Shown here piece after piece: positions 1 to 64,000 of a DNA stretch of 64,000 bases; positions within the stretch are counted from its first letter, which is position 1; every line of letters begins with the position of its first letter. The DNA is from Geobacteraceae bacterium. GTDB taxonomy: Bacteria > Desulfobacterota > Desulfuromonadia > Desulfuromonadales > BM103. The stretch is taken from assembly GCA_024641085.1 (NCBI GenBank), contig JAHEDT010000002.1:62001-126000 (forward strand), written 5' to 3'. The position numbers and the translations under genes are program-made. Under the pieces are notes generated by a model. That model ran no database searches, had not been told where the DNA came from, and saw nothing but the letters and a program-made list of their open reading frames with translations.

Positions 1-102
1 CTGTCCCGCTTAGCCGGATCTGTCCATGAGCACGGCGACAAACGGGCCGCCAGGGAAATTTTCAGAAGATTGCGCAAGGCGGAAGAGGCCAGGGAGGCCT
101 GA
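1..102 (+). CDS. C-terminal end of an unknown protein (5' part outside window)
   Basis: An open frame enters from the left edge and stops at a TGA at 100-102, giving 33 C-terminal residues. The end is strongly charged and probably helical (Arg/Lys/Glu/Ala rich, ending in AEEAREA). No domain can be recognised from so short a fragment. It reads on the same strand as the genes at 0.75-3 kb but is separated from them by 650 bases and a terminator, so it is probably a different transcription unit. Confidence 0.5.
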   Translation: MSRLAGSVHEHGDKRAAREIFRRLRKAEEAREA

Positions 103-394
103 CCCGGGGCAGCCGCTGTGACATGCGGGTTGGCAGTGAAGCTGCGCCAGGACCGGCTACTGGCTGGCAACCGATTGTGAGATGGTCCAAAAGCCCCGCT
201 CATGAGGAGAGTGACCTCTTAGATAAAATGTCGTATTCCGGGCTTGGATCATCAGCCCTGATCTAGTTTTTCCCGCTCCGCAAACACCACACCTAGCATC
301 CAAAATACCCTTGGCTGAAGCAGGAACACGTTGCAGGCATATAGAGAAGAACCTGGGCCACCAGATTTCAGGTTGTCCTATGCATCGTGATATT
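103..394. other. Intergenic stretch, no gene seen
   Basis: No reading frame with a plausible start and ribosome binding site is visible on either strand. The tRNA-like segment and terminator described separately occupy the rest of the gap up to 751. Confidence 0.5.
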
Positions 395-468
395 TAAGAG
401 CGTAGCGCTGCCTGGCATAGCACATACCTTGAGAGCAGGCGCTGGTTCGACGCCAACCATCCAAACCG
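395..468 (+). pseudogene. Degenerate tRNA-Pro-like segment
   Basis: The segment carries a D-arm-like gtagcgctgcctggcatagc and a T-arm-like gctggttcgacgccaac, with gagcagg between them, in tRNA order and spacing and resembling tRNA-Pro. The variable loop is almost absent, the anticodon stem is only about three base pairs, and the acceptor 5' and 3' sides do not pair. It cannot be a working tRNA. It is more likely a decayed tRNA copy or tRNA-derived repeat. Related segments lie at 3048-3092 and 48564-48635. Confidence 0.35.
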
Positions 469-560
469 GTATTTACATGAGAACTGCCTTCCAGGGCGCG
501 TACTCTTTTTTTTGTAAACCTATCTTGTTGATACCCGTTTTAGTAAGTGAAGAACACATG

Positions 561-616
561 GCCCCTGTAATGCCCTCCTCCTAAAATATATATCAGCATT
601 GCAGGGGCATTTTTTG
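561..616 (+). terminator. Rho-independent terminator-like hairpin
   Basis: gcccctgtaatg and cattgcaggggc form a near-perfect 12-bp stem around a 24-base AT-rich loop, followed by a run of Ts (attttttg). The loop is long for a classic terminator. It separates the left-edge material from the secreted-protein gene at 752. Confidence 0.6.
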
Positions 617-751
617 TTAAGCAAGGCATTCGCCAGGAAAATCACAGCCCCTGTCAACCAATCCGCTCAGCATGCGTTTTCATATCTATAAGGCATAGAT
701 TTCTCCCAACTGAAAGGACGTCAAAATATCAACAGAAAGAGAGGCATCGCC

Positions 752-1084
752 ATGAAGAAAATATGCTTGCTGGCAGGATTGATCATGCTGCTCGGGACTG
801 GCCAGGCCTTTGCTCATCATGCTGCAGAGGGAATTGTTGACGAAGAGATTTACGAGATGATCGACACCATGGTTGCCGACACGCCCCATGCAGAATTGAC
901 CCTGGACGACCTCGGCTCGGGCATGACAGAGCTCACGGTCGAGACCAGAACGGCGGTCGCAATGGAAAACCTTTTGGAAGATGGCATGCTAACCTATATC
1001 AGCATGTTGGACGGTGAAGTCCGGGTCGAGATCGATTTTGAATCGAACGGAACCGTCGTGTTGACCGTGTTCCAGGAGGAATAG
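752..1084 (+). CDS. Small secreted protein of unknown function
   Basis: The 110-residue product begins with a clear signal peptide (MKK, hydrophobic core around residues 5-19, AFA-HH cleavage site near residue 21), so it should be exported to the periplasm. The mature part is acidic, begins HHAAEGIVDEEIYEMID and ends in alternating hydrophobic/acidic stretches that look like beta strands. There are no cysteines after the signal peptide and no recognised catalytic motif. A GAGAGG ribosome site lies upstream of the ATG. It is 110 bases before the sigma-factor operon and on the same strand, so co-regulation is possible but not shown. I do not recognise the family. Confidence 0.75.
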   Translation: MKKICLLAGLIMLLGTGQAFAHHAAEGIVDEEIYEMIDTMVADTPHAELTLDDLGSGMTELTVETRTAVAMENLLEDGMLTYISMLDGEVRVEIDFESNGTVVLTVFQEE

Positions 1085-1195
1085 CCGTTCATGTACAAAT
1101 TATTGCCTTAGTGCTGACAGAACAATTTGGGCACATTTGATCGGATTCCTTTATTGTGCAGAGAAACTCATGAAAAACATGTCATTATATATGAC

Positions 1196-1756
1196 ATGAA
1201 TGAACGCCCTCTGGAGACAAGTCAGGCTTGGGATGAGTTTTTAAAAACGGTCGAGCGCAGAGCTCTGCTGATGGCCAGGGTAGCGACCGGTTTCGAGGAT
1301 GAAGCGTTCGATATCGTGCAGGACGCGATGCTCGGCCTGGTCAGGAAATATCGCAATAAACCAGTCGAAGAGTTGAAGCCCTTGTTCTACCGTATTCTGC
1401 AAAACAGGATACGGGACTGGTACCGCCGCCAGGCTGTCCGTCGTCGTTGGCTGTCCTGGGGAAACATGAGGCCTGATAATGAAGGAGCAGATTATGACCC
1501 GATCAACAATCTTCCGGCCCCGGACTCCGGCAATCCCGCCGGGCTTCTGATCCGCGACGAAGCGATGAAAGCCTTGGATACCGCATTACGGAGGTTGCCC
1601 TTGCGTCAACAACAGACGTTCTTACTCCGAGCTTGGGAGGGGTTGACTGTTTCAGAAACTGCGCTAGCGATGAAGTGCTCCGTGGGAACGGTAAAAGTGC
1701 AGTATTTCCGAGCACTGCACACACTGCGCGAAGAGTTGGAGGACCATTGGCCATGA
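1196..1756 (+). CDS. ECF-type RNA polymerase sigma factor
   Basis: The 186-residue product has sigma-70 region 2 at about residues 20-85 (FEDEAFDIVQDAMLGLVRKY and a DWYRRQAVRRR DNA-contact end). Region 4 follows at about 125-180, with the helix-turn-helix LTVSETALAMKCSVGTVKVQ. Length fits an ECF sigma factor. ATG 1196 is chosen because the upstream TTG at 1127 would add residues the family lacks; no strong ribosome site marks either. The stop overlaps the next start as ATGA. In beta- and gammaproteobacteria, sigma genes of this type precede DUF3619 and DUF3106 genes, and the same order occurs here. The downstream membrane protein is a candidate regulator of the sigma factor (inference). Confidence 0.85.
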   Translation: MNERPLETSQAWDEFLKTVERRALLMARVATGFEDEAFDIVQDAMLGLVRKYRNKPVEELKPLFYRILQNRIRDWYRRQAVRRRWLSWGNMRPDNEGADYDPINNLPAPDSGNPAGLLIRDEAMKALDTALRRLPLRQQQTFLLRAWEGLTVSETALAMKCSVGTVKVQYFRALHTLREELEDHWP

Positions 1757-2112
1757 CCTCGCAGCCAGATCGTGAACAGCAATTTCTCGAAAGTGTCAGA
1801 AGCTCCCTTGATGACGCTGCCGAAAGCCTTGATGCCTCGGCACTGTCCAGGTTGACCCAGGCCCGCAACAAAGCCATGGAAACCGGATCAAAGACTCGAC
1901 GTCAATGGGTGATCTGGCCAGCCGGGGCCATAATGGCAAGTGCGGTCCTCTTGCTCCTGCTGTCTCCGGTTTTCGAACACAAGCCCCAGCCCATCAATCA
2001 AGCGAGCCTGATGGCGGACATAGAGGTCATCTCGGACAGTTTGGGGCTTGAGTTCTATCGTGACCTGTATTTTTACTCCTGGCTGTCCATGGACGGAAGA
2101 CATGCAGAGTAG
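1753..2112 (+). CDS. DUF3619-like membrane protein, possible anti-sigma partner
   Basis: The 119-residue protein has a charged cytoplasmic N-terminus of about 50 residues, one transmembrane segment (residues ~55-74, WVIWPAGAIMASAVLLLLL) and a short outer C-terminus with LMADIEVISDSLGLEFYRDL. Topology and size match the DUF3619 family that follows ECF sigma genes elsewhere. The N-terminal Leu/Asp/Ala pattern (SLDDAAESLDASALSRL) is typical of that family. Its ATG overlaps the sigma stop by four bases, so translation is probably coupled. A role in holding the sigma factor at the membrane is suggested by topology and position only; no zinc-type anti-sigma motif is present. Confidence 0.7.
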   Translation: MTSQPDREQQFLESVRSSLDDAAESLDASALSRLTQARNKAMETGSKTRRQWVIWPAGAIMASAVLLLLLSPVFEHKPQPINQASLMADIEVISDSLGLEFYRDLYFYSWLSMDGRHAE

Positions 2113-2365
2113 ATACTTGATCACGGCCCTGCTCATCGTTCTTTTGGAATCCATCTGTGCCGAGGCAGAGGAACGCCCCGACAGAGTGCGAGATGTGGCT
2201 GAGAAAAAGATCGATCTGTCCTGGGAAAAATTCGACCAGGCACCCTCTAAAGAGCTTTTGGAGTTCCTCATGGAGTGGGAGACCCCCAGTGGGGAATGGA
2301 TCGGCCCTCAGGAAATTGCGGACATAAACATACTGGAGTCAAATGATGAGACGTCTGAGAAATAG
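2102..2365 (+). CDS. Small exported protein of the sigma/DUF3106 operon
   Basis: Starting at the ATG at 2102 gives 87 residues with a signal peptide (MQSRYLITALLIVLLESICAEA, cleavage after about residue 20-22). The acidic mature chain contains KKIDLSWEKFDQAPSKELLEFL and a WETPSGEWIGP segment. It overlaps the upstream gene by 11 bases and the downstream DUF3106 gene by 23. Comparable short genes sit between DUF3619 and DUF3106 genes in other genomes (family knowledge, not checked). No enzyme motif is seen. A periplasmic partner of the DUF3106 protein is a reasonable guess from operon position. Confidence 0.7.
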   Translation: MQSRYLITALLIVLLESICAEAEERPDRVRDVAEKKIDLSWEKFDQAPSKELLEFLMEWETPSGEWIGPQEIADINILESNDETSEK

Positions 2366-3047
2366 CAATTATGTCGCCTGGCTGTTCCTCGGCCTGGTGG
2401 TGCCGCTGCTCGTAGCCACAGAGGTGACCGCTGCAACTGATGGGCCCTCATGGCAGTCTTTGAGCTCTGCAGAGCAGAAAATCCTGGAGCCCTATGCGGC
2501 ATCATGGCAGGGGCTGCACCCTGACAAGCAGCAGCAGTTGCAAAAAGCAGCGAGACGTTGGAGCAGCATGAGTGCTCAAGAGCAGCAACAGGCCAGGACA
2601 CAATTGAGGGAATGGCAAGCGCTACAACCGGAGGAACAGCGAAAGATCCGGCAGCGTTTCGAACAATTCAAGGCCCTCTCGGCGGAAGATCAGCAGCAAC
2701 TGCTGCAAACCAGAGCCCGCTTCAACAACATGACACCTGAGCAGAAGAAACAATTACGACAACGCTTTGAAAAAATGCCCCCGCAACAGAAACAGCAACT
2801 ACTCGATCGCTTCCAAAGCAAAGATTCGATGGGGCAAGCCACTGGACCCGGGCCTGGTTCTGGTCCCGGCTCCGATTCCGGGTCTGGCTCTGGTTCCGGC
2901 TCCGGCGCCGATACCGGGTCTGGTTCTGGTTCCGGCTCTGGTTCCGATTCCGGGCCTGGCTCTGGTTCTGGTTCTGGCTCCGATTCCGGGTCCGGGGCTG
3001 GCTCTGGCTCAGGGTCCGGTTCTGGATCTGGCCAGGGCAGGAAGTGA
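2343..3047 (+). CDS. DUF3106 protein with long Gly/Ser/Asp tail
   Basis: The 234-residue exported protein has a signal peptide (residues 1-31, VTAA cleavage). Its Gln/Arg-rich helical region (about 35-160) repeats the unit 'W..L.P..QQ.L...A..W..M', for example [27 protein letters not shown] and [16 protein letters not shown]; this is the DUF3106 signature. Residues 168-231 are almost only Gly, Ser, Asp and Pro. A GGAG site precedes the ATG. It is the last gene before a terminator, so it is the end product of the sigma-factor operon. The function of DUF3106 is unknown; periplasmic or surface location is inferred from the signal peptide. The low-complexity tail is encoded by a repetitive DNA tract and is probably length-variable. 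Confidence 0.85.
2844..3035 (+). repeat. Low-complexity Gly-Ser coding tandem repeat
   Basis: Short in-frame units of the form ggctctggttcc / ggttctggctcc / gattccgggtct repeat for about 190 bases inside the DUF3106 gene and encode the Gly/Ser/Asp tail. Every unit is a multiple of three, so gain or loss of units would keep the frame. Confidence 0.85.
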
Positions 3048-3092
3048 ATTCGGAAGCCGGAGACTGCTGGTTCGAAGACCGGCCTCCCGAGC
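3048..3092 (+). pseudogene. tRNA-Pro-like 3' half
   Basis: Immediately after the DUF3106 stop, the sequence matches the 3' half of the tRNA-like segment at 48564-48635: ttcgg..agc.gg.ga..tgctggtt.gaa. A T-arm-like gctggttcgaagaccggc is included. No D-arm is visible. This is weak evidence on its own; it is listed because two fuller relatives occur in the window. Confidence 0.2.
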
Positions 3093-3103
3093 ATTCTTTA
3101 CCT

Positions 3104-3141
3104 GAGAGCGTCCTCCCTGGAGGCGCTCTTAGTTTTTAACG
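3104..3141 (+). terminator. Terminator of the sigma/DUF3106 operon
   Basis: agagcg-t-cctcc and ggagg-cgctct form an 11-bp stem with one bulge around a 2-base turn, followed by tagttttt. It lies about 57 bases after the DUF3106 stop. Confidence 0.75.
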
Positions 3142-3244
3142 CGGTTCCAACCATGAATGTTTTGGAGGCTTTTCAATCTCTTAAAAACCCTCCTCGCTTG
3201 CTTTCGTGTCATAAAATAACTCGAAATGACCTGGGCATAAAAAG

Positions 3245-3288
3245 CCTGCCATGCAGGATGGCCCACATGGAGAGGACCGGCCATTTTT
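3245..3288. repeat. Dispersed hairpin repeat, family B copy 1
   Basis: The core ggatggcccacatgg...ccggccattttt can fold on ggcc pairing. It matches the copies at 43526, 48497 and 49862, all with the plan 'tgcaat/tgccat..agg-aatggcccayc...ggccatt'. It lies in the gap before the decayed Fe-S gene. Confidence 0.55.
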
Positions 3289-3415
3289 CAATTTGTTGGG
3301 GGTCCGCATGAGGCTGAATCGTTACCGCAAGAAACGGGTGGGCAAGCTTTCCAGAAGTTGATATGTTCTGTCGCACAATCAACGCACTCGACGTCTCCCT
3401 GGCACCCGAAGAGGA

Positions 3416-3673
3416 ATGTGCATGGATCAGGTATTTGCACCAGGATACGGCCTGCTCATTTACAAACCGGAGCTTGCCGACCAGATATTTCATCTGCTTC
3501 GTGACAAGGCCCCTGGCCTTACTGTCCAGACTAACGGCCGTCACCATGAGTCGAAACAGCCCGAGGGAACCCGTATCAACGTCTATGCCGGGGACGATAG
3601 ACTCTACAGAGAGCTCTAACAGGGCGTCTCGACCATTTCCCTGCGGGAACAGCTGACGAAACCAACGAAATGA
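3416..3673 (+). pseudogene. Remnant of a CCG/heterodisulfide-reductase-like Fe-S protein
   Basis: An open frame reads MDQVFAPGYGLLIYKPELAD, then HHESKQPEGTRINVYAGDDR and LYREL, and meets an in-frame TAA at 3617. Beyond the stop the frame continues QGVSTISLREQL. From memory, this follows the N-terminal half of a small cysteine-rich protein family (APGCALMIYKPELA, a CCHH/CCRH motif, GT.IINTCAGCDRRYR, GVSTISLWEVL). Every position where the family has cysteine is here Tyr, Asn/Gly or Asp. The usual C-terminal half is missing. Loss of all ligands, a stop and truncation argue for a decayed gene. The family assignment should be checked by alignment. Confidence 0.5.
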
Positions 3674-4518
3674 ACCCTTCTGATTACGCACGCATCGAAA
3701 AGGCAATTCGGTATTTAGAACAACACGTGGCCGAGCGCCCTGCTCTCAATGACGTTGCCGGACACATCGGCCTGAGCCCTTACCATTTCCAGAGGCTGTT
3801 CAAGCGCTGGGCGGGGGTGAGCCCGAAGCAGTTCCTGCAATACCTCACCGCGTCACGCGCCAGGCAGCTGCTGCGCGAATCCGCCTCCGTGCTCGATACG
3901 GCCCTGGAGGTCGGCATGAGTGGTCCTGGCCGCCTGCACGATCTCATGATCAGCACTGATGCGGTGACGCCCGGCGAGTTTAAAAACGCAGGCAAGGGTC
4001 TCGAGTTGCGCTACGGCTATCATGAGACGCCCTTCGGAGAGTGTCTGGCCGCAACAACGCCTAGAGGGCTCTGCAGCCTCGGCTTTATCGGTGCAGACGA
4101 ACGAACTTGGGCACTGCAGGCCCTTCGGGAACGTTGGCGCGGGGCTGAAATGGTGGAAGATCCGCACGCCAGTCGCCCGGTCATCGAGCAAATTTTCAGC
4201 CTTGCCCCCTCAGGGTCCAAGGTGCCGCTCAATCTTTTTCTACGCGGGACAAACTTTCAGCTGAAAGTATGGGAGGCCCTGCTACTTATCCCTGAAGGGG
4301 CCGTTGTCTCTTACGGTGTCCTTGCCGCAGCGCTTGACCAGCCCGGGGCCGGCCGGGCCGTTGGCAATGCCGTGGGTCACAACCCCATCGCCTATCTCAT
4401 TCCCTGCCACAGGGTTCTTAGAGCCAGTGGCAATATAGGCGGTTACCGCTGGGGGGAACCCCGCAAGAAGATTATATTGACAACCGAGCTCGTTAAGCAA
4501 CGGGAGCCACAGGGCTGA
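3670..4518 (+). CDS. ada: Ada-like protein: AraC-type HTH fused to O6-alkylguanine-DNA methyltransferase
   Basis: The 282-residue protein has an AraC/XylS double helix-turn-helix (about residues 8-105; LNDVAGHIGLSPYHFQRLFK). It is followed by an O6-methylguanine-DNA methyltransferase domain (about 115-275) with the active-site PCHRV at 245-249 (acceptor Cys246) and the preceding GRAVGNAVGHNPI and VVSYG motifs. The protein repairs O6-alkylguanine by irreversible transfer of the alkyl group to Cys246. Unlike E. coli Ada, the N-terminal phosphotriester-sensing Cys4 zinc domain is absent, so classic methylation-triggered activation is not expected. The HTH is slightly unusual: the second helix reads VLDTALEVGMSGPGRLHDLM. 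The gene stands alone. Confidence 0.9.
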   Translation: MNPSDYARIEKAIRYLEQHVAERPALNDVAGHIGLSPYHFQRLFKRWAGVSPKQFLQYLTASRARQLLRESASVLDTALEVGMSGPGRLHDLMISTDAVTPGEFKNAGKGLELRYGYHETPFGECLAATTPRGLCSLGFIGADERTWALQALRERWRGAEMVEDPHASRPVIEQIFSLAPSGSKVPLNLFLRGTNFQLKVWEALLLIPEGAVVSYGVLAAALDQPGAGRAVGNAVGHNPIAYLIPCHRVLRASGNIGGYRWGEPRKKIILTTELVKQREPQG

Positions 4519-4576
4519 GGCCCCACAAAAAAACAAAACAGCGTCCGCCACCATATGAACTGCCCGCGGCAAGCCA

Positions 4577-4677
4577 CGGGGTATCCAGAATTCAGTATCC
4601 AGTAGACAGAAAAATTCGCGGACCATCTGGCTGCCGGGACGTATTCCGGGGTCTGGATTCTGGGTACTGGATTCCCT
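4577..4677. repeat. Imperfect inverted repeat of ATCCAG-type motifs
   Basis: The left side reads tatccagaattcagtatcca and the right side, on the opposite strand, gaatccagtacccagaatcc. The arms are about 50 bases apart. Both arms are built from repeated (g/t)atccag words. The element lies entirely in non-coding DNA. It resembles a short dispersed intergenic repeat, but no second copy is obvious in the window. Confidence 0.4.
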
Positions 4678-4896
4678 CAATAAGACACGAAACAATTGTA
4701 TTGCTTGGCAGGCAACACCCCTGCCTAGCCTGATCAATCGATCTTAATCCTGAATAATGGCTTTTTGGGTGCCTTCATGTCTTCGTGGCAAGGATCACCT
4801 TCTTTTGGGTTATGGAACCGGTTTACAAAGCCTCAGAAGTGGCTCTCGACCACCTTCAAAAGCGCCCTGGCTTGTCACCATTCCAGACAAACAGGA

Positions 4897-4924
4897 AAGC
4901 CCCCGATCCGAAGATCGGGGGCTT
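4897..4924. terminator. Terminator of gltBD (copy 1 of an identical pair)
   Basis: aagcccccgatc and gatcgggggctt form a perfect 12-bp stem on a 4-base loop. It lies about 70 bases beyond the gltD stop and has As before and Ts after, so it can act in both directions. The same 28 bases occur at 11686-11713 on the other side of gltBD. Confidence 0.85.
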
Positions 4925-4991
4925 TCGTATTTGCATGATGGTGGCGGGTACGCCTGGCTTGCCGGACCTGACTATTGATGCGCCGTGCGGT

Positions 4992-6470
4992 TCAGTATGC
5001 GAAAGGCTCCAGGCGCACCTTGGGCAGCAGGCTGGGCGAACCGGTCAGGTACTCGTCGACACAGCGGGCGATCTCACGCCCTTCGCTGATCGCCCAGACC
5101 ACCAGGCTCTGGCCGCGACGGCAGTCGCCGGCGGCAAACACCCCATCGACCGAGCTCATGCGGGTCCTGGGGTCGGTCTTGATGTTGGAACGCAGATCTG
5201 TTTCGCAACCGCACTGTTTGAGCAGTTCCGAGCGCGGCCCGAGATAACCCATGGCCAGAAGAACCAGGTCGCATTTCCAGATCTGTTCACTCCCCGCAAC
5301 CTTCTCCGGGCGGCCATTGACCCAGGCAACCTTAACGGTCTCCAGGGCGGAGACTGTTTTGTCCCTGCCGATGAAGCGGGTGGTCATGATCTCATAAAAA
5401 ACATCCCCCCCCATGACGTGCATCTCCTCAACCGAGGTGCTGACGCGCATGATCCGTGACCACTGCGGCCAGGGGTTGTCCGCGGCGCGTTCCTCAGGCG
5501 GTTCCGTGAGCAGTTCGAAATTGACGACGCTGGCCGCGCCTTGGCGCATCGAAGTGCCGATGCAGTCCGAACCGGTATCGCCGCCACCGATGACGATGAC
5601 TTTTTTCCCCTTGGCGCTGATCGTCTGCTTTTTGGGGTGCAGTGCGGCGAGGTCTCGATCTCCCCAGTTGGCGCGATTCTGCTGCGGCAAAAACTCCATC
5701 GCGAAGTGAATACCATTGAGCTCACGGCCCTCGACGGGGAGATCGCGCGGCTCTTCGGCGCCCGTGGCGATCACGACCGCATCGAAGGACGACTTGAGCT
5801 CGGCAAACGGCACATCCTTGCCGATGTCACAAGAGTAGCGGAAGTCGATGCCTTCAGCCACGAGCTGGTCGACGCGGCGCTGCACCTTTTCCTTGCGCAG
5901 CTTGTAGTGGGGAATGCCGTACATCACCAAACCGCCGGCGCGGTCGGCTTTTTCGAAAACGGTCACCCGGTGGCCGGCACGATTGAGTTGCTGGGCACAG
6001 GCCAGGCCGGCAGGGCCGCTGCCGATGATGGCAACCGTCTTGCCGCTGCGATGGGTCGGGGGCGTCGGGACGATCCAGCCTTCCTCGAAGCCCTTGTCGA
6101 CGATCGAAACCTCGTGCAGCTTGATCGTCACCGCCGGCTCGTTGATGCCGAGCACACAGGAGGTTTCGCACGGCGCCGGGCACACCCGGCCGGTGAACTC
6201 GGGGAAGTTATTGGTGGCGTGCAGGGCCTGCAGAGCCTGCTGCCACTTGCCGCGGTACACCAGGTCGTTCCATTCCGGGATCAGATTGCCCAGCGGGCAG
6301 CCGGTCATACAGAAGGGCACACCGCAATCCATGCAGCGGGCGGCCTGGGTTTTGATCTTTTCCTCGCTGGGATAGTTGTAGTGTTCGTCGTGATGCTGCA
6401 GGCGCGCATTGACCGGCTGCAGGGTCTTGTCGCGCCGGCCATGTTTTATAAAACCGCGTGGGTCACCCAT
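4992..6470 (-). CDS. gltD: Glutamate synthase (NADPH) small subunit
   Basis: The 492-residue protein is the electron-input subunit of glutamate synthase: it passes electrons from NAD(P)H through FAD and Fe-S clusters to the large subunit. The N-terminal cysteine set (C46-x2-C49-x4-C54-x3-C58 and C97, C101, C105) supplies 4Fe-4S ligands. FAD-binding GSGPAG is at about 150-155 and the NADPH-binding GGGDTG at about 295-300. The [20 protein letters not shown] segment near the C-terminus is the second FAD contact. Length is normal. It overlaps the end of gltB by eight bases, so the two are translated together. A terminator follows. Confidence 0.97.
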
Positions 6471-9400
6471 AGGTGGCCTCCTTCTCTTTCTCAGCTTTGC
6501 TTGCCCGTTCGGTCAGCACCCGGCGGTATTCACGGGGGAAGACCCGAACGAAGCGCGGCAGGTAAGCCTCCCAGTGTGCCAGGACCTCAGCAGCGCGTGG
6601 CGAGCCGGTCTGTTCGTGGTGACGGGTAATGGTCTGCTTTAACCACTGGGCGTCATCGTCGTCGGCGGTCATCTGCTCGAGGTCGATCATCGCCTGGTTG
6701 CAGCGGCGCCGGAAACGGTTGTCTTCGTCCAGTACGTATGCGAAGCCACCCGACATGCCCGCGGCGAAATTACGCCCGGTGCGGCCCAGGCAGATCACGC
6801 GGCCACCGGTCATGTATTCGCAGCCATGGTCGCCAGTTCCTTCGACAACCGCAGTGGCCCCTGAGTTGCGCACGCAGAAACGCTCACCGGCTTTACCGGC
6901 GAAGAACACCTCGCCACCGGTGGCTCCGTAGAGGACCGTGTTGCCGACGATCGAGTTCTCATGCCAGGAGAACGTGGCCTTGGGATCGGGACGGATGCTG
7001 ATCCGGCCGCCGGCCATCCCCTTGCCGACATAATCATTGGCTTCACCGACCAGGCGCAGGTCAAGGCCGGGGGCCAGAAACGCCCCGAAGCTCTGACCGG
7101 CAATGCCGGTCAGGTTGATGGTGATCGTCCCATCGGGCAGCCCATCGCGGCCATGGAGCATGGCAACCTGGCCCGAGAGCATGGTCGCAAAGGTCCGGTT
7201 GGAGTTGCGGATCGGCAGCTCGACCGCCACCTTCTCCTTGCGCTCCAGGGCCGCAGCGGCGAGCTCGATCAGCTGGTTGTCCAGCTGCTTTTCCAGACCG
7301 TGCTCCTGCCCATGCACTCTCCTGGTGGCCACCTCGGAGCCGACCTTGGGCTTGGTCAGAATCCGCGAGAAATCGAGGCCCTGGTTCTTCCAGTGCTTGA
7401 TCGCGGCGTCCATCTCGAGATACTGGGTCTGGCCGATCAGTTCGTCGAGGCTCCGAACACCCAGCCCGGCCATCAGTTCACGCACCTCCTCGGCGAGGTA
7501 GGTGAAGTAGTTGATGACGTGCTCGGGCTTGCCGGTGAACTTGCCGCGCAGGGCTTCGTCCTGGGTGGCAACGCCGACCGGGCAGGTATTGAGATGGCAT
7601 TTGCGCATCATGATGCACCCGACGGTGACCAGCGCCACGGTCGCAAAGGCATATTCTTCGGCACCGAGCAGCGCGGCAATGATCACGTCGCGCCCGGTGC
7701 GCAGCTGGCCATCGGTCTGCACGACGATGCGGCCGCGCAAGTCGTTGAGCACCAGCGTTTGCTGGGTCTCCGCCAGGCCGATTTCCCAGGGGATCCCGGC
7801 GTGCTTGATCGAAGAGGTCGGCGAGGCGCCCGTCCCGCCGTCGTGGCCGGCGATGATAACCCGTTCGGCATGCCCCTTGCTGACCCCCGCGGCGACCGTG
7901 CCGACACCGACTTCGCTCACCAGCTTGACGGTGATATCGGCCTTGGGGTTGCAGTTCTTGAGATCGAAAATCAGCTGGGCCAAATCTTCGATGGAGTAGA
8001 TATCATGGTGGGGCGGCGGCGAGATCAAGGTGACCCCGGGGACGCTGAAACGCAGCGCGCCGATGTATTCGCTGACCTTGTGGCCGGGCAGCTGCCCCCC
8101 TTCACCGGGCTTGGCGCCCTGGGCGATCTTGATCTGCAGCTCGTCGGCATTGACCAGGTAGTGAGGAGTGACCCCGAAGCGTCCTGACGCCACCTGCTTG
8201 ATGGCGCTGCGCCGCAGGTCGCCGTTGGCATCCGGAGTGTAGCGCCGCGGGTCCTCGCCGCCTTCGCCGGTATTCGATTTGCCGCCGATCCGGTTCATGG
8301 CGATGGCCAGGGTCTCGTGCGCCTCGGTGGAGATCGAGCCGAGACTCATGGCGCCGGTACAAAAACGCTTGACGATGGCGCTGACCGGTTCGACCTCCTC
8401 CAGAGGGATGGCCTGGTTCAGGTTCTTGAACTTGAACAGTCCGCGCAGGGTGCAGATTTGCTCGCTCTGGTTGTCGACCAGTGAGGAATAGCGCCGGAAG
8501 TCGTCGCGGCTGCCGGAGCGTACGGCGTTCTGCAGCAGGGCGATGACCTCCGGGTTCATGAGGTGCGCTTCCCCCTCGCGACGCCAGGAATATTCCGAGC
8601 CGCGATCCAGGTCACGGTTGGGATCTACCTGTTCGGCGAAGGCCTGGTGGTGGCGCATCAGGCTCTCGGTGGCGACCTCTCGCAGTCCGGCGCCGCCGAT
8701 GCGACTGACGGTGCCGGGGAAATATTTGGCGACAAACCCCTGGTCCAGGCCGACAGCCTCGAAGATCTGGGCGCTGCAGTAGCTCTGCAGGGTGCTGATC
8801 CCCATCTTGGAGAAGACCTTGAGCAAGCCTTTGCCGACCGCCTTGATATAGTTCTTGGTGTACTGATAGACGATGTCGGTCTCTTCGTCCGCCTGAGTGT
8901 TGCCGTCCTGGCCTGCGAGCATTCCCTGGTTGACCATGTCCTGCAGGGTCTCGAAGACGAGGTAGGGATTGATCGCCGCCGCCCCGTAACCGACCAGCAT
9001 GGCAAAGTGGTGAACTTCACGCGCCTCACCGGTTTCAATGATGAGTGAACACTGGCTGCGCTTGCCGACTCGGATCAGGTGGTGATGGATTCCGGACAGG
9101 GCCAGCAGGGCCGGGATGGGAGCTTTCTCGGCAGAGACACCGCGATCCGACAGGACCACGATGGTGCGGCCAGCATCCACTGCGGCCTCGGCCTCGGCAA
9201 ACAGGGCCTCCATGCGTTGATCCAGGGCCTCGGGCCCCTGGTTCGCGTCAAACAGGGTGCTCAGGGTGGTGCCGCGGAACCCCTGGATGTCGCTGTGGCG
9301 CAGCTGCTCCAAGACGTCGTTGGTGATGATCGGGTGGTCGAGTTCCAGCATCTGGCAGTGTTCCGGGCCAGGCATGAGGATGTTGCGCGCCGGTCCAATG

Positions 9401-11028
9401 TACTGGGTCAGGCTCATGACCACCTCTTCGCGCAGGGGGTCAATCGGTGGATTGGTGATCTGGGCGAACAGCTGGCTGAAGTACCAGTAGAGAAGCTTGC
9501 TGTGCTTCGACAAGACCGCAACCGGAGTATCGGTCCCCATCGAACCAACCGGCTCCTGGCCGTTGACAGCCATCGGCGCCATGACCACGCGCATTTCTTC
9601 CAGGGTGTAGCCAAAACTCGCCTGGGTCCGCCGCAGTTCTCCGCGGCTGTGCACCTTCTTAGTGGCCGGGGCAGGCAGGTCATCAAGCCGGATCAGGTAC
9701 TCGCTCACCCAGGCCGCATAGGGCTGGTCCGCAGCGAGATCGCCCTTGATTTCATGATCCTCCTTGAACTCGCCGGTTTCCACGTCGACCAGGATCATCT
9801 TGCCGGGAGCCAGGCGCTCCTTGCGCAGGATCTTCTCGGGGGCGATATCCAGAACTCCCGCTTCCGAGGCATAAATGATCTCGTCGTCGCTGGTGGTCCA
9901 GTAGCGGGCCGGACGCAGGCCGTTACGATCGAGAATCGCGACCACCTGGCGACCGTCGCAGGCCACGATGTTGGCTGGGCCATCCCAGGGCTCCATCATG
10001 GTTGCGTGGTACTCGAAGAAGCCCTTCACATCGGCACGCAGGTGAGCTTTAGAGGCCCAGGCCTCGGGGATCAACATGGCCAGCGAGTGGGCCAGGCTCC
10101 GGCCGGTGAGGAGCAAAAGTTCGAGCGCATTATCGAGACAGGCCGTGTCGGAACTGCCTTCGATGATGACCGGGTCCAGGTCAGGCACCCCATCGGCCAG
10201 TTCGAGGTGTGCAAAGAGGGCGGTGCGGGCGCGCATGCGGTTGATATTGCCGCGCAGGGTATTGATCTCGCCGTTGTGGGCCGCGTAGCGGAAAGGCTGG
10301 GCCAAATCCCAGGTCGGGAAGGTGTTGGTGCTGTAGCGCTGGTGCACGAAGGCAATCGCGCTGACCAGGCGTTCATCGTCCAGTTCGGGGAAAAAGGTGT
10401 TCAGCTGCTCAGAGAGCAGCATGCCTTTGTAGAGGATGGTCCGGCTGGAAAGCGAGCAGACATAGAACATCTGCTTGCCGGCAAGCTGGCCGTTGCGGAT
10501 CGCATTTTCGGCACGTTTGCGGGCCAGGTAGAGCATCAGGTCAAAGTTCTGTGGCTCAACTTGCCCCCGACCGGCAAAAATCTGCATGACCCGGGGTTCC
10601 GCGGAACGGGCATTGCGGCCGATGGTGCTGCTGTCGGTCTGGATTTCGCGCCAGCCGAGCACGCTGCAGCCAACACGGGCCAGCTCTTGATCGAGCACCT
10701 TGATGCACGCTTCGCGGCACACGCTGTCACGGGGCAGGAACACGATCCCGGCGCCGAATTCACCCGCCTTTGGCAGTTCGAAGTCACAGACTTCGCGATA
10801 AAAGGCCTCCGGCATCTGGATCATCAGGCCCGCGCCGTCGCCATCCAGAGGATCGGCGCCGACGGCCCCCCGATGAGTCAGGTTGCAGAGAATTTCGATG
10901 CCACGCTTGACGATACTATGACTTTTTCGCCCTTTGATGTTGGCGATAAAACCGACACCGCAATTGTCGTGTTCGTTGGCCGGATCGTAAAGGCCCTGAG
11001 CGGGTGGTTTGCCAATATGGTTTGTCAT
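6463..11028 (-). CDS. gltB: Glutamate synthase large subunit
   Basis: The protein has 1521 residues from ATG 11028, which is preceded by AAGGA; a longer frame from 11070 lacks this. It makes two glutamates from 2-oxoglutarate and glutamine. The N-terminal class II glutaminase domain exposes Cys23 after removal of the leader (DNCGVGF). It is followed by the central and FMN-binding synthase domains ([27 protein letters not shown]) with the 3Fe-4S cysteines [15 protein letters not shown], and by the C-terminal beta-helix ([16 protein letters not shown]). All key motifs are intact. With gltD it forms the main ammonium-assimilation enzyme together with a glutamine synthetase encoded elsewhere. Confidence 0.97.
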
Positions 11029-11560
11029 GGTTGGTCCTTGGTCGTTGGGGAGCGGTCGCCGATCACGCACGGGACATCCGCTGACACGCGGGTTTTAGCA
11101 AATTGTTCAGGCGGCAGCGATGAGGATGTCCAGCAGAGAACTTGATGTGGTCAACATCTGAAGCAAGCTACTTGCGCCGACACCGTCGGCCGGTAATTTG
11201 TCCAGCATCAGCATTTTTCCAGCGCACATTCCGTTGTCCGTGGAACGCCTCTAACAACACGTTACAATACACGTGATTAAAAACCAGGTAAAGATTTTCG
11301 TCTCCTCTATCGCCTGATATTGTTCCGGGTCACCCAGTTTTAGACGTCAGATAATTTTCCGGGAATTCTGCGATGCGTTACAACCTTCCGGTTCGGAACT
11401 ACCTGGCATTGTTAAATTCTTGCGCTCGCCACGGATAAAACCTACTGATATTATACGGAAAAAAGCGAGATGAGCAAACATGGCAAAGAAAGCTTGGCCG
11501 TGGCAGGAAATTCTGCGGACCTATCACCCGAACATAGGCACAACAAAATTTAAGCCATTG

Positions 11561-11655
11561 AACAACGCAAAGACGCGAAGACGCAAAGAGCAATGCCAGG
11601 GGCGTGATATTTTCTTACGATTTATGAACCTTCCCTCAGCGCCTCCGTGTTAAGC
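11561..11655. repeat. Dispersed intergenic repeat, family C copy 1
   Basis: The left end is cgcaaagacgcgaagacgcaaag and the right end ctcagcgcctccgtgttaa, which are loosely inverted. The central part agcaatgccaggggcgtgat and cgatttatgaaccttccctc is shared with the copy at 19152-19258, differing at only a few positions. Confidence 0.7.
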
Positions 11656-11685
11656 CTTTTTTCGTTTATAGCCCTGAAACACGAA

Positions 11686-11713
11686 AAGCCCCCGATCCGA
11701 AGATCGGGGGCTT
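11686..11713. terminator. Bidirectional terminator (copy 2 of an identical pair)
   Basis: The same 28 bases as 4897-4924: a 12-bp perfect stem with As on the left and T-rich sequence on the right. On the minus strand it lies just beyond the small membrane-protein gene at 11788-11952, whose transcript it should end. Confidence 0.8.
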
Positions 11714-11787
11714 ATTATCTCTGATTCAGGTGGAACAACGCAGGAATGGTCAAACAGTCCGATGCGCTGATCGTTTTGGTTCAGGCG

Positions 11788-11952
11788 TTATGCGCCCCAG
11801 CGAGCAATAAGGCTGAATTTTTCCGCGGGGGACATCCAGTCGGCATTGATCAAGCGTGATCGACTGTCCCAGCTCTGGGCCTTCACGTATCCGACCAGGA
11901 CCAGGACCAGACATAAAACCGCACACACGCCGAAAAGTAACAGAAACACCAT
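11788..11952 (-). CDS. 54-residue single-span membrane protein
   Basis: A strong GGGAGGTG ribosome site stands just before ATG 11952. The product begins with a hydrophobic helix (MVFLLLFGVCAVLCLVLVLV, residues 1-20, then GYVKAQ). A short polar tail follows with WDSRSRLINADWMSPAEKF and ends RWGA. The stop is TAA at 11788-11790, and a terminator follows. It is transcribed divergently from the LysR gene 110 bases away, the usual arrangement of a LysR regulator and its target. No known family is recognised. The ribosome site, membrane helix and terminator together support a real gene despite its size. Confidence 0.6.
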   Translation of the reverse strand: MVFLLLFGVCAVLCLVLVLVGYVKAQSWDSRSRLINADWMSPAEKFSLIARWGA

Positions 11953-12014
11953 TTTCACCTCCCGCCAACCGAGATCATTGTTGTTGGCTATGGACGCAGA
12001 ATAGGGTATATACA

Positions 12015-12066
12015 GAACATAAGTAAAATCGATTATTCTTCTCTATAGAGAAACTTATACTTATGC
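12015..12066. promoter_or_regulatory. Nested inverted repeats in the divergent LysR promoter
   Basis: A perfect 14-base palindrome, ttctctatagagaa (12039-12052), lies 10 bases before the lysR-type ATG. It is enclosed by a second inverted pair, cataagta (12019-12026) and tacttatg (12058-12065), the latter overlapping the start codon. The inner palindrome fits the T-N11-A shape of LysR operators. It lies in the shared control region of the LysR gene and the small membrane-protein gene, which suggests auto- and cross-regulation. Confidence 0.5.
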
Positions 12067-13013
12067 TTCCAGATTTCAACCGACTCAAAGTGTTCTATTA
12101 TATCTATTCCCTGAAGAGCATCGTGTCTGCCGCCAGAGCCCTGCATATCTCACAGCCCGCAGTGAGCCAGCAGTTACAAAAGCTCGAGTCGGAAATCCAG
12201 GCGACCCTCTTTATCCGGCTGCATAAGAAACTCGTCCCGACCAACGCTGCCAACCGGCTGTTTTCCCTGGTGCAGCCGTTCATCGACAGTCTCCAGGAGG
12301 GCATGGATAATCTTCGCCAACCGATCGACCGGCCGGCCGGGCTGCTGAGAATTGGTGCCCCACGAGAGTTCGGCAAGGAATATCTGCCGCTTTTGAGCCA
12401 CACGTTTCGGGAAAAATACCAGGAGGTGACTTTCAACTTCAGCTTTGATGAATCGGCGCCCCTGCTGGCAATGCTGCGCGCGGGAGAGATTGATTTTGCC
12501 TTGGTGGATGTCTTCATGCCAAAAGGCCAGTTCCTGGAGACCCCGCATCTGTTCAGCATCGAACCACTGATTGCCGAGGAGCTGATTCTGGCTTGTTCAC
12601 AGGATTATTATCACAAGGAGATCGCCGGCGATCATTCTTTTGCCAACTTGGCCGCGAAGGCCTTTGTCAGTGACAAAGATGACCTGGCAATCTTGATTCA
12701 CTGGTTCAGGCACCATTTCTCACGAACCGCCGCCAAGTTGAATGTGGTCATGACCACCAATAGCCACGAAGCTTTGATCTCCGGCATCCGGCTCGGCATG
12801 GGGTTGGGAGTCACCTCGGCACATCTGGTGTTTGCAGGGCTGACCAATGGTTCGATAATTCCGGTCGAAACCAATAAGAAGAATGCCGAAAGCTGGATCT
12901 CCCTGGTGCAACTACTGGACAAGGTCCCGACGCTCACCGAAAGAACCTTTATCACGCACCTGAAAAACGGCATGCAGAAGACCGAGATCCTGCAAAAATT
13001 TTCCAGGGGCTAG
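12063..13013 (+). CDS. LysR-family transcriptional regulator
   Basis: The 316-residue protein has the N-terminal winged HTH (residues ~4-62; SIVSAARALHISQPAVSQQLQKLE) typical of LysR regulators. A substrate-binding domain follows (about 92-300; LLRIGAPREFGKEYLPLL, GEIDFALVDV, GIRLGMGLGV). The inducer is unknown. No metabolic gene lies divergently, only the 54-residue membrane protein. The start lacks a clear ribosome site, but ATG 12063 gives the usual LysR N-terminus. A strong terminator follows at 13034-13067, so it is a single-gene unit. Confidence 0.9.
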   Translation: MLPDFNRLKVFYYIYSLKSIVSAARALHISQPAVSQQLQKLESEIQATLFIRLHKKLVPTNAANRLFSLVQPFIDSLQEGMDNLRQPIDRPAGLLRIGAPREFGKEYLPLLSHTFREKYQEVTFNFSFDESAPLLAMLRAGEIDFALVDVFMPKGQFLETPHLFSIEPLIAEELILACSQDYYHKEIAGDHSFANLAAKAFVSDKDDLAILIHWFRHHFSRTAAKLNVVMTTNSHEALISGIRLGMGLGVTSAHLVFAGLTNGSIIPVETNKKNAESWISLVQLLDKVPTLTERTFITHLKNGMQKTEILQKFSRG

Positions 13014-13033
13014 GTTCCCGGCAGGACATAAAA

Positions 13034-13067
13034 AGCAAGGCCACCCGCGACCGGGTGGCCATTTGCT
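13034..13067. terminator. Terminator after the LysR gene
   Basis: ggccaccc and gggtggcc form an 8-bp GC stem extended by agcaa/ttgct, on a 6-base loop, 20 bases after the LysR stop. Confidence 0.7.
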
Positions 13068-13169
13068 TAAGGATGAGCGTCCTTTATGTGCCGATAACAA
13101 CCCCCGGTTGCGCTTTTTCAGGTCGTCGCTAAAGGGTTGCGCCAACCGGGTTCTCTGGCGCAGCGCAAC

Positions 13170-13583
13170 CTAATTTGCCTTGAGTTCCGTATCGATCAGG
13201 ACCTGCTTCAGCCGCTCCAGGGTGGTTTCCAGGATTTTGTTGTCTTCAACGAGCAAACGCTTCTCAGCCAGGCAATTGGTGAGGGTCTGGTTGTTCTTCT
13301 GGTCCTGGGCTTGCAGTTGTTGCTGCCGCCTGGCCATGTCGATGATGCCATCGGCCCTGGCTCGCCACTCGCCTTGTGGAGACTGCTTCGACAAGAGGTG
13401 CAGCGTGGTCAGGTCACCGGTCGCCAGGTACTGGTCAAGCCCCTGAGCGAACAATTCGGCCTCTCCACTCACCGGCGATTGGGGCTCAATCACCGGCTGT
13501 TGGGACATTGATATGCCGCTGCACCCGATCGACGTCAGGCAAAGGACCAGGAGGCAGGACCAGCGGGTGATTGCCTTCGTCAT
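13170..13583 (-). CDS. Small coiled-coil lipoprotein paired with the diguanylate cyclase
   Basis: The 137-residue protein has a lipoprotein signal (SCLLVLCLTSIGC, lipid-accepting Cys21), so it should be anchored to a membrane on the periplasmic side. The mature part carries a Gln-rich helical region (ARRQQQLQAQDQKNNQTL) and a C-terminal amphipathic helix, likely a coiled coil. Its ATG overlaps the stop of the upstream diguanylate cyclase gene (ATGA), so the two are translationally coupled. The periplasmic domain of that cyclase is a possible partner. A GC-rich inverted repeat (ggttgcgc...gcgcaacc) just past the stop may end the transcript. Confidence 0.8.
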   Translation of the reverse strand: MTKAITRWSCLLVLCLTSIGCSGISMSQQPVIEPQSPVSGEAELFAQGLDQYLATGDLTTLHLLSKQSPQGEWRARADGIIDMARRQQQLQAQDQKNNQTLTNCLAEKRLLVEDNKILETTLERLKQVLIDTELKAN

Positions 13584-14908
13584 GATAGCTGCTTTCTGCG
13601 GTCAATGAGGTAGTTGCTGTTCTTGAGCTGCTTGAGGTGTTCTTTCATCTTAGCACAGCTGAGGCTGATGCTTAAAGGGGTCGGATGGACCATATTCTCG
13701 GAGAGCGTAACGGCAATCGAAATGGTCAGCAGCGGGAAGGAGCGTTTGAGGCCATCCCGGTCTTTGCCGACGATGAACCCGGCCTCTAAATCCTTCTGCT
13801 GGTAAAGTTCGGGGACGTGGCTGTCGAAGGTTTTGATGATGTCCTTGGCAAGCGTTTCGGCCCGGTCAGGAGTCGTCAAAACCACATAATCGTCCCCACC
13901 TATATGGCCGACCAGGTCGTCGTCGCCGCCGTGCCGTTCCACGGCCTCGCGGAGCAGGTTGCCGACCAGGTTGATTGCATCACTGCCGACCTTGTAGCCA
14001 TAGTGATCGCTGTAGGCCTTGAAATTGTCCAGGTCGATGTAGAGATGAGCGAAGGGCCGCTGCTCGGCAATGCGCTGCTCCAGTTCACGGTCAATCGCCA
14101 GGTTCCCGGGCAGCCGGGTCAGGGGGTTGGCGTCCAGGCTCAGTTGCTCCAGTTCTTTAAGCTTCCTGGCCATGCGGGCGAAGTCCTGGGCCAGCTGGCC
14201 GAACTCGTCGTTGCTGCGGATATCGATCGGCGCTTCGAATTTCCCGGCGGAAATGTCCTGCGTGGCTTTTTGCAGGACCTTGACCGAGCCGTGGATGCTG
14301 GCGATCACGGTGAGGGCGACAGGGGCCGAGAGGATAATGCCGAAGAGGCTGATAAACAGGGTCAGACGGTAGGCTTTGGTGCTCTGCAGTGACAGCTCGT
14401 TGAGATCCTGGTCCAAAACGGTCTGGTGCTGCGTCCAGAGGTCGGACAGCAAGACCAGCAGCTGGCTGCGCAGCGGCGTTGTGGTCGTCTTGGCAAGGGT
14501 CGCCGCGCGGTCCCATTCACCTTCGGTAAAGAGCTGCATCAGGAGACGGGCCTGAGCGGTATATTCCTCGACTGCTAAGGGCAGGGGCGCAAGGTAGGCA
14601 GGCTGCGGAACAGCCTTGATCTCAAGGAGCAGGCTGTCCAGGTCTGCGGCGCGCCGCTCAAGCAGTCCGAGCAGCTTCGCGTCGCGCAGGATGATGAGCT
14701 GTTTTTCGAGGTTCTCCTGGCCCAACAGGTTCTGCCGGAGATCCCGCAACAGGATAAAGGTGCGGAACTGCCCGCCCACAAGCTGCTGGGTCCGCAGGTT
14801 GTGGTCATGCAGGTTGACCAGGGCGTACCCCAGTGCCAGCAGGCTGAACGTAATGATGACCAGATAGCCGAGCGCGACTTTCCTGGTGACCGTAAAATAA
14901 GACGTCAT
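13580..14908 (-). CDS. Membrane diguanylate cyclase (HAMP-GGDEF) with GGDDY signature
   Basis: The 442-residue protein has TM1 (residues ~11-32), a mostly helical periplasmic sensor (33-180), TM2 (~181-203), HAMP (~204-252) and a GGDEF domain (~262-435; NPLTRLPGN, YIDLDNFKAYSDHYGY). The signature reads IGGDDY (336-341) instead of GGDEF. The RxxD product-inhibition site five residues upstream is absent. GTP-to-c-di-GMP activity is likely, because Asp/Glu swaps at the fourth position can retain activity, but it is not certain. AGGAG precedes the ATG. It is followed by a coupled lipoprotein gene. A GEMM-type riboswitch 3.6 kb away could sense its product (inference). Confidence 0.85.
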   Translation of the reverse strand: MTSYFTVTRKVALGYLVIITFSLLALGYALVNLHDHNLRTQQLVGGQFRTFILLRDLRQNLLGQENLEKQLIILRDAKLLGLLERRAADLDSLLLEIKAVPQPAYLAPLPLAVEEYTAQARLLMQLFTEGEWDRAATLAKTTTTPLRSQLLVLLSDLWTQHQTVLDQDLNELSLQSTKAYRLTLFISLFGIILSAPVALTVIASIHGSVKVLQKATQDISAGKFEAPIDIRSNDEFGQLAQDFARMARKLKELEQLSLDANPLTRLPGNLAIDRELEQRIAEQRPFAHLYIDLDNFKAYSDHYGYKVGSDAINLVGNLLREAVERHGGDDDLVGHIGGDDYVVLTTPDRAETLAKDIIKTFDSHVPELYQQKDLEAGFIVGKDRDGLKRSFPLLTISIAVTLSENMVHPTPLSISLSCAKMKEHLKQLKNSNYLIDRRKQLS

Positions 14909-15294
14909 CCCCGCTCCTGTTCGGTGGTTCCGGGCTCTACCTGGTGTGGCTTGAGCCTATTATATTCTGCTCTGGGCGATAAGTCTCCTTTTCATTGCCG
15001 TCTATGTTCTGAGCTGCCCCTGCAACAAAAATGTATCCTGCAGCGCCTAGGGCGATGTCACGTCCACTATCTGATGGATAAATTTGTCCTGCAGCACCAG
15101 AGTTGGGCCTGTAAGGGATTTCGTGTAAACGGGTCTGTCGGTCAGTAAGTTGCTACCTTCCTGCTGAAAAAGATCAACATGGAGTTCTGAAACCAAAAAG
15201 AAGGCCCCGACCATCGCCGGGGCTTTCTTTTTATCACAACATTCTTTTTATGTCTGGGATGAAGTCAGACGACACCATCTATGACCGTAGTGGT
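14909..15294. other. Intergenic gap with terminator
   Basis: No gene is seen apart from the terminator at 15195-15232. The upstream promoter of the cyclase operon should lie between 14909 and 15190. Confidence 0.5.
15195..15232. terminator. Terminator of the PKD lipoprotein unit
   Basis: aaagaaggccccg and cggggctttcttt form a long stem on a 7-base loop, with Ts on both outer sides, so it works in both directions. It lies 60-100 bases past the minus-strand stop at 15295. Confidence 0.8.
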
Positions 15295-18198
15295 TTATTC
15301 GTATTTCCAAACCACTATACCGGTACTGCCTTGGGGGACAAAGCTGTACCCCCCGATCAGAATGTTGTCTGCGCTGTCGATCGTCAAAGATTCCCCCCCA
15401 CTTTCAAGCTCTCCAGCATATGTGATGACACCATTATCGCCAAATGAGGCGACAGATTGACCGTTGCTGTCATATTTCCAGAGTGTCATATTATATGGAA
15501 TTTGACCCACAACGAAGATATTGCTCGCACTGTCTAAAGCAATGGCACGTCCACAAGTAGTGGCCCCACATGCATAGGATACAATGCCATTAACACCAAA
15601 ATCTGTAACCAGGGCGCCGTTGCCGTTGTATTTCCAGATCTTCAATGAAACGGGAAAACCACCATAGCCCATAACTAAATAGTTACCTTGATCGTCAATC
15701 ACAATGTCATTAGCTGATTGGCCGAACAATTCCTTTATTTCACCTAATTGGCCAAAAGTCTGAACCAGACCGCTACCGGTGATGTCCAATTTAAAGACGA
15801 TTGAATTGAAACTGCTGGTCCTCGGTTTGATGTATGAACCGGCGACCATAATATTGTTGTCAGCATCAACAGTAATTGATTTACCATTCTCGGTATTGTC
15901 GCCGACATTGTAGGTAAAGATGCCATCACCGCCACCAAACACAGAGATCGGACTGCCGGTGCTGTTGGAATATTGCCAGACCGCAATTGCGGTATCTTCG
16001 AGGTTAGGACCAGTTTTGCTTGAACCCGTGACCAGAATCCTGCCAGATGTGTCCAGAGTGATAGCATGACCAACATCGACATTACCGCCATCGTAAATTG
16101 CGACGCCGTTAATACCAAACAAGGTGACAGGTTCACCACTGCTGTCAAACTTCCAGATCGCCATATCAGCATCGATGCCATTGTGGATATAGCCTGTGAC
16201 CAGGATATTTCCTCCGCCATCTAGAATAAGATCATAGCCTACATCGGAAATACCACTGTCATAGACAACGATGCCATCCCCGTTACCAAAGGTGGTATCC
16301 AAGGCGCCGCTGCTGGTATACTTCATGAGCACCATATCATTATCTCTGCCATTATTAATGTACCCGGTCACATAGACATTATCGGAAGCATCATGGGTGA
16401 TTCCATATGCATGATCGGCACCTGTACCAGGATCGTAAACGGCAATACCGTCACCATCAAAGTCCGGATCAAGGCTGCCACTGCCACCTGACGATGCTGC
16501 CGTGGCGGTAATCGTGACCGTGTCGGGAGTACTGTTTTCGCTGCCGTCGTTGACGATAAGTTGAGCGATGTATGGTCCATCCACGTCAGGAGTGAATGTC
16601 GGATTCTCTGCTTCTGGATCTGACAGATCGCTGTTAGTGATACTGCTGCCATCTACGACCGAAATGAAGCTCCAAGTGTAACTCAAGTCATCTAAATCTG
16701 CATCACTGCTGCCGCTGCCGTCGAGTGTCACTAATTCACCTGTAGTAACACTTTGCGCATCCCCTGCGTCGGCAACAGGAGTTGAATTGGTTGTTTCAGC
16801 TGTGATTAGTACCGTAGTTGCCACGCTGTCTACCGTTCCGTCGTTGACGATCAATTGCACGACATACTCGCCATCGAGATCCGCAACAAAAGTTGGATTG
16901 ATCGCTGCAGAATCGGACAAAGTCGCACCGCTGGTGGTATCAGGTTTTGTTATAATACTCCAGCTATAGGTTAGATCATCGTTGTCGGCATCTTGGCTCC
17001 CAGAGCCATCGAGTTGAACAGTGTCTGCCGTACTGACATTTTGAGCTTCTCCTGCATCGGCGACAGGAGGCGTATTACTGGCTACGGCTGTTGCCGTAAT
17101 AGTAACGGTATCGACAGCACTATCGATCGCGCCGTCGTTAACGACTAGTCCAATAATGTAGGTCCCAGCCACATCGGGGGTAAACGTTGGCTGGGCAGCC
17201 GTTGTGCTGGAAAGACTCGCATTCGTGATGCTGCTTCCACCTGCTACGGTCTTAACGTTCCAGGCGTAGGTCAATGTATCACCTGCGTCCACATCAGAAC
17301 TGTCCGAACCATCCAGGGCCACTGTCACTCCGACTTTGACGTTTTGATCAGGTCCTGCATCGGCGACAGGAGGCGTGTTGCTTGAAGCCGTCTCTGCCGT
17401 AATCGTAACGGTATCAACGGCACTCTCCAGGATGCCGTCGTTTACGGTCAGCTCGACTATATAAACACCTTCGGTGTCAACCGTAAATGTCGGGTTGACG
17501 GCCGTTGTACTAGATAACTCGGCGCTGCTGTCGCCCGGGAGTGTCAGCGTCCATGAATATGTCAGGCTGTCGCCGTCCGCATCTGAACTTCCGGAGCCAT
17601 CCAGCGTTACCGTTGCACCTGTGCTGGTATTTTGATCAGGTCCTGCATCTGCAACCGGGAAATGGCCTCCAACAGGAATACTTCCCCCCAAAGAGATAAT
17701 TGTGTTGTTCAGTGCTTCGAGTGCTGCCTCTTCACTAACCAATTGAATACCAAGTGCTGCTTCAATATCTACTTCGAACGATTGGCTGGAAAAATCGATA
17801 CTCAGCGGCAGCAAAGCAATCAAGTCTAAATCCAGAACGATGACGCCGTTATCTGGATTGCCATCACCATCAAGTGATTGCAGCAGTCGTGCGAGGTTAA
17901 TGACTGCCTGTGTGTCATTCGGAAAAAGAGTGTAAGGTGTCGTAGTACCGTTTTGTGCAGCTACTGTCGCGATTGGAATATCACCAAGATAGAACGTGAC
18001 ATCAGTACCGCTACGACAGGTAAACCTGCCCTGTGAATTTGTTGAATCTTCTGACGTGCCACAGGAATAACTCATACCCTGGACTACATCATCAACAAAC
18101 TGACCCGTTACAGTGCTATTACTGCTATTGTCACCCCCACAAGCCATCATACAAAACGCAACAACCAAAGAAGTCCCCAAAATTTTCAAATCTCGCAT
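15295..18198 (-). CDS. Large surface lipoprotein: four PKD-like domains and C-terminal delta-60 repeats
   Basis: ATG 18198 (preceded by AAGGAG) gives 967 residues. The lipobox MMAC puts the lipidated Cys at 20. Residues ~25-175 hold a domain of unknown type. Four PKD/REJ-like modules follow, each starting PVADAGPDQN, PVADAGEAQN or similar, at about 181, 277, 378 and 474. From ~577 to the end run delta-60-type beta-propeller repeats (DTTFGNGDGIVVYDSG; FGINGVAIYDGG; ITVDADNNIMVAGSY), each ending in a 'W/KYxxxG' strand. The protein is probably outer-membrane attached and adhesive or matrix-binding. A cyclic-dinucleotide riboswitch upstream controls this transcript or the smaller lipoprotein before it. 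Confidence 0.85.
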   Translation of the reverse strand: MRDLKILGTSLVVAFCMMACGGDNSSNSTVTGQFVDDVVQGMSYSCGTSEDSTNSQGRFTCRSGTDVTFYLGDIPIATVAAQNGTTTPYTLFPNDTQAVINLARLLQSLDGDGNPDNGVIVLDLDLIALLPLSIDFSSQSFEVDIEAALGIQLVSEEAALEALNNTIISLGGSIPVGGHFPVADAGPDQNTSTGATVTLDGSGSSDADGDSLTYSWTLTLPGDSSAELSSTTAVNPTFTVDTEGVYIVELTVNDGILESAVDTVTITAETASSNTPPVADAGPDQNVKVGVTVALDGSDSSDVDAGDTLTYAWNVKTVAGGSSITNASLSSTTAAQPTFTPDVAGTYIIGLVVNDGAIDSAVDTVTITATAVASNTPPVADAGEAQNVSTADTVQLDGSGSQDADNDDLTYSWSIITKPDTTSGATLSDSAAINPTFVADLDGEYVVQLIVNDGTVDSVATTVLITAETTNSTPVADAGDAQSVTTGELVTLDGSGSSDADLDDLSYTWSFISVVDGSSITNSDLSDPEAENPTFTPDVDGPYIAQLIVNDGSENSTPDTVTITATAASSGGSGSLDPDFDGDGIAVYDPGTGADHAYGITHDASDNVYVTGYINNGRDNDMVLMKYTSSGALDTTFGNGDGIVVYDSGISDVGYDLILDGGGNILVTGYIHNGIDADMAIWKFDSSGEPVTLFGINGVAIYDGGNVDVGHAITLDTSGRILVTGSSKTGPNLEDTAIAVWQYSNSTGSPISVFGGGDGIFTYNVGDNTENGKSITVDADNNIMVAGSYIKPRTSSFNSIVFKLDITGSGLVQTFGQLGEIKELFGQSANDIVIDDQGNYLVMGYGGFPVSLKIWKYNGNGALVTDFGVNGIVSYACGATTCGRAIALDSASNIFVVGQIPYNMTLWKYDSNGQSVASFGDNGVITYAGELESGGESLTIDSADNILIGGYSFVPQGSTGIVVWKYE

Positions 18199-18270
18199 AA
18201 TTACTCCTTTGAAGTTAAGTGAAAATACAAGAAGATTGCCCATTCAAAAAGGGAGTGTTAACTATTTTTA

Positions 18271-18408
18271 TTACAGAGCGCCGGACGAGCTCAAAAGATT
18301 CTGGCTAGGACCCGCATTGGCTTCAAAGTTATCGCCATCATTGTCACCACAGCCAAAGAGAGACAATAAACCAACCACAATAAGTGCACAGAACAATTTG
18401 CTCCTCAT
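18271..18408 (-). CDS. 45-residue lipoprotein, truncated start of a PKD lipoprotein
   Basis: AAGGAGG precedes ATG 18408. The product has a lipoprotein signal (LIVVGLLSLFGC, lipidated Cys19). The mature part, GDNDGDNFEANAGPSQNLL, ends after SSSGAL. ANAGPSQN resembles the first strand of the PKD modules in the neighbouring gene (VADAGPDQN), but a TAA stops it there and no PKD sequence continues in any frame before the next gene. It is the first gene after the riboswitch. It may be a decayed PKD-lipoprotein start, or a genuine short lipoprotein such as a secretion or leader unit. Confidence 0.6.
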   Translation of the reverse strand: MRSKLFCALIVVGLLSLFGCGDNDGDNFEANAGPSQNLLSSSGAL

Positions 18409-18497
18409 GATCTTCCTCCTTACCGATTGAAGTGCATAAACGGCATCATGTCCGATTATCGAATCAGAGATGCTGCCAAGCCAGGCAGAACAAACAA

Positions 18498-18541
18498 ATA
18501 AAAAAGCCGCACCGCCAAAATTCATTTTGGCAGTCCGGCTG
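18498..18541 (-). terminator. Riboswitch expression platform: terminator overlapping the aptamer
   Basis: gccggactgccaaaa and ttttggcggtgcggc form a 15-position stem with one mismatch on a tgaa loop, directly followed by ttttttat. The 5' arm contains the last strand of the aptamer (ccggactgcc), so aptamer closure and terminator are mutually exclusive. Ligand binding should therefore prevent termination: an ON switch. Confidence 0.8.
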
Positions 18542-18607
18542 TCTCAAACAGAAAAGAATAAGACCCGTGACTTTCCGCCCCTGCCTCACGGCAGGTTTGG
18601 CCTTGTC
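18530..18607 (-). ncRNA. GEMM-I class cyclic-dinucleotide riboswitch aptamer
   Basis: On the minus strand the RNA reads aaggccaaacctgcc, then a gtga tetraloop closing a 5-6 bp stem, ggcaggggcggaaagtcacg, ggtctt..., and gagacagccggactgcc. This follows the c-di-GMP-I (GEMM-I) plan: GCAAACC, a GNRA hairpin, ggg-cgcaaag-c, a second hairpin, and a closing ccggg.tgcc strand pairing with the 5' ggc. Two positions deviate from consensus (ccaaacc, cggaaagtc). Specificity for c-di-GMP or for 3',3'-cGAMP (GEMM-Ib, common in Geobacter relatives) cannot be read with confidence. It lies 120 bases before the 45-residue lipoprotein gene. Confidence 0.75.
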
Positions 18608-18942
18608 AATAAAGGAAATTATTTTATTAATTCATTAAAAAGCAGGATCAACGTATTTATGTCAAGATTTTATATTTATCAATCTTATTTTATACAAACA
18701 TTTCGTTTTTTTCTCACAAATTTCTCACATTAATATTAGAAATAAAGAACCATGAGATATATAATGTGCCATCGCTCATATTGCCCGGGATTTAACCGTT
18801 AAATAGACATTGGGCTGATTTCCTTCTGCATGATTTGGATTTTTTTGCAGGATGAGAAGTCGCCTTACCAGTTATTCACCAATGTTCGAGATGCAACAGA
18901 TTGGCGCCAAGGAGACATTCTTTGGGACTCTGAAGTTGCGAC
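18608..18942. other. AT-rich intergenic stretch
   Basis: No gene. The promoter feeding the riboswitch should lie here, on the minus strand right of 18607. The stretch is strikingly AT-rich compared with the rest of the window. Confidence 0.5.
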
Positions 18943-19070
18943 AAAAAAAGCCCCGCAGTCATAAGGGTGACTGAGGGGCAAAGGGTTCTATGGGTTTTTC
19001 TTTTTAGGAGGGGTGAACATGAAGAAGTATGTTCTGGTGAATATCTTACTTATTTTGTCAGGTATGTCAA
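18943..19070 (+). repeat. Dispersed repeat family A, copy 1 (hairpin, RBS, micro-ORF)
   Basis: A-run, then gccccgcagtca...tgactgaggggc hairpin, then aaagggttctatgggttttt, a strong TTTTTAGGAGGGG ribosome site, and a micro-ORF starting MKKYVLVNILLI. The copy at 45285-45410 matches almost base for base over about 125 positions, and a decayed copy lies at 58403-58470. Confidence 0.8.
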
Positions 19071-19087
19071 GCAAAAAATTTATGTAG
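19019..19087 (+). CDS. Micro-ORF of repeat family A (22 codons)
   Basis: It follows AGGAGGGG at good spacing. The peptide begins MKKYVLVNILLILSG, a short positively charged start and hydrophobic stretch like a minimal membrane or leader peptide, and ends KKFM at a TAG. In the copy at 45358 the same frame stops after 12 residues. Translation is not proven; conservation of start, ribosome site and first 12 codons between copies is the evidence. Confidence 0.35.
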   Translation: MKKYVLVNILLILSGMSSKKFM

Positions 19088-19151
19088 AAAAACAGCCCCC
19101 GGCGTTCAATCCCGCCGGCACCCCAAACAAAGGCACCAAACTACTGAAGAC

Positions 19152-19258
19152 ATTAACTCACACAAAGACGTATAGGCGCAGGGAGCAATCCCAGAGCCGT
19201 GATATTCCCTTAAGATTTATGCACATTCCCTCTGCGCCTTTGCGCCTCTGCGTTAAAA
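19152..19258. repeat. Dispersed intergenic repeat, family C copy 2
   Basis: The left end is cacaaagacgtataggcgca and the right end ctctgcgcctttgcgcctct; the ends are loosely inverted. The shared core is agcaatcccagagccgtgat and agatttatgcacattccctc. The partner lies at 11561-11655. Confidence 0.7.
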
Positions 19259-19338
19259 CTTTTCAGGTTTTTGAACCGTAAAAAAATAGCTCCCGGCAGC
19301 AGCAGGAGCGCCAGGCGGATGACACCTCTACTAAAGCA

Positions 19339-19365
19339 AAAGGCCCGGCAATGCGCCGGGCCTTT
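19339..19365. terminator. Terminator of trxA
   Basis: aaaggcccggc and gccgggccttt form a perfect 11-bp stem on a 5-base loop, 28 bases past the trxA stop on the minus strand. Confidence 0.85.
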
Positions 19366-19392
19366 GTGATTCTACGGGTTGAGGGTCGACGC

Positions 19393-19722
19393 TTAAAGCG
19401 CCTTTTTCAACAAGCCTTCCAGCTGGGTCTTCGGCACCGCGCCGACCACCTGGTCAAAGACCTTGCCATCCTTGAACAGGATCAGGGTCGGGATACCGCG
19501 CACGCCGAACTGCCCCGGGGTCGCGGGGTTCTCGTCGACATTCAGCTTGCAGATTTTGACCTTGCCATCGTATTCATCTGCCAACTGGTCAACCAGCGGG
19601 CCGATCGCCTTGCACGGCGCACACCAGGACGCCCAGAAATCGACAAGCACTGGCACCGAGGACTGGTTCACTTCACTCTCAAAGGAATCATCCGTCACCT
19701 GGACGACTTTATCACTGGCCAT
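19393..19722 (-). CDS. trxA: Thioredoxin
   Basis: The 109-residue protein has the thioredoxin fold with the redox motif WCAPCK (Cys34 and Cys37), the upstream VLVDFWASWC strand, the cis-proline GIPTL and FKDGK. The middle residues are Ala-Pro rather than the common Gly-Pro; WCAPC thioredoxins are widespread. It has no signal peptide, so it is cytoplasmic: it reduces protein disulfides using electrons from a thioredoxin reductase encoded elsewhere. AAGGAGA precedes the ATG, with a sigma-70-like promoter upstream and a strong terminator after it, so it is a single-gene unit. Confidence 0.96.
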   Translation of the reverse strand: MASDKVVQVTDDSFESEVNQSSVPVLVDFWASWCAPCKAIGPLVDQLADEYDGKVKICKLNVDENPATPGQFGVRGIPTLILFKDGKVFDQVVGAVPKTQLEGLLKKAL

Positions 19723-19769
19723 AAGACTATCTCCTTTTGTATAGAAACTCCTGCAGACATTCGAGTTTC

Positions 19770-19797
19770 ATAATAATCCAACCGACCAAAAAATCAA
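19770..19797 (-). promoter_or_regulatory. Predicted sigma-70 promoter of trxA
   Basis: Minus strand: ttgatt (-35, 19792-19797), 16-base spacer, tattat (-10, 19770-19775), about 45 bases before the trxA ATG. Confidence 0.5.
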
Positions 19798-20347
19798 GCG
19801 ATTATCTTCCCGTGCTCCCTTAAATTGCCAGCACGGGTCATGGCTCTCCAAGGACAACAGTGCTAGAGACTCGAACCTGGAGGCGTTAAGTAAACGAACA
19901 CCTCATGAATGATATTTTGATGGGTAATAAGGCACGGCAATCCGTGATGCCAGAAAGATATTGACACCTCTAGAACGCCATTATATTGTGGAAAACAAGA
20001 GACTCGGCTATTGTAGGAATGGATTCTGGGCTTCCCCGCCTTGAATACCCGCCCGCAAAACAAACTGAAGTCATCGGAAATACAACGGCAACCGTGATTT
20101 GCGAGCCTGTCTGTGTTTCTCAATGATTGCAGAATCTTAAGTTTTCCTTGCCAAAAACCAATATCGCTGTAAGTCCCAGGCACAGAGGAGCAATGGTGTT
20201 ACTGCACGTCGCTACCGTGAGGGGTCGTTTCATAGCACCGGCGATACGTGTAGCGCCAGCATCTATCCGTGGCGTTCATCTGACCGCGCAGCACTTATTT
20301 TCAACCGGATGTTTTCTGAGCATCAACCTACAGAGAAGGAGGAGCTT
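19798..20347. other. Intergenic region upstream of the TRAP operon
   Basis: About 550 bases with no convincing gene or tRNA. The promoter of the catabolic operon should be near its right end; none was identified with confidence. Confidence 0.45.
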
Positions 20348-21373
20348 ATGAAAGTGAGAGTTATTTTATTCCTGGTCATGGTTTCACTCGTCATGATGGG
20401 GACCGTATCCGTAAGCCTGGGTGCAGAAGAGCCGGTGGTGTTGAAATGGGCAACCTACATCCCCCAGAATGACATGGACCCTCAATCCTCCACCCTGCAG
20501 TGGTTTGCAGACGAGCTTGAGAAACGAACCAATGGTCGATACAAGATCAACATTTTCTGGAGTGGGACCTTAGCCAAGGTCAAGGAAATCCCCTGGGCGG
20601 TCAGAGACGGCCTGGCCGACATGGGTGACCTGGTTACCCCCTATTTCCCAGACAATTTCCCAATCAACAACGTTGGCTGCTTTGTCGTGCCAATGGGTTT
20701 GACAACAGCTGAACTAGGCAAAGCCTACTATTACCTTCACGAAAAATACCCAGAGTTCAAGAAGGAGTTCACCGACCAGAACCTGGTGGCCATCGGTTTC
20801 CGCCCGCTGGAGTCCTACGGGATTCTGACCCGCGATCCCCGGAGGACCCTTGCCGAGTTGAAAGGCGCAAAAACCCGCACCTTCGGCAAGGCCTGGCCGG
20901 CGTTCATCAAGGCAATGGGCGGGGTTCCTGTTTCACTCGCAACGCCTGAAATGTACGAGGCCATGGAACGCGGCGTGCTGCAGGCAACGCCCATGGGCAT
21001 TACGCTGGCCAACCGTTGGAAGGTTGACCAGGTCGCCAAATACCTGATGGGGCCCATCACCCCCATCATGGGGCATATCCTGCTTATGAATCTCGAGGCG
21101 CACGAGAAACTGCCTGCGGATGTCAGGGCGATCATGGATGGCCTGGGTCAGGAGTACATGGTGCAATGGCTGAAGATTCTGGAAATCCAGATCGATGAGG
21201 TCAAGGCACTCTGGAAGACAACCGGTGTCGAGATTATCCCTATCGATCGGGCAGAAATCAGAAAGATTACCCAGAGCCCGGAGGTGAAGGCGATTCACGA
21301 AGACTGGATCAAACGAGCCAAAGCCAAGGGGCTCAAGGATGCCGAGGAAATTATCGGCATGTTCCTGCCGTAA
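20348..21373 (+). CDS. dctP: TRAP transporter solute-binding protein (DctP family)
   Basis: The 341-residue periplasmic protein has a signal peptide (residues 1-25, cleavage at SLGA-EEP). The DctP fold follows, with LKWATYIPQNDM at the mature N-terminus, GTLAKVKEIPWAVRDGLADMG and the TRAP signature region with ELKGAKTRTFGKAWPAFIKAMGGVPVSL, whose Arg is in the usual carboxylate-binding place. AAGGAGGAG precedes ATG 20348. It captures a carboxylate ligand for the DctQM permease encoded next. The ligand is not predictable from sequence; the downstream genes suggest an aromatic-derived or dicarboxylic acid. It is separated from dctQ by 175 bases containing a strong hairpin. Confidence 0.93.
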   Translation: MKVRVILFLVMVSLVMMGTVSVSLGAEEPVVLKWATYIPQNDMDPQSSTLQWFADELEKRTNGRYKINIFWSGTLAKVKEIPWAVRDGLADMGDLVTPYFPDNFPINNVGCFVVPMGLTTAELGKAYYYLHEKYPEFKKEFTDQNLVAIGFRPLESYGILTRDPRRTLAELKGAKTRTFGKAWPAFIKAMGGVPVSLATPEMYEAMERGVLQATPMGITLANRWKVDQVAKYLMGPITPIMGHILLMNLEAHEKLPADVRAIMDGLGQEYMVQWLKILEIQIDEVKALWKTTGVEIIPIDRAEIRKITQSPEVKAIHEDWIKRAKAKGLKDAEEIIGMFLP

Positions 21374-21391
21374 TTTTCTCTCGCGGGAAAG

Positions 21392-21432
21392 GACCAGCGG
21401 TGCGGCCCCATTCCGGGAAGGCACCGCTGGTC
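21392..21432 (+). promoter_or_regulatory. Intercistronic hairpin between dctP and dctQ
   Basis: gaccagcggtgc and gcaccgctggtc form a perfect 12-bp stem on a 17-base loop with no following T-run. Such stems after binding-protein genes commonly stabilise the upstream mRNA so the binding protein is made in excess of the permease. Confidence 0.6.
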
Positions 21433-21548
21433 ACCGCCCCCTCCGCGACACCGGGGCAGCTGCTATTTTTCCAGGCCCAGATCTCAGCTCACCGAGGGTG
21501 GCCCAAGCATTCAGCCAACACCCAGAATACAGTCATTCAGGAGGCTAA

Positions 21549-22070
21549 ATGGGTCCAGGGTGGTTCGACAATCTCTATCGGCGCTACAGCCTGTTCATAA
21601 GGTTTACGGGCTGTTGTGCAGGTTTTGCAACCCTCGCCATGATGTTTCTGGTCGGCGCCGACATCATCGGCCGCAAGTTCTTCAATGCTCCCATCGAAGG
21701 GACCTATGAAGTCACCGAAGGATTGCTTACCTTTGCAATTTATACCGGGGTTGCCTACACGCAACTGGAGCGGAGCCACGTCAGAGTCACCTTGTTCACC
21801 GACCGACTGTCGCCCAAGTGGCAATCCGTTATGCTGGCAACTGTCTATTTCATCGGATTCGTGTTTTTCGCTTGTGTCTCTTACTGCATGTTCTGCTTTG
21901 CCTGGGACTCCTGGCTGGTCAGGGAGGTGAAGTGGGGCACGGTTGAATACCCCCTCTACCCGGTGAAGGCGATAGCGGGAGCAGGTGTCTTTCTACTGGG
22001 CATCCAGTTTTTACTGGACGCGGTTCGGGAAGTTTTATACCCCGGCCAAGAACAGGAGAGTTCCCATTGA
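21549..22070 (+). CDS. dctQ: TRAP transporter small membrane subunit (DctQ family)
   Basis: The 173-residue protein has four predicted transmembrane segments (about 15-37, 56-76, 97-120 and 136-158) and the DctQ motifs GADIIGRKFFNAPIEGTYEVTE and LERSHVRV. It bridges the binding protein and the large permease. AGGAGG precedes the ATG. The stop overlaps the dctM TTG start by four bases. Confidence 0.92.
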   Translation: MGPGWFDNLYRRYSLFIRFTGCCAGFATLAMMFLVGADIIGRKFFNAPIEGTYEVTEGLLTFAIYTGVAYTQLERSHVRVTLFTDRLSPKWQSVMLATVYFIGFVFFACVSYCMFCFAWDSWLVREVKWGTVEYPLYPVKAIAGAGVFLLGIQFLLDAVREVLYPGQEQESSH

Positions 22071-23383
22071 CTGATACTCTTGTTGGCCTCTGCGGCATAG
22101 GCTTATTGGTCGTTTCTATCTTCAGCGGTATTCATATCGTTCTGGCCTTGGGCTTGATAGGAACCTTGGGTATCGTCGCTCTGGCTGGGTTGAGGGCCGC
22201 TTTTTCGGTACTCAGCACGACGTACTTCGACTTCACCCACTCCTATCATTTTTCGTGCATCCCCATGTTCGTGCTCATGGGAGGCTTCGCACTGGCTGCC
22301 GATTTGGGCAAAGACGCATTCGAGACGGCGCGGAGATGGATCGGTCGGTGGAAGGGCGGGCTGGCCATCGGCACCATAGCGTCATGCGCCGCCTTTGGCG
22401 CTGCGACAGGAACAAGCGTCGGCACCGCAGCTCTATTCGCCAGGCTCGCGTTACCCGAAATGTTGAAGCATGGCTACGATAAGGCGATTGCTTCAGCGAG
22501 CGTTGCCATCGCGGGGACCCTGGCAATGATGATCCCCCCCAGCGCCTTGATGGTTGTTTACGCCATACTTACAGGTCAAAGCATCGGGGCCCTGTTGATT
22601 GCCGGGGTCATCCCGGGGTTTACCTATGCATTGATTCTATCGATCACAACATTCATCTGGGTCTGGATCAACCCCCAAATAGCCCCCGTCGTCGAAGAGA
22701 AGTTTACCCTGAAGGAGAAATTGTACTCCCTCAGGCTGACAGGGCCGCTCATCCTGTGTATCGTCGCTATCATAGGAGGGCTTTACGCTGGCATCTTCAC
22801 GCCGACCGAGGCGGGCGCCGCCGGGGCCCTTATGACTTTTATCCTGGCCATCATCAAGAAGAAGGGGATCAAGGGTCTCAACCTGACCTATGCCCTGCTG
22901 GAGACGGTCAAAACATCCACCATGGTCTTTCTGATCATTACCAGCGCCATTGTTTTTTCCAAGTTCATGAGTCTGAGCGGTGTGGTGACTTTGCTGGGGA
23001 GCACCATCATCGCCTGGGAATTAAACCGGTGGCTGGTCTGGGGGATCGTGATCATTCTGTATCTTTTATTAGGCATGATTCTGGATGCTCCCTCGATGCT
23101 GGCCGTGTCGCTGCCAATTACACTGCCAATCATGACAAACCTTGGATTCAACCCCGTCTGGTTTGGCGTTTGTGTTGTTCTGCTCGCAGAAATTGGCCTG
23201 ATTACGCCTCCGGTGGGGGTCAATTGTTTCGTCGTTGCCGGTGCCGCAAAGGGGATGGTGCACCTGAACGACGTTTTCCGTGGGGTGCTCCCTTACGTTC
23301 TGGCAGGCATCGTCATGTTAATACTCCTGACGCTCTTCCCCGATTTAGCCTTGTGGTTACCGCGAACGATGGGACTTGAATAA
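22067..23383 (+). CDS. dctM: TRAP transporter large permease (DctM family)
   Basis: The 438-residue integral membrane protein has about twelve hydrophobic segments. It has DctM motifs such as FVLMGGFALAADLGKDAFE, GTSVGTAALFARLALPEM, MMIPPSALMVVYA, FTPTEAGAAGALMTFI and LITPPVGVNCFVVAGAA. It catalyses sodium-driven substrate import with DctP and DctQ. Start is TTG, preceded by AGGAGAG at good spacing and overlapping dctQ by four bases. A hairpin (ccgcagcg...cgctgcgg, 23386-23438) follows before the catabolic genes. Confidence 0.93.
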   Translation: MTDTLVGLCGIGLLVVSIFSGIHIVLALGLIGTLGIVALAGLRAAFSVLSTTYFDFTHSYHFSCIPMFVLMGGFALAADLGKDAFETARRWIGRWKGGLAIGTIASCAAFGAATGTSVGTAALFARLALPEMLKHGYDKAIASASVAIAGTLAMMIPPSALMVVYAILTGQSIGALLIAGVIPGFTYALILSITTFIWVWINPQIAPVVEEKFTLKEKLYSLRLTGPLILCIVAIIGGLYAGIFTPTEAGAAGALMTFILAIIKKKGIKGLNLTYALLETVKTSTMVFLIITSAIVFSKFMSLSGVVTLLGSTIIAWELNRWLVWGIVIILYLLLGMILDAPSMLAVSLPITLPIMTNLGFNPVWFGVCVVLLAEIGLITPPVGVNCFVVAGAAKGMVHLNDVFRGVLPYVLAGIVMLILLTLFPDLALWLPRTMGLE

Positions 23384-23536
23384 ATCCGCAGCGGGGCAGG
23401 AAAAACAGGCTCAACACTCGCCGCCCTCGTCGCTGCGGGGCAGCTCGACGGCTCAACCCGCAAGGGCAGAGAACGAGGCGCGGCAAACAGTTGAGGAGAT
23501 CTTTCCGCTGCAGACCATGTGATTTCAGAGGTGGTT

Positions 23537-24199
23537 ATGACCGATCACACCATGGCTCGGCCATCGCACGGGCCGACAGAAAAGATGACGCTCAGGACGA
23601 CGCTGACATCCCCTTTCGGCAGGAAGGTCAGGATCGCCGCGCAGGTCCTCGGGGTCAGCGCTCTGATCGAAGTTGTTCCTGCCGACACGATGGACGAAGG
23701 GGATTCCTTGCGTCAGCAGAACCCTTTGGGCAAGATGCCCTGCCTGCTGCTTGGCGACGGCACGGCAATGTACGATAGCCGGGTGATCATCGAGTACCTG
23801 GAAAGCCTGGTGGAGCAGCCATCCCTGACGCCATCGGCCGGGTTGGAGCGCTACCAAGCCCTGACCGCCGCATCCCTCTGTGACGGCATCACCGATGCGG
23901 CCCTGCTGATGGTATACGAAAGGCGCTTCCGCGCACCGGAACAGGTGTCCGAGCGTTGGCTGGCGCATCAGCGCGGCAAGGTGGAACGCGCACTTGCGAC
24001 CATGGAACAGAACCCGCCGGACCCGACCAAGACGACAATTGCGGCCATCAACCTGGCATGTGCCCTCGGCTACCTCGACTGGCGGCAGCCCGTCGAATGG
24101 CGAACGACTCATCCACGCCTGGTCGAGTGGCTGAACAGGTTTTCTGCCAGCGAACCGGCGTTCAGGATGACCGCCCGGCCAGAGGAGGTTGACGTATGA
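23537..24199 (+). CDS. Glutathione S-transferase-family protein
   Basis: From ATG 23537 (GAGGTGG just before it) the protein has 220 residues. An in-frame GTG (23519) and a later ATG (23585, MTLRTTLTSPFGRKVRI) are alternatives; the last begins exactly at the usual GST N-terminus. The thioredoxin-like domain has TSPFGRKVRI and NPLGKMPCLLLGDGTAMYDSRVIIEYLE (with cis-Pro and Ser/Arg contacts). The helical C-terminal domain has YLDWRQPVEWRTTHPRLVEWLNR. In a catabolic operon it could act as an isomerase or in ring/ether cleavage. Whether this anaerobe-type genome makes glutathione is unknown. The stop overlaps the next gene (ATGA). Confidence 0.85.
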   Translation: MTDHTMARPSHGPTEKMTLRTTLTSPFGRKVRIAAQVLGVSALIEVVPADTMDEGDSLRQQNPLGKMPCLLLGDGTAMYDSRVIIEYLESLVEQPSLTPSAGLERYQALTAASLCDGITDAALLMVYERRFRAPEQVSERWLAHQRGKVERALATMEQNPPDPTKTTIAAINLACALGYLDWRQPVEWRTTHPRLVEWLNRFSASEPAFRMTARPEEVDV

Positions 24200-24744
24200 G
24201 CCGTATCACACCGATTGATCCTGACCAGCTTACCCCGCGCCAGCGAACAGTGTACGACGCCATTGCGGCCTCCCCTCGCGGTGGAGTTCGCGGGCCCCTT
24301 GCCGTGTGGCTGGCCAGGCCTGAACTGGCCGATCTGGCGCAGTCGCTTGGCCGCTACTGCCGATACGAGACACTCTTGCCACCGCAGCTTTCAGAGCTGG
24401 CGATCCTGGTGACGGCCCGCGTTTGGGGCTCGGAGTTCGAATGGCAGGCCCACAAGAAAATCGCGCTCCAGGCCGGCATTCCGGCCAGCATTATAGAAGC
24501 CATACGTCAGGGGCAGACGCCGGATTTTGCCCACCAGAACGAATCGATCGTCCATGACTTTGCTCTGGCCGTTCACCGTGACCGCAAGGTGCCCCAGGAG
24601 CTCTACGACCGGGCGGTCGCCGCCCTCGGCGAGGACGCGGTCGTCGACCTGACCGGCGTGCTCGGCTATTACGGTCTGGTTTCGATGACCATCAACATCT
24701 TCGAAGTGGACCCCCTTGACCCCAAGGCCTGTGAACTCTGCTAA
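24196..24744 (+). CDS. Carboxymuconolactone decarboxylase-family protein
   Basis: The 182-residue protein has the CMD/AhpD fold, with QLSELAILVTARVWGSEFEWQAHKKIALQAGI in the core and LYDRAVAALGEDAVVDLTGVLGYYGLVSMTINIFEV as the second helical repeat. The CxxC redox pair of AhpD peroxidases is absent (EWQAH instead), which favours a decarboxylase or lyase-like role over peroxide reduction. It overlaps the GST gene by four bases and is followed by the LigI-like hydrolase. Together these resemble steps of aromatic-acid ring-fission product metabolism. Confidence 0.88.
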   Translation: MSRITPIDPDQLTPRQRTVYDAIAASPRGGVRGPLAVWLARPELADLAQSLGRYCRYETLLPPQLSELAILVTARVWGSEFEWQAHKKIALQAGIPASIIEAIRQGQTPDFAHQNESIVHDFALAVHRDRKVPQELYDRAVAALGEDAVVDLTGVLGYYGLVSMTINIFEVDPLDPKACELC

Positions 24745-24793
24745 CCAAGCTGTCCTGTCCCGCGTGTCGTCAACATACGGCTAAGGAGTAGAC

Positions 24794-25666
24794 ATGGCCC
24801 TTTCAGACATCACCTACCACCCGGCCCCCAGCAAGCCGAAGATCGTACTCCCCATAGGGGCCTGCGACGCGCATTGTCACGTTTTCGGGCCAACCGACCG
24901 GTTCCCCTATGCGCAGGATGCCCGCTTCAGACCCGGAGAAGCCCCTAAGGAGAAGCTGTTTGCCCTGCACGACCTGCTGGGTTTCGAACGCTGCGTGGTG
25001 GTCCACTCCGGATGTCACGGCTACGACAATTCGGTAACAGCTGACGCGATCGCGGCGCGCCCGGGCCGCTATCGGGGCATTGCCCTGCTGCCTCCTGAAC
25101 TCAGCGATGCCGAAATCAGGGCTCTCGATGGACAGGGCTTCCGCGGAGCACGTTTCAACTACATGGCGCATCTTAAAGCGGGCATCGCCATCTCTGACCT
25201 GCCCGCCTTTGCAACCAGGCTGAAGGATTTCAACTGGCACCTGTTGATTCACATGGACAATAAGTACATTGCGGAAATGGCGCCGACCCTGAGTCGGATA
25301 TCGGTCCCTGTGGTGATCGACCATATGGGGCGGATCGATGCCTCGGAGGGCCCCGACCAAGCACCGTTTGCAGCCCTGATGAGACTTCTCGAGCACGAAC
25401 ACATCTGGGTCAAGGTCAGTGGATCAGAACGTGCGTCGCGCCAGGAGGCCCCTTATGCCGACGCTGTGCCTTTCGCAAGGCGGCTGGTTGAGACCTTTCC
25501 CGACCGGGTCTTGTGGGGAACCGACTGGCCACACCCCAATTTCCGCTCTTCGCCGCCGGATGACGGTGTACTGACCGACCTGCTGGCAGAGATCGCCCCG
25601 AGCGAAGCGCACCTCCGCGCCCTGCTGGTAGACAACCCCATGAATCTCTATCGATTTGATAAATAG
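24794..25666 (+). CDS. LigI-like metal-independent or metal amidohydrolase (2-pyrone-4,6-dicarboxylate hydrolase family)
   Basis: The 290-residue TIM-barrel protein of the amidohydrolase-2/COG3618 type carries the N-terminal HxH (DAHCHVFGPTDRFPY, His27/His29) seen in 2-pyrone-4,6-dicarboxylate lactonase. It also has MDNKY, VVIDHMGRID and the C-terminal LWGTDWPHPNF with the catalytic Asp. Family members hydrolyse cyclic esters (lactones) of ring-cleavage acids. AAGGAG precedes the ATG. Position between a CMD-family gene and an SDR gene supports a role in a carboxylated lactone pathway. The exact substrate cannot be told. Confidence 0.85.
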   Translation: MALSDITYHPAPSKPKIVLPIGACDAHCHVFGPTDRFPYAQDARFRPGEAPKEKLFALHDLLGFERCVVVHSGCHGYDNSVTADAIAARPGRYRGIALLPPELSDAEIRALDGQGFRGARFNYMAHLKAGIAISDLPAFATRLKDFNWHLLIHMDNKYIAEMAPTLSRISVPVVIDHMGRIDASEGPDQAPFAALMRLLEHEHIWVKVSGSERASRQEAPYADAVPFARRLVETFPDRVLWGTDWPHPNFRSSPPDDGVLTDLLAEIAPSEAHLRALLVDNPMNLYRFDK

Positions 25667-25676
25667 AAGGAGACAT

Positions 25677-26486
25677 TTGGACATCATGAGTGGACGCCTG
25701 CAAGATCGAGTAGCAATCATTACCGGTGCGGGTTGCGTTGGTCCAGGTTGGGGGAACGGTCGTGCCTCAGCAGTACGCTTCGCCGAGGAGGGCGCCCGAG
25801 TTTTCGCCGTTGACCGTAGCCAGGAAGCCCTGGAAGAGACCGTCCAGAGGGTTGAGGCCGCTGGCGGGGACATTGACGTTCATCTCTGTGACGTCACTGA
25901 TGCGGCCCAGCTCCAGGCGATGGTGCAGACCTGCCTTGACCGGTTCGGCCGTATCGATATCCTGGTCAACAACGTTGGCGGATCCGCAAGAGGCGGCCCG
26001 GCAGAAATGTCCGAAGAGGTCTGGAAAGCCCAAATCGATTACAACCTGACCAGCGTTTTTCTCGCCTGCAAACACGTCTTGCCCTGCATGGTCGAGCAGA
26101 GGAAAGGCGCGATTGTCAACACCTCCTCGACATCGGGGATTCGCTGGACCGGTTCGGCACAAACGGCCTATGCGGCGAGCAAGGCCGGGATCATCCAGCT
26201 GTCAAGGGTGATCGCCGTGGAATATGCCCCCTTCGGAATCCGGGTCAACACGGTCATCCCCGGCCAGTTGCATACGCCGATGGTCGAGGGCCGGCTCGCC
26301 GGGCAACGGAGCGGTGGCGACGTGGACGCCCTGCTCAAGCAACGGCTCGCCCGCATTCCGCTCGGCTTCATGGGGGATGGGCGAGACACGGCAAATGCGG
26401 CCCTGTTCCTCGCCTCTGACGAAGCCAGGTTCATTACCGGGGCGGAAATTGTTGTGGATGGTGGGATGTCGGTACGCTGTGACTGA
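25677..26486 (+). CDS. Short-chain dehydrogenase/reductase
   Basis: Start at TTG 25677 has AAGGAG at ideal spacing; an in-frame ATG at 25686 gives MSGRLQDRV and is the alternative. From the TTG it has 269 residues. It has the SDR cofactor motif in an expanded form (TGAGCVGPGWGNGRA, two extra small residues compared with TGxxxGIG), NNVGG, the catalytic Ser in NTSSTSG, and YAASK with Tyr/Lys. The C-terminal FITGAEIVVDGG is typical. It likely oxidises a hydroxy-acid intermediate with NAD(P)+. It begins ten bases after the LigI-like gene. Confidence 0.88.
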   Translation: MDIMSGRLQDRVAIITGAGCVGPGWGNGRASAVRFAEEGARVFAVDRSQEALEETVQRVEAAGGDIDVHLCDVTDAAQLQAMVQTCLDRFGRIDILVNNVGGSARGGPAEMSEEVWKAQIDYNLTSVFLACKHVLPCMVEQRKGAIVNTSSTSGIRWTGSAQTAYAASKAGIIQLSRVIAVEYAPFGIRVNTVIPGQLHTPMVEGRLAGQRSGGDVDALLKQRLARIPLGFMGDGRDTANAALFLASDEARFITGAEIVVDGGMSVRCD

Positions 26487-26573
26487 TCAGCTGTTCGTGT
26501 CTCCAGCCACCGCATGGTGTGGGCAACGCCTTTTCTTGACAGGACCCGTTTCAATTGAAGAAGGAACCCCAGA

Positions 26574-27284
26574 ATGATTAACAAGTGCACAGCCTCGCTC
26601 GCCGAGGCGGTGGCGGATATTTTCGATGGCGCGACGGTCATGATCGGCGGTTTTGGCGAAGCCGGGAGCCCGATCGAGCTGATTCACGCCTTGATCGACC
26701 AGGGAGCCAAGGACCTGACTGTAGTTAACAACAACACCGGCAGCGGCCATGTTGGCCTGGCGGCCCTGATTGCCAACGGCCAGGTGCGCAAAATGATTTG
26801 CTCCTACCCGCGCACCACCGGCTCGGAAGTCTTCCCGGCACTCTATCGCAGCAACAGGATCGAACTCGAGCTGGTCCCCCAGGGGACCCTGGCCGAGAGA
26901 ATCCGCGCCGGCGGAGCTGGAATCCCGGCATTCTATACGGCCACCTCGGTCAACACCCCGCTGGCTGAGGGGAAAGAATTGCGCACCATCAGTGGTCGCG
27001 AATACGTTCTGGAGTTCGGCTTGCAGGCCGATTTTGCCCTGATCAAATGTGCCTGCGCCGACCGCCACGGCAACCTGACCTATAACAAGACGGCCCGCAA
27101 TTTCGCACCAATCATGGCAATGGCAGCCCAAACGACGATCGTCCAGACCGGAGCGTTGCTGGATCTGGGGGCCATCGATGCTGAAGCCGTGGTGACTCCC
27201 GGCATCTTCGTGGATCGCATCGTCACCGTTTCTGACCCCGCCCAGGAATCAAAACTGGTTGCCGAAGGGAGGAGGTACCCGTGA
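26574..27284 (+). CDS. 3-oxoacid (3-oxoadipate-type) CoA-transferase, subunit A
   Basis: The 236-residue protein is the alpha chain of a class I CoA-transferase. It has GATVMIGGFGEAGSPIELI near the N-terminus, VVNNNTGSG, and GIPAFYTATSVNTPLAEGKE. The Lys-Cys-Ala-Cys-Ala-Asp segment is followed by GNLTYNKTARNFAP. It forms a heterodimer with the next gene product and moves CoA from succinyl-CoA (or another donor) to a 3-oxo acid. GAAGGAAC precedes the ATG. PcaI-type and AtoD-type enzymes cannot be separated from sequence by eye; the context favours an oxoadipate-like substrate. Confidence 0.9.
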   Translation: MINKCTASLAEAVADIFDGATVMIGGFGEAGSPIELIHALIDQGAKDLTVVNNNTGSGHVGLAALIANGQVRKMICSYPRTTGSEVFPALYRSNRIELELVPQGTLAERIRAGGAGIPAFYTATSVNTPLAEGKELRTISGREYVLEFGLQADFALIKCACADRHGNLTYNKTARNFAPIMAMAAQTTIVQTGALLDLGAIDAEAVVTPGIFVDRIVTVSDPAQESKLVAEGRRYP

Positions 27285-27943
27285 CCGACCATAACCAGCC
27301 AAGTCTCGGGTGGAGCCGTGAAGAGCTCGCCAGGCGGGTGGCGGTGGATATCCCCGACGGATCCTACGTCAACCTGGGCATCGGTCTTCCTGAAAGGGTG
27401 GCCAGGTTCGTTCCCGAAGGCCGGGAAGTGATTTATCACACTGAAAACGGTCTTTTGGGTATGGGCCCGCCCCCGGCCAAAGGCCAGGAAGACCCCGAGC
27501 TGATCAACGCCGGGAAAAAAATGGTCACCGCGATTGCCGGTGCCTCGTTTTTCCATCAGGCCGACAGCTTCGCCATGATCCGCGGGCAGCATATCGATAT
27601 CTGCGTGCTTGGAGCCATGCAAATCTCCGAGAAGGGAGACCTTGCGAACTGGTCGACCGGGGCTCCGGGCGACATCCCTTCAGTGGGCGGCGCCATGGAT
27701 TTGGTGGCCGGGGTCAAAACAATCTATGTCATCACCCAGCACTGCACCAAGACCGGTGAACCGAAACTGGTGGAGAACTGCCTCTATCCATTAACCGGGA
27801 AATCGGTGGTCAACAGAATATACAGCGACCTGGCCGTCATCGAAGTCACCCCCCAGGGCTTTCGGTTGGTGGAACTGGCTCCGGGCGTCACGATCGACGA
27901 CGTCCGCAGGAGGACGGCAGCCAAGCTGCTGCCCCCCGGGTAG
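27281..27943 (+). CDS. 3-oxoacid (3-oxoadipate-type) CoA-transferase, subunit B
   Basis: The 220-residue beta chain has the GTG start preceded by GGGAGGAGGT and overlaps subunit A by four bases. It contains YVNLGIGLPERVA and the catalytic glutamate in YHTENGLLGMGP, which forms the glutamyl-CoA thioester. Further motifs are GQHIDICVLGAMQISEKGDLANW, GGAMDLVAGVK and LTGKSVVNRIYSDLAVIEV. All conserved positions seem intact, so the pair should be active. Confidence 0.92.
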   Translation: MTDHNQPSLGWSREELARRVAVDIPDGSYVNLGIGLPERVARFVPEGREVIYHTENGLLGMGPPPAKGQEDPELINAGKKMVTAIAGASFFHQADSFAMIRGQHIDICVLGAMQISEKGDLANWSTGAPGDIPSVGGAMDLVAGVKTIYVITQHCTKTGEPKLVENCLYPLTGKSVVNRIYSDLAVIEVTPQGFRLVELAPGVTIDDVRRRTAAKLLPPG

Positions 27944-28167
27944 CCCCTAGGAAGGAAGCGGATGGTATTCCCGCGGTGACAGGCGTATGCTTAACTGCAT
28001 GGTCAAGCACCCCTGCGACTCTGGTCAGCCCCACGCTTTCTGATGAAGGGTGGCCAAGCAACCGTTCTAGGGTCAGCAGTGAGGGGCAAAGTGTTCCGTC
28101 CAACGAGCCTCAGCGGTCGGTTCGTGCCGAGGGCGGAGTTTGAAGGCTGGATGAAAGGGGATTCACT

Positions 28168-28536
28168 TTGCAAGAGGACTCCGAGCGAAAAGACCTGATG
28201 CACTACGGGGCAACCGTGTTGGTCACAGGCTATGCCCCGTCACCACACGGGACAGCAATGCACTCGGTCTTCAAATTTGCCGGCGTTGTCCTGGAGATAG
28301 ACACGCAAACCGACAAAATTGTGAACGCCGAATTCACTTTTGTGACCTCCCTGGCACGTGATTTCATCGCCAGGATCATTCAGGGGTATAACCTCAACGA
28401 CGGTCTTGAGGGATTGTTTGACAGGATTCGGGCCCATTACTGGGCGCCGTCGACGCAGGCGGTTATGGCCTGTATAAAAGTGGCCGTTCAGCGGTACTTC
28501 GATATGAAGGCCGAGCGCTGGTCAACCACCGAATGA
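28168..28536 (+). CDS. DUF3870 protein
   Basis: The 122-residue protein starts at TTG (weak GGGG site) or at ATG 28198, which begins nearer the family N-terminus (ATVLVTGYAPSP). Characteristic features are VLVTGYA, VFKFAGVVLEIDTQTDKIVNAEFTFVTSLARDFIARIIQG and the C-terminal STQAVMACIKVAVQRYFD. DUF3870 has no known activity. Genes of this family often lie in CoA-transferase or aromatic-degradation operons of clostridia and deltaproteobacteria (from memory). Here it sits between the CoA-transferase and a membrane protein, with a 224-base gap upstream. Confidence 0.8.
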   Translation: MQEDSERKDLMHYGATVLVTGYAPSPHGTAMHSVFKFAGVVLEIDTQTDKIVNAEFTFVTSLARDFIARIIQGYNLNDGLEGLFDRIRAHYWAPSTQAVMACIKVAVQRYFDMKAERWSTTE

Positions 28537-28630
28537 CTGGCGGGAGCGGCCCGATGACCACTTCGACCCCACCCTTCTGCAAGGCCTGCCGGTTCTAGCT
28601 GTCAACAGCACCCCGCGAGGAGCGTTCTTC

Positions 28631-29902
28631 TTGGCAAACCGCGTGACATTGGCCGGCATCCTGTTGGCCTGCTCGGTAGTCACTTCCCTGGCGGCCGGCC
28701 TTGGCAACCTGCCGCAAATCGTGCCCGGTGCGCTGCAACTGGTTTGCGGGGTCATGCTCTGGAATCTGGTCCCGGCGAGCGTCCGGTGGCAGTGCATCTT
28801 TCTGGTGCTGGCGGGCTTCGGCTGCCTGTTGTTTTCGCCACAGGCGATTCCTCTCTCGATCGCCTTCAGTAAAAATCAGCAGATGATTGCCATGCTCGCC
28901 GGCATCGGGCTGCTGCGTCGGATCCCGATCCCCAGAGAAGATAAAGACCTTCCGTTGGGCAAAAAAGCCTTATGGCAGACCCTTTTCGGAGTTCACTGGA
29001 TGGGATCAGCCATCAATATATCAGCGCTGGCCATTTTCGCAGACCGTCTGGTCAACCAGGACGGCCGCATGCCCCCCTTCCAGGGCGTCATGCTGGCCCG
29101 CGGCCAGGCCCTGGCAGCCCTATGGTCACCGTTTTTCGTGGCCATGGCCGTCGTATTGACGAATGCGCCCGGCGCAGATTACCGCCAGCTGCTGATCTGG
29201 GGGTTACCTCTCAGCCAGCTCCTTTTGGCCGGGATGATCTGGTATACCACGCTCCGCTACCCTGAAGAATCCGAGGCGTTTCGGGGTTATCCGTTCCGGG
29301 CCACCGCCCTGACCACCCCCGTGTCTCTCGCCGTCGCCGTGCTGGTTGGCCATGCCCTCGCACCCGGCATCTCGATCCTCACCCTGATCACCCTGGTGGC
29401 GCCGGGCTACGCCCTGCTGGCCAACCGGCGCAACCGACCATTACAGATTCTGGGACAGTATATTGGCCACGATCTGCCCCGCATGGGACCGGAGATCGTG
29501 CTGTTCTCTGCCGCGGGCATCCTCGGTGCGGGCTTGAGCTCTCTGGCCGCAGGACAAGCCATGAGCCTGTCGGGCGACTACAACCAGCTGTTCCTGGTCA
29601 TGGCCGGCCTGGCGGCGATCATGGCCGCGTCTTCGGTCGGCATCCATCCGGTCGTGGGCATCACTGTCGTTGCAGGGGTTCTGACGACGACTGACCTCCC
29701 CCCCGACCTGCTGGCCATGAGCTTCCTGATGAGCTGGGGATTGGGCGTGCTCATCAATCCCATCTCGGGCATTCACCTGTTTCTCGCCGGGAGATATGCC
29801 TTTGACGGGCGCAACGCCTGGAGCTGGAACCTACGGTTCGCCGCCGTCGGCTACCTGGTCTGCTGTGCCTGGCTATACCTCTACACCCTGGTAACCCACT
29901 GA
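28631..29902 (+). CDS. Polytopic membrane protein, probable transporter of the catabolic operon
   Basis: The 423-residue protein is almost entirely hydrophobic, with about 11-12 transmembrane segments and few charged loops (one at residues ~95-112, RIPIPREDKDLPLGKKA). The TTG start has GAGGAG at good spacing. Repeated features such as GILGAGLSSLAAGQ and MAASSVGIHPVVGITVVAG recall helical-hairpin loops of ion-coupled carriers. LGVLINPISGIHLFLAGRYAF near the end is similar. No named family is recognised with certainty. As the last gene of the operon it could be a second importer or an exporter for an end product. Confidence 0.75.
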   Translation: MANRVTLAGILLACSVVTSLAAGLGNLPQIVPGALQLVCGVMLWNLVPASVRWQCIFLVLAGFGCLLFSPQAIPLSIAFSKNQQMIAMLAGIGLLRRIPIPREDKDLPLGKKALWQTLFGVHWMGSAINISALAIFADRLVNQDGRMPPFQGVMLARGQALAALWSPFFVAMAVVLTNAPGADYRQLLIWGLPLSQLLLAGMIWYTTLRYPEESEAFRGYPFRATALTTPVSLAVAVLVGHALAPGISILTLITLVAPGYALLANRRNRPLQILGQYIGHDLPRMGPEIVLFSAAGILGAGLSSLAAGQAMSLSGDYNQLFLVMAGLAAIMAASSVGIHPVVGITVVAGVLTTTDLPPDLLAMSFLMSWGLGVLINPISGIHLFLAGRYAFDGRNAWSWNLRFAAVGYLVCCAWLYLYTLVTH

Positions 29903-29989
29903 CCAGGACAAACGACCCTGCGGCACCTGCAAAACCAGGGGCTGAAGATACCGCCGGAATTCGAATGCCCGAGGGGAACGTGCCAGCCC

Positions 29990-30018
29990 TTGACAGTTGA
30001 CACCCCGCCCCTTAAGAT
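29990..30018 (+). promoter_or_regulatory. Predicted sigma-70 promoter of the SIS gene
   Basis: ttgaca (29990-29995), a 17-base spacer and taagat (30013-30018), 28 bases before the ATG at 30046. Confidence 0.65.
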
Positions 30019-30045
30019 GAGCCCAAATTATCAGACGAGGCCAGC

Positions 30046-30621
30046 ATGACCGAGGATAAAATCAGTGCAGCAGTCGCACAGCAGATCGCTCTGCTCGATC
30101 CCTACCTGCTCACCCACAAACCTCTGCTGGACAGTCTGGCAGCACACCTGGTCCACACCTTTCACCATGGCGGCCGACTCTTTCTGATCGGCAGCGGGCC
30201 GTTCGGAGCGGTCGCCGGCCTCATCGGTCAAACCTTCCTGCACCGACAGACCATGGAACGCCCCGCATTGCCGGCCATCGCCCTGACCAATGACGCCGGG
30301 TTGGCGACCTTCCTCGCCAGCGACGAACAGGGGAGCCAGCTCTTCAGCCGTCAGCTGCGGGCCTTGGCCACCGACCAGGACACCGCGCTGTTGTTGGCCG
30401 GCACCAGTCTCAGTCCTGCCGACCGGGAAGCCCTCGGCATGGCACAACAGTTGGGCTGCCATACGATTCTGATTGCCAGCGAGCAGGCTGACCTGGAGAA
30501 CTTCCTGCCGGATATCAGCCTGCCACTGCCCAGTGATTCCCTGCCGCGCCTCCTGGAAAGCGCCCTTTTTATCGGCAACCTGCTCTGTGCGCTGGTCGAG
30601 GGGGAACTCTTCGGCATCTGA
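30046..30621 (+). CDS. SIS-domain (GmhA-like) protein
   Basis: The 191-residue protein has a sugar-isomerase fold: GGRLFLIGSGPFGAVAGLIGQTFLH corresponds to the phosphate-binding Rossmann turn. ALTNDAGLATFLASDEQGSQLFSRQLRALATDQDTALLLAGTSLSPADREAL corresponds to the GmhA core, and LLESALFIGNLLCALVEGELF to the C-terminal helix. Sedoheptulose-7-phosphate isomerase (GmhA) works in heptose synthesis for LPS, but the usual GmhA metal ligands are not evident here, so a non-catalytic or different sugar-phosphate role is possible. It lies upstream of the ccsB-hem block, under its own promoter. Confidence 0.8.
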   Translation: MTEDKISAAVAQQIALLDPYLLTHKPLLDSLAAHLVHTFHHGGRLFLIGSGPFGAVAGLIGQTFLHRQTMERPALPAIALTNDAGLATFLASDEQGSQLFSRQLRALATDQDTALLLAGTSLSPADREALGMAQQLGCHTILIASEQADLENFLPDISLPLPSDSLPRLLESALFIGNLLCALVEGELFGI

Positions 30622-30701
30622 TCCGCGCCGGCGCGGCCCTGTGCCACCAACCCCTGAAGGAGCCGATCGTGCACAATAGCGGGCGAGAGCGGACAAGGAA
30701 A

Positions 30702-30731
30702 TTGACAGGCAGGCCAGAAAAAACGTATTGT
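30702..30731 (+). promoter_or_regulatory. Predicted promoter of the ccsB-hemACDB unit
   Basis: ttgaca (30702-30707), an 18-base spacer and tattgt (30726-30731); a perfect tataat lies six bases further on. A leader of about 150 bases follows before ccsB, long enough for regulation. Confidence 0.45.
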
Positions 30732-30883
30732 TATAATTTTTTGAATAATAGAGTCGCAAAATGGAAGCTGGCCTGGGGCAACGTGCTGCCGCCGGGCCTT
30801 AATCGGAAACCATAACCAGCCGGCCAAATTGTCGAAGTGACGAGGTCGCCGGCGGATTCTGTTCTGGTCCCGCGAGACGTTTC

Positions 30884-31720
30884 ATGACTGTAAATGTCCT
30901 GCTGTTCAAAATCACCCTGCTGACCTATTTTGCCGCCACCATCTTCTACCTGATCGGCGTCATCTCACGCAAGGACAGCGTGCGCCTGGCCGCCATCTGG
31001 CTACTGAGCGGCGGATTCGTACTGCACTGCAGCACCCTGGCGGCCCGCTGGTTCGCCAGCGGCATCACTCCGGTGGCCAGTCTCTATGAATCCCTGTCGT
31101 TTTTCGCCTGGGCACTGGTGGGCATCTACCTGATCTTCTACCTGCGCTATCGAACCATCATGCTCGGCGCCTTCATCACCCCCTTGGCGCTGGTATTGAT
31201 GATCATCGGTTCCGCGGCGCCCAAGCAGACCCCGGCGCTCAACCCGATGCTCGACAGCTGGTGGTTCCCGGTCCACGTCACCCTGGCCTTTCTCGGCCAC
31301 GCAGTCTTCGCGATTGCCGCGGCGGCCGGCATCATGTACCTGCTCCAGGAGCGCATGCTCAAAAGCAAGAAGTTTTCCGGGCTTTTTTACCGCCTGCCGT
31401 CCCTCGACACCCTCGACAGCATGAACTACAAGTGCCTGACCTTCGGTTTCCCGCTCATGACTATGGGCATCATCTCCGGGGCCATCTGGGCCAACTCGGC
31501 CTGGGGCGGCTACTGGCGCTGGGACCCCAAGGAGACTTGGGCGCTGATCAGCTGGTTCCTCTACGCCGCCCTGCTGCATGGCCGGCTCACGGTCGGCTGG
31601 CGCGGCCGCCGGGCAGCAATCTTTGCAATTATCGGTTTTGCTTTCCTGCTCTTCACCTTCTTTGGCGTCAACCTGTTCCTCTCCGGGGAACACAGCTTCC
31701 GTAATTTCACGGGGCAGTGA
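30884..31720 (+). CDS. ccsB: Cytochrome c biogenesis protein CcsB (CcsA/ResC-type heme handler)
   Basis: The 278-residue membrane protein has eight predicted spans and the tryptophan-rich WWD signature WGGYWRWDPKETW (about 207-219). Conserved histidines flank it (His131, His139 and His in the segment after). It belongs to the System II machinery that carries heme across the membrane and attaches it to c-type apocytochromes together with a ResB/Ccs1 partner, which is not in this window. Placement directly before hemA links heme synthesis with cytochrome maturation; this order is familiar from Geobacter relatives. Confidence 0.93.
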   Translation: MTVNVLLFKITLLTYFAATIFYLIGVISRKDSVRLAAIWLLSGGFVLHCSTLAARWFASGITPVASLYESLSFFAWALVGIYLIFYLRYRTIMLGAFITPLALVLMIIGSAAPKQTPALNPMLDSWWFPVHVTLAFLGHAVFAIAAAAGIMYLLQERMLKSKKFSGLFYRLPSLDTLDSMNYKCLTFGFPLMTMGIISGAIWANSAWGGYWRWDPKETWALISWFLYAALLHGRLTVGWRGRRAAIFAIIGFAFLLFTFFGVNLFLSGEHSFRNFTGQ

Positions 31721-31744
31721 CCGGAGAGCGGAGAGGAGCGCGTC

Positions 31745-33061
31745 ATGCATATCGTTATTGTCGGCCTGAGCCATAAGACAGCGCCGGTAGAAATCCGCGA
31801 AAAGCTGGCCTTCGCCCCGACGGCCATGGAGCGGCCCCTGCGGCAGATGCTCGAACTGCCACCCGTGGCCGAGGGGCTGATCGTGTCCACCTGCAACCGG
31901 GTCGAGCTGTGCGCCGCCACCAAGGAGCCGGAAGCCGCGATGGCGGCGCTGCGCCGCTTCCTGGCTGAATATCACGAGGTTCCCCCCGAAGAAATCAGCA
32001 GCAACCTTTACAGCTACCAGGGCGAAGAGGCCATCAGGCACCTGTTCCGGGTCTCCTCGAGCCTGGACTCGATGGTCCTGGGCGAACCGCAGATCCTCGG
32101 TCAGATCAAGACCGCCTACGGCTACGCCGCCGAGTTCAAGACCGCCGGCCTGATCCTCAACCGTTTCCTGCACAAGGCCTTCTCGGTGGCCAAGCGGGTC
32201 CGCACCGAGACCGCCATTGCGAGCAATGCTGTCTCAGTGTCCTTTGCCGCGGTGGAGCTGGCACGCAAGATTTTCGACCGGCTCGACAACAAGGGCGTCA
32301 TGATCATCGGCGCCGGCGAGATGTGCGAACTGGCGGCCCGGCATTTCGTGACCAACGGCGTCTCCAAGGTCCTGGTCACCAACCGCACCTTCGAGCGCGC
32401 TGAGAAGCTGGCAGCGGAATTCAACGGCAAGGCGATTCCCTTCGAATATTTCGTCGAACATCTGGCCGAAGTCGACATCGTCATGACCTCCACCGGGGCA
32501 CCGAACTTCATCCTCGGCCAGCGCCAGATGGAAGAGGTGCTCAAGCGCCGCAAGAACCGGCCGATGTTCCTGATCGACATCGCCGTGCCGCGGGATATCG
32601 ACCCGAAAGTCAACAACCTCGACAACGCCTACCTGTACGATGTCGACGATCTGCAGGGCGTGGTTCAGGCCAACCTCAAGGAACGCCAGAAGGAAGCCGG
32701 CAAGGCTGAAACGATCGTCGAGCAGGAGATCGGCCAGTTCTACCAATGGCTGGGCAACCTCGAAGTCAAGCCGACGATCATCGCCCTGCGCCGCAAGCTC
32801 GAGGAGATCCGTCAACAGGAGCTCGACAAGACCTTCGGCAACCTCAAGGACCTCACCGACGGCCAGCGCAGAAGCATCGAGGCCATGGCCGGGGCCATCA
32901 TCAACAAGGTCCTGCACCAGCCGACAGCCGTCCTCAAGCACTCCCAGAACGACACCAGCGGCGAGGACTACGTCGATGCGGTGCGCACCCTGTTCGATCT
33001 GCCGGCCCCGGCTGGCGACGACAAGGAAATCAAACCTCTCGACGATACCGATCAGGAATAA
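31745..33061 (+). CDS. hemA: Glutamyl-tRNA reductase
   Basis: The 438-residue enzyme makes glutamate-1-semialdehyde from glutamyl-tRNA, the first committed step of tetrapyrrole synthesis by the C5 route. Catalytic Cys50 lies in [23 protein letters not shown] is at the N-terminus, and the NADPH domain has [16 protein letters not shown]. The C-terminal helical dimerisation domain is complete ([20 protein letters not shown]). GGAGAGG precedes the ATG. It is followed by hemC after 12 bases. The usual N-terminal stability-control region appears normal. Confidence 0.97.
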
Positions 33062-33073
33062 GGAGTTTTACAG

Positions 33074-34036
33074 ATGTCCAGAAAGTTACTGAGAATCGGC
33101 ACCCGCGCCAGCCAGCTGGCCCTCTGGCAGGCCAACTGGGTCAAGTCGGAACTTGAAGAACGCTACCCCGGCATGGAAGTCACCCTGACCAAGATCAAGA
33201 CCCAGGGCGACAAGATCCTCGACGTGCCCCTGGCAATGGTTGGCGGCAAGGGGTTGTTCGTCAAGGAGATCGAAGAAGCCATGCTGCGCGGCGAAATCGA
33301 TATTGCCGTTCACTCGATGAAAGACGTCCCGACCATCTTTCCCGAAGGGTTGGCCCTGCGCTGCATCACCGAACGCGAAGACTGCCGCGACATCGTCATC
33401 CTGCGTCCCGGCGTCGCAACCTGGCGCGACCTGCCCCAGGGCGCGCGCATCGGCACCAGCGCCCTGCGTCGCAAGGCCCAGCTGCTACACCTGCGCCCGG
33501 ACCTGCAGATGGTCGATATCCGGGGCAACGTCGAGACGCGCATCCGCAAGCTCACCGAGGACCATCTCGATGCCGTCATCCTCGCCGCCGCCGGCATGCA
33601 TCGCCTCGGCTTCACCGGCCAGATCGGCGAATACCTGCCGGTCGATGTCTCGATCCCGGCCATCGGCCAGGGAGCGCTGGGCATCGAGAGCCGCATCGAT
33701 GACCATGAGACCAACGCCCTGATCAACTTCTTCAACCATCCGGAGACCGATTGGGCAGTGCGCGCCGAGCGCGCCTTCCTCAAGCGTCTCGAGGGTGGCT
33801 GCCAGGTGCCGATCGCCTGCCATGGCACCGTCGCCGGTGAGCTTTTGACCCTGACCGGCTTCGTTTCCGACTGCGACGGCGTCAGGTGCCTGAAGAAGAC
33901 CGTCACCGGACCGGTCGAACAAGCGCAGCAGATTGGCAGCTCGCTGGGTGACGACCTGCTCATCCAGGGGGCCGGTAAGATTCTCAACGAAGTCTACCAG
34001 CACGAGACATTCAATGTCGGCAAAGAGGACGTCTGA
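33074..34036 (+). CDS. hemC: Porphobilinogen deaminase (hydroxymethylbilane synthase)
   Basis: The 320-residue enzyme polymerises four porphobilinogens. It has IGTRASQLALWQAN at the N-terminus, GKGLFVKEIEEAML, HSMKDVPT, GTSALRRKAQLL, and the dipyrromethane cofactor attachment Cys243 in LEGGCQVPIA. AAGGAG precedes the ATG. The 3' end overlaps the hemD start by 23 bases. Confidence 0.97.
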   Translation: MSRKLLRIGTRASQLALWQANWVKSELEERYPGMEVTLTKIKTQGDKILDVPLAMVGGKGLFVKEIEEAMLRGEIDIAVHSMKDVPTIFPEGLALRCITEREDCRDIVILRPGVATWRDLPQGARIGTSALRRKAQLLHLRPDLQMVDIRGNVETRIRKLTEDHLDAVILAAAGMHRLGFTGQIGEYLPVDVSIPAIGQGALGIESRIDDHETNALINFFNHPETDWAVRAERAFLKRLEGGCQVPIACHGTVAGELLTLTGFVSDCDGVRCLKKTVTGPVEQAQQIGSSLGDDLLIQGAGKILNEVYQHETFNVGKEDV

Positions 34037-34808
34037 ACTGAGGCCTCTCGGCGGACGGCGCGTCCTGGTGACCCGCGCCGCTGACCAGGCGGCCGCGCTC
34101 AGCGACGCCCTGACCCGGCTCGGCGCCGAGCCGATAACCGTGCCGACCATCGCAATCGTGCCGCCGCAGTCCTTTGCCGAACTCGACCAGGCGATTGCCC
34201 GACTCGACCAGGTCGATTACCTGCTGCTGAGCTCGACCAATGCCGTCACGGCTTTTTTCGACCGCCTGAGCGCGCTGGGCCATGATCCTCGCGCCCTGAG
34301 TCACCTGCAGACCGTAGCTGTCGGCCCGAAAAGCGCCGCAGCCCTGGGAGCTTACGGCGTCACGGCCGACCTGGTGCCGGACGATTACCGTGCCGAGGGC
34401 GTTGTGGCACTGCTCAAGGAGCGGGTTTCCGGAAAACGCCTGCTCTATCCGAAAGCGGACCTGGCCCGCGACCTGATCCCGCAGGAACTGACCGCAGCCG
34501 GCGCCGAGGTGATCGCCCCGGTCGCCTATGCCAGCGCCGTGCCGGCCGGTGCCGCCAAGAGTTTGCAGAACGCCCTTGCCGGGGGACTCGACCTGCTGAC
34601 CTTTACGGCATCTTCAACGGTTCGGAATTTTGTTGAGCTGCTGGATGCTGACAACCTGCAGCAGGCCAGGCAGGTACCGGTCGCCTCGATCGGACCACTG
34701 ACCAGTAAAACCGCCAGAGAACTCGGCTTTACCGTCGTGGTCGAGCCTGAGAGCTCGACCCTTGAGGAGATGGTTGCCGCCATCGAGGATTACTTCGTAA
34801 AGCTGTAA
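34014..34808 (+). CDS. hemD: Uroporphyrinogen-III synthase
   Basis: The 264-residue protein has the two-domain HemD fold. GGRRVLVTRAADQAAALSDAL opens domain 1. VDYLLLSSTNAVTAFFDRL and TVAVGPKSAAAL follow, then LLTFTASSTVRNFVELL, VASIGPLTSKTARELG and the C-terminal LEEMVAAIEDY. It cyclises hydroxymethylbilane with ring-D inversion. The start is taken at ATG 34014, inside hemC, with translational coupling likely. In several Geobacter species hemD is fused to a uroporphyrinogen methyltransferase; here it stands alone. Its stop codon lies within a seven-fold heptamer repeat. Confidence 0.93.
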   Translation: MSAKRTSELRPLGGRRVLVTRAADQAAALSDALTRLGAEPITVPTIAIVPPQSFAELDQAIARLDQVDYLLLSSTNAVTAFFDRLSALGHDPRALSHLQTVAVGPKSAAALGAYGVTADLVPDDYRAEGVVALLKERVSGKRLLYPKADLARDLIPQELTAAGAEVIAPVAYASAVPAGAAKSLQNALAGGLDLLTFTASSTVRNFVELLDADNLQQARQVPVASIGPLTSKTARELGFTVVVEPESSTLEEMVAAIEDYFVKL

Positions 34809-34851
34809 GCTGTAAGCTGTAAGCTGTAAGCTGTAAGCTGTAAGCTGTAAG
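34801..34851 (+). repeat. Seven tandem heptamers spanning the hemD stop
   Basis: agctgta is repeated seven times without variation, followed by ag. The hemD stop TAA (34806-34808) is formed by the junction of the first and second units, so unit number can change without affecting the protein. In every frame the repeat soon reads TAA or TGTAAG. Confidence 0.95.
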
Positions 34852-34938
34852 AATAATTACACCTAAGAGGGTTTCCGCACCAATTATTACGCGCTTCGCG
34901 CCACGCGCCACGCGCCTCTGACCAACCGGAGGTTTGCC

Positions 34939-35910
<972 letters not shown>

Positions 35911-35922
35911 GAAACGCGGAGA

Positions 35923-35965
35923 GCGAGGCGCGCAACAAGCCAGCGATCAGGCTTTCGCGCCTCGC
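35923..35965. terminator. GC-rich hairpin after hemB
   Basis: gcgaggcgcg and cgcgcctcgc form a perfect 10-bp stem on a 23-base loop. No T-run follows, so it may mark RNA processing instead of termination. Confidence 0.4.
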
Positions 35966-35992
35966 GCCTCTTCCCTCGCAACTCAAGGTTTT

Positions 35993-37318
35993 ATGACTGA
36001 ATATTTCTGCACCATCCTCGAGAATGGTCTACGCGTCATCAGCGTACCGATGCCGCACCATCACAGCGCTGAAGTGCTGATTTACATCGGGGTGGGCAGC
36101 CGTCACGAGAACCCCCGCAAAGCGGGGGTGTCGCATTTTCTCGAGCACATGCTCTTCAAAGGCACCGCGGACTACCCCTCAGGGCTGGCCCTGGAACGCG
36201 CCTTCGAAGCCATCGGCGGTTCGGCCAACGCCGCCACCGACAGCGAAACCACCTGCTTCCATTCCCGCGTCCACCCGAGTCGTTTCGCCGAAGCCGTCAG
36301 CCTGTTCAGCTCGATGCTGCAGCGCCCGCTGTTCAGGGAGATCGAGATGGAGCGGCGGGTGATCCTCGAAGAAGCGATGGGGGATCTCAACGAGTCCGGA
36401 CGGCAGATCAATTCGGACAACATCGTCGCCGCCCTGCTCTTCCCCGACCACCCCCTCGGACAACCGACGGTCGGCAGCCGGCCGGCCATCGAGCGGCTCA
36501 GCCTGCGTCAGCTGCGCCAACACCACGCCACCTACTACACACCTCGCAATGCCGTGCTGACAGTGGCCGGCCCCGTCGACCATCAGCTGGTCGTGGCGGC
36601 CGCCAGGGAACATCTGGGACAATGGCAGGGGGAAGAAGCACCGCCGGCGAAGGCGTGGACCGATTTTTCCGGAACAGACAAGCCGTTGCGCTGGGTACGC
36701 GATGCCGGGTCACAGGTCAGCCTGCAGCTGGCCTTCCTGCTTCCCGGCCGCGACAGCGAACACTCCGTCAACCTGCGCGTGCTGCGCCGCCTGCTCGGCT
36801 GGGGGGGGATGAGCCGCCTGATGCTGCGCCTGCGTGAAGAGCTGGGCTTGACGTACGCCGTGGACGCGGCACTCGCCCTCTATGCCGACGCCGGGACCCT
36901 GGCTGTCGACCTGGCGGTCTCTACCGAGAACCTGGCCAAGGCGACCGGTGCGATTCTCGAAATCTTCACGGAGCTGCACACGACCGTTGTCGATACCGAC
37001 GAGTTGCAGCACATCCTCGACTGCTACCGCTGCGACCTCGACTATTCCCGCGACCAGGTCGACGAAATGGCCCTGCGCTATGCCTGGGGAGAACTGACCG
37101 GCTGCCGCCGAACCATCGCCGACGATCTCGCCGTGATCGACACGGTGACCGCCGCAGGCTTGCGCCGGACCGTCAATGAGCTTTTCACACCGCTCAACCT
37201 GCGCGGGGCAGTGGTTGGCCCCTATCGCACCGGCGACCGCAAAGCCGTCGAAGCGGTTATTGCCAATTGGCAGGCAGCAACCGGCTCCGGGTTGCCAGTC
37301 GCCGGGCCCTGTATTTAA
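35993..37318 (+). CDS. M16-family (pitrilysin-like) zinc peptidase
   Basis: The 441-residue protein has the inverted zinc motif HFLEH (48-52), with the third ligand Glu in the ERRVILEEAMGDL region near residue 128. A C-terminal inactive-type half follows (SLQLAFLLPGRDSEHSVNLRVLRRLLGWGGMSRLMLRLREELGLTYAVDA). It resembles bacterial homologues of mitochondrial processing peptidase that degrade peptides. No signal peptide is seen, so it is probably cytoplasmic. The 3' end overlaps that of cobO, which is on the other strand, by four bases. Its link to heme synthesis is only positional. Confidence 0.9.
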   Translation: MTEYFCTILENGLRVISVPMPHHHSAEVLIYIGVGSRHENPRKAGVSHFLEHMLFKGTADYPSGLALERAFEAIGGSANAATDSETTCFHSRVHPSRFAEAVSLFSSMLQRPLFREIEMERRVILEEAMGDLNESGRQINSDNIVAALLFPDHPLGQPTVGSRPAIERLSLRQLRQHHATYYTPRNAVLTVAGPVDHQLVVAAAREHLGQWQGEEAPPAKAWTDFSGTDKPLRWVRDAGSQVSLQLAFLLPGRDSEHSVNLRVLRRLLGWGGMSRLMLRLREELGLTYAVDAALALYADAGTLAVDLAVSTENLAKATGAILEIFTELHTTVVDTDELQHILDCYRCDLDYSRDQVDEMALRYAWGELTGCRRTIADDLAVIDTVTAAGLRRTVNELFTPLNLRGAVVGPYRTGDRKAVEAVIANWQAATGSGLPVAGPCI

Positions 37319-37893
37319 TAGTCGATCCCAGGCTGAGGTTCGATGTCCTTCTGGTAGGCGTGCTTGACCTCGCACACTTCACTGACCGTATCCGCCAGTT
37401 CCAGGATCTCCGGGCGGGCATTGCGCCCGGTCAAAACCAGGTGCATCAGCTCCGGTTTCTCCTTGATCAGCTCGAGGACCTGTTCGAGATCGACCAGCTT
37501 GAGCTGTAGGGCGTTGTTGATTTCATCGAGGATAACGATATCGAAGTCACCGCCGGTCATCCTGGTCCGCGCCAGTTCGATGGCGGCCTGGGCATTCACG
37601 CGGTGTTCGGCATGGCTGTAGGGGTTCCCCTGGATGCCGCAGAACCCCATGCCGGTGGCATGCAGCTCCGCCAGGCTTCCAAGCAGCTTCACGCCGTCCC
37701 ATTCTCCGGTGTAAAGATCGCCCTTCATGAACTGGATGATGCAGGTTCGCAGGCCGTGCCCGCTGGCCCGCAGGACCATACCCATGGCGCTGGTCGTTTT
37801 GCCTTTGCCGTTGCCGGTGATCACCACCACCAGGCCGTGCGGTTTCTTCGGCGTGAGCCGGTCAATTTTAAGCGGTTTGAACGGTACCGTCAT
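37315..37893 (-). CDS. cobO: Cob(I)yrinic acid a,c-diamide adenosyltransferase (corrinoid adenosyltransferase)
   Basis: The 192-residue protein from ATG 37893 has the P-loop GNGKGKTT (27-34), FMKGDLYTGEW, FCGIQGNPYSHAEHR and VILDEINNALQLKLV, then LTGRNARPEILELADTVSE. This is the CobA/CobO/BtuR family, which transfers adenosyl from ATP to Co(I) corrinoids for synthesis or salvage. The gene is convergent with the M16 peptidase gene (four-base overlap). No cobalamin riboswitch is visible upstream. Confidence 0.93.
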   Translation of the reverse strand: MTVPFKPLKIDRLTPKKPHGLVVVITGNGKGKTTSAMGMVLRASGHGLRTCIIQFMKGDLYTGEWDGVKLLGSLAELHATGMGFCGIQGNPYSHAEHRVNAQAAIELARTRMTGGDFDIVILDEINNALQLKLVDLEQVLELIKEKPELMHLVLTGRNARPEILELADTVSEVCEVKHAYQKDIEPQPGIDY

Positions 37894-38009
37894 GATGATT
37901 CCTCGCAATCTTTGATATCGCCCATTGTAACCCGTAGCCAGCCATAACAAAAGTCAATCGATGAAATTCCAACCGGGATGAGGCGCCCACCCGGCAACGC
38001 AAGGACCCC

Positions 38010-38942
38010 ATGCTACGCTTGATGACTCTCGGCCTGGCCGCTGGTCTGTTTTTCAGCACAACCTTCATATTGAACCGCGCCATGAGCCTCGAAGGCGGCC
38101 ACTGGTACTGGTCGGCTTCGCTCAGATATCTCTACATGGTGGGCTTGCTCGGAGTCGTACTCAGCCTCATCAAAGGGAGGAGGTACTTCAGGCGGGTCTT
38201 GGTGGAGTTTCTTCGGCACTGGACGTTCTGGGTGGTCAGCGGCAGTATTGGTTTCGGCGGCTTTTATGCCCTGATCTGCTTCGCCGCAGATCACTCGCCG
38301 GGCTGGGTGGTGGCGACAACCTGGCAGCTGACGATCATTGCGTCGCTTTTTGTCCTGATGCTCTTCGGCCGAACCTTCCCTAAGAGAATCTGGGTCTATT
38401 CGGCGGTGGTTTTTGCCGGCATCCTGCTCGTCAACATCAGCCGGATCGCAACCGAGCATGCCATGACCCTGTTGTTGGGCGCTTCGCCGGTACTGCTTGC
38501 GGCCTTCCTCTATCCCCTCGGCAACCAGCTCGTATGGGAAGCGAAACACGGGCGCCCGTGGCTGCCGCGGGTGGATGCCAGCCTGCTGGAGAATGCCTTC
38601 GCCAAAGTCTTCCTGCTCTCCCTCGGCAGCCTGCCCTTCTGGGCGCTGCTCTATCCGTTCACCAGCGCGCCGCCCCCTGCTCAAGGCCAGTTGGTCACTG
38701 TCGCCCTGGTCGCGCTCTTATCGGGCGTCATCGCCACATCGCTCTTTCTGGCGGCCCGCAACAGCGCCGAAGACGCCAGCCAACTGGCTGCGGTGGACGC
38801 AACCCAGTCGAGCGAGGTGCTCTTCGCCCTTGCCGGAGAGATTCTCTTCCTGCAGGCCAGCCTGCCGAGTCTGACGCAGCTGATCGGCATGCTGATTGCC
38901 TGCGCCGGGCTGGTGGCCTTTGTGCGCCTCGAGGACCGCTGA
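38010..38942 (+). CDS. DMT-superfamily transporter (EmrE-like multidrug efflux type)
   Basis: The 310-residue protein has about ten transmembrane segments in two repeated halves, the pattern of drug/metabolite transporters. Motifs include FFSTTFILNRAMSLEGGHWYWSASLRYLYM, GGFYALICFAADHSPGWVVATTWQLT and ASQLAAVDATQSSEVLFALAGEILFLQ. The last resembles the 'multidrug resistance efflux transporter' branch. Substrate unknown. It has no operon partners. Confidence 0.85.
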   Translation: MLRLMTLGLAAGLFFSTTFILNRAMSLEGGHWYWSASLRYLYMVGLLGVVLSLIKGRRYFRRVLVEFLRHWTFWVVSGSIGFGGFYALICFAADHSPGWVVATTWQLTIIASLFVLMLFGRTFPKRIWVYSAVVFAGILLVNISRIATEHAMTLLLGASPVLLAAFLYPLGNQLVWEAKHGRPWLPRVDASLLENAFAKVFLLSLGSLPFWALLYPFTSAPPPAQGQLVTVALVALLSGVIATSLFLAARNSAEDASQLAAVDATQSSEVLFALAGEILFLQASLPSLTQLIGMLIACAGLVAFVRLEDR

Positions 38943-39003
38943 GCCTCCGGCGGCCTAACAGGCCCGGCCACACGCCCTTAACGACCGCAAGTCTGATTGC
39001 AGG

Positions 39004-39624
39004 TTACTTGGAGTAGAGTTCAACGATCAACTGCTCGTTGGCTGTCCCATGGATTTCGTCACGCTGCGGCAGACGGTTGACCGTGACCTTGAGGGCCTGC
39101 TGATCGACCGTGAGCCACTCGGCACCTGAAAAACGGGGATTTTCCATCAGGTAGCGCGTCACCAGGGCCTTGGAGGCCGCGCTGTCGCGGACCGTGATGA
39201 TATCCCCGGTCTTAACCCGGTACGAAGCGATGTCCACCCGGCGGCCGTTGACCTGGAGGTGACCGTGGTTGACCAGTTGCCGCGCCTGCATCAGCGTGCA
39301 GCCAAAGCCGGCCCGGAAAGCGAGGGTGTCGAGACGGGTTTCGAGCAGCATGAGCAGGTTGTCGCCGGTGACGCCGCGCATCTGCTGGGCCTTGCGAAAC
39401 AGCCGGCGAAACTGTTTTTCAAGCAGCCCGTAAGTATTGCGCAGCTTCTGTTTTTCAATCAGCTGCTGGGCATAGTCGGAGACCTTGCGCCGGACGCTGC
39501 TCGGGCCGTGCTGACCGGGGCCGTGACTGCGGCGCTCAAGCAGCCGGTCATACTTGGGGTTGCCGTATATGTTGACACCAAAACGGCGTACGAGTTTGCC
39601 TTTTGGACCTGTGAACTTCGCCAT
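39004..39624 (-). CDS. rpsD: 30S ribosomal protein S4, zinc-independent paralogue
   Basis: ATG 39624 with GGGAGAAG upstream gives 206 residues of full-length S4: MAKFTGPKGKLVRRFGVNIY, RRSHGPGQHG, the S4 RNA-binding domain with LDTLAFRAGFG and ARQLVNHGHLQVNGRRVD. The N-terminal zinc-binding cysteines of the C+ form are absent (only one Cys, in the S4 domain), so this is the C-minus type. It stands alone and outside any ribosomal protein operon. It binds 16S rRNA and starts 30S assembly. A Fur/Zur-like operator lies on its promoter. C-minus paralogues commonly replace the zinc form when zinc is scarce. Confidence 0.93.
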   Translation of the reverse strand: MAKFTGPKGKLVRRFGVNIYGNPKYDRLLERRSHGPGQHGPSSVRRKVSDYAQQLIEKQKLRNTYGLLEKQFRRLFRKAQQMRGVTGDNLLMLLETRLDTLAFRAGFGCTLMQARQLVNHGHLQVNGRRVDIASYRVKTGDIITVRDSAASKALVTRYLMENPRFSGAEWLTVDQQALKVTVNRLPQRDEIHGTANEQLIVELYSK

Positions 39625-39649
39625 GAACTTTACTTCTCCCGGTTTGATT

Positions 39650-39693
39650 TGAAAATGGTTTTCATTCTTATTAAATCTGACTTTATTTGTCAA
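39650..39693 (-). promoter_or_regulatory. Promoter of rpsD with overlapping Fur/Zur-type operator
   Basis: Minus strand: perfect -35 ttgaca (39688-39693), an 18-base spacer and -10 aagaat (39664-39669). Directly downstream and touching it is tgaaaatggttttca (39650-39664), a 7-1-7 inverted repeat one base off the Fur-family box. Binding there would block transcription starting just downstream. Confidence 0.6.
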
Positions 39694-39896
39694 CTATTTT
39701 CGCAACAGCAAGGTTCCGGCAGGAGCCATCGGCCCGACACTGTTTTTTTCCGGCAGACTTCTTCATCCAAAGGGATTTAAGAGTGGTGTCGCTCCGGCCA
39801 AAAATGCTACCCTTGCGGGGGCTCGCAAGCCGGGCCGACAAAGGCGCAAGATCTCGATAGGCAACCTCTTTTGACTGAGAACGAGAAAGGCATTTC

Positions 39897-40352
39897 GTGA
39901 AAAAATTCTTCTTTATGCTGGGGATCTGGCTGGTGGCGATCCTGACTATCATTGTCGGTTCCGGGGTTTATGATAAATACCTGTCGTCGGACTACGACGA
40001 AGCCGCGCTTCCTTATATCGAGAAGGCCGTCACGGAGATTTCGAAGTGGGACCCCGCCACGACCAGGGCGCTGATGGTCGCCGAGGTCGCGGCCAACATT
40101 TCCGAGGAAAAATTCACCAAGGGGATGGCCTGGTTCTCCAGGTTGGGAGCCCTGCAGAGCATGGATGAACCGGAGTTTAAGAAAGCTTACGTCGACCAGC
40201 CAACCGAGCTTGGCAAGCAGACCCTCGTCGAATACACTACGGACGCAAAGTATGCCAACGGCGACGCCACAATCAATATCAAGATCTTGAACAGAAACGG
40301 CGCTTATGAAATCTACAGCTTCAACTTCAGCTCAGAGACCTTGATCGAATAG
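39897..40352 (+). CDS. Membrane-anchored or secreted protein of unknown function
   Basis: The GTG start has GAGAAAGG at good spacing. The 151-residue product has one N-terminal hydrophobic segment (residues ~4-24, FFFMLGIWLVAILTIIVGSGV) and a mixed soluble domain with SWKWDPATTRALMVAEVAANISEEKFTKGMAWFSRLG-like helical and strand-rich C-terminal parts (LVEYTTDAKYANGDATINIKIL, SFNFSSETLIE). This alternation resembles a small beta-sheet lipid- or protein-binding domain. No known family is recognised. It is probably periplasmic, held by the N-terminal helix. Confidence 0.7.
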   Translation: MKKFFFMLGIWLVAILTIIVGSGVYDKYLSSDYDEAALPYIEKAVTEISKWDPATTRALMVAEVAANISEEKFTKGMAWFSRLGALQSMDEPEFKKAYVDQPTELGKQTLVEYTTDAKYANGDATINIKILNRNGAYEIYSFNFSSETLIE

Positions 40353-40407
40353 GGCCTCCTTGCCCACGGTACACCGGAAACCGACCAAACCCACGTCGAG
40401 GAAAGAC

Positions 40408-41385
40408 ATGCCGACCCAGCCCGAACTCCCGATTCTCAGCCGACTGGTTGAATCCGTCGCACCAACGCCGCTGCAGCCGGTACAGCTGCAGGCAGACATG
40501 CCGGTAATCTGGTGCAAACTTGAATACCTCAACCCATCCGGCTCTACCAAGGACCGCATTGCCGCCTACATTCTTTCCAAGGCCTGGCGCGAGGGGGCCA
40601 TCGGGCCGGGGTCGCTGGTCTGCGAGGCATCGAGCGGCTCGACCAGTATCGCCATGGCGATGGTCTGCGCCCAGATGGGGTTGAAATTCATCGCCGTAAT
40701 GCCCGAGGGGGTCAGCAACGAGCGGGTCAAAATGATTCGGGCCTATGGCGGCACGGTCCGGCTGACTCCGGTTGCCGCAGGGATGCACGGCTGCATTGAG
40801 TTGACAGAGACCCTGGCGCGGACCGAAGGGGCCTTTCTTCCGAGACAGTTCGAGAACCTGGACAACGCCGAGGCCCACCGGAGAGCGACGGCTGCAGAGA
40901 TCCTCGCAGCAATCCCGGGCCGGACTGTGGCGGCGGTGGTCAGCGGCGTCGGCACCGGCGGCACGCTGGTCGGACTTCACCGGGGGTTCCACGACGCCGG
41001 CTGCAAAACTGTCCCGGTCCTGGCGCGGCCGGTGTGCGTCAGCGGCGCGTCCTGTTATGCCAACGGCTGCTTTCAGCAGGCCGAATGCTGCAGCTTCAGC
41101 ACCTGTGTTCCAGGCGTCATGGACAACCAGTCGGGGATCCTGCGTTCCACTGCGCTTGAGGGACTGGTCACCATCGAAGTCGAGGAGGAGCAGGCCCTGG
41201 CAACGACGCGCGCGTTGATCAGAAAAGGCTTCGCGGTGGGACCAAGCAGCGGCCTGAACTATCATGCGGCTCTCGAGATCGCCGGGCAGTTCGATCCGGC
41301 AGCGAAGATCGTCACCGTCTTCCCCGACCGCATGGAACGCTATTTCTCGACGGCGCTCTTTGGCGAGACTGCCGACCGCCGGTAA
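40408..41385 (+). CDS. PLP-dependent cysteine-synthase-family enzyme with a cysteine cluster
   Basis: From ATG 40408 (GAGGAAAG upstream) it has 325 residues of fold-type II PLP enzyme. The cofactor Lys48 is in NPSGSTKDRIA, the substrate loop is SSGSTSIAMA, and phosphate-binding GVGTGGT is at 180-186. Unlike CysK or cystathionine synthase, residues 199-233 contain seven cysteines (C199, 210, 216, 221, 227, 228, 233), replacing the usual 'VEP..SP.L.GG' segment. Cys203-type metal or persulfide handling is possible but unproven. The next gene, a glutamine amidotransferase, lies 30 bases on, so a joint amino-acid reaction is plausible. Confidence 0.85.
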   Translation: MPTQPELPILSRLVESVAPTPLQPVQLQADMPVIWCKLEYLNPSGSTKDRIAAYILSKAWREGAIGPGSLVCEASSGSTSIAMAMVCAQMGLKFIAVMPEGVSNERVKMIRAYGGTVRLTPVAAGMHGCIELTETLARTEGAFLPRQFENLDNAEAHRRATAAEILAAIPGRTVAAVVSGVGTGGTLVGLHRGFHDAGCKTVPVLARPVCVSGASCYANGCFQQAECCSFSTCVPGVMDNQSGILRSTALEGLVTIEVEEEQALATTRALIRKGFAVGPSSGLNYHAALEIAGQFDPAAKIVTVFPDRMERYFSTALFGETADRR

Positions 41386-41415
41386 ACGGCCATTGCCTGG
41401 TAGATTCTGTCGCTG

Positions 41416-42123
41416 ATGAAACAACTCTACATTATCAAAACCGGTACAACCTTCGCCGACACCGCACTTCGATATGGCGATTTCGATGAACTGACCCGTC
41501 GGGGGCTCGGTGACGCAAAGGGCCTGGTCCAGGTGGTCAATGCACCCGCCGGGGAAACCCTGCCGGAGCCAGCGGCCTGTCATGGCGTGGTGATCACCGG
41601 CGCGCACTGCATGGTGACCGATGACCTGCCATGGAGCCTGGCCATCGAGGCCTGGATTCCTCGGCTGCTGCAGGCCGGGATTCCCCTGCTCGGCATCTGC
41701 TACGGCCACCAGCTGCTCGGTCGGGCCATGGGCGGGCGGGTCGACTTTCACCCGCAGGGGAAAGAGGTCGGCACGGTTTTGGTGAGGCGGTGTCCAGAGA
41801 GCAGCAGTGACCCCCTGTTCGGCGGCCTGCCGGCAGAATTCCCGGTGCACGCCGCCCACGCCCAGGCGGTGATCAGCCTGCCGCCCGCAGCCGTGCTGCT
41901 GGCCGAAAACGATTTCGAACCGCACCACGCCTTTCGCCTCGGCCGCTGCGCCTGGGGAGTGCAGTTTCACCCGGAGTACACCAGCAGCGTCATGCGCGAC
42001 TATATCCTCGCCCAGGCCGGCCAAGAGCTCGACACGAAGCTGAACGACCTGCGGGAGACGCCGGCAGCATGCAGCATTCTGGCGACTTTCGCACGGCTGG
42101 CGACCAAAGGGGCCTCCTCCTGA
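41416..42123 (+). CDS. Class I glutamine amidotransferase
   Basis: The 235-residue protein has the triad-type GATase1 fold, with nucleophile Cys95 in LLGICYGHQLLGRAMGG and the His/Glu pair in VQFHPEYTSS. The protein is a free-standing glutaminase-type domain similar to the GuaA N-terminal domain or YfeJ, without a synthetase domain. It probably supplies ammonia to, or hydrolyses a gamma-glutamyl group for, a partner. It follows the cysteine-rich PLP enzyme by 30 bases. The physiological substrate is unknown. Confidence 0.88.
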   Translation: MKQLYIIKTGTTFADTALRYGDFDELTRRGLGDAKGLVQVVNAPAGETLPEPAACHGVVITGAHCMVTDDLPWSLAIEAWIPRLLQAGIPLLGICYGHQLLGRAMGGRVDFHPQGKEVGTVLVRRCPESSSDPLFGGLPAEFPVHAAHAQAVISLPPAAVLLAENDFEPHHAFRLGRCAWGVQFHPEYTSSVMRDYILAQAGQELDTKLNDLRETPAACSILATFARLATKGASS

Positions 42124-42534
42124 AAAAACCCATCTCCGCGGCACGGCTAAGGTGACGCGCAACGCACTTGACAGCCTGGCCGAAGGGGTCTTTTCGGCAA
42201 GCACCCGCTAGACATCCGTTTGGAAATGATGTCCTACGAGATCATTGTTAAAAGCTTTGTTAGCGTTCTGTGTTGATATCTCAAATATCTCTAGGGCTGC
42301 TGAGAATGACTTGCCGCAACACTTATAAGAAAATCCCAATACAAGAAAAGTGGATGGGGCTTATTTGGACTGGGAATGGTGATTTAAAAAATGTAAACCA
42401 CACGAAAATATGTACATAATCTCTTACATGTTAAAATGCTAAATAAAGGAAAGTAATTTTTTAATCTTCTGGATTTCTCAGATGATTTTCGATGCGTTAC
42501 TTAACCCCTCTATCGTGTCTAGGAATATACTGAT
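42124..42534. other. AT-rich intergenic region before mscS
   Basis: About 410 bases with no gene. Composition switches sharply to AT-rich here, and the promoter of the mscS-like gene should lie near the right end (ttacatgttaaaatgc is a possible -10 region). Confidence 0.5.
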
Positions 42535-43422
42535 ATGAACAACGCAGCTATGTGGGAAAACATTAATTATTACTATAAAGATTTTGTGTTATTTAAAATC
42601 CAGAATGTCGGAATCACAATCAGTCACCTTGTGATTGCCATTATTGCAGTCCTCCTGTCTTTGGTTGTGTCGCAGATTACTCGTTCATCTCTTCGGAACC
42701 ACGTTTTTAAAAAAATTAACATTGATGAGGGCTTAGAATATACTCTGCTTCGTTTAGTTCATTTCCTGATCCTGTTCATCGGTATCTATATTGGCCTCAA
42801 CACAGTTAACATTCCTCTTGGGGCCATTTTGGGTCTCTTCGCCGTTATCGGCGTCGGAATTGGCTTCGGTCTGCAAAACCTGACATCGAATTTCATTAGC
42901 GGCATCATCCTTCTCCTGGAGAGACCTGTTAAGGTCGGAGACAGGCTTGAAATCAGCGGCGTATGGGGTGATGTTAAGCATGTCAATTTGAGAACTACTT
43001 TGATAGAAACACCAGACGGTATTTCGGTTATTGTGCCTAACTCAAAACTTCTCGAGAACGAGGTCATCAACTACAGTTACGGAAATCCGAAGATTCGTTT
43101 GCAAGTTCCCGTTGGTATTGCTTATGGGTCGGATTGTCAAAAAGCGGCGGAGGTTTTGGTCCAGGTCGCGCTGGACAATAAACGGGTTCTGATTGAACCG
43201 AAACCAAAAGCATGGTTTCGCGAATTCGGTGATTCCTCTTTAAATTTCATGCTGTTGTTTTGGATTTCCAATGCTGTTGAAAAGTATGATGTCATCAGTG
43301 AAATCAACTATGCAATAGATACTGGTTTCCGGAAAAATGGCATCGAAATCCCCTTCCCACAAAGAGATCTTCATCTGCGATCCACAGGAGGAGTCATTCG
43401 TTTTCGCCAAGAAAATGAATAA
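42535..43422 (+). CDS. MscS-family mechanosensitive channel
   Basis: The 295-residue protein has about three transmembrane segments (residues ~25-45, 67-90, 95-118). The pore-lining TM3 region GAILGLFAVIGVGIGFGLQNLTSNFISGIILLLERPVKVGDRLEI is the MscS signature. A cytoplasmic beta domain follows (WGDVKHVNLRTTLIETPDG, IVPNSKLLENEVINYSYGN) and a C-terminal alpha/beta domain ending GIEIPFPQRDLH. It releases solutes at hypo-osmotic shock. Codon use is more AT-rich than in neighbouring genes to the left, fitting an accessory segment. Confidence 0.92.
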   Translation: MNNAAMWENINYYYKDFVLFKIQNVGITISHLVIAIIAVLLSLVVSQITRSSLRNHVFKKINIDEGLEYTLLRLVHFLILFIGIYIGLNTVNIPLGAILGLFAVIGVGIGFGLQNLTSNFISGIILLLERPVKVGDRLEISGVWGDVKHVNLRTTLIETPDGISVIVPNSKLLENEVINYSYGNPKIRLQVPVGIAYGSDCQKAAEVLVQVALDNKRVLIEPKPKAWFREFGDSSLNFMLLFWISNAVEKYDVISEINYAIDTGFRKNGIEIPFPQRDLHLRSTGGVIRFRQENE

Positions 43423-43525
43423 GGATTGTCTCGAGCGTCGTTTTGCAGGGGAAAGCATCCTCTTGTTGAAATTTCTTATGATTGACTGGAGAATGATGAG
43501 GGTGGAGTGCGAAGCCTATTATTTC

Positions 43526-43590
43526 TCCTGCAATATAGGAATGGCCCACCTGGAAGGGGTAGGCCATTCTCGCGTCTTATAGGTGATGAT
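43526..43590. repeat. Dispersed hairpin repeat, family B copy 2
   Basis: cctgcaatataggaatggcc then a short hairpin loop, ggggtaggccattctcgcg and tcttataggtgatgat. It shares its left part with the copy at 49862 and its right part (tgtctta.ag.tg.tga) with the copy at 48497. Confidence 0.65.
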
Positions 43591-43623
43591 AAATAATAAC
43601 GGCCACATCAACTAATAAATTGG

Positions 43624-45102
43624 TCAATCTATTTTTTTAATTTTCCAACTTGTGACCATGATGTCAGAGAAATGAGAGAATATCGCAACCAGGCGGTTAT
43701 CTTGTGTCAATGCCATAGCCAGGATTGTATTCGATGACCATGGCAGAGATTGTGACAAATCAATAGAAATTGGCTCGTTCATTGATGGTGAAACTCCCGA
43801 GCGAATGCGCCAGGCATGAATTGCATGATGGCTTGCGGCAGCCATCATATCACCGTCAGGATTGAACGCGATCGGTCCAATGCACTTGTCTGGCATGTTT
43901 TTATCACGCGAAGTTAAAGGGGTCAGCATGGCCCTTTCAGGGGAGAGAGGCTCTTTCTCAGTGATGTTAACGAGAATATTTGCCAGGTTCCGGCTGTTCC
44001 ATAGAGCAACATATTGGCAGTTGTTGCCGGCTAACCAGTCACTTTGAGGAGAAAATTGAAAATTCGCAATGCCATTTTGACGTGCGAAGTCGTTGCGTGG
44101 ATCAAGGACGACCAATCCTTGCCCCTCGGCACTGAAGACTGCGCGTTGTGATGGAATGTGCCAGGAAAAATCCAAAACTGCCGACAAAATAGGTGCAGCT
44201 TTAACCGTCCGTTTGATGACTGGACCATCAGGGCCGAAGGATATGGTCCCCTCTTTATCGCTTTGAGCGATTACGCTCCCGGTCGTTGAGACCTGAATAG
44301 CATAGTCTTTATGAAGGCCGATCAGGCTCCCGTCCTGAGCAAACTGGACGTCATGAATCTCAAGCCCTTCTAATCGGGATTCTTCAACAAAGCCATTTTC
44401 ATTCCGTCGCAAAACAAGCATGGGGTTGTCTGGCTGAGAGATCACAAGCTTATTGCTGTCCTTTGAGAAAGTCAGGCGTGGCATACCTCCAGTGTTCCAG
44501 CCTGGAGGGTCTGCCTGATATTCAAATATCACCTGGAAATTATCCAGATCAACCACCCAAACGTGGAGATCGGTGTCAACTGCCGCAAATAGTCGACCAT
44601 CAGGAGAAAGGACCATTTTCAAGAATGAACCGGAAAGACGACCATCGTAAAAGCGGCCCCTTTCCAATCCAGGCAATTCATTAATTTTTTGCTCGTATAA
44701 TTGTGTCGTTCCGCTGTGTTGTTTTGTAGGGTCGAGGCATCCGAGAGTTTTTAACTGCTCAGAATTGAGGGCGGCAACAGAACATTCCATACGAGCCACT
44801 GCTCCCTGTTCATCCAGGGCCAAGAGTAACCGGGTCCGGTTCTTAGCTATGACGCCACCTACCGGCAGACCCGTCGGGAACGCGGGAATGATAAGGAACC
44901 GGCGACCCGTCTCCCAATCGTAGATTTTGTAGTTTGGAGAATTGAGTAGATTGGGTGTGCCAAGGCTCTGATGAATCTGTTCAGTGCGGGCCCCCAATGG
45001 AGGAAGTGCGGTCTGTTGAACGTCCGGTCCGCCATCCGGTAAGGGGATTAGGATACAGCCACTTAAAAGCAGGACAACCAGGATTAGTAGGAGACGAAAC
45101 AT
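43624..45102 (-). CDS. Lipoprotein with WD40-like propeller
   Basis: The 492-residue protein has a lipobox LLLSGC (lipidated Cys16). Its mature part contains repeated beta-propeller strands: SPDGRLFAAVDTDLHVWVVDLD, SKDSNKLVISQPD, FSPQSDWLAGNNCQYVALWN, FNPDGDMMAAASHHAIHAWR and ALTQDNRLVAIFSHFSD. Each is in the 'DxxxxAxxxxdxxxxxW' shape of WD40 blades, though weakly conserved. AAAGGA precedes the ATG. It probably sits in the outer membrane facing the periplasm. The partner and role are unknown. It is a single gene in the AT-richer section. Confidence 0.8.
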   Translation of the reverse strand: MFRLLLILVVLLLSGCILIPLPDGGPDVQQTALPPLGARTEQIHQSLGTPNLLNSPNYKIYDWETGRRFLIIPAFPTGLPVGGVIAKNRTRLLLALDEQGAVARMECSVAALNSEQLKTLGCLDPTKQHSGTTQLYEQKINELPGLERGRFYDGRLSGSFLKMVLSPDGRLFAAVDTDLHVWVVDLDNFQVIFEYQADPPGWNTGGMPRLTFSKDSNKLVISQPDNPMLVLRRNENGFVEESRLEGLEIHDVQFAQDGSLIGLHKDYAIQVSTTGSVIAQSDKEGTISFGPDGPVIKRTVKAAPILSAVLDFSWHIPSQRAVFSAEGQGLVVLDPRNDFARQNGIANFQFSPQSDWLAGNNCQYVALWNSRNLANILVNITEKEPLSPERAMLTPLTSRDKNMPDKCIGPIAFNPDGDMMAAASHHAIHAWRIRSGVSPSMNEPISIDLSQSLPWSSNTILAMALTQDNRLVAIFSHFSDIMVTSWKIKKID

Positions 45103-45284
45103 GTTGAATCCTTTGTAATGGCTATCCTAAATACCGAAAGGCTATTTTTTATAATTATACTTCAGAATGAGAATTAAGAGTAGATGACTCATCTTTTTTA
45201 ATGAGTCCCAAATGTTGCTCCAAAATAATACGGATTGCCCTGACTGACAAAAATGCGCAAGCCTCATAAACCCTGTCTAATAAG
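45103..45284. other. Intergenic gap between lipoprotein and repeat A copy 2
   Basis: Contains a hairpin gactcat...atgagtc (about 45186-45208) and no gene. Confidence 0.4.
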
Positions 45285-45410
45285 AAAAAAAGCCCCACAA
45301 TCGGAGGAGACTGTGGGGCAAAGGGTTTTATGGGTTTTTCTTTTAGGAGGGTAGAACATGAAGAAGTATGTTCTGGTGAATATCTTACTTATTTAGTCAG
45401 GAAAGTCAAG
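45285..45410 (+). repeat. Dispersed repeat family A, copy 2
   Basis: A-run, gccccacaatc...gactgtggggc hairpin, aaagggttttatgggttttt, TTTTAGGAGGG ribosome site, and a micro-ORF MKKYVLVNILLI ending at a TAG. Nearly identical over about 125 bases to 18943-19070; the main coding difference is ttttgtca here changed to tttagtca, which ends the frame early. Confidence 0.8.
45358..45396 (+). CDS. Micro-ORF of repeat family A (12 codons)
   Basis: MKKYVLVNILLI followed by TAG, with TTTTAGGAGGG directly upstream. The first 12 codons are identical to those of the copy at 19019, where the frame goes on for ten more. Whether it is translated is unknown. Confidence 0.3.
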   Translation: MKKYVLVNILLI

Positions 45411-45598
45411 GAGAATAATTGCGAGAGAAAAAAGACCGCCCGTTACTGATCCAGGTGGCCATAAATTTGTGGATTAAAGGGGGTCCTAAATATCGCGGGT
45501 TATGAGACACTTTTGAATAGCACCGTTTTTTGACTGCATTCTTAGCAGATCAACAAACAACTTCTTTTGCCTACCCGATCATGATATTTTTTTGCGCT

Positions 45599-46207
45599 AT
45601 GCTGACTCCAACCATTAAAGGCTTCACACTCGGCGCTAGCTTTATTATTGCAATTGGCAGCCAGAATGCCTTCGTCCTTCGACAAGGATTGCGGAAGGAA
45701 TTTGTCTTTACCATTTGCACAATCTGCTTTTTGTGCGATGCGATCCTGATCTTACTGGGTGTCGGAGGTTTCGGTCAACTCGTGGCGTCATCTGAAACCC
45801 TGATGCTAATCGCCCGCTGGGGTGGAGCATTATTCCTTTTCTTTTATGGAATACGGTCCTTTCGATCCGCCTGCAAAAACGAGGTCATGAATGTTGATGC
45901 TTCAGACAAAACCGCCTCTGGGCAAACATGGGCCGTAGCAACCACCCTTGCATTGACCTTGCTCAACCCACATGTCTATCTCGATACCGTCATCCTGCTG
46001 GGAAGCATCGCTGGCCAGTATCCTGAATCAGAGAGGCTCTTTTTCGCTGCCGGTGCAGTGGCTGCATCAATGGTATGGTTTTACGGCCTAGGATACGGTG
46101 CTCGCATCCTGACACCTCTTTTTCAAAAACATCTCTCTTGGAAAATTCTTGATGTTTTAATTGGAACTATCATGTGGGGAATTGCAGGAGGGTTGATCTT
46201 TTCATAA
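45599..46207 (+). CDS. LysE/ArgO-family amino-acid exporter
   Basis: ATG 45599 is chosen because it gives the usual LysE start (MLTPTIKGFTLGASFIIAIGSQNAFVLRQGLR) directly; there is no clear ribosome site, and earlier in-frame starts would add an unlikely leader. The 202-residue protein has about six transmembrane segments, with FVFTICTICFLCDAILILLGVGG, LLNPHVYLDTVILLGSIAG and WKILDVLIGTIMWGIAGGLI. The family exports basic amino acids such as arginine or lysine. No LysG/ArgP regulator is beside it. Confidence 0.88.
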   Translation: MLTPTIKGFTLGASFIIAIGSQNAFVLRQGLRKEFVFTICTICFLCDAILILLGVGGFGQLVASSETLMLIARWGGALFLFFYGIRSFRSACKNEVMNVDASDKTASGQTWAVATTLALTLLNPHVYLDTVILLGSIAGQYPESERLFFAAGAVAASMVWFYGLGYGARILTPLFQKHLSWKILDVLIGTIMWGIAGGLIFS

Positions 46208-46339
46208 CATCTTAAGAATAATAAAGAGACCCCTTTGGGCACATAATCTTTTCCGAGAGCTTATTTTAGCCTCCTGGCCGCGCCCAAGGGTCGACTGAGG
46301 TCACTTCTTCCCCATTTTCTCATCCCCTCCGAACGTGCA

Positions 46340-46807
46340 TTACTCTGTAAGAGTGCCCACCTCTGGCCTTTCTGCTTCAAAATAGTCTTCATACCGCATA
46401 CTCACAGAGATCGTATGGTCCCCAGCGTTGAAATTGATCGTCGTATTCTCGCTAAGCTTCTGGTCGCAGAACGTGGGCAATCCGAAAAGACTTCCAAAAG
46501 GAGGGATGGAACCGGGGGTCAGTCCCGTCAAGGTGAGCACTTCGTCACGGTTTGCGAATCGGAGTTTACGCCAGCCGTACAACCGGCGAACTTGTTTGCT
46601 GTCCAGTTTGCGATCGGCTGGTATCACAAACATGACGAATTGGTCTTCCCCTTTGCAGATGAGCGCCTTGGCCCCAGTGGATAGGGGGGCACCCCGTACT
46701 GCGGCAGCCTCCTCGCTCGTAAACACAGGCTTGTGTCGCGAGACACTAAAGGATAAATTCTGCGACTTAAGCAGCTCCACCAGTCGATCGAATACGGATT
46801 CATGCAT
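46340..46807 (-). CDS. YbaK/ProX-type aminoacyl-tRNA deacylase
   Basis: Start at ATG 46807 gives 155 residues (an in-frame GTG at 46816 adds three). Motifs are SVSRHKPVFTSEEAAAVRGAPLSTGAKALICKGEDQFVMFVIPADRKLD, VRRLYGWRKLRFANRDEVLTLTGLTPGSIPPFG and TTINFNAGDHTISVSM. These mark the Cys-tRNA(Pro)/Ala-tRNA(Pro) editing fold, with the conserved Lys in the GAKALICK segment. It clears mischarged tRNA. It is a lone gene with an unusual neighbour set in the accessory block. Confidence 0.88.
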   Translation of the reverse strand: MHESVFDRLVELLKSQNLSFSVSRHKPVFTSEEAAAVRGAPLSTGAKALICKGEDQFVMFVIPADRKLDSKQVRRLYGWRKLRFANRDEVLTLTGLTPGSIPPFGSLFGLPTFCDQKLSENTTINFNAGDHTISVSMRYEDYFEAERPEVGTLTE

Positions 46808-47047
46808 CGTTATCACTCAAGAGCACAGCCCACACAATGCAAGCGAGAAAAATATACTGAAAAGTTGTCGTTTAATATGTCGTACCTGACCGTGTGGCTA
46901 TTTGCCGAAAAGCAGAATGATGATCGATTCAAGTATATGTTGCATCCTGGGCCTGATTGCTGCAATAGCAGCACACCTGTAAAGAAGTTTAGTCAAGAAT
47001 GCGTCAATGGATGACATGCATTTAAAAGAGTGCAGGCCAGCAGATGG

Positions 47048-48217
47048 CTATATTTCACGCGGGGCCAGGAACGAGCCAACCGCCGTCTGGTACATCACCA
47101 AACATCGATTTCCCTCGTCGAGCAGCACCAGGTCATTGCGGCCGTCCCCGTCGAGGTCGCCTGCGCTTAGCCTTTGGATCCCAAAAGGGACCGAGATTTT
47201 TTCAGACAACTCAAACACCCCCTGGCCGTTGTTCCTCAGCAGGCTGACGGTCTTACCAAACGCAAGCACGGCATCGGGCAAATTGTCCTGATCGATGTTG
47301 GCCAGCACCACATCGTCGTAATAATTATTATTCGATAACAACGTGTAAACTGGCAGGCCAAAGGAGCTATCCATTAGCGCCTGTGGGAATACAACAAGTT
47401 TAGAGTTTTTGTTAGCATCTAACATTGCGAACAGGTCATTATGTCCGTCGGCGTTGATGTCGGCAATCGTCAATCCGTGGATATGGAAACCTTGATCCTC
47501 AGTATGCACGTCGGAGATAGTGAAATCGCCACCTGGCTCCTGGTACATGACAACGAACTCCATAATCGGCGAGTCCCTTCCGGGGTTCGTTTTGACCCCA
47601 GTCAGCAAATCAACGAGACCGTCACCGTCAATGTCTCCGGTAGCGAGGTTGTAGGGCTCGCCGACCGGCAACGTGACCACGACTTGAGGGCCAAAGCTGC
47701 CGCGGTTTACCGGCTCCTGGTACCGGATGATCAGCCCGCCGCCGTCAGGTGCCCCATTGACAGCGACGTCCGGCGCTCCATCATCGTTCAGGTCAGCAAC
47801 CACCACATAAGAATTGGAGGCACCGTTAATCAAGGGTTCTGGGTCCAAGAACTGTCCCGGATGTCCTGCGTCCTGGAGCATCAGCCAAGTGGTTTTGGTG
47901 CTCCAGTCGGCGATGACCAGGTCGAGCCTGTCATCGTTATCGAGGTTGCCGAAAGCTATCTGCCACGGGTTCTTCCCTACTCCATACGTCACAGGTGCAG
48001 AAAAGACACCCGGCGTGGCGGTCTGTATGTAGACCATTAAAAGCCCAACGTCGAAGTTTTTCTGAACGAGCGTCAACACATCGGCTCGGCCATCACCATC
48101 GACGTCGACGACAAGTACGTCCCTATCTATCCAAGCTGTTCCGTAATCATAGCTGTTACCATCATCGCACCCTGCCAAAAAAACCATGAAAATCATACCA
48201 ACCAGAAGCGCTCTCAT
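47048..48217 (-). CDS. FG-GAP/VCBS-repeat lipoprotein
   Basis: The 389-residue protein has a lipobox FLAGC (lipidated Cys17) and at least six FG-GAP-like blades. Each has the calcium-binding Asp pattern: VDVDGDGRADVLTL, GNLDNDDRLDLVIAD, ADLNDDGAPDVAV, GDIDGDGLVDLLTG, ADINADGHNDLFA, ANIDQDNLPDAVLA and GDLDGDGRNDLVLL. It should fold as a calcium-binding beta propeller on the cell surface, as in integrin-alpha-type or VCBS adhesins. GAGGTC precedes the ATG. The seven blades fill the whole mature chain. Confidence 0.88.
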   Translation of the reverse strand: MRALLVGMIFMVFLAGCDDGNSYDYGTAWIDRDVLVVDVDGDGRADVLTLVQKNFDVGLLMVYIQTATPGVFSAPVTYGVGKNPWQIAFGNLDNDDRLDLVIADWSTKTTWLMLQDAGHPGQFLDPEPLINGASNSYVVVADLNDDGAPDVAVNGAPDGGGLIIRYQEPVNRGSFGPQVVVTLPVGEPYNLATGDIDGDGLVDLLTGVKTNPGRDSPIMEFVVMYQEPGGDFTISDVHTEDQGFHIHGLTIADINADGHNDLFAMLDANKNSKLVVFPQALMDSSFGLPVYTLLSNNNYYDDVVLANIDQDNLPDAVLAFGKTVSLLRNNGQGVFELSEKISVPFGIQRLSAGDLDGDGRNDLVLLDEGNRCLVMYQTAVGSFLAPREI

Positions 48218-48496
48218 AAAGACCTCGACTTATTCGTGTGTTGCACCAGAGATCATTACCCATTAAAACGACTATGAAACCAGAAACTGGAACGACCAGA
48301 GACAGATCAAGTGCTACACTGCCAAATTGGAGGACAAGAAAAGTTCAGCAGGATAATGTTCAATTATCAAACTTACAAACAAAGTCAATATATGAGAAAT
48401 TAAATACATATTTGGTAACAAATGAAACAGAACCAATCAGCTGTAACCATCAAGTTAGGTCGTTACTATAGGCCAGTTTTATGATCTCTTACATCT
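48218..48496. other. Intergenic gap, no gene seen
   Basis: About 280 AT-rich bases between the FG-GAP gene and repeat family B copy 3, without a supported reading frame. Confidence 0.5.
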
Positions 48497-48560
48497 TCCG
48501 TAATGTCAGAATGGCCCATCCAGAGCGGACGGGCCATTTTCATGTCTTAAAGATGGTGAC
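48497..48560. repeat. Dispersed hairpin repeat, family B copy 3
   Basis: gtaatgtcagaatggcccat, then cagagcggacgggccatttt and catgtcttaaagatggtgac. The ggccc/gggcc arms pair. The right flank catgtctta.ag.tggtga matches copy 2 (cgtctta.ag.tgatga). Confidence 0.65.
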
Positions 48561-48563
48561 TTT

Positions 48564-48635
48564 TGAGAATTAGCACTGTCTTGTAGCGCTCCTGTTTCGG
48601 GAGCAGGGATTGCTGGTTTGAATCCAGCATCCAGA
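48564..48635 (+). pseudogene. Degenerate tRNA-Pro(CGG)-like sequence
   Basis: D-arm tagcactgtcttgtagcgc, anticodon arm cctgt-ttcggga-gcagg (five pairs, one a T-G wobble, anticodon CGG at 48598-48600), a short variable loop and T-arm gctgg-tttgaat-ccagc (five perfect pairs) are in correct order. The acceptor arms (tgagaat and atccaga) pair at only about four of seven positions, the T-loop has ttt for ttc, and no CCA end is encoded. It looks like a decayed or tRNA-derived element. Confidence 0.5.
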
Positions 48636-48824
48636 CCTGCCTCATCACTTTTCCGCCTTTGTCTCAATCTTTATAGAATCTTTATCTCGGCTTTAACCTA
48701 ACTTTACACTGAACCATTAACATGAAAAACCTAGAGGCAGTTTTCTTACTGACCCGTGCCGGTCGGTGGGGAAGCTTATTTGATTCTACAACGTTGCCCA
48801 ATTTCAGAACGGAAGGAGATCACT

Positions 48825-49586
48825 ATGTACCGAAAGACAGCAGTTTTGAAAATCGCTTTGCTGGGTGCCATTATTGTCGCCGGCGCCATTGCCCTTACTC
48901 CTGCCGCCATGGCAGATCAAAACAACGACCAGGGAATGCGCATGTACCGTGTCACCATCACTAATGCAACCTTGGGCCAGCCGGTCGCGCCATCGGTAAT
49001 TGCGACTCATACCGACGCGTTCAGGCTTTTCAATCTGGGTCCGACCCCTGCGCTGGGTGATTCCGGCTACACATTATACTTCGACCTTGCGACGGCGGCG
49101 GAGACCGGATATCCATTCTACTTAGTGGAGAGCGTTGCCACTTCAGACGGCGTCTGGGAAGCGGTGGCCTTACCGACGGACCGTACACCGCCCGTCCTGC
49201 TCCCTGGCGAGTCCAATTCAATTACTATCCACGCCTCAGGCAACGCCAAGTACCTGAGCGCCGCAGCCATGCTTGGAGCAACCAACGATGCCTTCTACGC
49301 CGTGCGCGGCATACTGCTGCCGAAAAGTGTCGGTGAGATTACGTATGCCTATGCTACCGCCTATGATGCTGGTAGTGAGCGAAACGATGAAAGTGCCGAA
49401 ACGGTGGGCGCTCTCGGCGCTACGGATGACGACCCCATAACGGGCGACGGGATCAATGAGAACGGCGAGGGCTACATCCATGTTCATGCCGGCATTCACG
49501 GCATAGGCGGTCCGGGCGGCCTTAATACGGCTATATACGACTGGCGCAACCCAGTGGTCGAGGTGACCGTCGAACGCATCCAGTAA
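48825..49586 (+). CDS. Exported spondin-domain protein
   Basis: ATG 48825 with GGAAGGAGAT upstream gives 253 residues. A signal peptide (about 1-30, AAMA-DQ) is followed by a Spond_N-like domain: MYRVTITNATLGQPVAPSVIATHTDAFRLFNLG, LLPGESNSITIHASGNAKYLSAAAMLGATNDAFYAVRG, AYATAYDAGSERNDESAETV and GYIHVHAGIHGIGG. This layout (beta sandwich, DAGSE/N-rich metal site) is shared by bacterial spondin-domain proteins. It is probably extracellular or periplasmic; the ligand is unknown. It is a single gene with its terminator at 49743. Confidence 0.88.
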   Translation: MYRKTAVLKIALLGAIIVAGAIALTPAAMADQNNDQGMRMYRVTITNATLGQPVAPSVIATHTDAFRLFNLGPTPALGDSGYTLYFDLATAAETGYPFYLVESVATSDGVWEAVALPTDRTPPVLLPGESNSITIHASGNAKYLSAAAMLGATNDAFYAVRGILLPKSVGEITYAYATAYDAGSERNDESAETVGALGATDDDPITGDGINENGEGYIHVHAGIHGIGGPGGLNTAIYDWRNPVVEVTVERIQ

Positions 49587-49742
49587 CCTATCCAATCAAT
49601 TCGAGGGACACGTCACCCCGCAGCACCGGCAACCATAGTTGCCATCTTCAACAACTGGTGGCGGATCCCGGCAGTGCTAGGCTGTGCAGGTATTCTGAAT
49701 CGTTGAGGGAGAATTTGATCTACTGATAGAAAGACAATGATT

Positions 49743-49777
49743 AAAGCCCCATTGCGGATCTCGCTTCGGGGCTTTTC
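49743..49777 (+). terminator. Terminator after the spondin-domain gene
   Basis: aaagcccc and ggggcttt form the stem of a hairpin with a 19-base loop, ending in a T-rich run (ttttcattt). Confidence 0.7.
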
Positions 49778-49861
49778 ATTTCTGCATCCCCTCCCAATCC
49801 CAATTTTCACCTCAGGCTCAGGTCTGCACCTAGACCTGGCATGCAGAACCTTTACTATATA

Positions 49862-49912
49862 TCCTGCAATGTAAAAATGAACCATCCCGTTCAAGGTCGG
49901 CCATTTTATATC
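49862..49912. repeat. Dispersed hairpin repeat, family B copy 4
   Basis: tcctgcaatgtaaaaatgaa, then ccatcccgttcaaggtcggc and cattttatatctga. It shares tcctgcaatrtarraatgr with copy 2 and ggccatt with all copies, but its left arm is mutated (atgaacc for atggccc). Confidence 0.5.
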
Positions 49913-49997
49913 TGATACACATCCATTGATGAAAGTCGTTGTTGTGCCTTTAGAGCCTTTTAGAACAGCAAAGAGCAGCTGACTCGCTTGATCGTTG

Positions 49998-50879
49998 TCA
50001 TGACCTCTTTACCACCAAGTAAACACCAATAACTGTCATGATGATCGCTGTTATCGCGACTAGACTCAATGATTCATCAAATAACAGCCAGGCTTCGATA
50101 CTCGCAACAGGTGGTACAAGATAAAAATAACTTGCTACTTTAGCCGTTTCTCCCTCTCGGATCATATACATAAGCAAAAGAATCGCCGAGACTGATAATC
50201 CAAATACCAGCCAGCCAAGAGCCAGTACCAAGTGAATATCCCACACTACGTCCTGGGCCTCAAATGCCCAGGTCAGGGCCGCCATCAGCATCGCAACACT
50301 GACATACTGCCAGATTGATCCAGATAGCAAACTCGTCCTTGAGCCAAATCGCTTTTGATACAAGGTTCCGATAGATATTCCTAACAAAGCCGCTATGGCC
50401 GCGAGTACCGCAGGCCAGTTCAGGACGACGTCGTTATTCTGACCGGTGCTTAACAATACAGTGACCACTCCTACGAGACCTAATCCAAGCCCCAACCACT
50501 GCCTGGGGCGCAACCGCTCACCTAAGAAGCACCATCCCAAACAAGCAGTGAGAACTGGCTGCGCTCCCACAACTATTGCTGTAACCCCCGCAGGCATGCC
50601 CCACTTGATCGCGGCAAAAACACCGCCGAGATAAGTACCATGCACCAAAAAACCAGTGACCATTTGTTGCCCAGCCTGCCTGGTTGATAACCGCTCAGCC
50701 CGGAACAATAAACACAAAAGCATAAATACGGCGACAGTTAGAGTCATCCGGATGAAGAGTAAATAAAAAGGTTCGATAAAGGGCAAAGCATACTTGGCAG
50801 CAATGAAGCCGGTACTCCATAAGAAAACAAATAAAAATGGGATCAGGCTGATCAAGGGCCGGCGCTTATAAGTCATCAT
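49998..50879 (-). CDS. EamA/DMT-family transporter
   Basis: Start at ATG 50879, with AGGAATT before it. The 293-residue protein has ten transmembrane segments in two EamA halves, with FLWSTGFIAAKYALPFIEPF, GVTAIVVGAQPVLTACLGWCFLGERLRPRQWLGLGLGLVGV and VPPVASIEAWLLFDESLSLVAITAIIMTVIGV. It is a likely metabolite exporter. It has no operon partners. Confidence 0.9.
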   Translation of the reverse strand: MMTYKRRPLISLIPFLFVFLWSTGFIAAKYALPFIEPFYLLFIRMTLTVAVFMLLCLLFRAERLSTRQAGQQMVTGFLVHGTYLGGVFAAIKWGMPAGVTAIVVGAQPVLTACLGWCFLGERLRPRQWLGLGLGLVGVVTVLLSTGQNNDVVLNWPAVLAAIAALLGISIGTLYQKRFGSRTSLLSGSIWQYVSVAMLMAALTWAFEAQDVVWDIHLVLALGWLVFGLSVSAILLLMYMIREGETAKVASYFYLVPPVASIEAWLLFDESLSLVAITAIIMTVIGVYLVVKRS

Positions 50880-51282
50880 AATTCCTGTTTCACTGCCCAT
50901 CATTCCGGCACAGCTCCAGTCTTCATACAAGAGGAACGTCCGTAGCTATATGGGGGCAGATGATTAATCTTGACTTGCTTTGTAAGTAGCGAGGGCGCTT
51001 CCACGCTGAGTTTGTACAAGGTTCATAAGCGGTCGAAATATTATCTCAATAAACGACCCCACCGCAAGCAGCGGGGGCTACAGCCCCAAGTGATTAAAAT
51101 TACAGGGCAATGGAAACCAAATGATCCGCGTTTCCAGATATCCTGACGAACGGGAAAAGCCCTTGGTCTGACGAACAAGGGCTTTGTGTTTTATTGGTTG
51201 AGCCAAACGAGAGGACCGCCCCATTTTATTTCCCGTGCGGCGGAGATGTTGCACTTGGTCTCGTCAGCAAAAAACTCAACAT
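50880..51282. other. Intergenic gap with two hairpins
   Basis: No gene. It has a small hairpin ccccaccgcaagcagcgggg (about 51057-51080) and the terminator at 51156-51185. Confidence 0.5.
51156..51185. terminator. Terminator of the radical SAM gene
   Basis: aaagcccttg and caagggcttt form a perfect 10-bp stem on a 10-base loop, about 100 bases past the minus-strand stop at 51283. Confidence 0.75.
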
Positions 51283-52026
51283 TTAGAATACTGTAGTGCA
51301 CTCAATCCCCAACCGGCAACAATCGGATGTGATTTGTCGGCTGACCCGGAGGAAATATTCTTCTGTCATCTTCTCTTCCAACCCGTATTTTCTGTAGATG
51401 AAGTCGGCGTGGTGGTAATTCATACGGTCCACCAGTATGTAATCAACAACCCCTGCCAGCCGATCAACCAGCATTTCCGAACCCGGAAGAATCGGGGCAA
51501 CCATCGCATAGGTTCTGACTCCCAGCCTGTGTAGCTCACTAAGAGCATTGAGCCGTTCCGGTATTGGCGGCGCACCGGGCTCGAACAATTTTCTGATACC
51601 GTCATCTGCGGTCGTTATGGAAAACCCGACTTCCACATTTTTTGCTTCTTTCAATATGTCGACATCCCTGAGAATCAGCGGTGAACGTGTCTGTATCACC
51701 ACGGGCCATTCTTCGCGAGCCAATATCTGCAGACACTGCCTGGTCAACTCATATTTTTTCTCCAAGGGCTGATAGGGGTCACATACCCCACTGACCCAGA
51801 CGGTCGCTTTCTTTTTCTTGCAGATTTCTTTCCTTAGCAACTCGGCAGCATTGATTTTCACATCAACGAACGTCCCCCAGGGTTCCTTGTGACCAGTGAA
51901 CTTCTTCATATACCTGGCATAACAGTATGAGCAGGCATGTTGGCAACCGACATACGGATTGATAACGTAGGGGTAAATTTTTGAGGCGGAGAGGATGCTT
52001 TTGGCCTGGATCTCCCGAATGATCAT
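51283..52026 (-). CDS. SPL-like radical SAM protein
   Basis: The 247-residue protein from ATG 52026 has the radical SAM triad C28-x3-C32-x2-C35 (VGCQHACSYCYARYM), which binds a 4Fe-4S cluster and SAM. GSGV-like WVSGVCDPYQPLEKKYELTR, IQTRSPLILRDVDIL and SITTADDGIRKLFEPGAPPIPERL match the spore-photoproduct-lyase-related radical SAM family (COG1533). A longer start at 52086 lacks a ribosome site. The substrate is unknown; many members are of undefined function. It stands alone. Confidence 0.87.
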   Translation of the reverse strand: MIIREIQAKSILSASKIYPYVINPYVGCQHACSYCYARYMKKFTGHKEPWGTFVDVKINAAELLRKEICKKKKATVWVSGVCDPYQPLEKKYELTRQCLQILAREEWPVVIQTRSPLILRDVDILKEAKNVEVGFSITTADDGIRKLFEPGAPPIPERLNALSELHRLGVRTYAMVAPILPGSEMLVDRLAGVVDYILVDRMNYHHADFIYRKYGLEEKMTEEYFLRVSRQITSDCCRLGIECTTVF

Positions 52027-52298
52027 GGCAGCTTTCTCCCTCACATGAACCTGTTCATTTCGATTATCGAGACGGTTCGCGACCATCGCTTTGATGGGTG
52101 CTCCGATGTTGCGTCCGATCGGGAATAGAGACTGGGGAGAAACGAACTTGTTGCCGTTCCCAAATTATGCATCTGACTGAATTTCAACGGTTCGCTAAGC
52201 TCTCTATTTTTCCCCGGCTGATTTTCTTTTAAATCATCTTACAGCTCTTTATGGGTCGAGATTGAAAGGGAGGGGACTGTCTGGCCGGGAACGCCCTG

Positions 52299-55200
52299 CT
52301 AAGAGACCTCCGGCCCCTGATGAGCCACGTCCTGCTTCCCGTAACCGAAGAACCGCACTTTGACCGCCGCCTGCAGACGGTCAAGGTAATAGTAGATGAC
52401 CGGGGTAATATACAGGGTCATCAGCTGTGAGACCAGGAGACCGCCAACAACGGCGAGGCCCAGGGCCCGTCGCGATTCGGCTCCGGCCCCGATACCGATG
52501 GCAATCGGCAGCGTGCCCATCAGGGCCGCCATGGTCGTCATCATGATCGGCCGGAAACGCACGATGCAGCCCTGGTATATCGCATCCAGAGGGGCCTTCC
52601 CCTCGGTCCGTTGGGCTTCCAGGGCAAAGTCGATCATCATGATCGCGTTCTTCTTGACGATACCGACCAGCATGATGATGCCGACAAAGGCGTACAGGTT
52701 GAGATCCTTGCTGAAGATCATCAGGGTGATCAGGGCCCCGAAACCTGCGGACGGCAGTCCGGAGAGAATGGTCAGCGGGTGGATGTAACTCTCGTAGAGG
52801 ATGCCAAGCACGATGTAGATGACCAGGATCGACAGGATCAGCAGCAGGACCAGCCCCTTGGTCGAAGCCTGGTACACCTGGGCAGCCCCCTGGAAGCCGG
52901 TGGTAATCGTCGCCGGAAGGCTTTGCGCCTGCTGCTGGATGGCGGTCACCGCATCGCCGAGCGACACACCGGGCCGCAGGTTGAAGGAGATGGTCACCGC
53001 GGTTATCTGGCCGAGGTGGTTCACCGACAGTGGACCCAGCCCGCGGTTTATCGTGACCAGGGAATGCAGCGGCACCAGTTCGCCGCTGGCGGCACGCACG
53101 TAGAGCAGCTCGAGTGCCGCCGGCTCGGTCTGGTAGCGCGGCTCCAGTTCCATGATCACCTGATACTGGTTGGTTGGCGTGAAAATGGTCGAGACCTGGC
53201 GGGCGCCGTAGGCCGAATACAGGGTGCTCTCGATCTGTTCCGCGGTGACGCCGAGCGCCGCGGCCCGGTCGCGGTCGATGGTCAGGTTGAGCTGGGGGTT
53301 CTTGATCTGCAGGTCGGAGGTGACATCCTGCAGCTGCGGCAGGTTGTTGAGCTGCTCCTCAAAGACCTCGGCGTTGGCATAGAGCTCGTCGCTGTCGGGG
53401 CTCTGCAGGACAAACTGGTACTGGGCCTTGGAGCTGACCGTTTCCAGGCGGATCGGTGGCGGATTCTGCAAAAAAATCCTGATCCCGGGGACGCCGTTGA
53501 GCTTCGGGCGCAGGCGCTGGATAATCTGATCGGCGTTGGCCGTGCGTTCACCGCGCGGCTTGAGCTTGATGAACAGAAAGCCGCTGTTGGAACCGACCCG
53601 TGAACCGGCGGCCCCCACCGAAGACATGAAGGCCTCGACATCAGGGTCCTGGATAATGATCGCGGCCAGCTGCGCCTGGTTGCGTTTCATCTCCTCAAAC
53701 GAAACCCCCTGAACCCCCTCGGTTGAGCCCCGCAGAGCGCCGATATCGTCCGGTGGAAACAGGCCGGTCGGGATCCGGGTGAAGAGCCACAACGTCGCCA
53801 TGGTGAGGATCACGGTCAGTGCCAGGATCGTGCGCCGGAAATGCAGCACCCGGGTGAGCGTCGTCTTGTAGAGCTGCAGCCAGGCGGCGAAGAAGCGTTC
53901 CATGAGGTTGTAGAGGTGGCCGTGCTGCTTGCCGGCGGGCGGGCGCAGGAAGCGGCTGCCGAGCATCGGGGTCAGGGTCAGGGAAACGAAGCCCGAGATC
54001 AGGATCGCCACCGCGATAGTTACGGCAAATTCGTGCAGCACGCGACCGAGCATCCCGCCCATGAAGAGCACCGGGATAAACACCGCAACCAGCGAAATGG
54101 TCATGGAGACGATCGTAAAACCGATCTCCTTCGAGCCCTTGAAAGCGGCGTCACGCGCACTCTCGCCATGTTCCATGTGGCGGACGATGTTTTCGAGCAT
54201 GACAATGGCGTCATCGACCACGAAGCCGACCGACAGGGTCAGGGCCATCAGGGTGATGTTGTTGACCGAAAAACCGAGCAGGTACATGGCGGCGAAGGTC
54301 CCGACGATCGACAGGGGCAGCGCCAGGCTGGGGATGACGGTCGCCGAGAGGTTGCGCAGGAACAGGAAGATAACCAGGATCACCAGCCCGATGGTCAGCA
54401 CCAGGGTGAACTTGACTTCAGCGACCGATTCGCGGATCGAACTGGAGCGGTCGTACATGACATTGAGTTCGACCGAGCCGGGGAGCTGCTGGCGGAAGCT
54501 GGGTAGCTGCCGGCTGATATTATTGACGACTTCGATGGTGTTGGTCCCGGGCTGCCGCTGAATGGCCAGGATGACCGCCCGGGTCGTTTGCTGCTTGTTG
54601 CTGAACCAGGCGGCAACCTTGTCGTTCTCGACGCTGTCGCTGACGGTAGCGATATCGGACAGGCGCACCGGGGCCCCGCCGCGAGAGGCAACCACCAGCT
54701 GGCGAAAGGCTTCCGCGTTGTACAGCTGGCCGCTGACCAGGATGGTATATGACTGGCTCTCCCCCTGCAGCCCGCCGGTTGGCAGGTTGACATTCCACTC
54801 CCCGAGGGCTTGTTCGATCTCATCGAGCCCTATTTTAAGGCTTGCCAGTTTACGCGGGTCGAGGCCAACCCGCACCGCATACTTCTGAGAGCCGTAGACA
54901 TTTACCTGGGCCACCCCGCTGACCATCGAAATGCGCGGGGCAATGACCGTGTCGGCATATTCGTTGACTTCGGAGAGCGGCAGAGTCGCCGAAGTCATCG
55001 TCAAGTAGAAAATCGAAGAATCGGCAGGGTTGACCTTGCGGATCGAGGGGGGGCTCGGCATCTCGCGCGGCAGGCGGCGGGCCGCCTGGGAGATGGCGGT
55101 CTGCACGTCCTGAGCGGCGGCGTCGATATCCCGGTCGAGCGCAAACTGAATGGTGATGATAGTCGAACCTTCACCATTGGTGGAGCTCAGGGAGTCAATC

Positions 55201-55427
55201 CCGGCGATGGTCGAGAGCTGGCGCTCTAGCGGGGTCGCCACGGCGCTGGCCATGGTTTCAGGGCTGGCGCCGGGGAGGCTGGCCCGGACCTGGATGGTCG
55301 GGAAATCAATGGTCGGCAGGTCATTGACCGCCAGCAGCTGGTAGGCGAAGGTGCCGAAGATCATGATCGCCAGCATGACCAGGCTGGTCATCACCGGCCG
55401 GCGGATGAACAGGGCCGACATGTTCAT
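52299..55427 (-). CDS. RND multidrug efflux transporter, inner-membrane pump
   Basis: The 1042-residue pump has 12 predicted transmembrane segments and two large periplasmic loops. The RND motifs GFVVDDAIVMLENIVRHME and MLVGIVKKNAIMMIDFALEAQ surround the proton-relay residues in TM4 and TM10 (DD and KK). It is most like the MdtB/MdtC and MexB-type branch. It takes substrates from the membrane or periplasm and pumps them through the adaptor and outer-membrane channel encoded just upstream in the same operon. Its start overlaps the adaptor stop by four bases. Confidence 0.95.
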   Translation of the reverse strand: MNMSALFIRRPVMTSLVMLAIMIFGTFAYQLLAVNDLPTIDFPTIQVRASLPGASPETMASAVATPLERQLSTIAGIDSLSSTNGEGSTIITIQFALDRDIDAAAQDVQTAISQAARRLPREMPSPPSIRKVNPADSSIFYLTMTSATLPLSEVNEYADTVIAPRISMVSGVAQVNVYGSQKYAVRVGLDPRKLASLKIGLDEIEQALGEWNVNLPTGGLQGESQSYTILVSGQLYNAEAFRQLVVASRGGAPVRLSDIATVSDSVENDKVAAWFSNKQQTTRAVILAIQRQPGTNTIEVVNNISRQLPSFRQQLPGSVELNVMYDRSSSIRESVAEVKFTLVLTIGLVILVIFLFLRNLSATVIPSLALPLSIVGTFAAMYLLGFSVNNITLMALTLSVGFVVDDAIVMLENIVRHMEHGESARDAAFKGSKEIGFTIVSMTISLVAVFIPVLFMGGMLGRVLHEFAVTIAVAILISGFVSLTLTPMLGSRFLRPPAGKQHGHLYNLMERFFAAWLQLYKTTLTRVLHFRRTILALTVILTMATLWLFTRIPTGLFPPDDIGALRGSTEGVQGVSFEEMKRNQAQLAAIIIQDPDVEAFMSSVGAAGSRVGSNSGFLFIKLKPRGERTANADQIIQRLRPKLNGVPGIRIFLQNPPPIRLETVSSKAQYQFVLQSPDSDELYANAEVFEEQLNNLPQLQDVTSDLQIKNPQLNLTIDRDRAAALGVTAEQIESTLYSAYGARQVSTIFTPTNQYQVIMELEPRYQTEPAALELLYVRAASGELVPLHSLVTINRGLGPLSVNHLGQITAVTISFNLRPGVSLGDAVTAIQQQAQSLPATITTGFQGAAQVYQASTKGLVLLLILSILVIYIVLGILYESYIHPLTILSGLPSAGFGALITLMIFSKDLNLYAFVGIIMLVGIVKKNAIMMIDFALEAQRTEGKAPLDAIYQGCIVRFRPIMMTTMAALMGTLPIAIGIGAGAESRRALGLAVVGGLLVSQLMTLYITPVIYYYLDRLQAAVKVRFFGYGKQDVAHQGPEVS

Positions 55428-56617
55428 TGAGCCGCTCCGGGAGAGGCTTGAGCGTTCGGCTCGGCAACCGGCTTGACCGCAGCGCCGACCCGCAGGCGCA
55501 GCTGCCCGTCGGTGACCACCGTTTCACCAACATCCAGGCCCGAATCGACCACCGCCTGAACGTCATCGCTGAAGGCCACTGTGACCGGGCGCTGTTCAAC
55601 GGTCTGGCTGCTGTTTACCACGTACACGTAATCTCCATCCTGACCGGCTTGAATGGCCCGGGTCGGGACCACCGTCGCATCTTTGCGAGTGGTCAGGCGG
55701 AGCTGGACATTGACGAACTGGCCCGGCCACAGCTGCCGGGAGGGGTTGGCGAAGGTCGCCTTGAGCCGAATGGTGCCGGTTGCCTGGTTCACCTGGTTGT
55801 CGAGAAAATCGAGCTTGCCCGTCATGGTCGCCTCTGCGGCGGAGACGGTCACCTGCATGTCACCGCTGGCCAGATGTTTTTTCAGTTCGGGCAGGACCTG
55901 CTCCGGCAGCGTGAAGCTCACCTTGATCGGCGAGGTCTGGTTGATGGTCACCAGAGGTTGGTCGGCTTCGGCCTTGACCAGGTTGCCCAAATCAGTGAAC
56001 AGCTCGCCGGTGTACCCGGAGATGGGGGCGAGAATCGTGCAGTTGTCAAGATCGATCCGCGCGCTTGCCTCGGCGGCCCGGTCGGCCAGGACCTGGGCTT
56101 CCAGGGTTGCAACATTGGTCTGAGCCTGGTCCGACTGCTCCGCCGAAACGTAGCCGCTTGCGGCGGCCGGGAGATAGCGCTGGGCCTGCTTGCGGGCATT
56201 TTCGAGAGCGGCCAGGTCTTTGGCCAGGGCGGCACGTGCCTGTTCAAGCCGGCTGAGATAGGGACGTGAATCGATGTGGAACAGCAGGTCGCCGGCCTTG
56301 ACCCGGTCTCCCTCCTTGAAACCAACCTTCTGCAGAATGCCGCCGATTTGCGATTTGACCGCCACCGAGGCAAAGGCTTCGGCCAGGCCGACGGCGCGCA
56401 GCTCGACGGGGACATCCTTGCGCACCACGGAGGCGATTTTGACCGGCAAGGGCTGTGCGCCGCCCTTGCCTTTGGCGGCAGGCGGCCCCGGCGGGTTTTC
56501 GGAACAAGCGGTTAAAATGAACAACATGCAGAGGACACCGAACCAACGGGCCGCCGCCCGCGGCGGACAAGCAAAGACGCTCTGGATGAATTCTGCCCTC
56601 TGGAAGGATTGCTTCAT
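55424..56617 (-). CDS. RND efflux periplasmic adaptor (MFP) lipoprotein
   Basis: The 397-residue protein has a lipoprotein signal (FGVLCMLFILTAC, lipidated Cys38). A biotinyl-lipoyl/hairpin region follows: VELRAVGLAEAFASVAVKSQIGGIL, ARAALAKDLAALENARKQAQRYL, then QTNVATLEAQVLADRAAEASARIDLDNCTILAPISGYTG. The beta-barrel domain ends KPVAEPNAQASPG. It bridges the pump and outer-membrane channel. Overlaps both neighbours by four bases. Confidence 0.93.
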   Translation of the reverse strand: MKQSFQRAEFIQSVFACPPRAAARWFGVLCMLFILTACSENPPGPPAAKGKGGAQPLPVKIASVVRKDVPVELRAVGLAEAFASVAVKSQIGGILQKVGFKEGDRVKAGDLLFHIDSRPYLSRLEQARAALAKDLAALENARKQAQRYLPAAASGYVSAEQSDQAQTNVATLEAQVLADRAAEASARIDLDNCTILAPISGYTGELFTDLGNLVKAEADQPLVTINQTSPIKVSFTLPEQVLPELKKHLASGDMQVTVSAAEATMTGKLDFLDNQVNQATGTIRLKATFANPSRQLWPGQFVNVQLRLTTRKDATVVPTRAIQAGQDGDYVYVVNSSQTVEQRPVTVAFSDDVQAVVDSGLDVGETVVTDGQLRLRVGAAVKPVAEPNAQASPGAAQ

Positions 56618-58143
56618 GGTTTGCTGTCTCCTGCCCTGTTGGTTTGAGCCAGTGGGTGGGCTTTTGCCGGTTCAACTTCGGCAGCATCCGGCCCATCCGC
56701 AGTGATTTCCCAGCCCCCGCCGAGGGCCTTGAACAGGACCACCAGGTTCATGTTCAGGCGTTGGGAGCTCACGATCAGCTGGTCCTGTGCCTGATAGAGG
56801 GCGCGTTCACTCAAGAGCAGATCGAGCATGCCGCTCAACCCGGCGCGATAGCGCCCCGAGGCCAGGTTCAGAGCCTGCTGCGCGGCGGTTGTTGCCGCGG
56901 CCAGGGACCGGTTGACCTCGGCCTCGCGGCTCAGGGCAAGCAGGGAGCTTTCGACCTCGGAGAGGGCACCGAGAACGGTCTTTTCATAAATGAGCTGGGC
57001 CTCTTCTCGGCGGGCCCGGTTCAGGTCGATGCCGGCCCGGATGCGGCCACCATCAAACAACGACCAGTTCACGGAGGGGCCGAAGGTCCAGTATCGATTA
57101 CTGCTGCTGAGCAGATCGCCGAGGCTGGTACTCTGCTGCCCGACCATGCCGTTCAGAGAGAATTGCGGGAAGAGCCTGGCAACCGCCACACCAATGTCCG
57201 CCGTTGCCGCAGCGAGCTGCCGTTCGGCGCGCCGGATATCGGGACGGCGCCGGAGCAGTTCCGAGGGAAGGACCCCCGGCAGATGAACGGGGAGAGAAGG
57301 TAATGCTCCGCGGCCGGCGAGTTGATCGGCAAGTACTCCGGGAGGGAGCCCGAGCAGCAGGTCGAGCCGGTAGCCCGCCTGACCGACACTGTCCTCGAGG
57401 ACCGGCAACTGGGCCCGGTTAAACGCCAACAGGGTTTCGGCCTGGGCGACATCAAGCCCGGTGCCTAAACCGCTGAGCTGGCGACCGCGGGCCAGCTCAA
57501 AGGATTTCTGCTGCGCCGCGACGTTGTCTTCCGCAGTGGTCAACCGCTGCTGACTGCCGCGAAGCTCCAGATAATTGCGGGTCACTTCTGCCTGCAGGGA
57601 AATCAGCACGTCGTTGCGGCTCTCTTGCGCGGCCGTGAAACTGGCCTGTGCCGATTCAACCGCGCGACGGGCTCCGCCGAAGACATCTATTTCCCAGCCT
57701 GCGTCGAATCCGACCTGGAAAAGGTCCTGATGCGGGCTACTGCCGCGCCCGGAATTGGCGTATTCACCCGAAAGACCAGCCGTCGGCAGGGTTGCGCCAC
57801 TGGCCAGAGCGTATTGGGCACGGGCCTGAGCAATCCGTGTGGCGGCCACCTGGAGGTCAATGTTCGCCTGCGTCGCGCGCTTGATCAGCGAGTCAAGCAG
57901 CGGATCATCGAAGAGCGTCCACCAATGCTCCAGCGCTTTGCTCCCGACCGCCCCACCCTCTGCCATGCCGGCTTCGCGCCAGTTGGCGGGCAGTTCCTGG
58001 CGAGGGGGCTGATAATCGGGCCCGACCGGCGCACAGGCGACAAAAACAGCGGCCAGCAATCCGCCCAGGAGGGGCTGAACCCAGGCAAAACCGCAGCGCA
58101 AGGGAGTGCGCCGATACTGCTTGCGATGTTTTTGAGGCGACAT
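56614..58143 (-). CDS. RND efflux outer-membrane channel lipoprotein (NodT/OprM family)
   Basis: The 509-residue protein has a lipobox FVAC (lipidated Cys37) and the TolC-like repeat: two long helical-hairpin halves, with ALASGATLPTAGLSGEYANSG and LLPSELLRRRPDIRRAERQLAAATADIGVAVARLFPQFSL. The motif RRPDIRRAE is diagnostic of the family. It is the first gene of the operon, with the adaptor and pump after it. No regulator gene adjoins, and the promoter should lie in 58144-58400. Confidence 0.93.
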   Translation of the reverse strand: MSPQKHRKQYRRTPLRCGFAWVQPLLGGLLAAVFVACAPVGPDYQPPRQELPANWREAGMAEGGAVGSKALEHWWTLFDDPLLDSLIKRATQANIDLQVAATRIAQARAQYALASGATLPTAGLSGEYANSGRGSSPHQDLFQVGFDAGWEIDVFGGARRAVESAQASFTAAQESRNDVLISLQAEVTRNYLELRGSQQRLTTAEDNVAAQQKSFELARGRQLSGLGTGLDVAQAETLLAFNRAQLPVLEDSVGQAGYRLDLLLGLPPGVLADQLAGRGALPSLPVHLPGVLPSELLRRRPDIRRAERQLAAATADIGVAVARLFPQFSLNGMVGQQSTSLGDLLSSSNRYWTFGPSVNWSLFDGGRIRAGIDLNRARREEAQLIYEKTVLGALSEVESSLLALSREAEVNRSLAAATTAAQQALNLASGRYRAGLSGMLDLLLSERALYQAQDQLIVSSQRLNMNLVVLFKALGGGWEITADGPDAAEVEPAKAHPLAQTNRAGDSKP

Positions 58144-58867
58144 TATGACACCGTTTTAAAATGGGCGATTGTTGGAGATTAAGGGAAGGGTTCGTTTTTG
58201 ACAACAGAAATTTAAACCGCTTCAAGGAAGACCAAGGGACGGGTTGGCAGGGGCCGGCGCCGGAGTCATCGTTTGCTCTGCGCCCTCCCGGCCATGGGTC
58301 AAGCACGGTTTGTCGAGACGGAAGGTGGCATGGAGCGAGCGTTTAAGCAAAAGACCGTTGTAAATCCCGGCCCGGCATGATTCTCACAGCTCCGGTCGCG
58401 CGACAAAAAAACCCCACAGTCAGGAGGATAACTGTGGGGCAACGGGTACTATGTTTAGGAGGTTTGAAGAAGGTTGTCTCGGACCCGCCTGCCACAGCAG
58501 GTCTTCGATGGTCGGATGATAGCGGACCGTCCGTTAAAAATATACGTGGAGACCCGTAAATTCTGAGTCGAGAATTCACGATGTCAAACTGTGTAAAACC
58601 ACAGGCCCTAACGCGGGCCGGTGACGGAAAAAGACGGCTGCGCAGCGCCAGCAGCAACCGGCGTGGAGACCTCGACCGGCCGTGCCCCCGACAAGCGCCG
58701 CTCAGACACAACCGCCCTTCGCCGCTCCGACGCCCCAACCCAATCATTCCCCCCCTTTACCTGTCCGCTTGATTGCGCTAGATTGGCGGTTAAACAGACT
58801 GTCGTCCGCCAACCCTAGCTTGTCACGTGATTGACTGCGCGTCCCGCGCGGCCTCATGGAGGTAAAT
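58144..58867. other. Intergenic gap between the efflux operon and the coiled-coil gene
   Basis: About 720 bases. It carries the decayed repeat A copy 3 (58403-58470). The efflux promoter should lie on the left. No supported gene; a short frame at 58377-58559 is formed by the repeat and has no independent evidence. Confidence 0.5.
58403..58470 (+). repeat. Dispersed repeat family A, decayed copy 3
   Basis: A-run, accccacagtc...aactgtggggc hairpin, then aacgggtactatgtttagga and ggtttgaagaaggttgtct. Hairpin, AGGAGG and the ttgaagaag start match copies 1 and 2, but the tatgggttttt section is shortened and ATG is TTG, so the frame reads KKVVSDPPA instead of KKYVLVNIL. Confidence 0.6.
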
Positions 58868-59608
58868 TTGAAGACCCTTTACCTGCTGCTCGTCATACTG
58901 TTCTGCACAACGACACTGCACGCCGAGAAGGTCTCCATTCTGACAGAACTCGAAATGCTGCAGGAAAAACTCTGGTACCTGCAAAGGGATATAGGGGCGA
59001 ACAAGTCCGCGCTTGAGGAACAGCAGAAGCAGCTCAAGGGCCTGGAGACCAGCATCAGCAAGGAACGGCAGCAGCTGAACAAGCGGCTCACCGCCCTGAC
59101 CCAGGCCGCCGCCGGCCAACAGGAGTTGAACGAGCGCCTCGCCGCTTTGAGCCAGGCAACCGCTGGCCAGCAGGAGCTGAATGAACGCCTCGCCGCCCTG
59201 ACCCAGGTCACCACCGATCAACAGGAGAAAACGGTGAAGGTGGAAAGCGGCCTGGTTGCGCTGGGCGAGTCCTTGAGCGGGCTGACCGCCGAGATCAGGC
59301 AACAGAACAGAGTCTTTTCCGAACAGGCCGATAAGCTTGGCGCCCTCGAGGCCTCGATGGCTGCGCTACGGGGTGAGCTGACCACCCGGCAGACGGGTGC
59401 CGGTCAGGAGCTTGTCGATCTTCGCAAGCAACTTGACGAGGCCAGCGCCCAAGTGATCGAAACCCGTGCCCAACTCGACGCACTGGGACAGGACGTCGGC
59501 GGCCAGCTCAGGCAGTTCGGTTACTGGGCCGCCGGTGGCGCGCTGGTTCTTTGTATCGTGCTGACCTTCGTGGTGGCCTTGCGCAAGGAAAGAGGACGGC
59601 GCTACTAG
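58868..59608 (+). CDS. Coiled-coil protein with signal peptide and C-terminal membrane anchor
   Basis: TTG 58868 has GGAGG at ideal spacing, and gives a clean signal peptide (MKTLYLLLVILFCTTTLHA-E). The 246-residue protein then has a long coiled coil (about 25-205) with an internal 15-16 residue repeat: QQELNERLAALTQAT-type units occur three times (residues ~75-125). A C-terminal transmembrane span (~218-236, YWAAGGALVLCIVLTFVVAL) ends in KERGRRY. It is thus held in the inner membrane with its rod in the periplasm. It resembles YbgF-type or scaffolding proteins in architecture only. Confidence 0.8.
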   Translation: MKTLYLLLVILFCTTTLHAEKVSILTELEMLQEKLWYLQRDIGANKSALEEQQKQLKGLETSISKERQQLNKRLTALTQAAAGQQELNERLAALSQATAGQQELNERLAALTQVTTDQQEKTVKVESGLVALGESLSGLTAEIRQQNRVFSEQADKLGALEASMAALRGELTTRQTGAGQELVDLRKQLDEASAQVIETRAQLDALGQDVGGQLRQFGYWAAGGALVLCIVLTFVVALRKERGRRY

Positions 59609-59749
59609 AGTGAAGAACATTTGCGGCAGGGGGATTTTCCATCCTCCTCGGAGAGGAGATAACCGGCAGGGGCAATGGCAGCAACAACCTCTATGTTTGC
59701 AGCTGACGCCCACACCCGCAAGGCTCCCTGAAGAGGCTGTGATACAGGG

Positions 59750-59989
59750 TCAATAATGAACCCGCCTTTCCGGACCGTAGTAGAGGATGCACAAATCACT
59801 TCTGCGTTTGGCTCGAACAGGGTCGGCACCAACCGTCGCCCAACCATTTGCGCGTCGGAATTTCAATATGTGATCGCTTTCGATCAATACATCGAGGACC
59901 TGCGGGGCGATGTGGTGACTGGTCCCGTCTCTCAGGGTCACCTCGACAAGTTGCGGGGCTTCCCTTCTCAAGACATTTTTTTGTGACAT
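59750..59989 (-). CDS. GSU3473-family small protein
   Basis: GGGAGGTC precedes ATG 59989. The 79-residue product contains VEVTLRDGTSHHIAPQVLDVLIESDHILKF, RRANGWATVGADPVRAKRR and YYGPERRV. This 'VTLRDGT...L..LI....I..F.R..GW..VG.DP.R.....Y.GPERR' pattern matches a small family known from Geobacter and relatives (GSU3473), from memory. The function is unknown; the PERR end resembles short C-terminal tails of signalling proteins. It is on the opposite strand from the coiled-coil gene and runs toward it. Confidence 0.65.
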   Translation of the reverse strand: MSQKNVLRREAPQLVEVTLRDGTSHHIAPQVLDVLIESDHILKFRRANGWATVGADPVRAKRRSDLCILYYGPERRVHY

Positions 59990-60442
59990 ACTGACCTCCC
60001 TGAAGAACCCCTTAATTGATACCCTGTTGCCACTACCGCCTCCCGGACAGGAGACTCAACGTCCGGGCATAAAAAAACCGCTGACCAGCATAATACCGGC
60101 GGCAGCGGTTGATGATTTTACGGGGTCTGAATTTTGGCGAGCAACTGCAATGTAGTCTCCGCTACCCCACCCCAGGTGCTAATCTAATGGAAAGGTAACT
60201 TCAAGTCAAACACTGTCCTTTCAAGCCCTCTCGAAAAACTATCAGGGGATCAAACCGCAAGCCTGCCGGCCATAGATGCTGGGAAAGCTATGGAAGGCCC
60301 CATCACCGAAGCTTTGATCGACAACTTCAGCTTGCATATTCAGGAAGATGCGTTTAGCTTCACGGAACAGGGCGAAGGGCCCTGCAACTGCCTTGCGGCC
60401 CTTAGCGGAAGATTTTGTTCAAGTTTTATGACTCTTTGCAGC
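59990..60442. other. Intergenic gap with minus-strand terminator-like hairpin
   Basis: No supported gene before the radical SAM start, apart from the in-frame extension from 60290 that could be a longer start of that gene. Hairpin at 60076-60110. Confidence 0.45.
60076..60110 (-). terminator. Terminator-like hairpin upstream of the GSU3473 gene
   Basis: aaccgctg and cagcggtt form an 8-bp stem; the A-run on its left becomes a U-run on the minus strand. It lies about 90 bases before the GSU3473-like start and no minus-strand gene lies upstream, so it may be a leader attenuator. Confidence 0.4.
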
Positions 60443-61528
60443 ATGAACACCTTCGAAACCGGACCCATTCGCCCCCCCAGCGAGGCGGGGAGTTATCTGA
60501 TCCGCCTGACCCGCGGCTGTCCCTGGAACAAGTGCCGGTTCTGCCGCACCTACCGCAGGCAGCGTTTCGAGATCCGAGACGTCGCCGAGGTCGAGGCTGA
60601 TATCGACGCCATGGCGCGCATCAGGGACGAGCTCATGAGCGGCCAGTCCGTGCACGACGAATACGGCTGGATGGTCAGCAATGCCCTGAACAGCGGCGGG
60701 ACCACGGCCTTCCTCCAGGATGGCGATTCTCTGGCCATGAAACCCGACGCCGTGCGCCGCATCCTCGGCCATTTGAAAGCACGTTTCCCCGAGATTTCCA
60801 GGATCACCAGCTACGCCCGCTCCAGGACCATGGCGAGCCGCACCGTCGCCGACCTGGCCTCCTACCGGGAACTCGGCCTCACCCGCATTCACATCGGCAT
60901 GGAGAGCGGGCATGACCCCCTCCTCGAGATCGTCAGCAAAGGGGCGACCGCCGAGGTCCATATCCGGGCCGGCCGGCGGGTCGTCGAGGCGGGCATAGAA
61001 TTGAGCGAATATATCATGCCGGGACTCGGCGGCCGAGAGCTCACCGCGGGACACGCCCTTGACTCGGCACGGGTTCTGAATGCAATCGGTCCTGACTTCA
61101 TCAGGCTCCGCACCGTGTGCCTCGGTCCGAGGCTGCCCCTCTGGGAGGAATTTTCCTCCGGCAGACTGACGCGCCTCAGCGACATCGATATTGTCAGGGA
61201 GATTCGCGCCTTCATCGAGGCGCTCGACGTCAAGACCTCACAGCTTGCCAGTGACCACATCCTCAACCTGCTCGGGGAACTGCAGGGGCAGTTCCCCACG
61301 GACAAGCAACGGCTTGTTGAGATAATCGACCGGTTCCTCGCTCTGCCGCGGGAAGAACGCGAGCTTTTTCAGGTTGCCCGGCGCGCTGCATTAGTAGAGA
61401 AGCTGGCCGACCTCGATCACCCGGGAATCCAGGCCAGAGCCAGGCAACTGCTTGACGAGATCTACCGTCACTACGGCAGGGATGGTGTCGAGGAGGCCAT
61501 GCGGGAGATGATGGAACGCTATATCTGA
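60443..61528 (+). CDS. Radical SAM protein (COG1032-like)
   Basis: Start at ATG 60443 (MNTFETGPIRPPSEAGS) gives 361 residues and matches the family N-terminus as remembered. In-frame starts at 60428 and 60290 exist, the last with GGGAAAG before it. The radical SAM triad is in TRGCPWNKCRFCRTYR (a C-x4-C-x2-C spacing seen in this family). Downstream are the LQDGDSLAMKP, SYARSRTMASR, HIGMESGHDPLLEIVSKGAT and YIMPGLGGRELTAGHA motifs of the barrel. The reaction is unknown. It stands alone on the plus strand. Confidence 0.85.
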   Translation: MNTFETGPIRPPSEAGSYLIRLTRGCPWNKCRFCRTYRRQRFEIRDVAEVEADIDAMARIRDELMSGQSVHDEYGWMVSNALNSGGTTAFLQDGDSLAMKPDAVRRILGHLKARFPEISRITSYARSRTMASRTVADLASYRELGLTRIHIGMESGHDPLLEIVSKGATAEVHIRAGRRVVEAGIELSEYIMPGLGGRELTAGHALDSARVLNAIGPDFIRLRTVCLGPRLPLWEEFSSGRLTRLSDIDIVREIRAFIEALDVKTSQLASDHILNLLGELQGQFPTDKQRLVEIIDRFLALPREERELFQVARRAALVEKLADLDHPGIQARARQLLDEIYRHYGRDGVEEAMREMMERYI

Positions 61529-61558
61529 ACCTGACCGACAACCGGGACCCGTGGCATT

Positions 61559-62086
61559 CTAGCCCCGCTCTTCGTCCCCGTTTCTGCGCATGCTATCGAG
61601 CAGGGCACGTTCCTTGCGAACCGCCGCGCTGCTATGCGACCAGAGGTAGTAGTTCTCCAGCCCCATGACGCTGATCCCGGCGAAAAAGACCGCCCAGAAG
61701 TTATCCTGTAGAATTCCGGATAGATGGTAGAAGGCATAGAAAGCGGCAAAGAAAGCAGCGTGCATCAGGCCCATATAGGGCTGGATATTGCGGCTCATAC
61801 GGGCGAGGGTGCGCACGATGCTCGAGAAGGCGTAGACGACCAGCGCCAGGCTGATCATCTCCCCCGGCGGCGGGGCGCCGAGAAATTTGTGTGCATCTTC
61901 AGTCAGGGCGGGGAAAATTGAAAAACCGTCATACGCGGCGAAGCTGACCAGCAGGAAAAGGACCATCGACCAGAGCCCGTACAAAGAAGCTCTTTCCATA
62001 CGACGGATGCGGGCTTCGATCCGCAGGCGCAGGTCTTCGCGTCCCGGGACCGGCTGCACTTCGGGATGTGGCCCCGCCTGGCTCAT
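61559..62086 (-). CDS. Membrane protein of the 'menaquinol oxidoreductase' type
   Basis: The 175-residue protein has about four transmembrane segments (~37-57, 74-90, 108-128, 131-150). A basic cytoplasmic N-terminus has RIEARIRRMERASLYG. The rest, with SGILQDNFWAVFFAGISVMGLENYYLWSH, resembles small subunits annotated as menaquinol oxidoreductase in Geobacter relatives. AAGGAG precedes the ATG. It is the last gene of the minus-strand set, 66 bases after the heme sensor. No heme-binding CxxCH is present. Association with the NrfD-like subunit's complex is inferred. Confidence 0.65.
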   Translation of the reverse strand: MSQAGPHPEVQPVPGREDLRLRIEARIRRMERASLYGLWSMVLFLLVSFAAYDGFSIFPALTEDAHKFLGAPPPGEMISLALVVYAFSSIVRTLARMSRNIQPYMGLMHAAFFAAFYAFYHLSGILQDNFWAVFFAGISVMGLENYYLWSHSSAAVRKERALLDSMRRNGDEERG

Positions 62087-62152
62087 TAGTCATCTCCTTC
62101 TGCCCGACCGGCGCATCATGCAACCGCGTCAGCCACAAGATGTCCTGCTGGC

Positions 62153-62998
62153 TCAGAGCAGCGACTCCGGTGAAGTGCTTTCGCTCCCCTTGGCTTTATC
62201 CCGGCGCTCCAAATCCCGCACACGGCTGTTCATTTTCTGAAAAGCATCTGCCAGGCGAGCCATTTCGCCGCTCACCTCGGGAAAATCGTCATCAAGAATA
62301 TCACCCTGCGAAGCTTCGGTAAAGTCGACAAGTTTTTTGATCGGCAGAAACACCTGGCTGTACAGCACGGCGCAGACAGCCCCGACCGTGAGCACCAGGA
62401 CCATGCCGCTGAACATGATCATGCGGTTTTGCAGATGTCCCAGGGTTTGTTTGAGAGGCGTCTGGGACACGCCTATATCGAGGGTGCCCAGCAGGCTTTG
62501 TCCGGCATCATGGAAATGGCAGGCGGCATTGGAGCATTCCGGTTCATTGTAGATCGGCGCCGTAATCGCCAGGACATCCCGGCCTTTCTGATTGGTAAAC
62601 TGGCGGGCCTGGTCCATGGTTCCCAGACTGCGTTTTGGCACCGGCCCGGCATGACACTCAGTGCACCCGGCGGCGGACTTGTCGATGAACCGGTCGACTT
62701 CCCGGGGGTCACGGGACAGCATGATCAGCCCCTTCTTGTTGAATATCCGCACGTGTTCAACCTGGTTCTGTTCGCCGATGCTGATGATGATATTGCTCAG
62801 GGTTTCCCGATCGTCCTTGAGCATTGCGTAGCGGGTCGACTTGATCACGGTGTCGGCCAGATCGGCAGCATGCTGGATCTCGCCCTTGACCAGGTCCTCT
62901 TTGACAAATGTATACAGAAGCACACAGCAGGCGATGACAAATCCGGTTACGGCACAGGCAACCGGGACGATAGCGCGACTGTTAATGCTGCTGAACAT
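62153..62998 (-). CDS. Membrane heme sensor/cytochrome with HAMP domain
   Basis: ATG 62998 (AAGGAG upstream) gives 281 residues. TM1 (~7-31) is followed by a periplasmic domain (32-194) with CTECH (112-116) and a C-x4-C-H motif CSNAACH (155-161), both suitable for covalent heme c. TM2 (195-217) and HAMP (~218-265, PIKKLVDFTEASQGDILD) follow. A kinase, cyclase or methyl-accepting domain is missing after HAMP, so the signal output is unknown. It lies between the NrfD-like gene and the small membrane protein gene in one operon, so it may respond to or serve the quinol oxidase complex. Confidence 0.85.
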   Translation of the reverse strand: MFSSINSRAIVPVACAVTGFVIACCVLLYTFVKEDLVKGEIQHAADLADTVIKSTRYAMLKDDRETLSNIIISIGEQNQVEHVRIFNKKGLIMLSRDPREVDRFIDKSAAGCTECHAGPVPKRSLGTMDQARQFTNQKGRDVLAITAPIYNEPECSNAACHFHDAGQSLLGTLDIGVSQTPLKQTLGHLQNRMIMFSGMVLVLTVGAVCAVLYSQVFLPIKKLVDFTEASQGDILDDDFPEVSGEMARLADAFQKMNSRVRDLERRDKAKGSESTSPESLL

Positions 62999-63060
62999 GA
63001 CGAATCTCCTTGGCAGGATCACCTGACCGCGGGGCCGTCGAGCGGCCCCGCGGTCATCTT

Positions 63061-64000
63061 TCAATCGATCTTGCGATACATGGCCCCGGCCGGAGACGGC
63101 GTCGTCCGGATCGGCGCCGGCCTGACTGCTTCCGCAGCAAGAGCTTCTTCCGGCTGCGCCTTCCAGGAATAGAGGATCGGCAGACGATAGAGGATGAAGC
63201 GGTAGACCACGATGTAAATGGCAAAGATTGTTACGGCAATTATCACTTCAAAAATATGCGGAATCTCCTGGTACAGCTGCCAGTTGAAGGCGATCAGCGC
63301 TGTATTCAAACGATTCAGGGCAATCCCTAAGACGGTGATCATTGCCCCCAGACGGGCCACTTTAACCACTTGATGGCGAATTGCATAAGCGAACAGGATG
63401 ATCGGCAAAACCACTCCGACGGCCATTTCCAGCAGGAACCATGCGCCCCAACCGGTTGCCAGGTAGCCCCACTCGTTGTCATGAGCAATCCCAATCAGCT
63501 TGATGACCAGGTAGGTGATCAAGGCCAGGCTGGCACCTTTGGCCAGGCCGAGGGTGCAGCGATCCAGATTATCGCTGAAGTTGCTGTCACATCGCCAGGC
63601 CATGGTCTTCTTGACGATCGTGCTGACGACGATAACCATGCAGAGTCCGGCAGGGATTGAAGAGCAGAAGAAATGAATCCACTGGAAAGGTGAATACCAA
63701 AGGGGATGGACCTTGCCGGGGGCATAATTGAAGAGCGCCCCCAGGGCCCCCTGGTGCAATGTCGAGAGGATGATCCCGGATACGGTCAGGCCGATGGCAA
63801 TCCTCCTGATGAAGCGCTTGCCACCCAGCCAGCCGATCCACTCGAAGAAGGACACAGACACTTCCGCAACCTGCACGGACAAGTAGGTGGCCACATGCCA
63901 GGCGACCAGGAAAAGCACGGCAGCGGGACCGAAGGAGACGAACATGGGGTAAGGCAGACGCCAGGGCTGGCCGAGATCGATCAACAGGTAGACCACTGCA
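63061..64000 (-). CDS. NrfD/PsrC/HybB-family quinol-oxidising membrane subunit (5' end outside window)
   Basis: The frame is open to the right edge; 313 C-terminal residues are present. It has about eight transmembrane segments with motifs VSFGPAAVLFLVAWHVATY, LSTLHQGALGALFNYAPGKVHPLWYSPFQWIHFFCSS and GWGAWFLLEMAVGVVLPIILFAYAIR. The HPLWY..P..W segment is typical of the HybB branch of the NrfD family, which passes electrons from menaquinol to periplasmic Fe-S/cytochrome partners. The partners are expected just beyond the window. The long C-terminal tail (EEALAAEAVRPAP...) is cytoplasmic or flexible. Confidence 0.9.
   Translation of the reverse strand, partial: AVVYLLIDLGQPWRLPYPMFVSFGPAAVLFLVAWHVATYLSVQVAEVSVSFFEWIGWLGGKRFIRRIAIGLTVSGIILSTLHQGALGALFNYAPGKVHPLWYSPFQWIHFFCSSIPAGLCMVIVVSTIVKKTMAWRCDSNFSDNLDRCTLGLAKGASLALITYLVIKLIGIAHDNEWGYLATGWGAWFLLEMAVGVVLPIILFAYAIRHQVVKVARLGAMITVLGIALNRLNTALIAFNWQLYQEIPHIFEVIIAVTIFAIYIVVYRFILYRLPILYSWKAQPEEALAAEAVRPAPIRTTPSPAGAMYRKID

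Follow-up and report, generated by a model that had tools for sequence, protein, structure and literature searches.

A GEMM-I riboswitch with an overlapping terminator, predicted to respond to c-di-GMP, ahead of a PKD/delta-60 lipoprotein gene in a Geobacteraceae bacterium

The closest described systems are the GEMM-Ib (3',3'-cGAMP) riboswitches of Geobacter, exemplified by the RNAs of pilM in G. metallireducens and of pgcA (GSU1761) in G. sulfurreducens. In experiments on the pilM riboswitch, terminator and aptamer excluded one another, C75 was sequestered by the terminator, and the ligand kept the gene on (PMC9262584). In the structure of the cGAMP riboswitch, A14 is the last base of J1/2, C15-G40 closes P2, A41 forms J2/3, and C75 is the base with which the ligand pairs (PMC6274999). 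An A20G change in a Geobacter GEMM-Ib RNA moves selectivity from cGAMP to c-di-GMP (PMC6456294). Position 20, named as G20 of Vc2, is described as a selectivity factor and not as a hard filter, and point changes in lower P2 can alter both affinity and selectivity (PMC9262584). The classical c-di-GMP-I RNAs (RF01051), of which Vc2 is an example, have a G20/A47/C92 pocket. Numbering here is that of Vc2, anchored on the cGAMP riboswitch, whose A14, C15-G40, A41 and C75 we take to be Vc2 positions 20, 21-46, 47 and 92.

The window, that is, the whole stretch of 64,000 nucleotides that was analysed, contains a single Rfam match when scanned with covariance models, a GEMM-I RNA at 18610-18525 on the minus strand. 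Its main elements are as follows.

18525 to 18610, minus strand: GEMM-I (c-di-GMP-I) aptamer (RF03167 74.2 bits, RF01051 67.7 bits).
18601, minus strand: G20, the ligand-selectivity position, where G is the c-di-GMP type (alignment of 114 aptamers; A20G rule, PMC6456294).
18600, minus strand: C21, partner of G46 (18575); the Rfam consensus has this pair the other way round, as G21-C46.
18574 to 18575, minus strand: G46 (18575) and A47 (18574), from the RF03167 alignment.
18530, minus strand: C92, the expected Watson-Crick partner of the ligand (alignment and C75 equivalence; PMC9262584, PMC6274999).

The match to RF03167 (c-di-GMP-I-GGC) covers the full length of the model (1-80 of 80) with an E value of 1e-15, and its score lies well over the cut-off of 59 bits; the score for the parent family RF01051 (c-di-GMP-I / GEMM-I) likewise exceeds its cut-off of 35 bits. 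A first-pass annotation had placed a GEMM-I RNA on the minus strand at 18498-18607 and had suggested a covariance search with the GEMM-I model; the two scores bear out that placement and confirm that the window RNA belongs to the known GEMM-I riboswitch family. It is the top-scoring RF03167 match within its own genome. A GEMM-I RNA is in itself unremarkable in this lineage, since RF03167 matches occur in 256 of 277 genomes of the class, and what the follow-up adds is a ligand prediction, a correction of the Rfam label and a pair-platform pattern. We put at roughly three in four the probability that a single GEMM-I aptamer here senses c-di-GMP and the riboswitch acts as a transcriptional ON switch.

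Which ligand does this RNA recognise? The pocket bases were computed directly by aligning 114 high-scoring RF03167 matches drawn from the genome, its relatives and its class. The window RNA has the G20/A47/C92 pocket of ordinary c-di-GMP-I RNAs, as do 107 of the 114; a further six are A20/A47/C92 and one is G20/C47/C92. Position 20 is thus G in 108 and A in 6, and A47, expected to intercalate in the ligand pocket, is present in all except one, where it is C. P2 and P3 are conserved with covariation, with 20 pairs counted over the 114 aptamers and double changes at many of them; P1 of the window RNA is weak, with two standard pairs adjoining the core. The 21-46 pair is GC in 59 and CG in 55 and is never mismatched. 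The first-pass annotation had remarked that two conserved positions deviate and had left the specificity unclear. Those positions do differ from the consensus, but damage is ruled out by the 59/55 covariation of what is a single Watson-Crick pair; they represent one compensatory swap, C21-G46. The specificity can also be constrained, because the base at position 20 is G and an A20G change shifts the selectivity of a Geobacter GEMM-Ib RNA to c-di-GMP (PMC6456294). The predicted ligand is therefore c-di-GMP; a point against this is that C21-G46 sits in lower P2, where point changes can alter affinity and selectivity (PMC9262584).

The same ON switch with 3',3'-cGAMP as its natural ligand, or with a response to both cyclic dinucleotides, is the strongest alternative, and we regard it as unlikely. 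In its C21-G46 pair and most pocket bases the window RNA agrees with the Geobacter cGAMP RNA (C15-G40, A41 and C75; PMC6274999), yet cGAMP-selective members of the family have A at position 20, where it has G (18601). The genome encodes eleven GGDEF domains, at least six of which have the canonical Asp, so that c-di-GMP can be made; two GGDEF proteins combine an intact GGDEF motif with Ser at the Hypr position, and cGAMP may therefore be present as well. One of these two, a REC-GAF-GGDEF protein, has as its best solved relative 6d9m (E 2e-52, with the next at 3e-37), a REC/GAF diguanylate cyclase fused to lysozyme. We presume that 6d9m is the structure of G. metallireducens GacA described in PMC6456294. 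Against cGAMP as the ligand of the window RNA stands the retention of one A20 copy in the same genome, which suggests that base 20 distinguishes the two signals. Since it has copies of both types, G20 and A20, as well as Hypr enzymes, this genome is well suited to asking how c-di-GMP and cGAMP responses are kept separate.

Two further features concern transcription of the leader.

18500 to 18540, minus strand: intrinsic terminator with a 15-pair stem, a UGAA loop and six T (fold and transcript-length ladder).
18660 to 18665, minus strand: TTGACA, the likely -35 box driving the leader (an exact match to the hexamer, lying 55 bases ahead of the aptamer).

The terminator arms, 18540-18525 and 18520-18505, form 15 pairs with one mismatch and run into six T at 18505-18500. 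The fold has an energy of -24.4 kcal/mol (z -5.96), and none of 200 shuffles was as good, in agreement with the earlier description of a terminator stem of 15 and six Ts sharing the last strand of the aptamer. The 5' arm, 18540-18525, consists of the very bases that make up that last strand, and C92 is paired inside the terminator. When this arm was kept constant and the sequence downstream of it was shuffled 2000 times, an overlapping partner of equal strength, followed by a T-rich stretch, arose only twice. Direct computation gives aptamer and terminator folds that are mutually exclusive. When growing transcripts were folded, C92 moved to its terminator partner as soon as 12 bases had been added beyond the aptamer; in the full-length transcript the fold with the terminator is favoured by 7.2 kcal/mol over that with C92 free, in energies that ignore tertiary contacts and kinetics, and ligand binding could plausibly offset this advantage.

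A terminator that directly overlaps the 3' strand of the aptamer is also the arrangement of the pilM ON switch (PMC9262584), and on this matching anatomy we retain the ON polarity that the first-pass annotation had proposed, as a prediction for the cell. The window RNA further resembles the Geobacter GEMM-Ib RNAs in its closing C-G pair of P2 and its equivalents of A41 and C75, and differs from them in having G in place of A at position 20 and in its target. With classical c-di-GMP-I RNAs it shares fold and pocket, unlike them having the closing pair of P2 swapped and a compact overlapping terminator.

In the mechanism that we propose, transcription would begin just upstream of the aptamer. 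Bound c-di-GMP would contact G20 through one guanine and C92 through the other, with A47 between them, and would hold the aptamer together. Because the ligand-held last strand would be unavailable to the terminator, polymerase would proceed into the 45-codon open reading frame and the 967-residue lipoprotein gene that follow. Without ligand, after about 12 more bases, the terminator arm would capture the C92 strand and transcription would stop at the six T. The spacing of the TTGACA hexamer is consistent with a promoter directly ahead of the aptamer, and the same hexamer occurs 37-65 bases upstream in seven of the nine GEMM-I copies of the genome, the window copy included. No clear -10 box was identified for this leader promoter, and a strict sigma-70 scan does not include the hexamer at 18665-18660 among its calls.

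The order of the downstream elements, as computed from the sequence, is as follows.

18271 to 18408, minus strand: 45-codon open reading frame that has a good ribosome-binding site and encodes a signal peptide with lipobox as well as ANAGPSQN, similar to the first part of a PKD motif.
15295 to 18198, minus strand: 967-residue lipoprotein, the predicted main regulated gene, with four PKD domains and delta-60 repeats.
15204 to 15223, minus strand: hairpin resembling a terminator, downstream of the lipoprotein gene, with GC at 7 of its 8 pairs (consensus scan).

The 967-residue protein, described as a PKD/delta-60 lipoprotein in the first-pass annotation, indeed matches PF22352 and PF18911 over four stretches each and TIGR02608 at 109.8 bits, over the curated cut-off. 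Its nearest named lipoprotein relatives with a similar N-terminus come from Desulfuromusa and Desulfuromonas MAGs, which points to a desulfuromonad. Near the relatives of this PKD protein examined in other genomes no GEMM-I RNA was found, so that riboswitch and PKD gene are not conserved together there, a point against the c-di-GMP ON-switch reading. We infer that the protein is placed and used at the cell surface, and the present reading predicts that c-di-GMP controls a large surface lipoprotein of the PKD/delta-60 type. The small lipoprotein proposed earlier for the 45-codon frame keeps its signal peptide and lipobox; it is possibly the truncated start of a PKD-lipoprotein gene, because it shows no more than weak relatives (E 8e-4 or worse), the best of which lie at the N-termini of much larger open frames.

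The RNA might instead be a relic, degenerate or constitutive, with an aptamer past binding and a hairpin that is merely an attenuator or plain terminator, given that the transcript opens with a frame resembling a truncated paralogue and that P1 is weak. We consider this very improbable, as the pocket bases are all intact, nearly all the pairs are too, and no RF03167 match in the genome is better. The hairpin at 15223-15204 probably ends the riboswitch operon, a weak assignment in that the hairpin count in its region is no higher than in shuffles.

Beyond this hairpin lies a HAMP-GGDEF gene (13580-14908, minus strand) whose product has a degenerate site (YSD, GS, GGDDY), with Ser at the Hypr position, and is probably inactive; a protein similar to it, with GS and GGDDF, is encoded on another contig (G000:C42). 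Control of this gene by the riboswitch is unlikely because 386 bases and the terminator-like hairpin separate the two. A role for it as a local cGAMP synthase is equally unlikely despite the Ser, because it has GGDDY, along with an altered Asn position, and Ser/Thr enzymes are reported with GGDE[F/Y] only (PMC6456294). On the other side of the riboswitch, the plus-strand frame at 18967-19281, translated as SAPLRLCVK..., seems to be an intergenic repeat of the dispersed kind and not a gene; a similar string occurs in a locus of a same-genus genome (L145).

The label attached to the best-scoring model calls for separate comment. RF03167 scores 6.5 bits above RF01051 on the window RNA, and its printed consensus carries G where this RNA carries A47 (18574). 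We read that G47 as the middle letter of "GGC". G47 is absent from all 114 high-scoring RF03167 matches, and a search of 395 genomes of the phylum for the exact G47 core pattern found none; a high RF03167 score here is therefore no sign of the GGC subclass. That the window RNA represents this rare subclass, possibly with another ligand, has the 6.5-bit margin in its favour and is the least probable reading of all, since the label tracks general sequence likeness and not the pocket, and membership is rejected on the A47 of the window RNA and the lack of G47 among its relatives. No ligand for the GGC class was found in the literature searched. Where label and pocket conflict, as they do in this lineage, the Rfam sub-family label is unfit for calling the ligand.

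What else distinguishes the two orientations of the 21-46 pair? The 114 aptamers suggest that C21-G46 goes with an overlapping terminator (ON anatomy) and G21-C46 with a distal one (OFF-like). In an automated test, a terminator overlapping C92 was called for 43 of 55 CG copies and 11 of 59 GC copies (Fisher p 1.7e-10), a figure to be read in the light of sequences that are non-independent and selected for high RF03167 scores, and of thresholds set after examples had been viewed. By eye, most of the CG failures do overlap and several of the GC positives seem spurious; the counts given are those of the automated test. Median arm duplex energies are -17.0 for CG and -9.6 for GC, with CG lower in 15 of the 17 genomes that have both types, and the medians of the antiterminator measure are reversed (-9.2 for CG, -15.1 for GC). 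A20 and G20 are each found with both pair types. It is thus tempting to propose that the orientation of the pair marks polarity independently of the ligand-setting base 20, C21-G46 with an overlapping terminator being ON and G21-C46 with a P1/antiterminator and a distal terminator being OFF. We hold this proposal tentatively, at somewhat short of even odds; the OFF reading of the G21-C46 type is taken from its anatomy. No statement of such a link was found in the literature searched, to which the original papers on the class did not belong. If the pair-platform link holds, polarity could be predicted from sequence in genomes where the copies number as many as 39, and the ligand and polarity of each of many copies per genome would be readable from three bases.

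The nine GEMM-I copies of the genome comprise eight with G20 and one with A20. An overlapping terminator passes the automated test in six of the eight G20 copies and is recognisable by eye in a seventh (L006). The copies other than that in the window precede mainly exported proteins, among them an S41/PDZ protease, DUF6639, DsrE-like and unassigned proteins, an ODP-family protein with a lactamase fold, and one protein of very large size. One copy (L007; G000:C68:19354-19445, minus strand) has C at position 47, giving the G/C/C pocket that is the sole case among the 114, and is possibly decayed.

The A20 copy, of the cGAMP type (L003; G000:C141:14027-14114, plus strand), precedes a REC-PilZ gene. 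Orthologous riboswitches ahead of this gene (the L242-L249 set) have A20 in five genomes, including the same-genus G001, and G20 in three; the best protein tree, whose support is low, needs two changes, and this riboswitch is a candidate for a natural switch of ligand. Copy number also varies among relatives, with 39 and 36 RF03167 matches in two genomes of the same family (G005 and G014) against nine here. Finally, G001 has three tandem GEMM-I aptamers about 180 bases apart (L145 4852-5305; G001:C168), each followed by a terminator-like hairpin, and this array lies ahead of an exported-protein gene.
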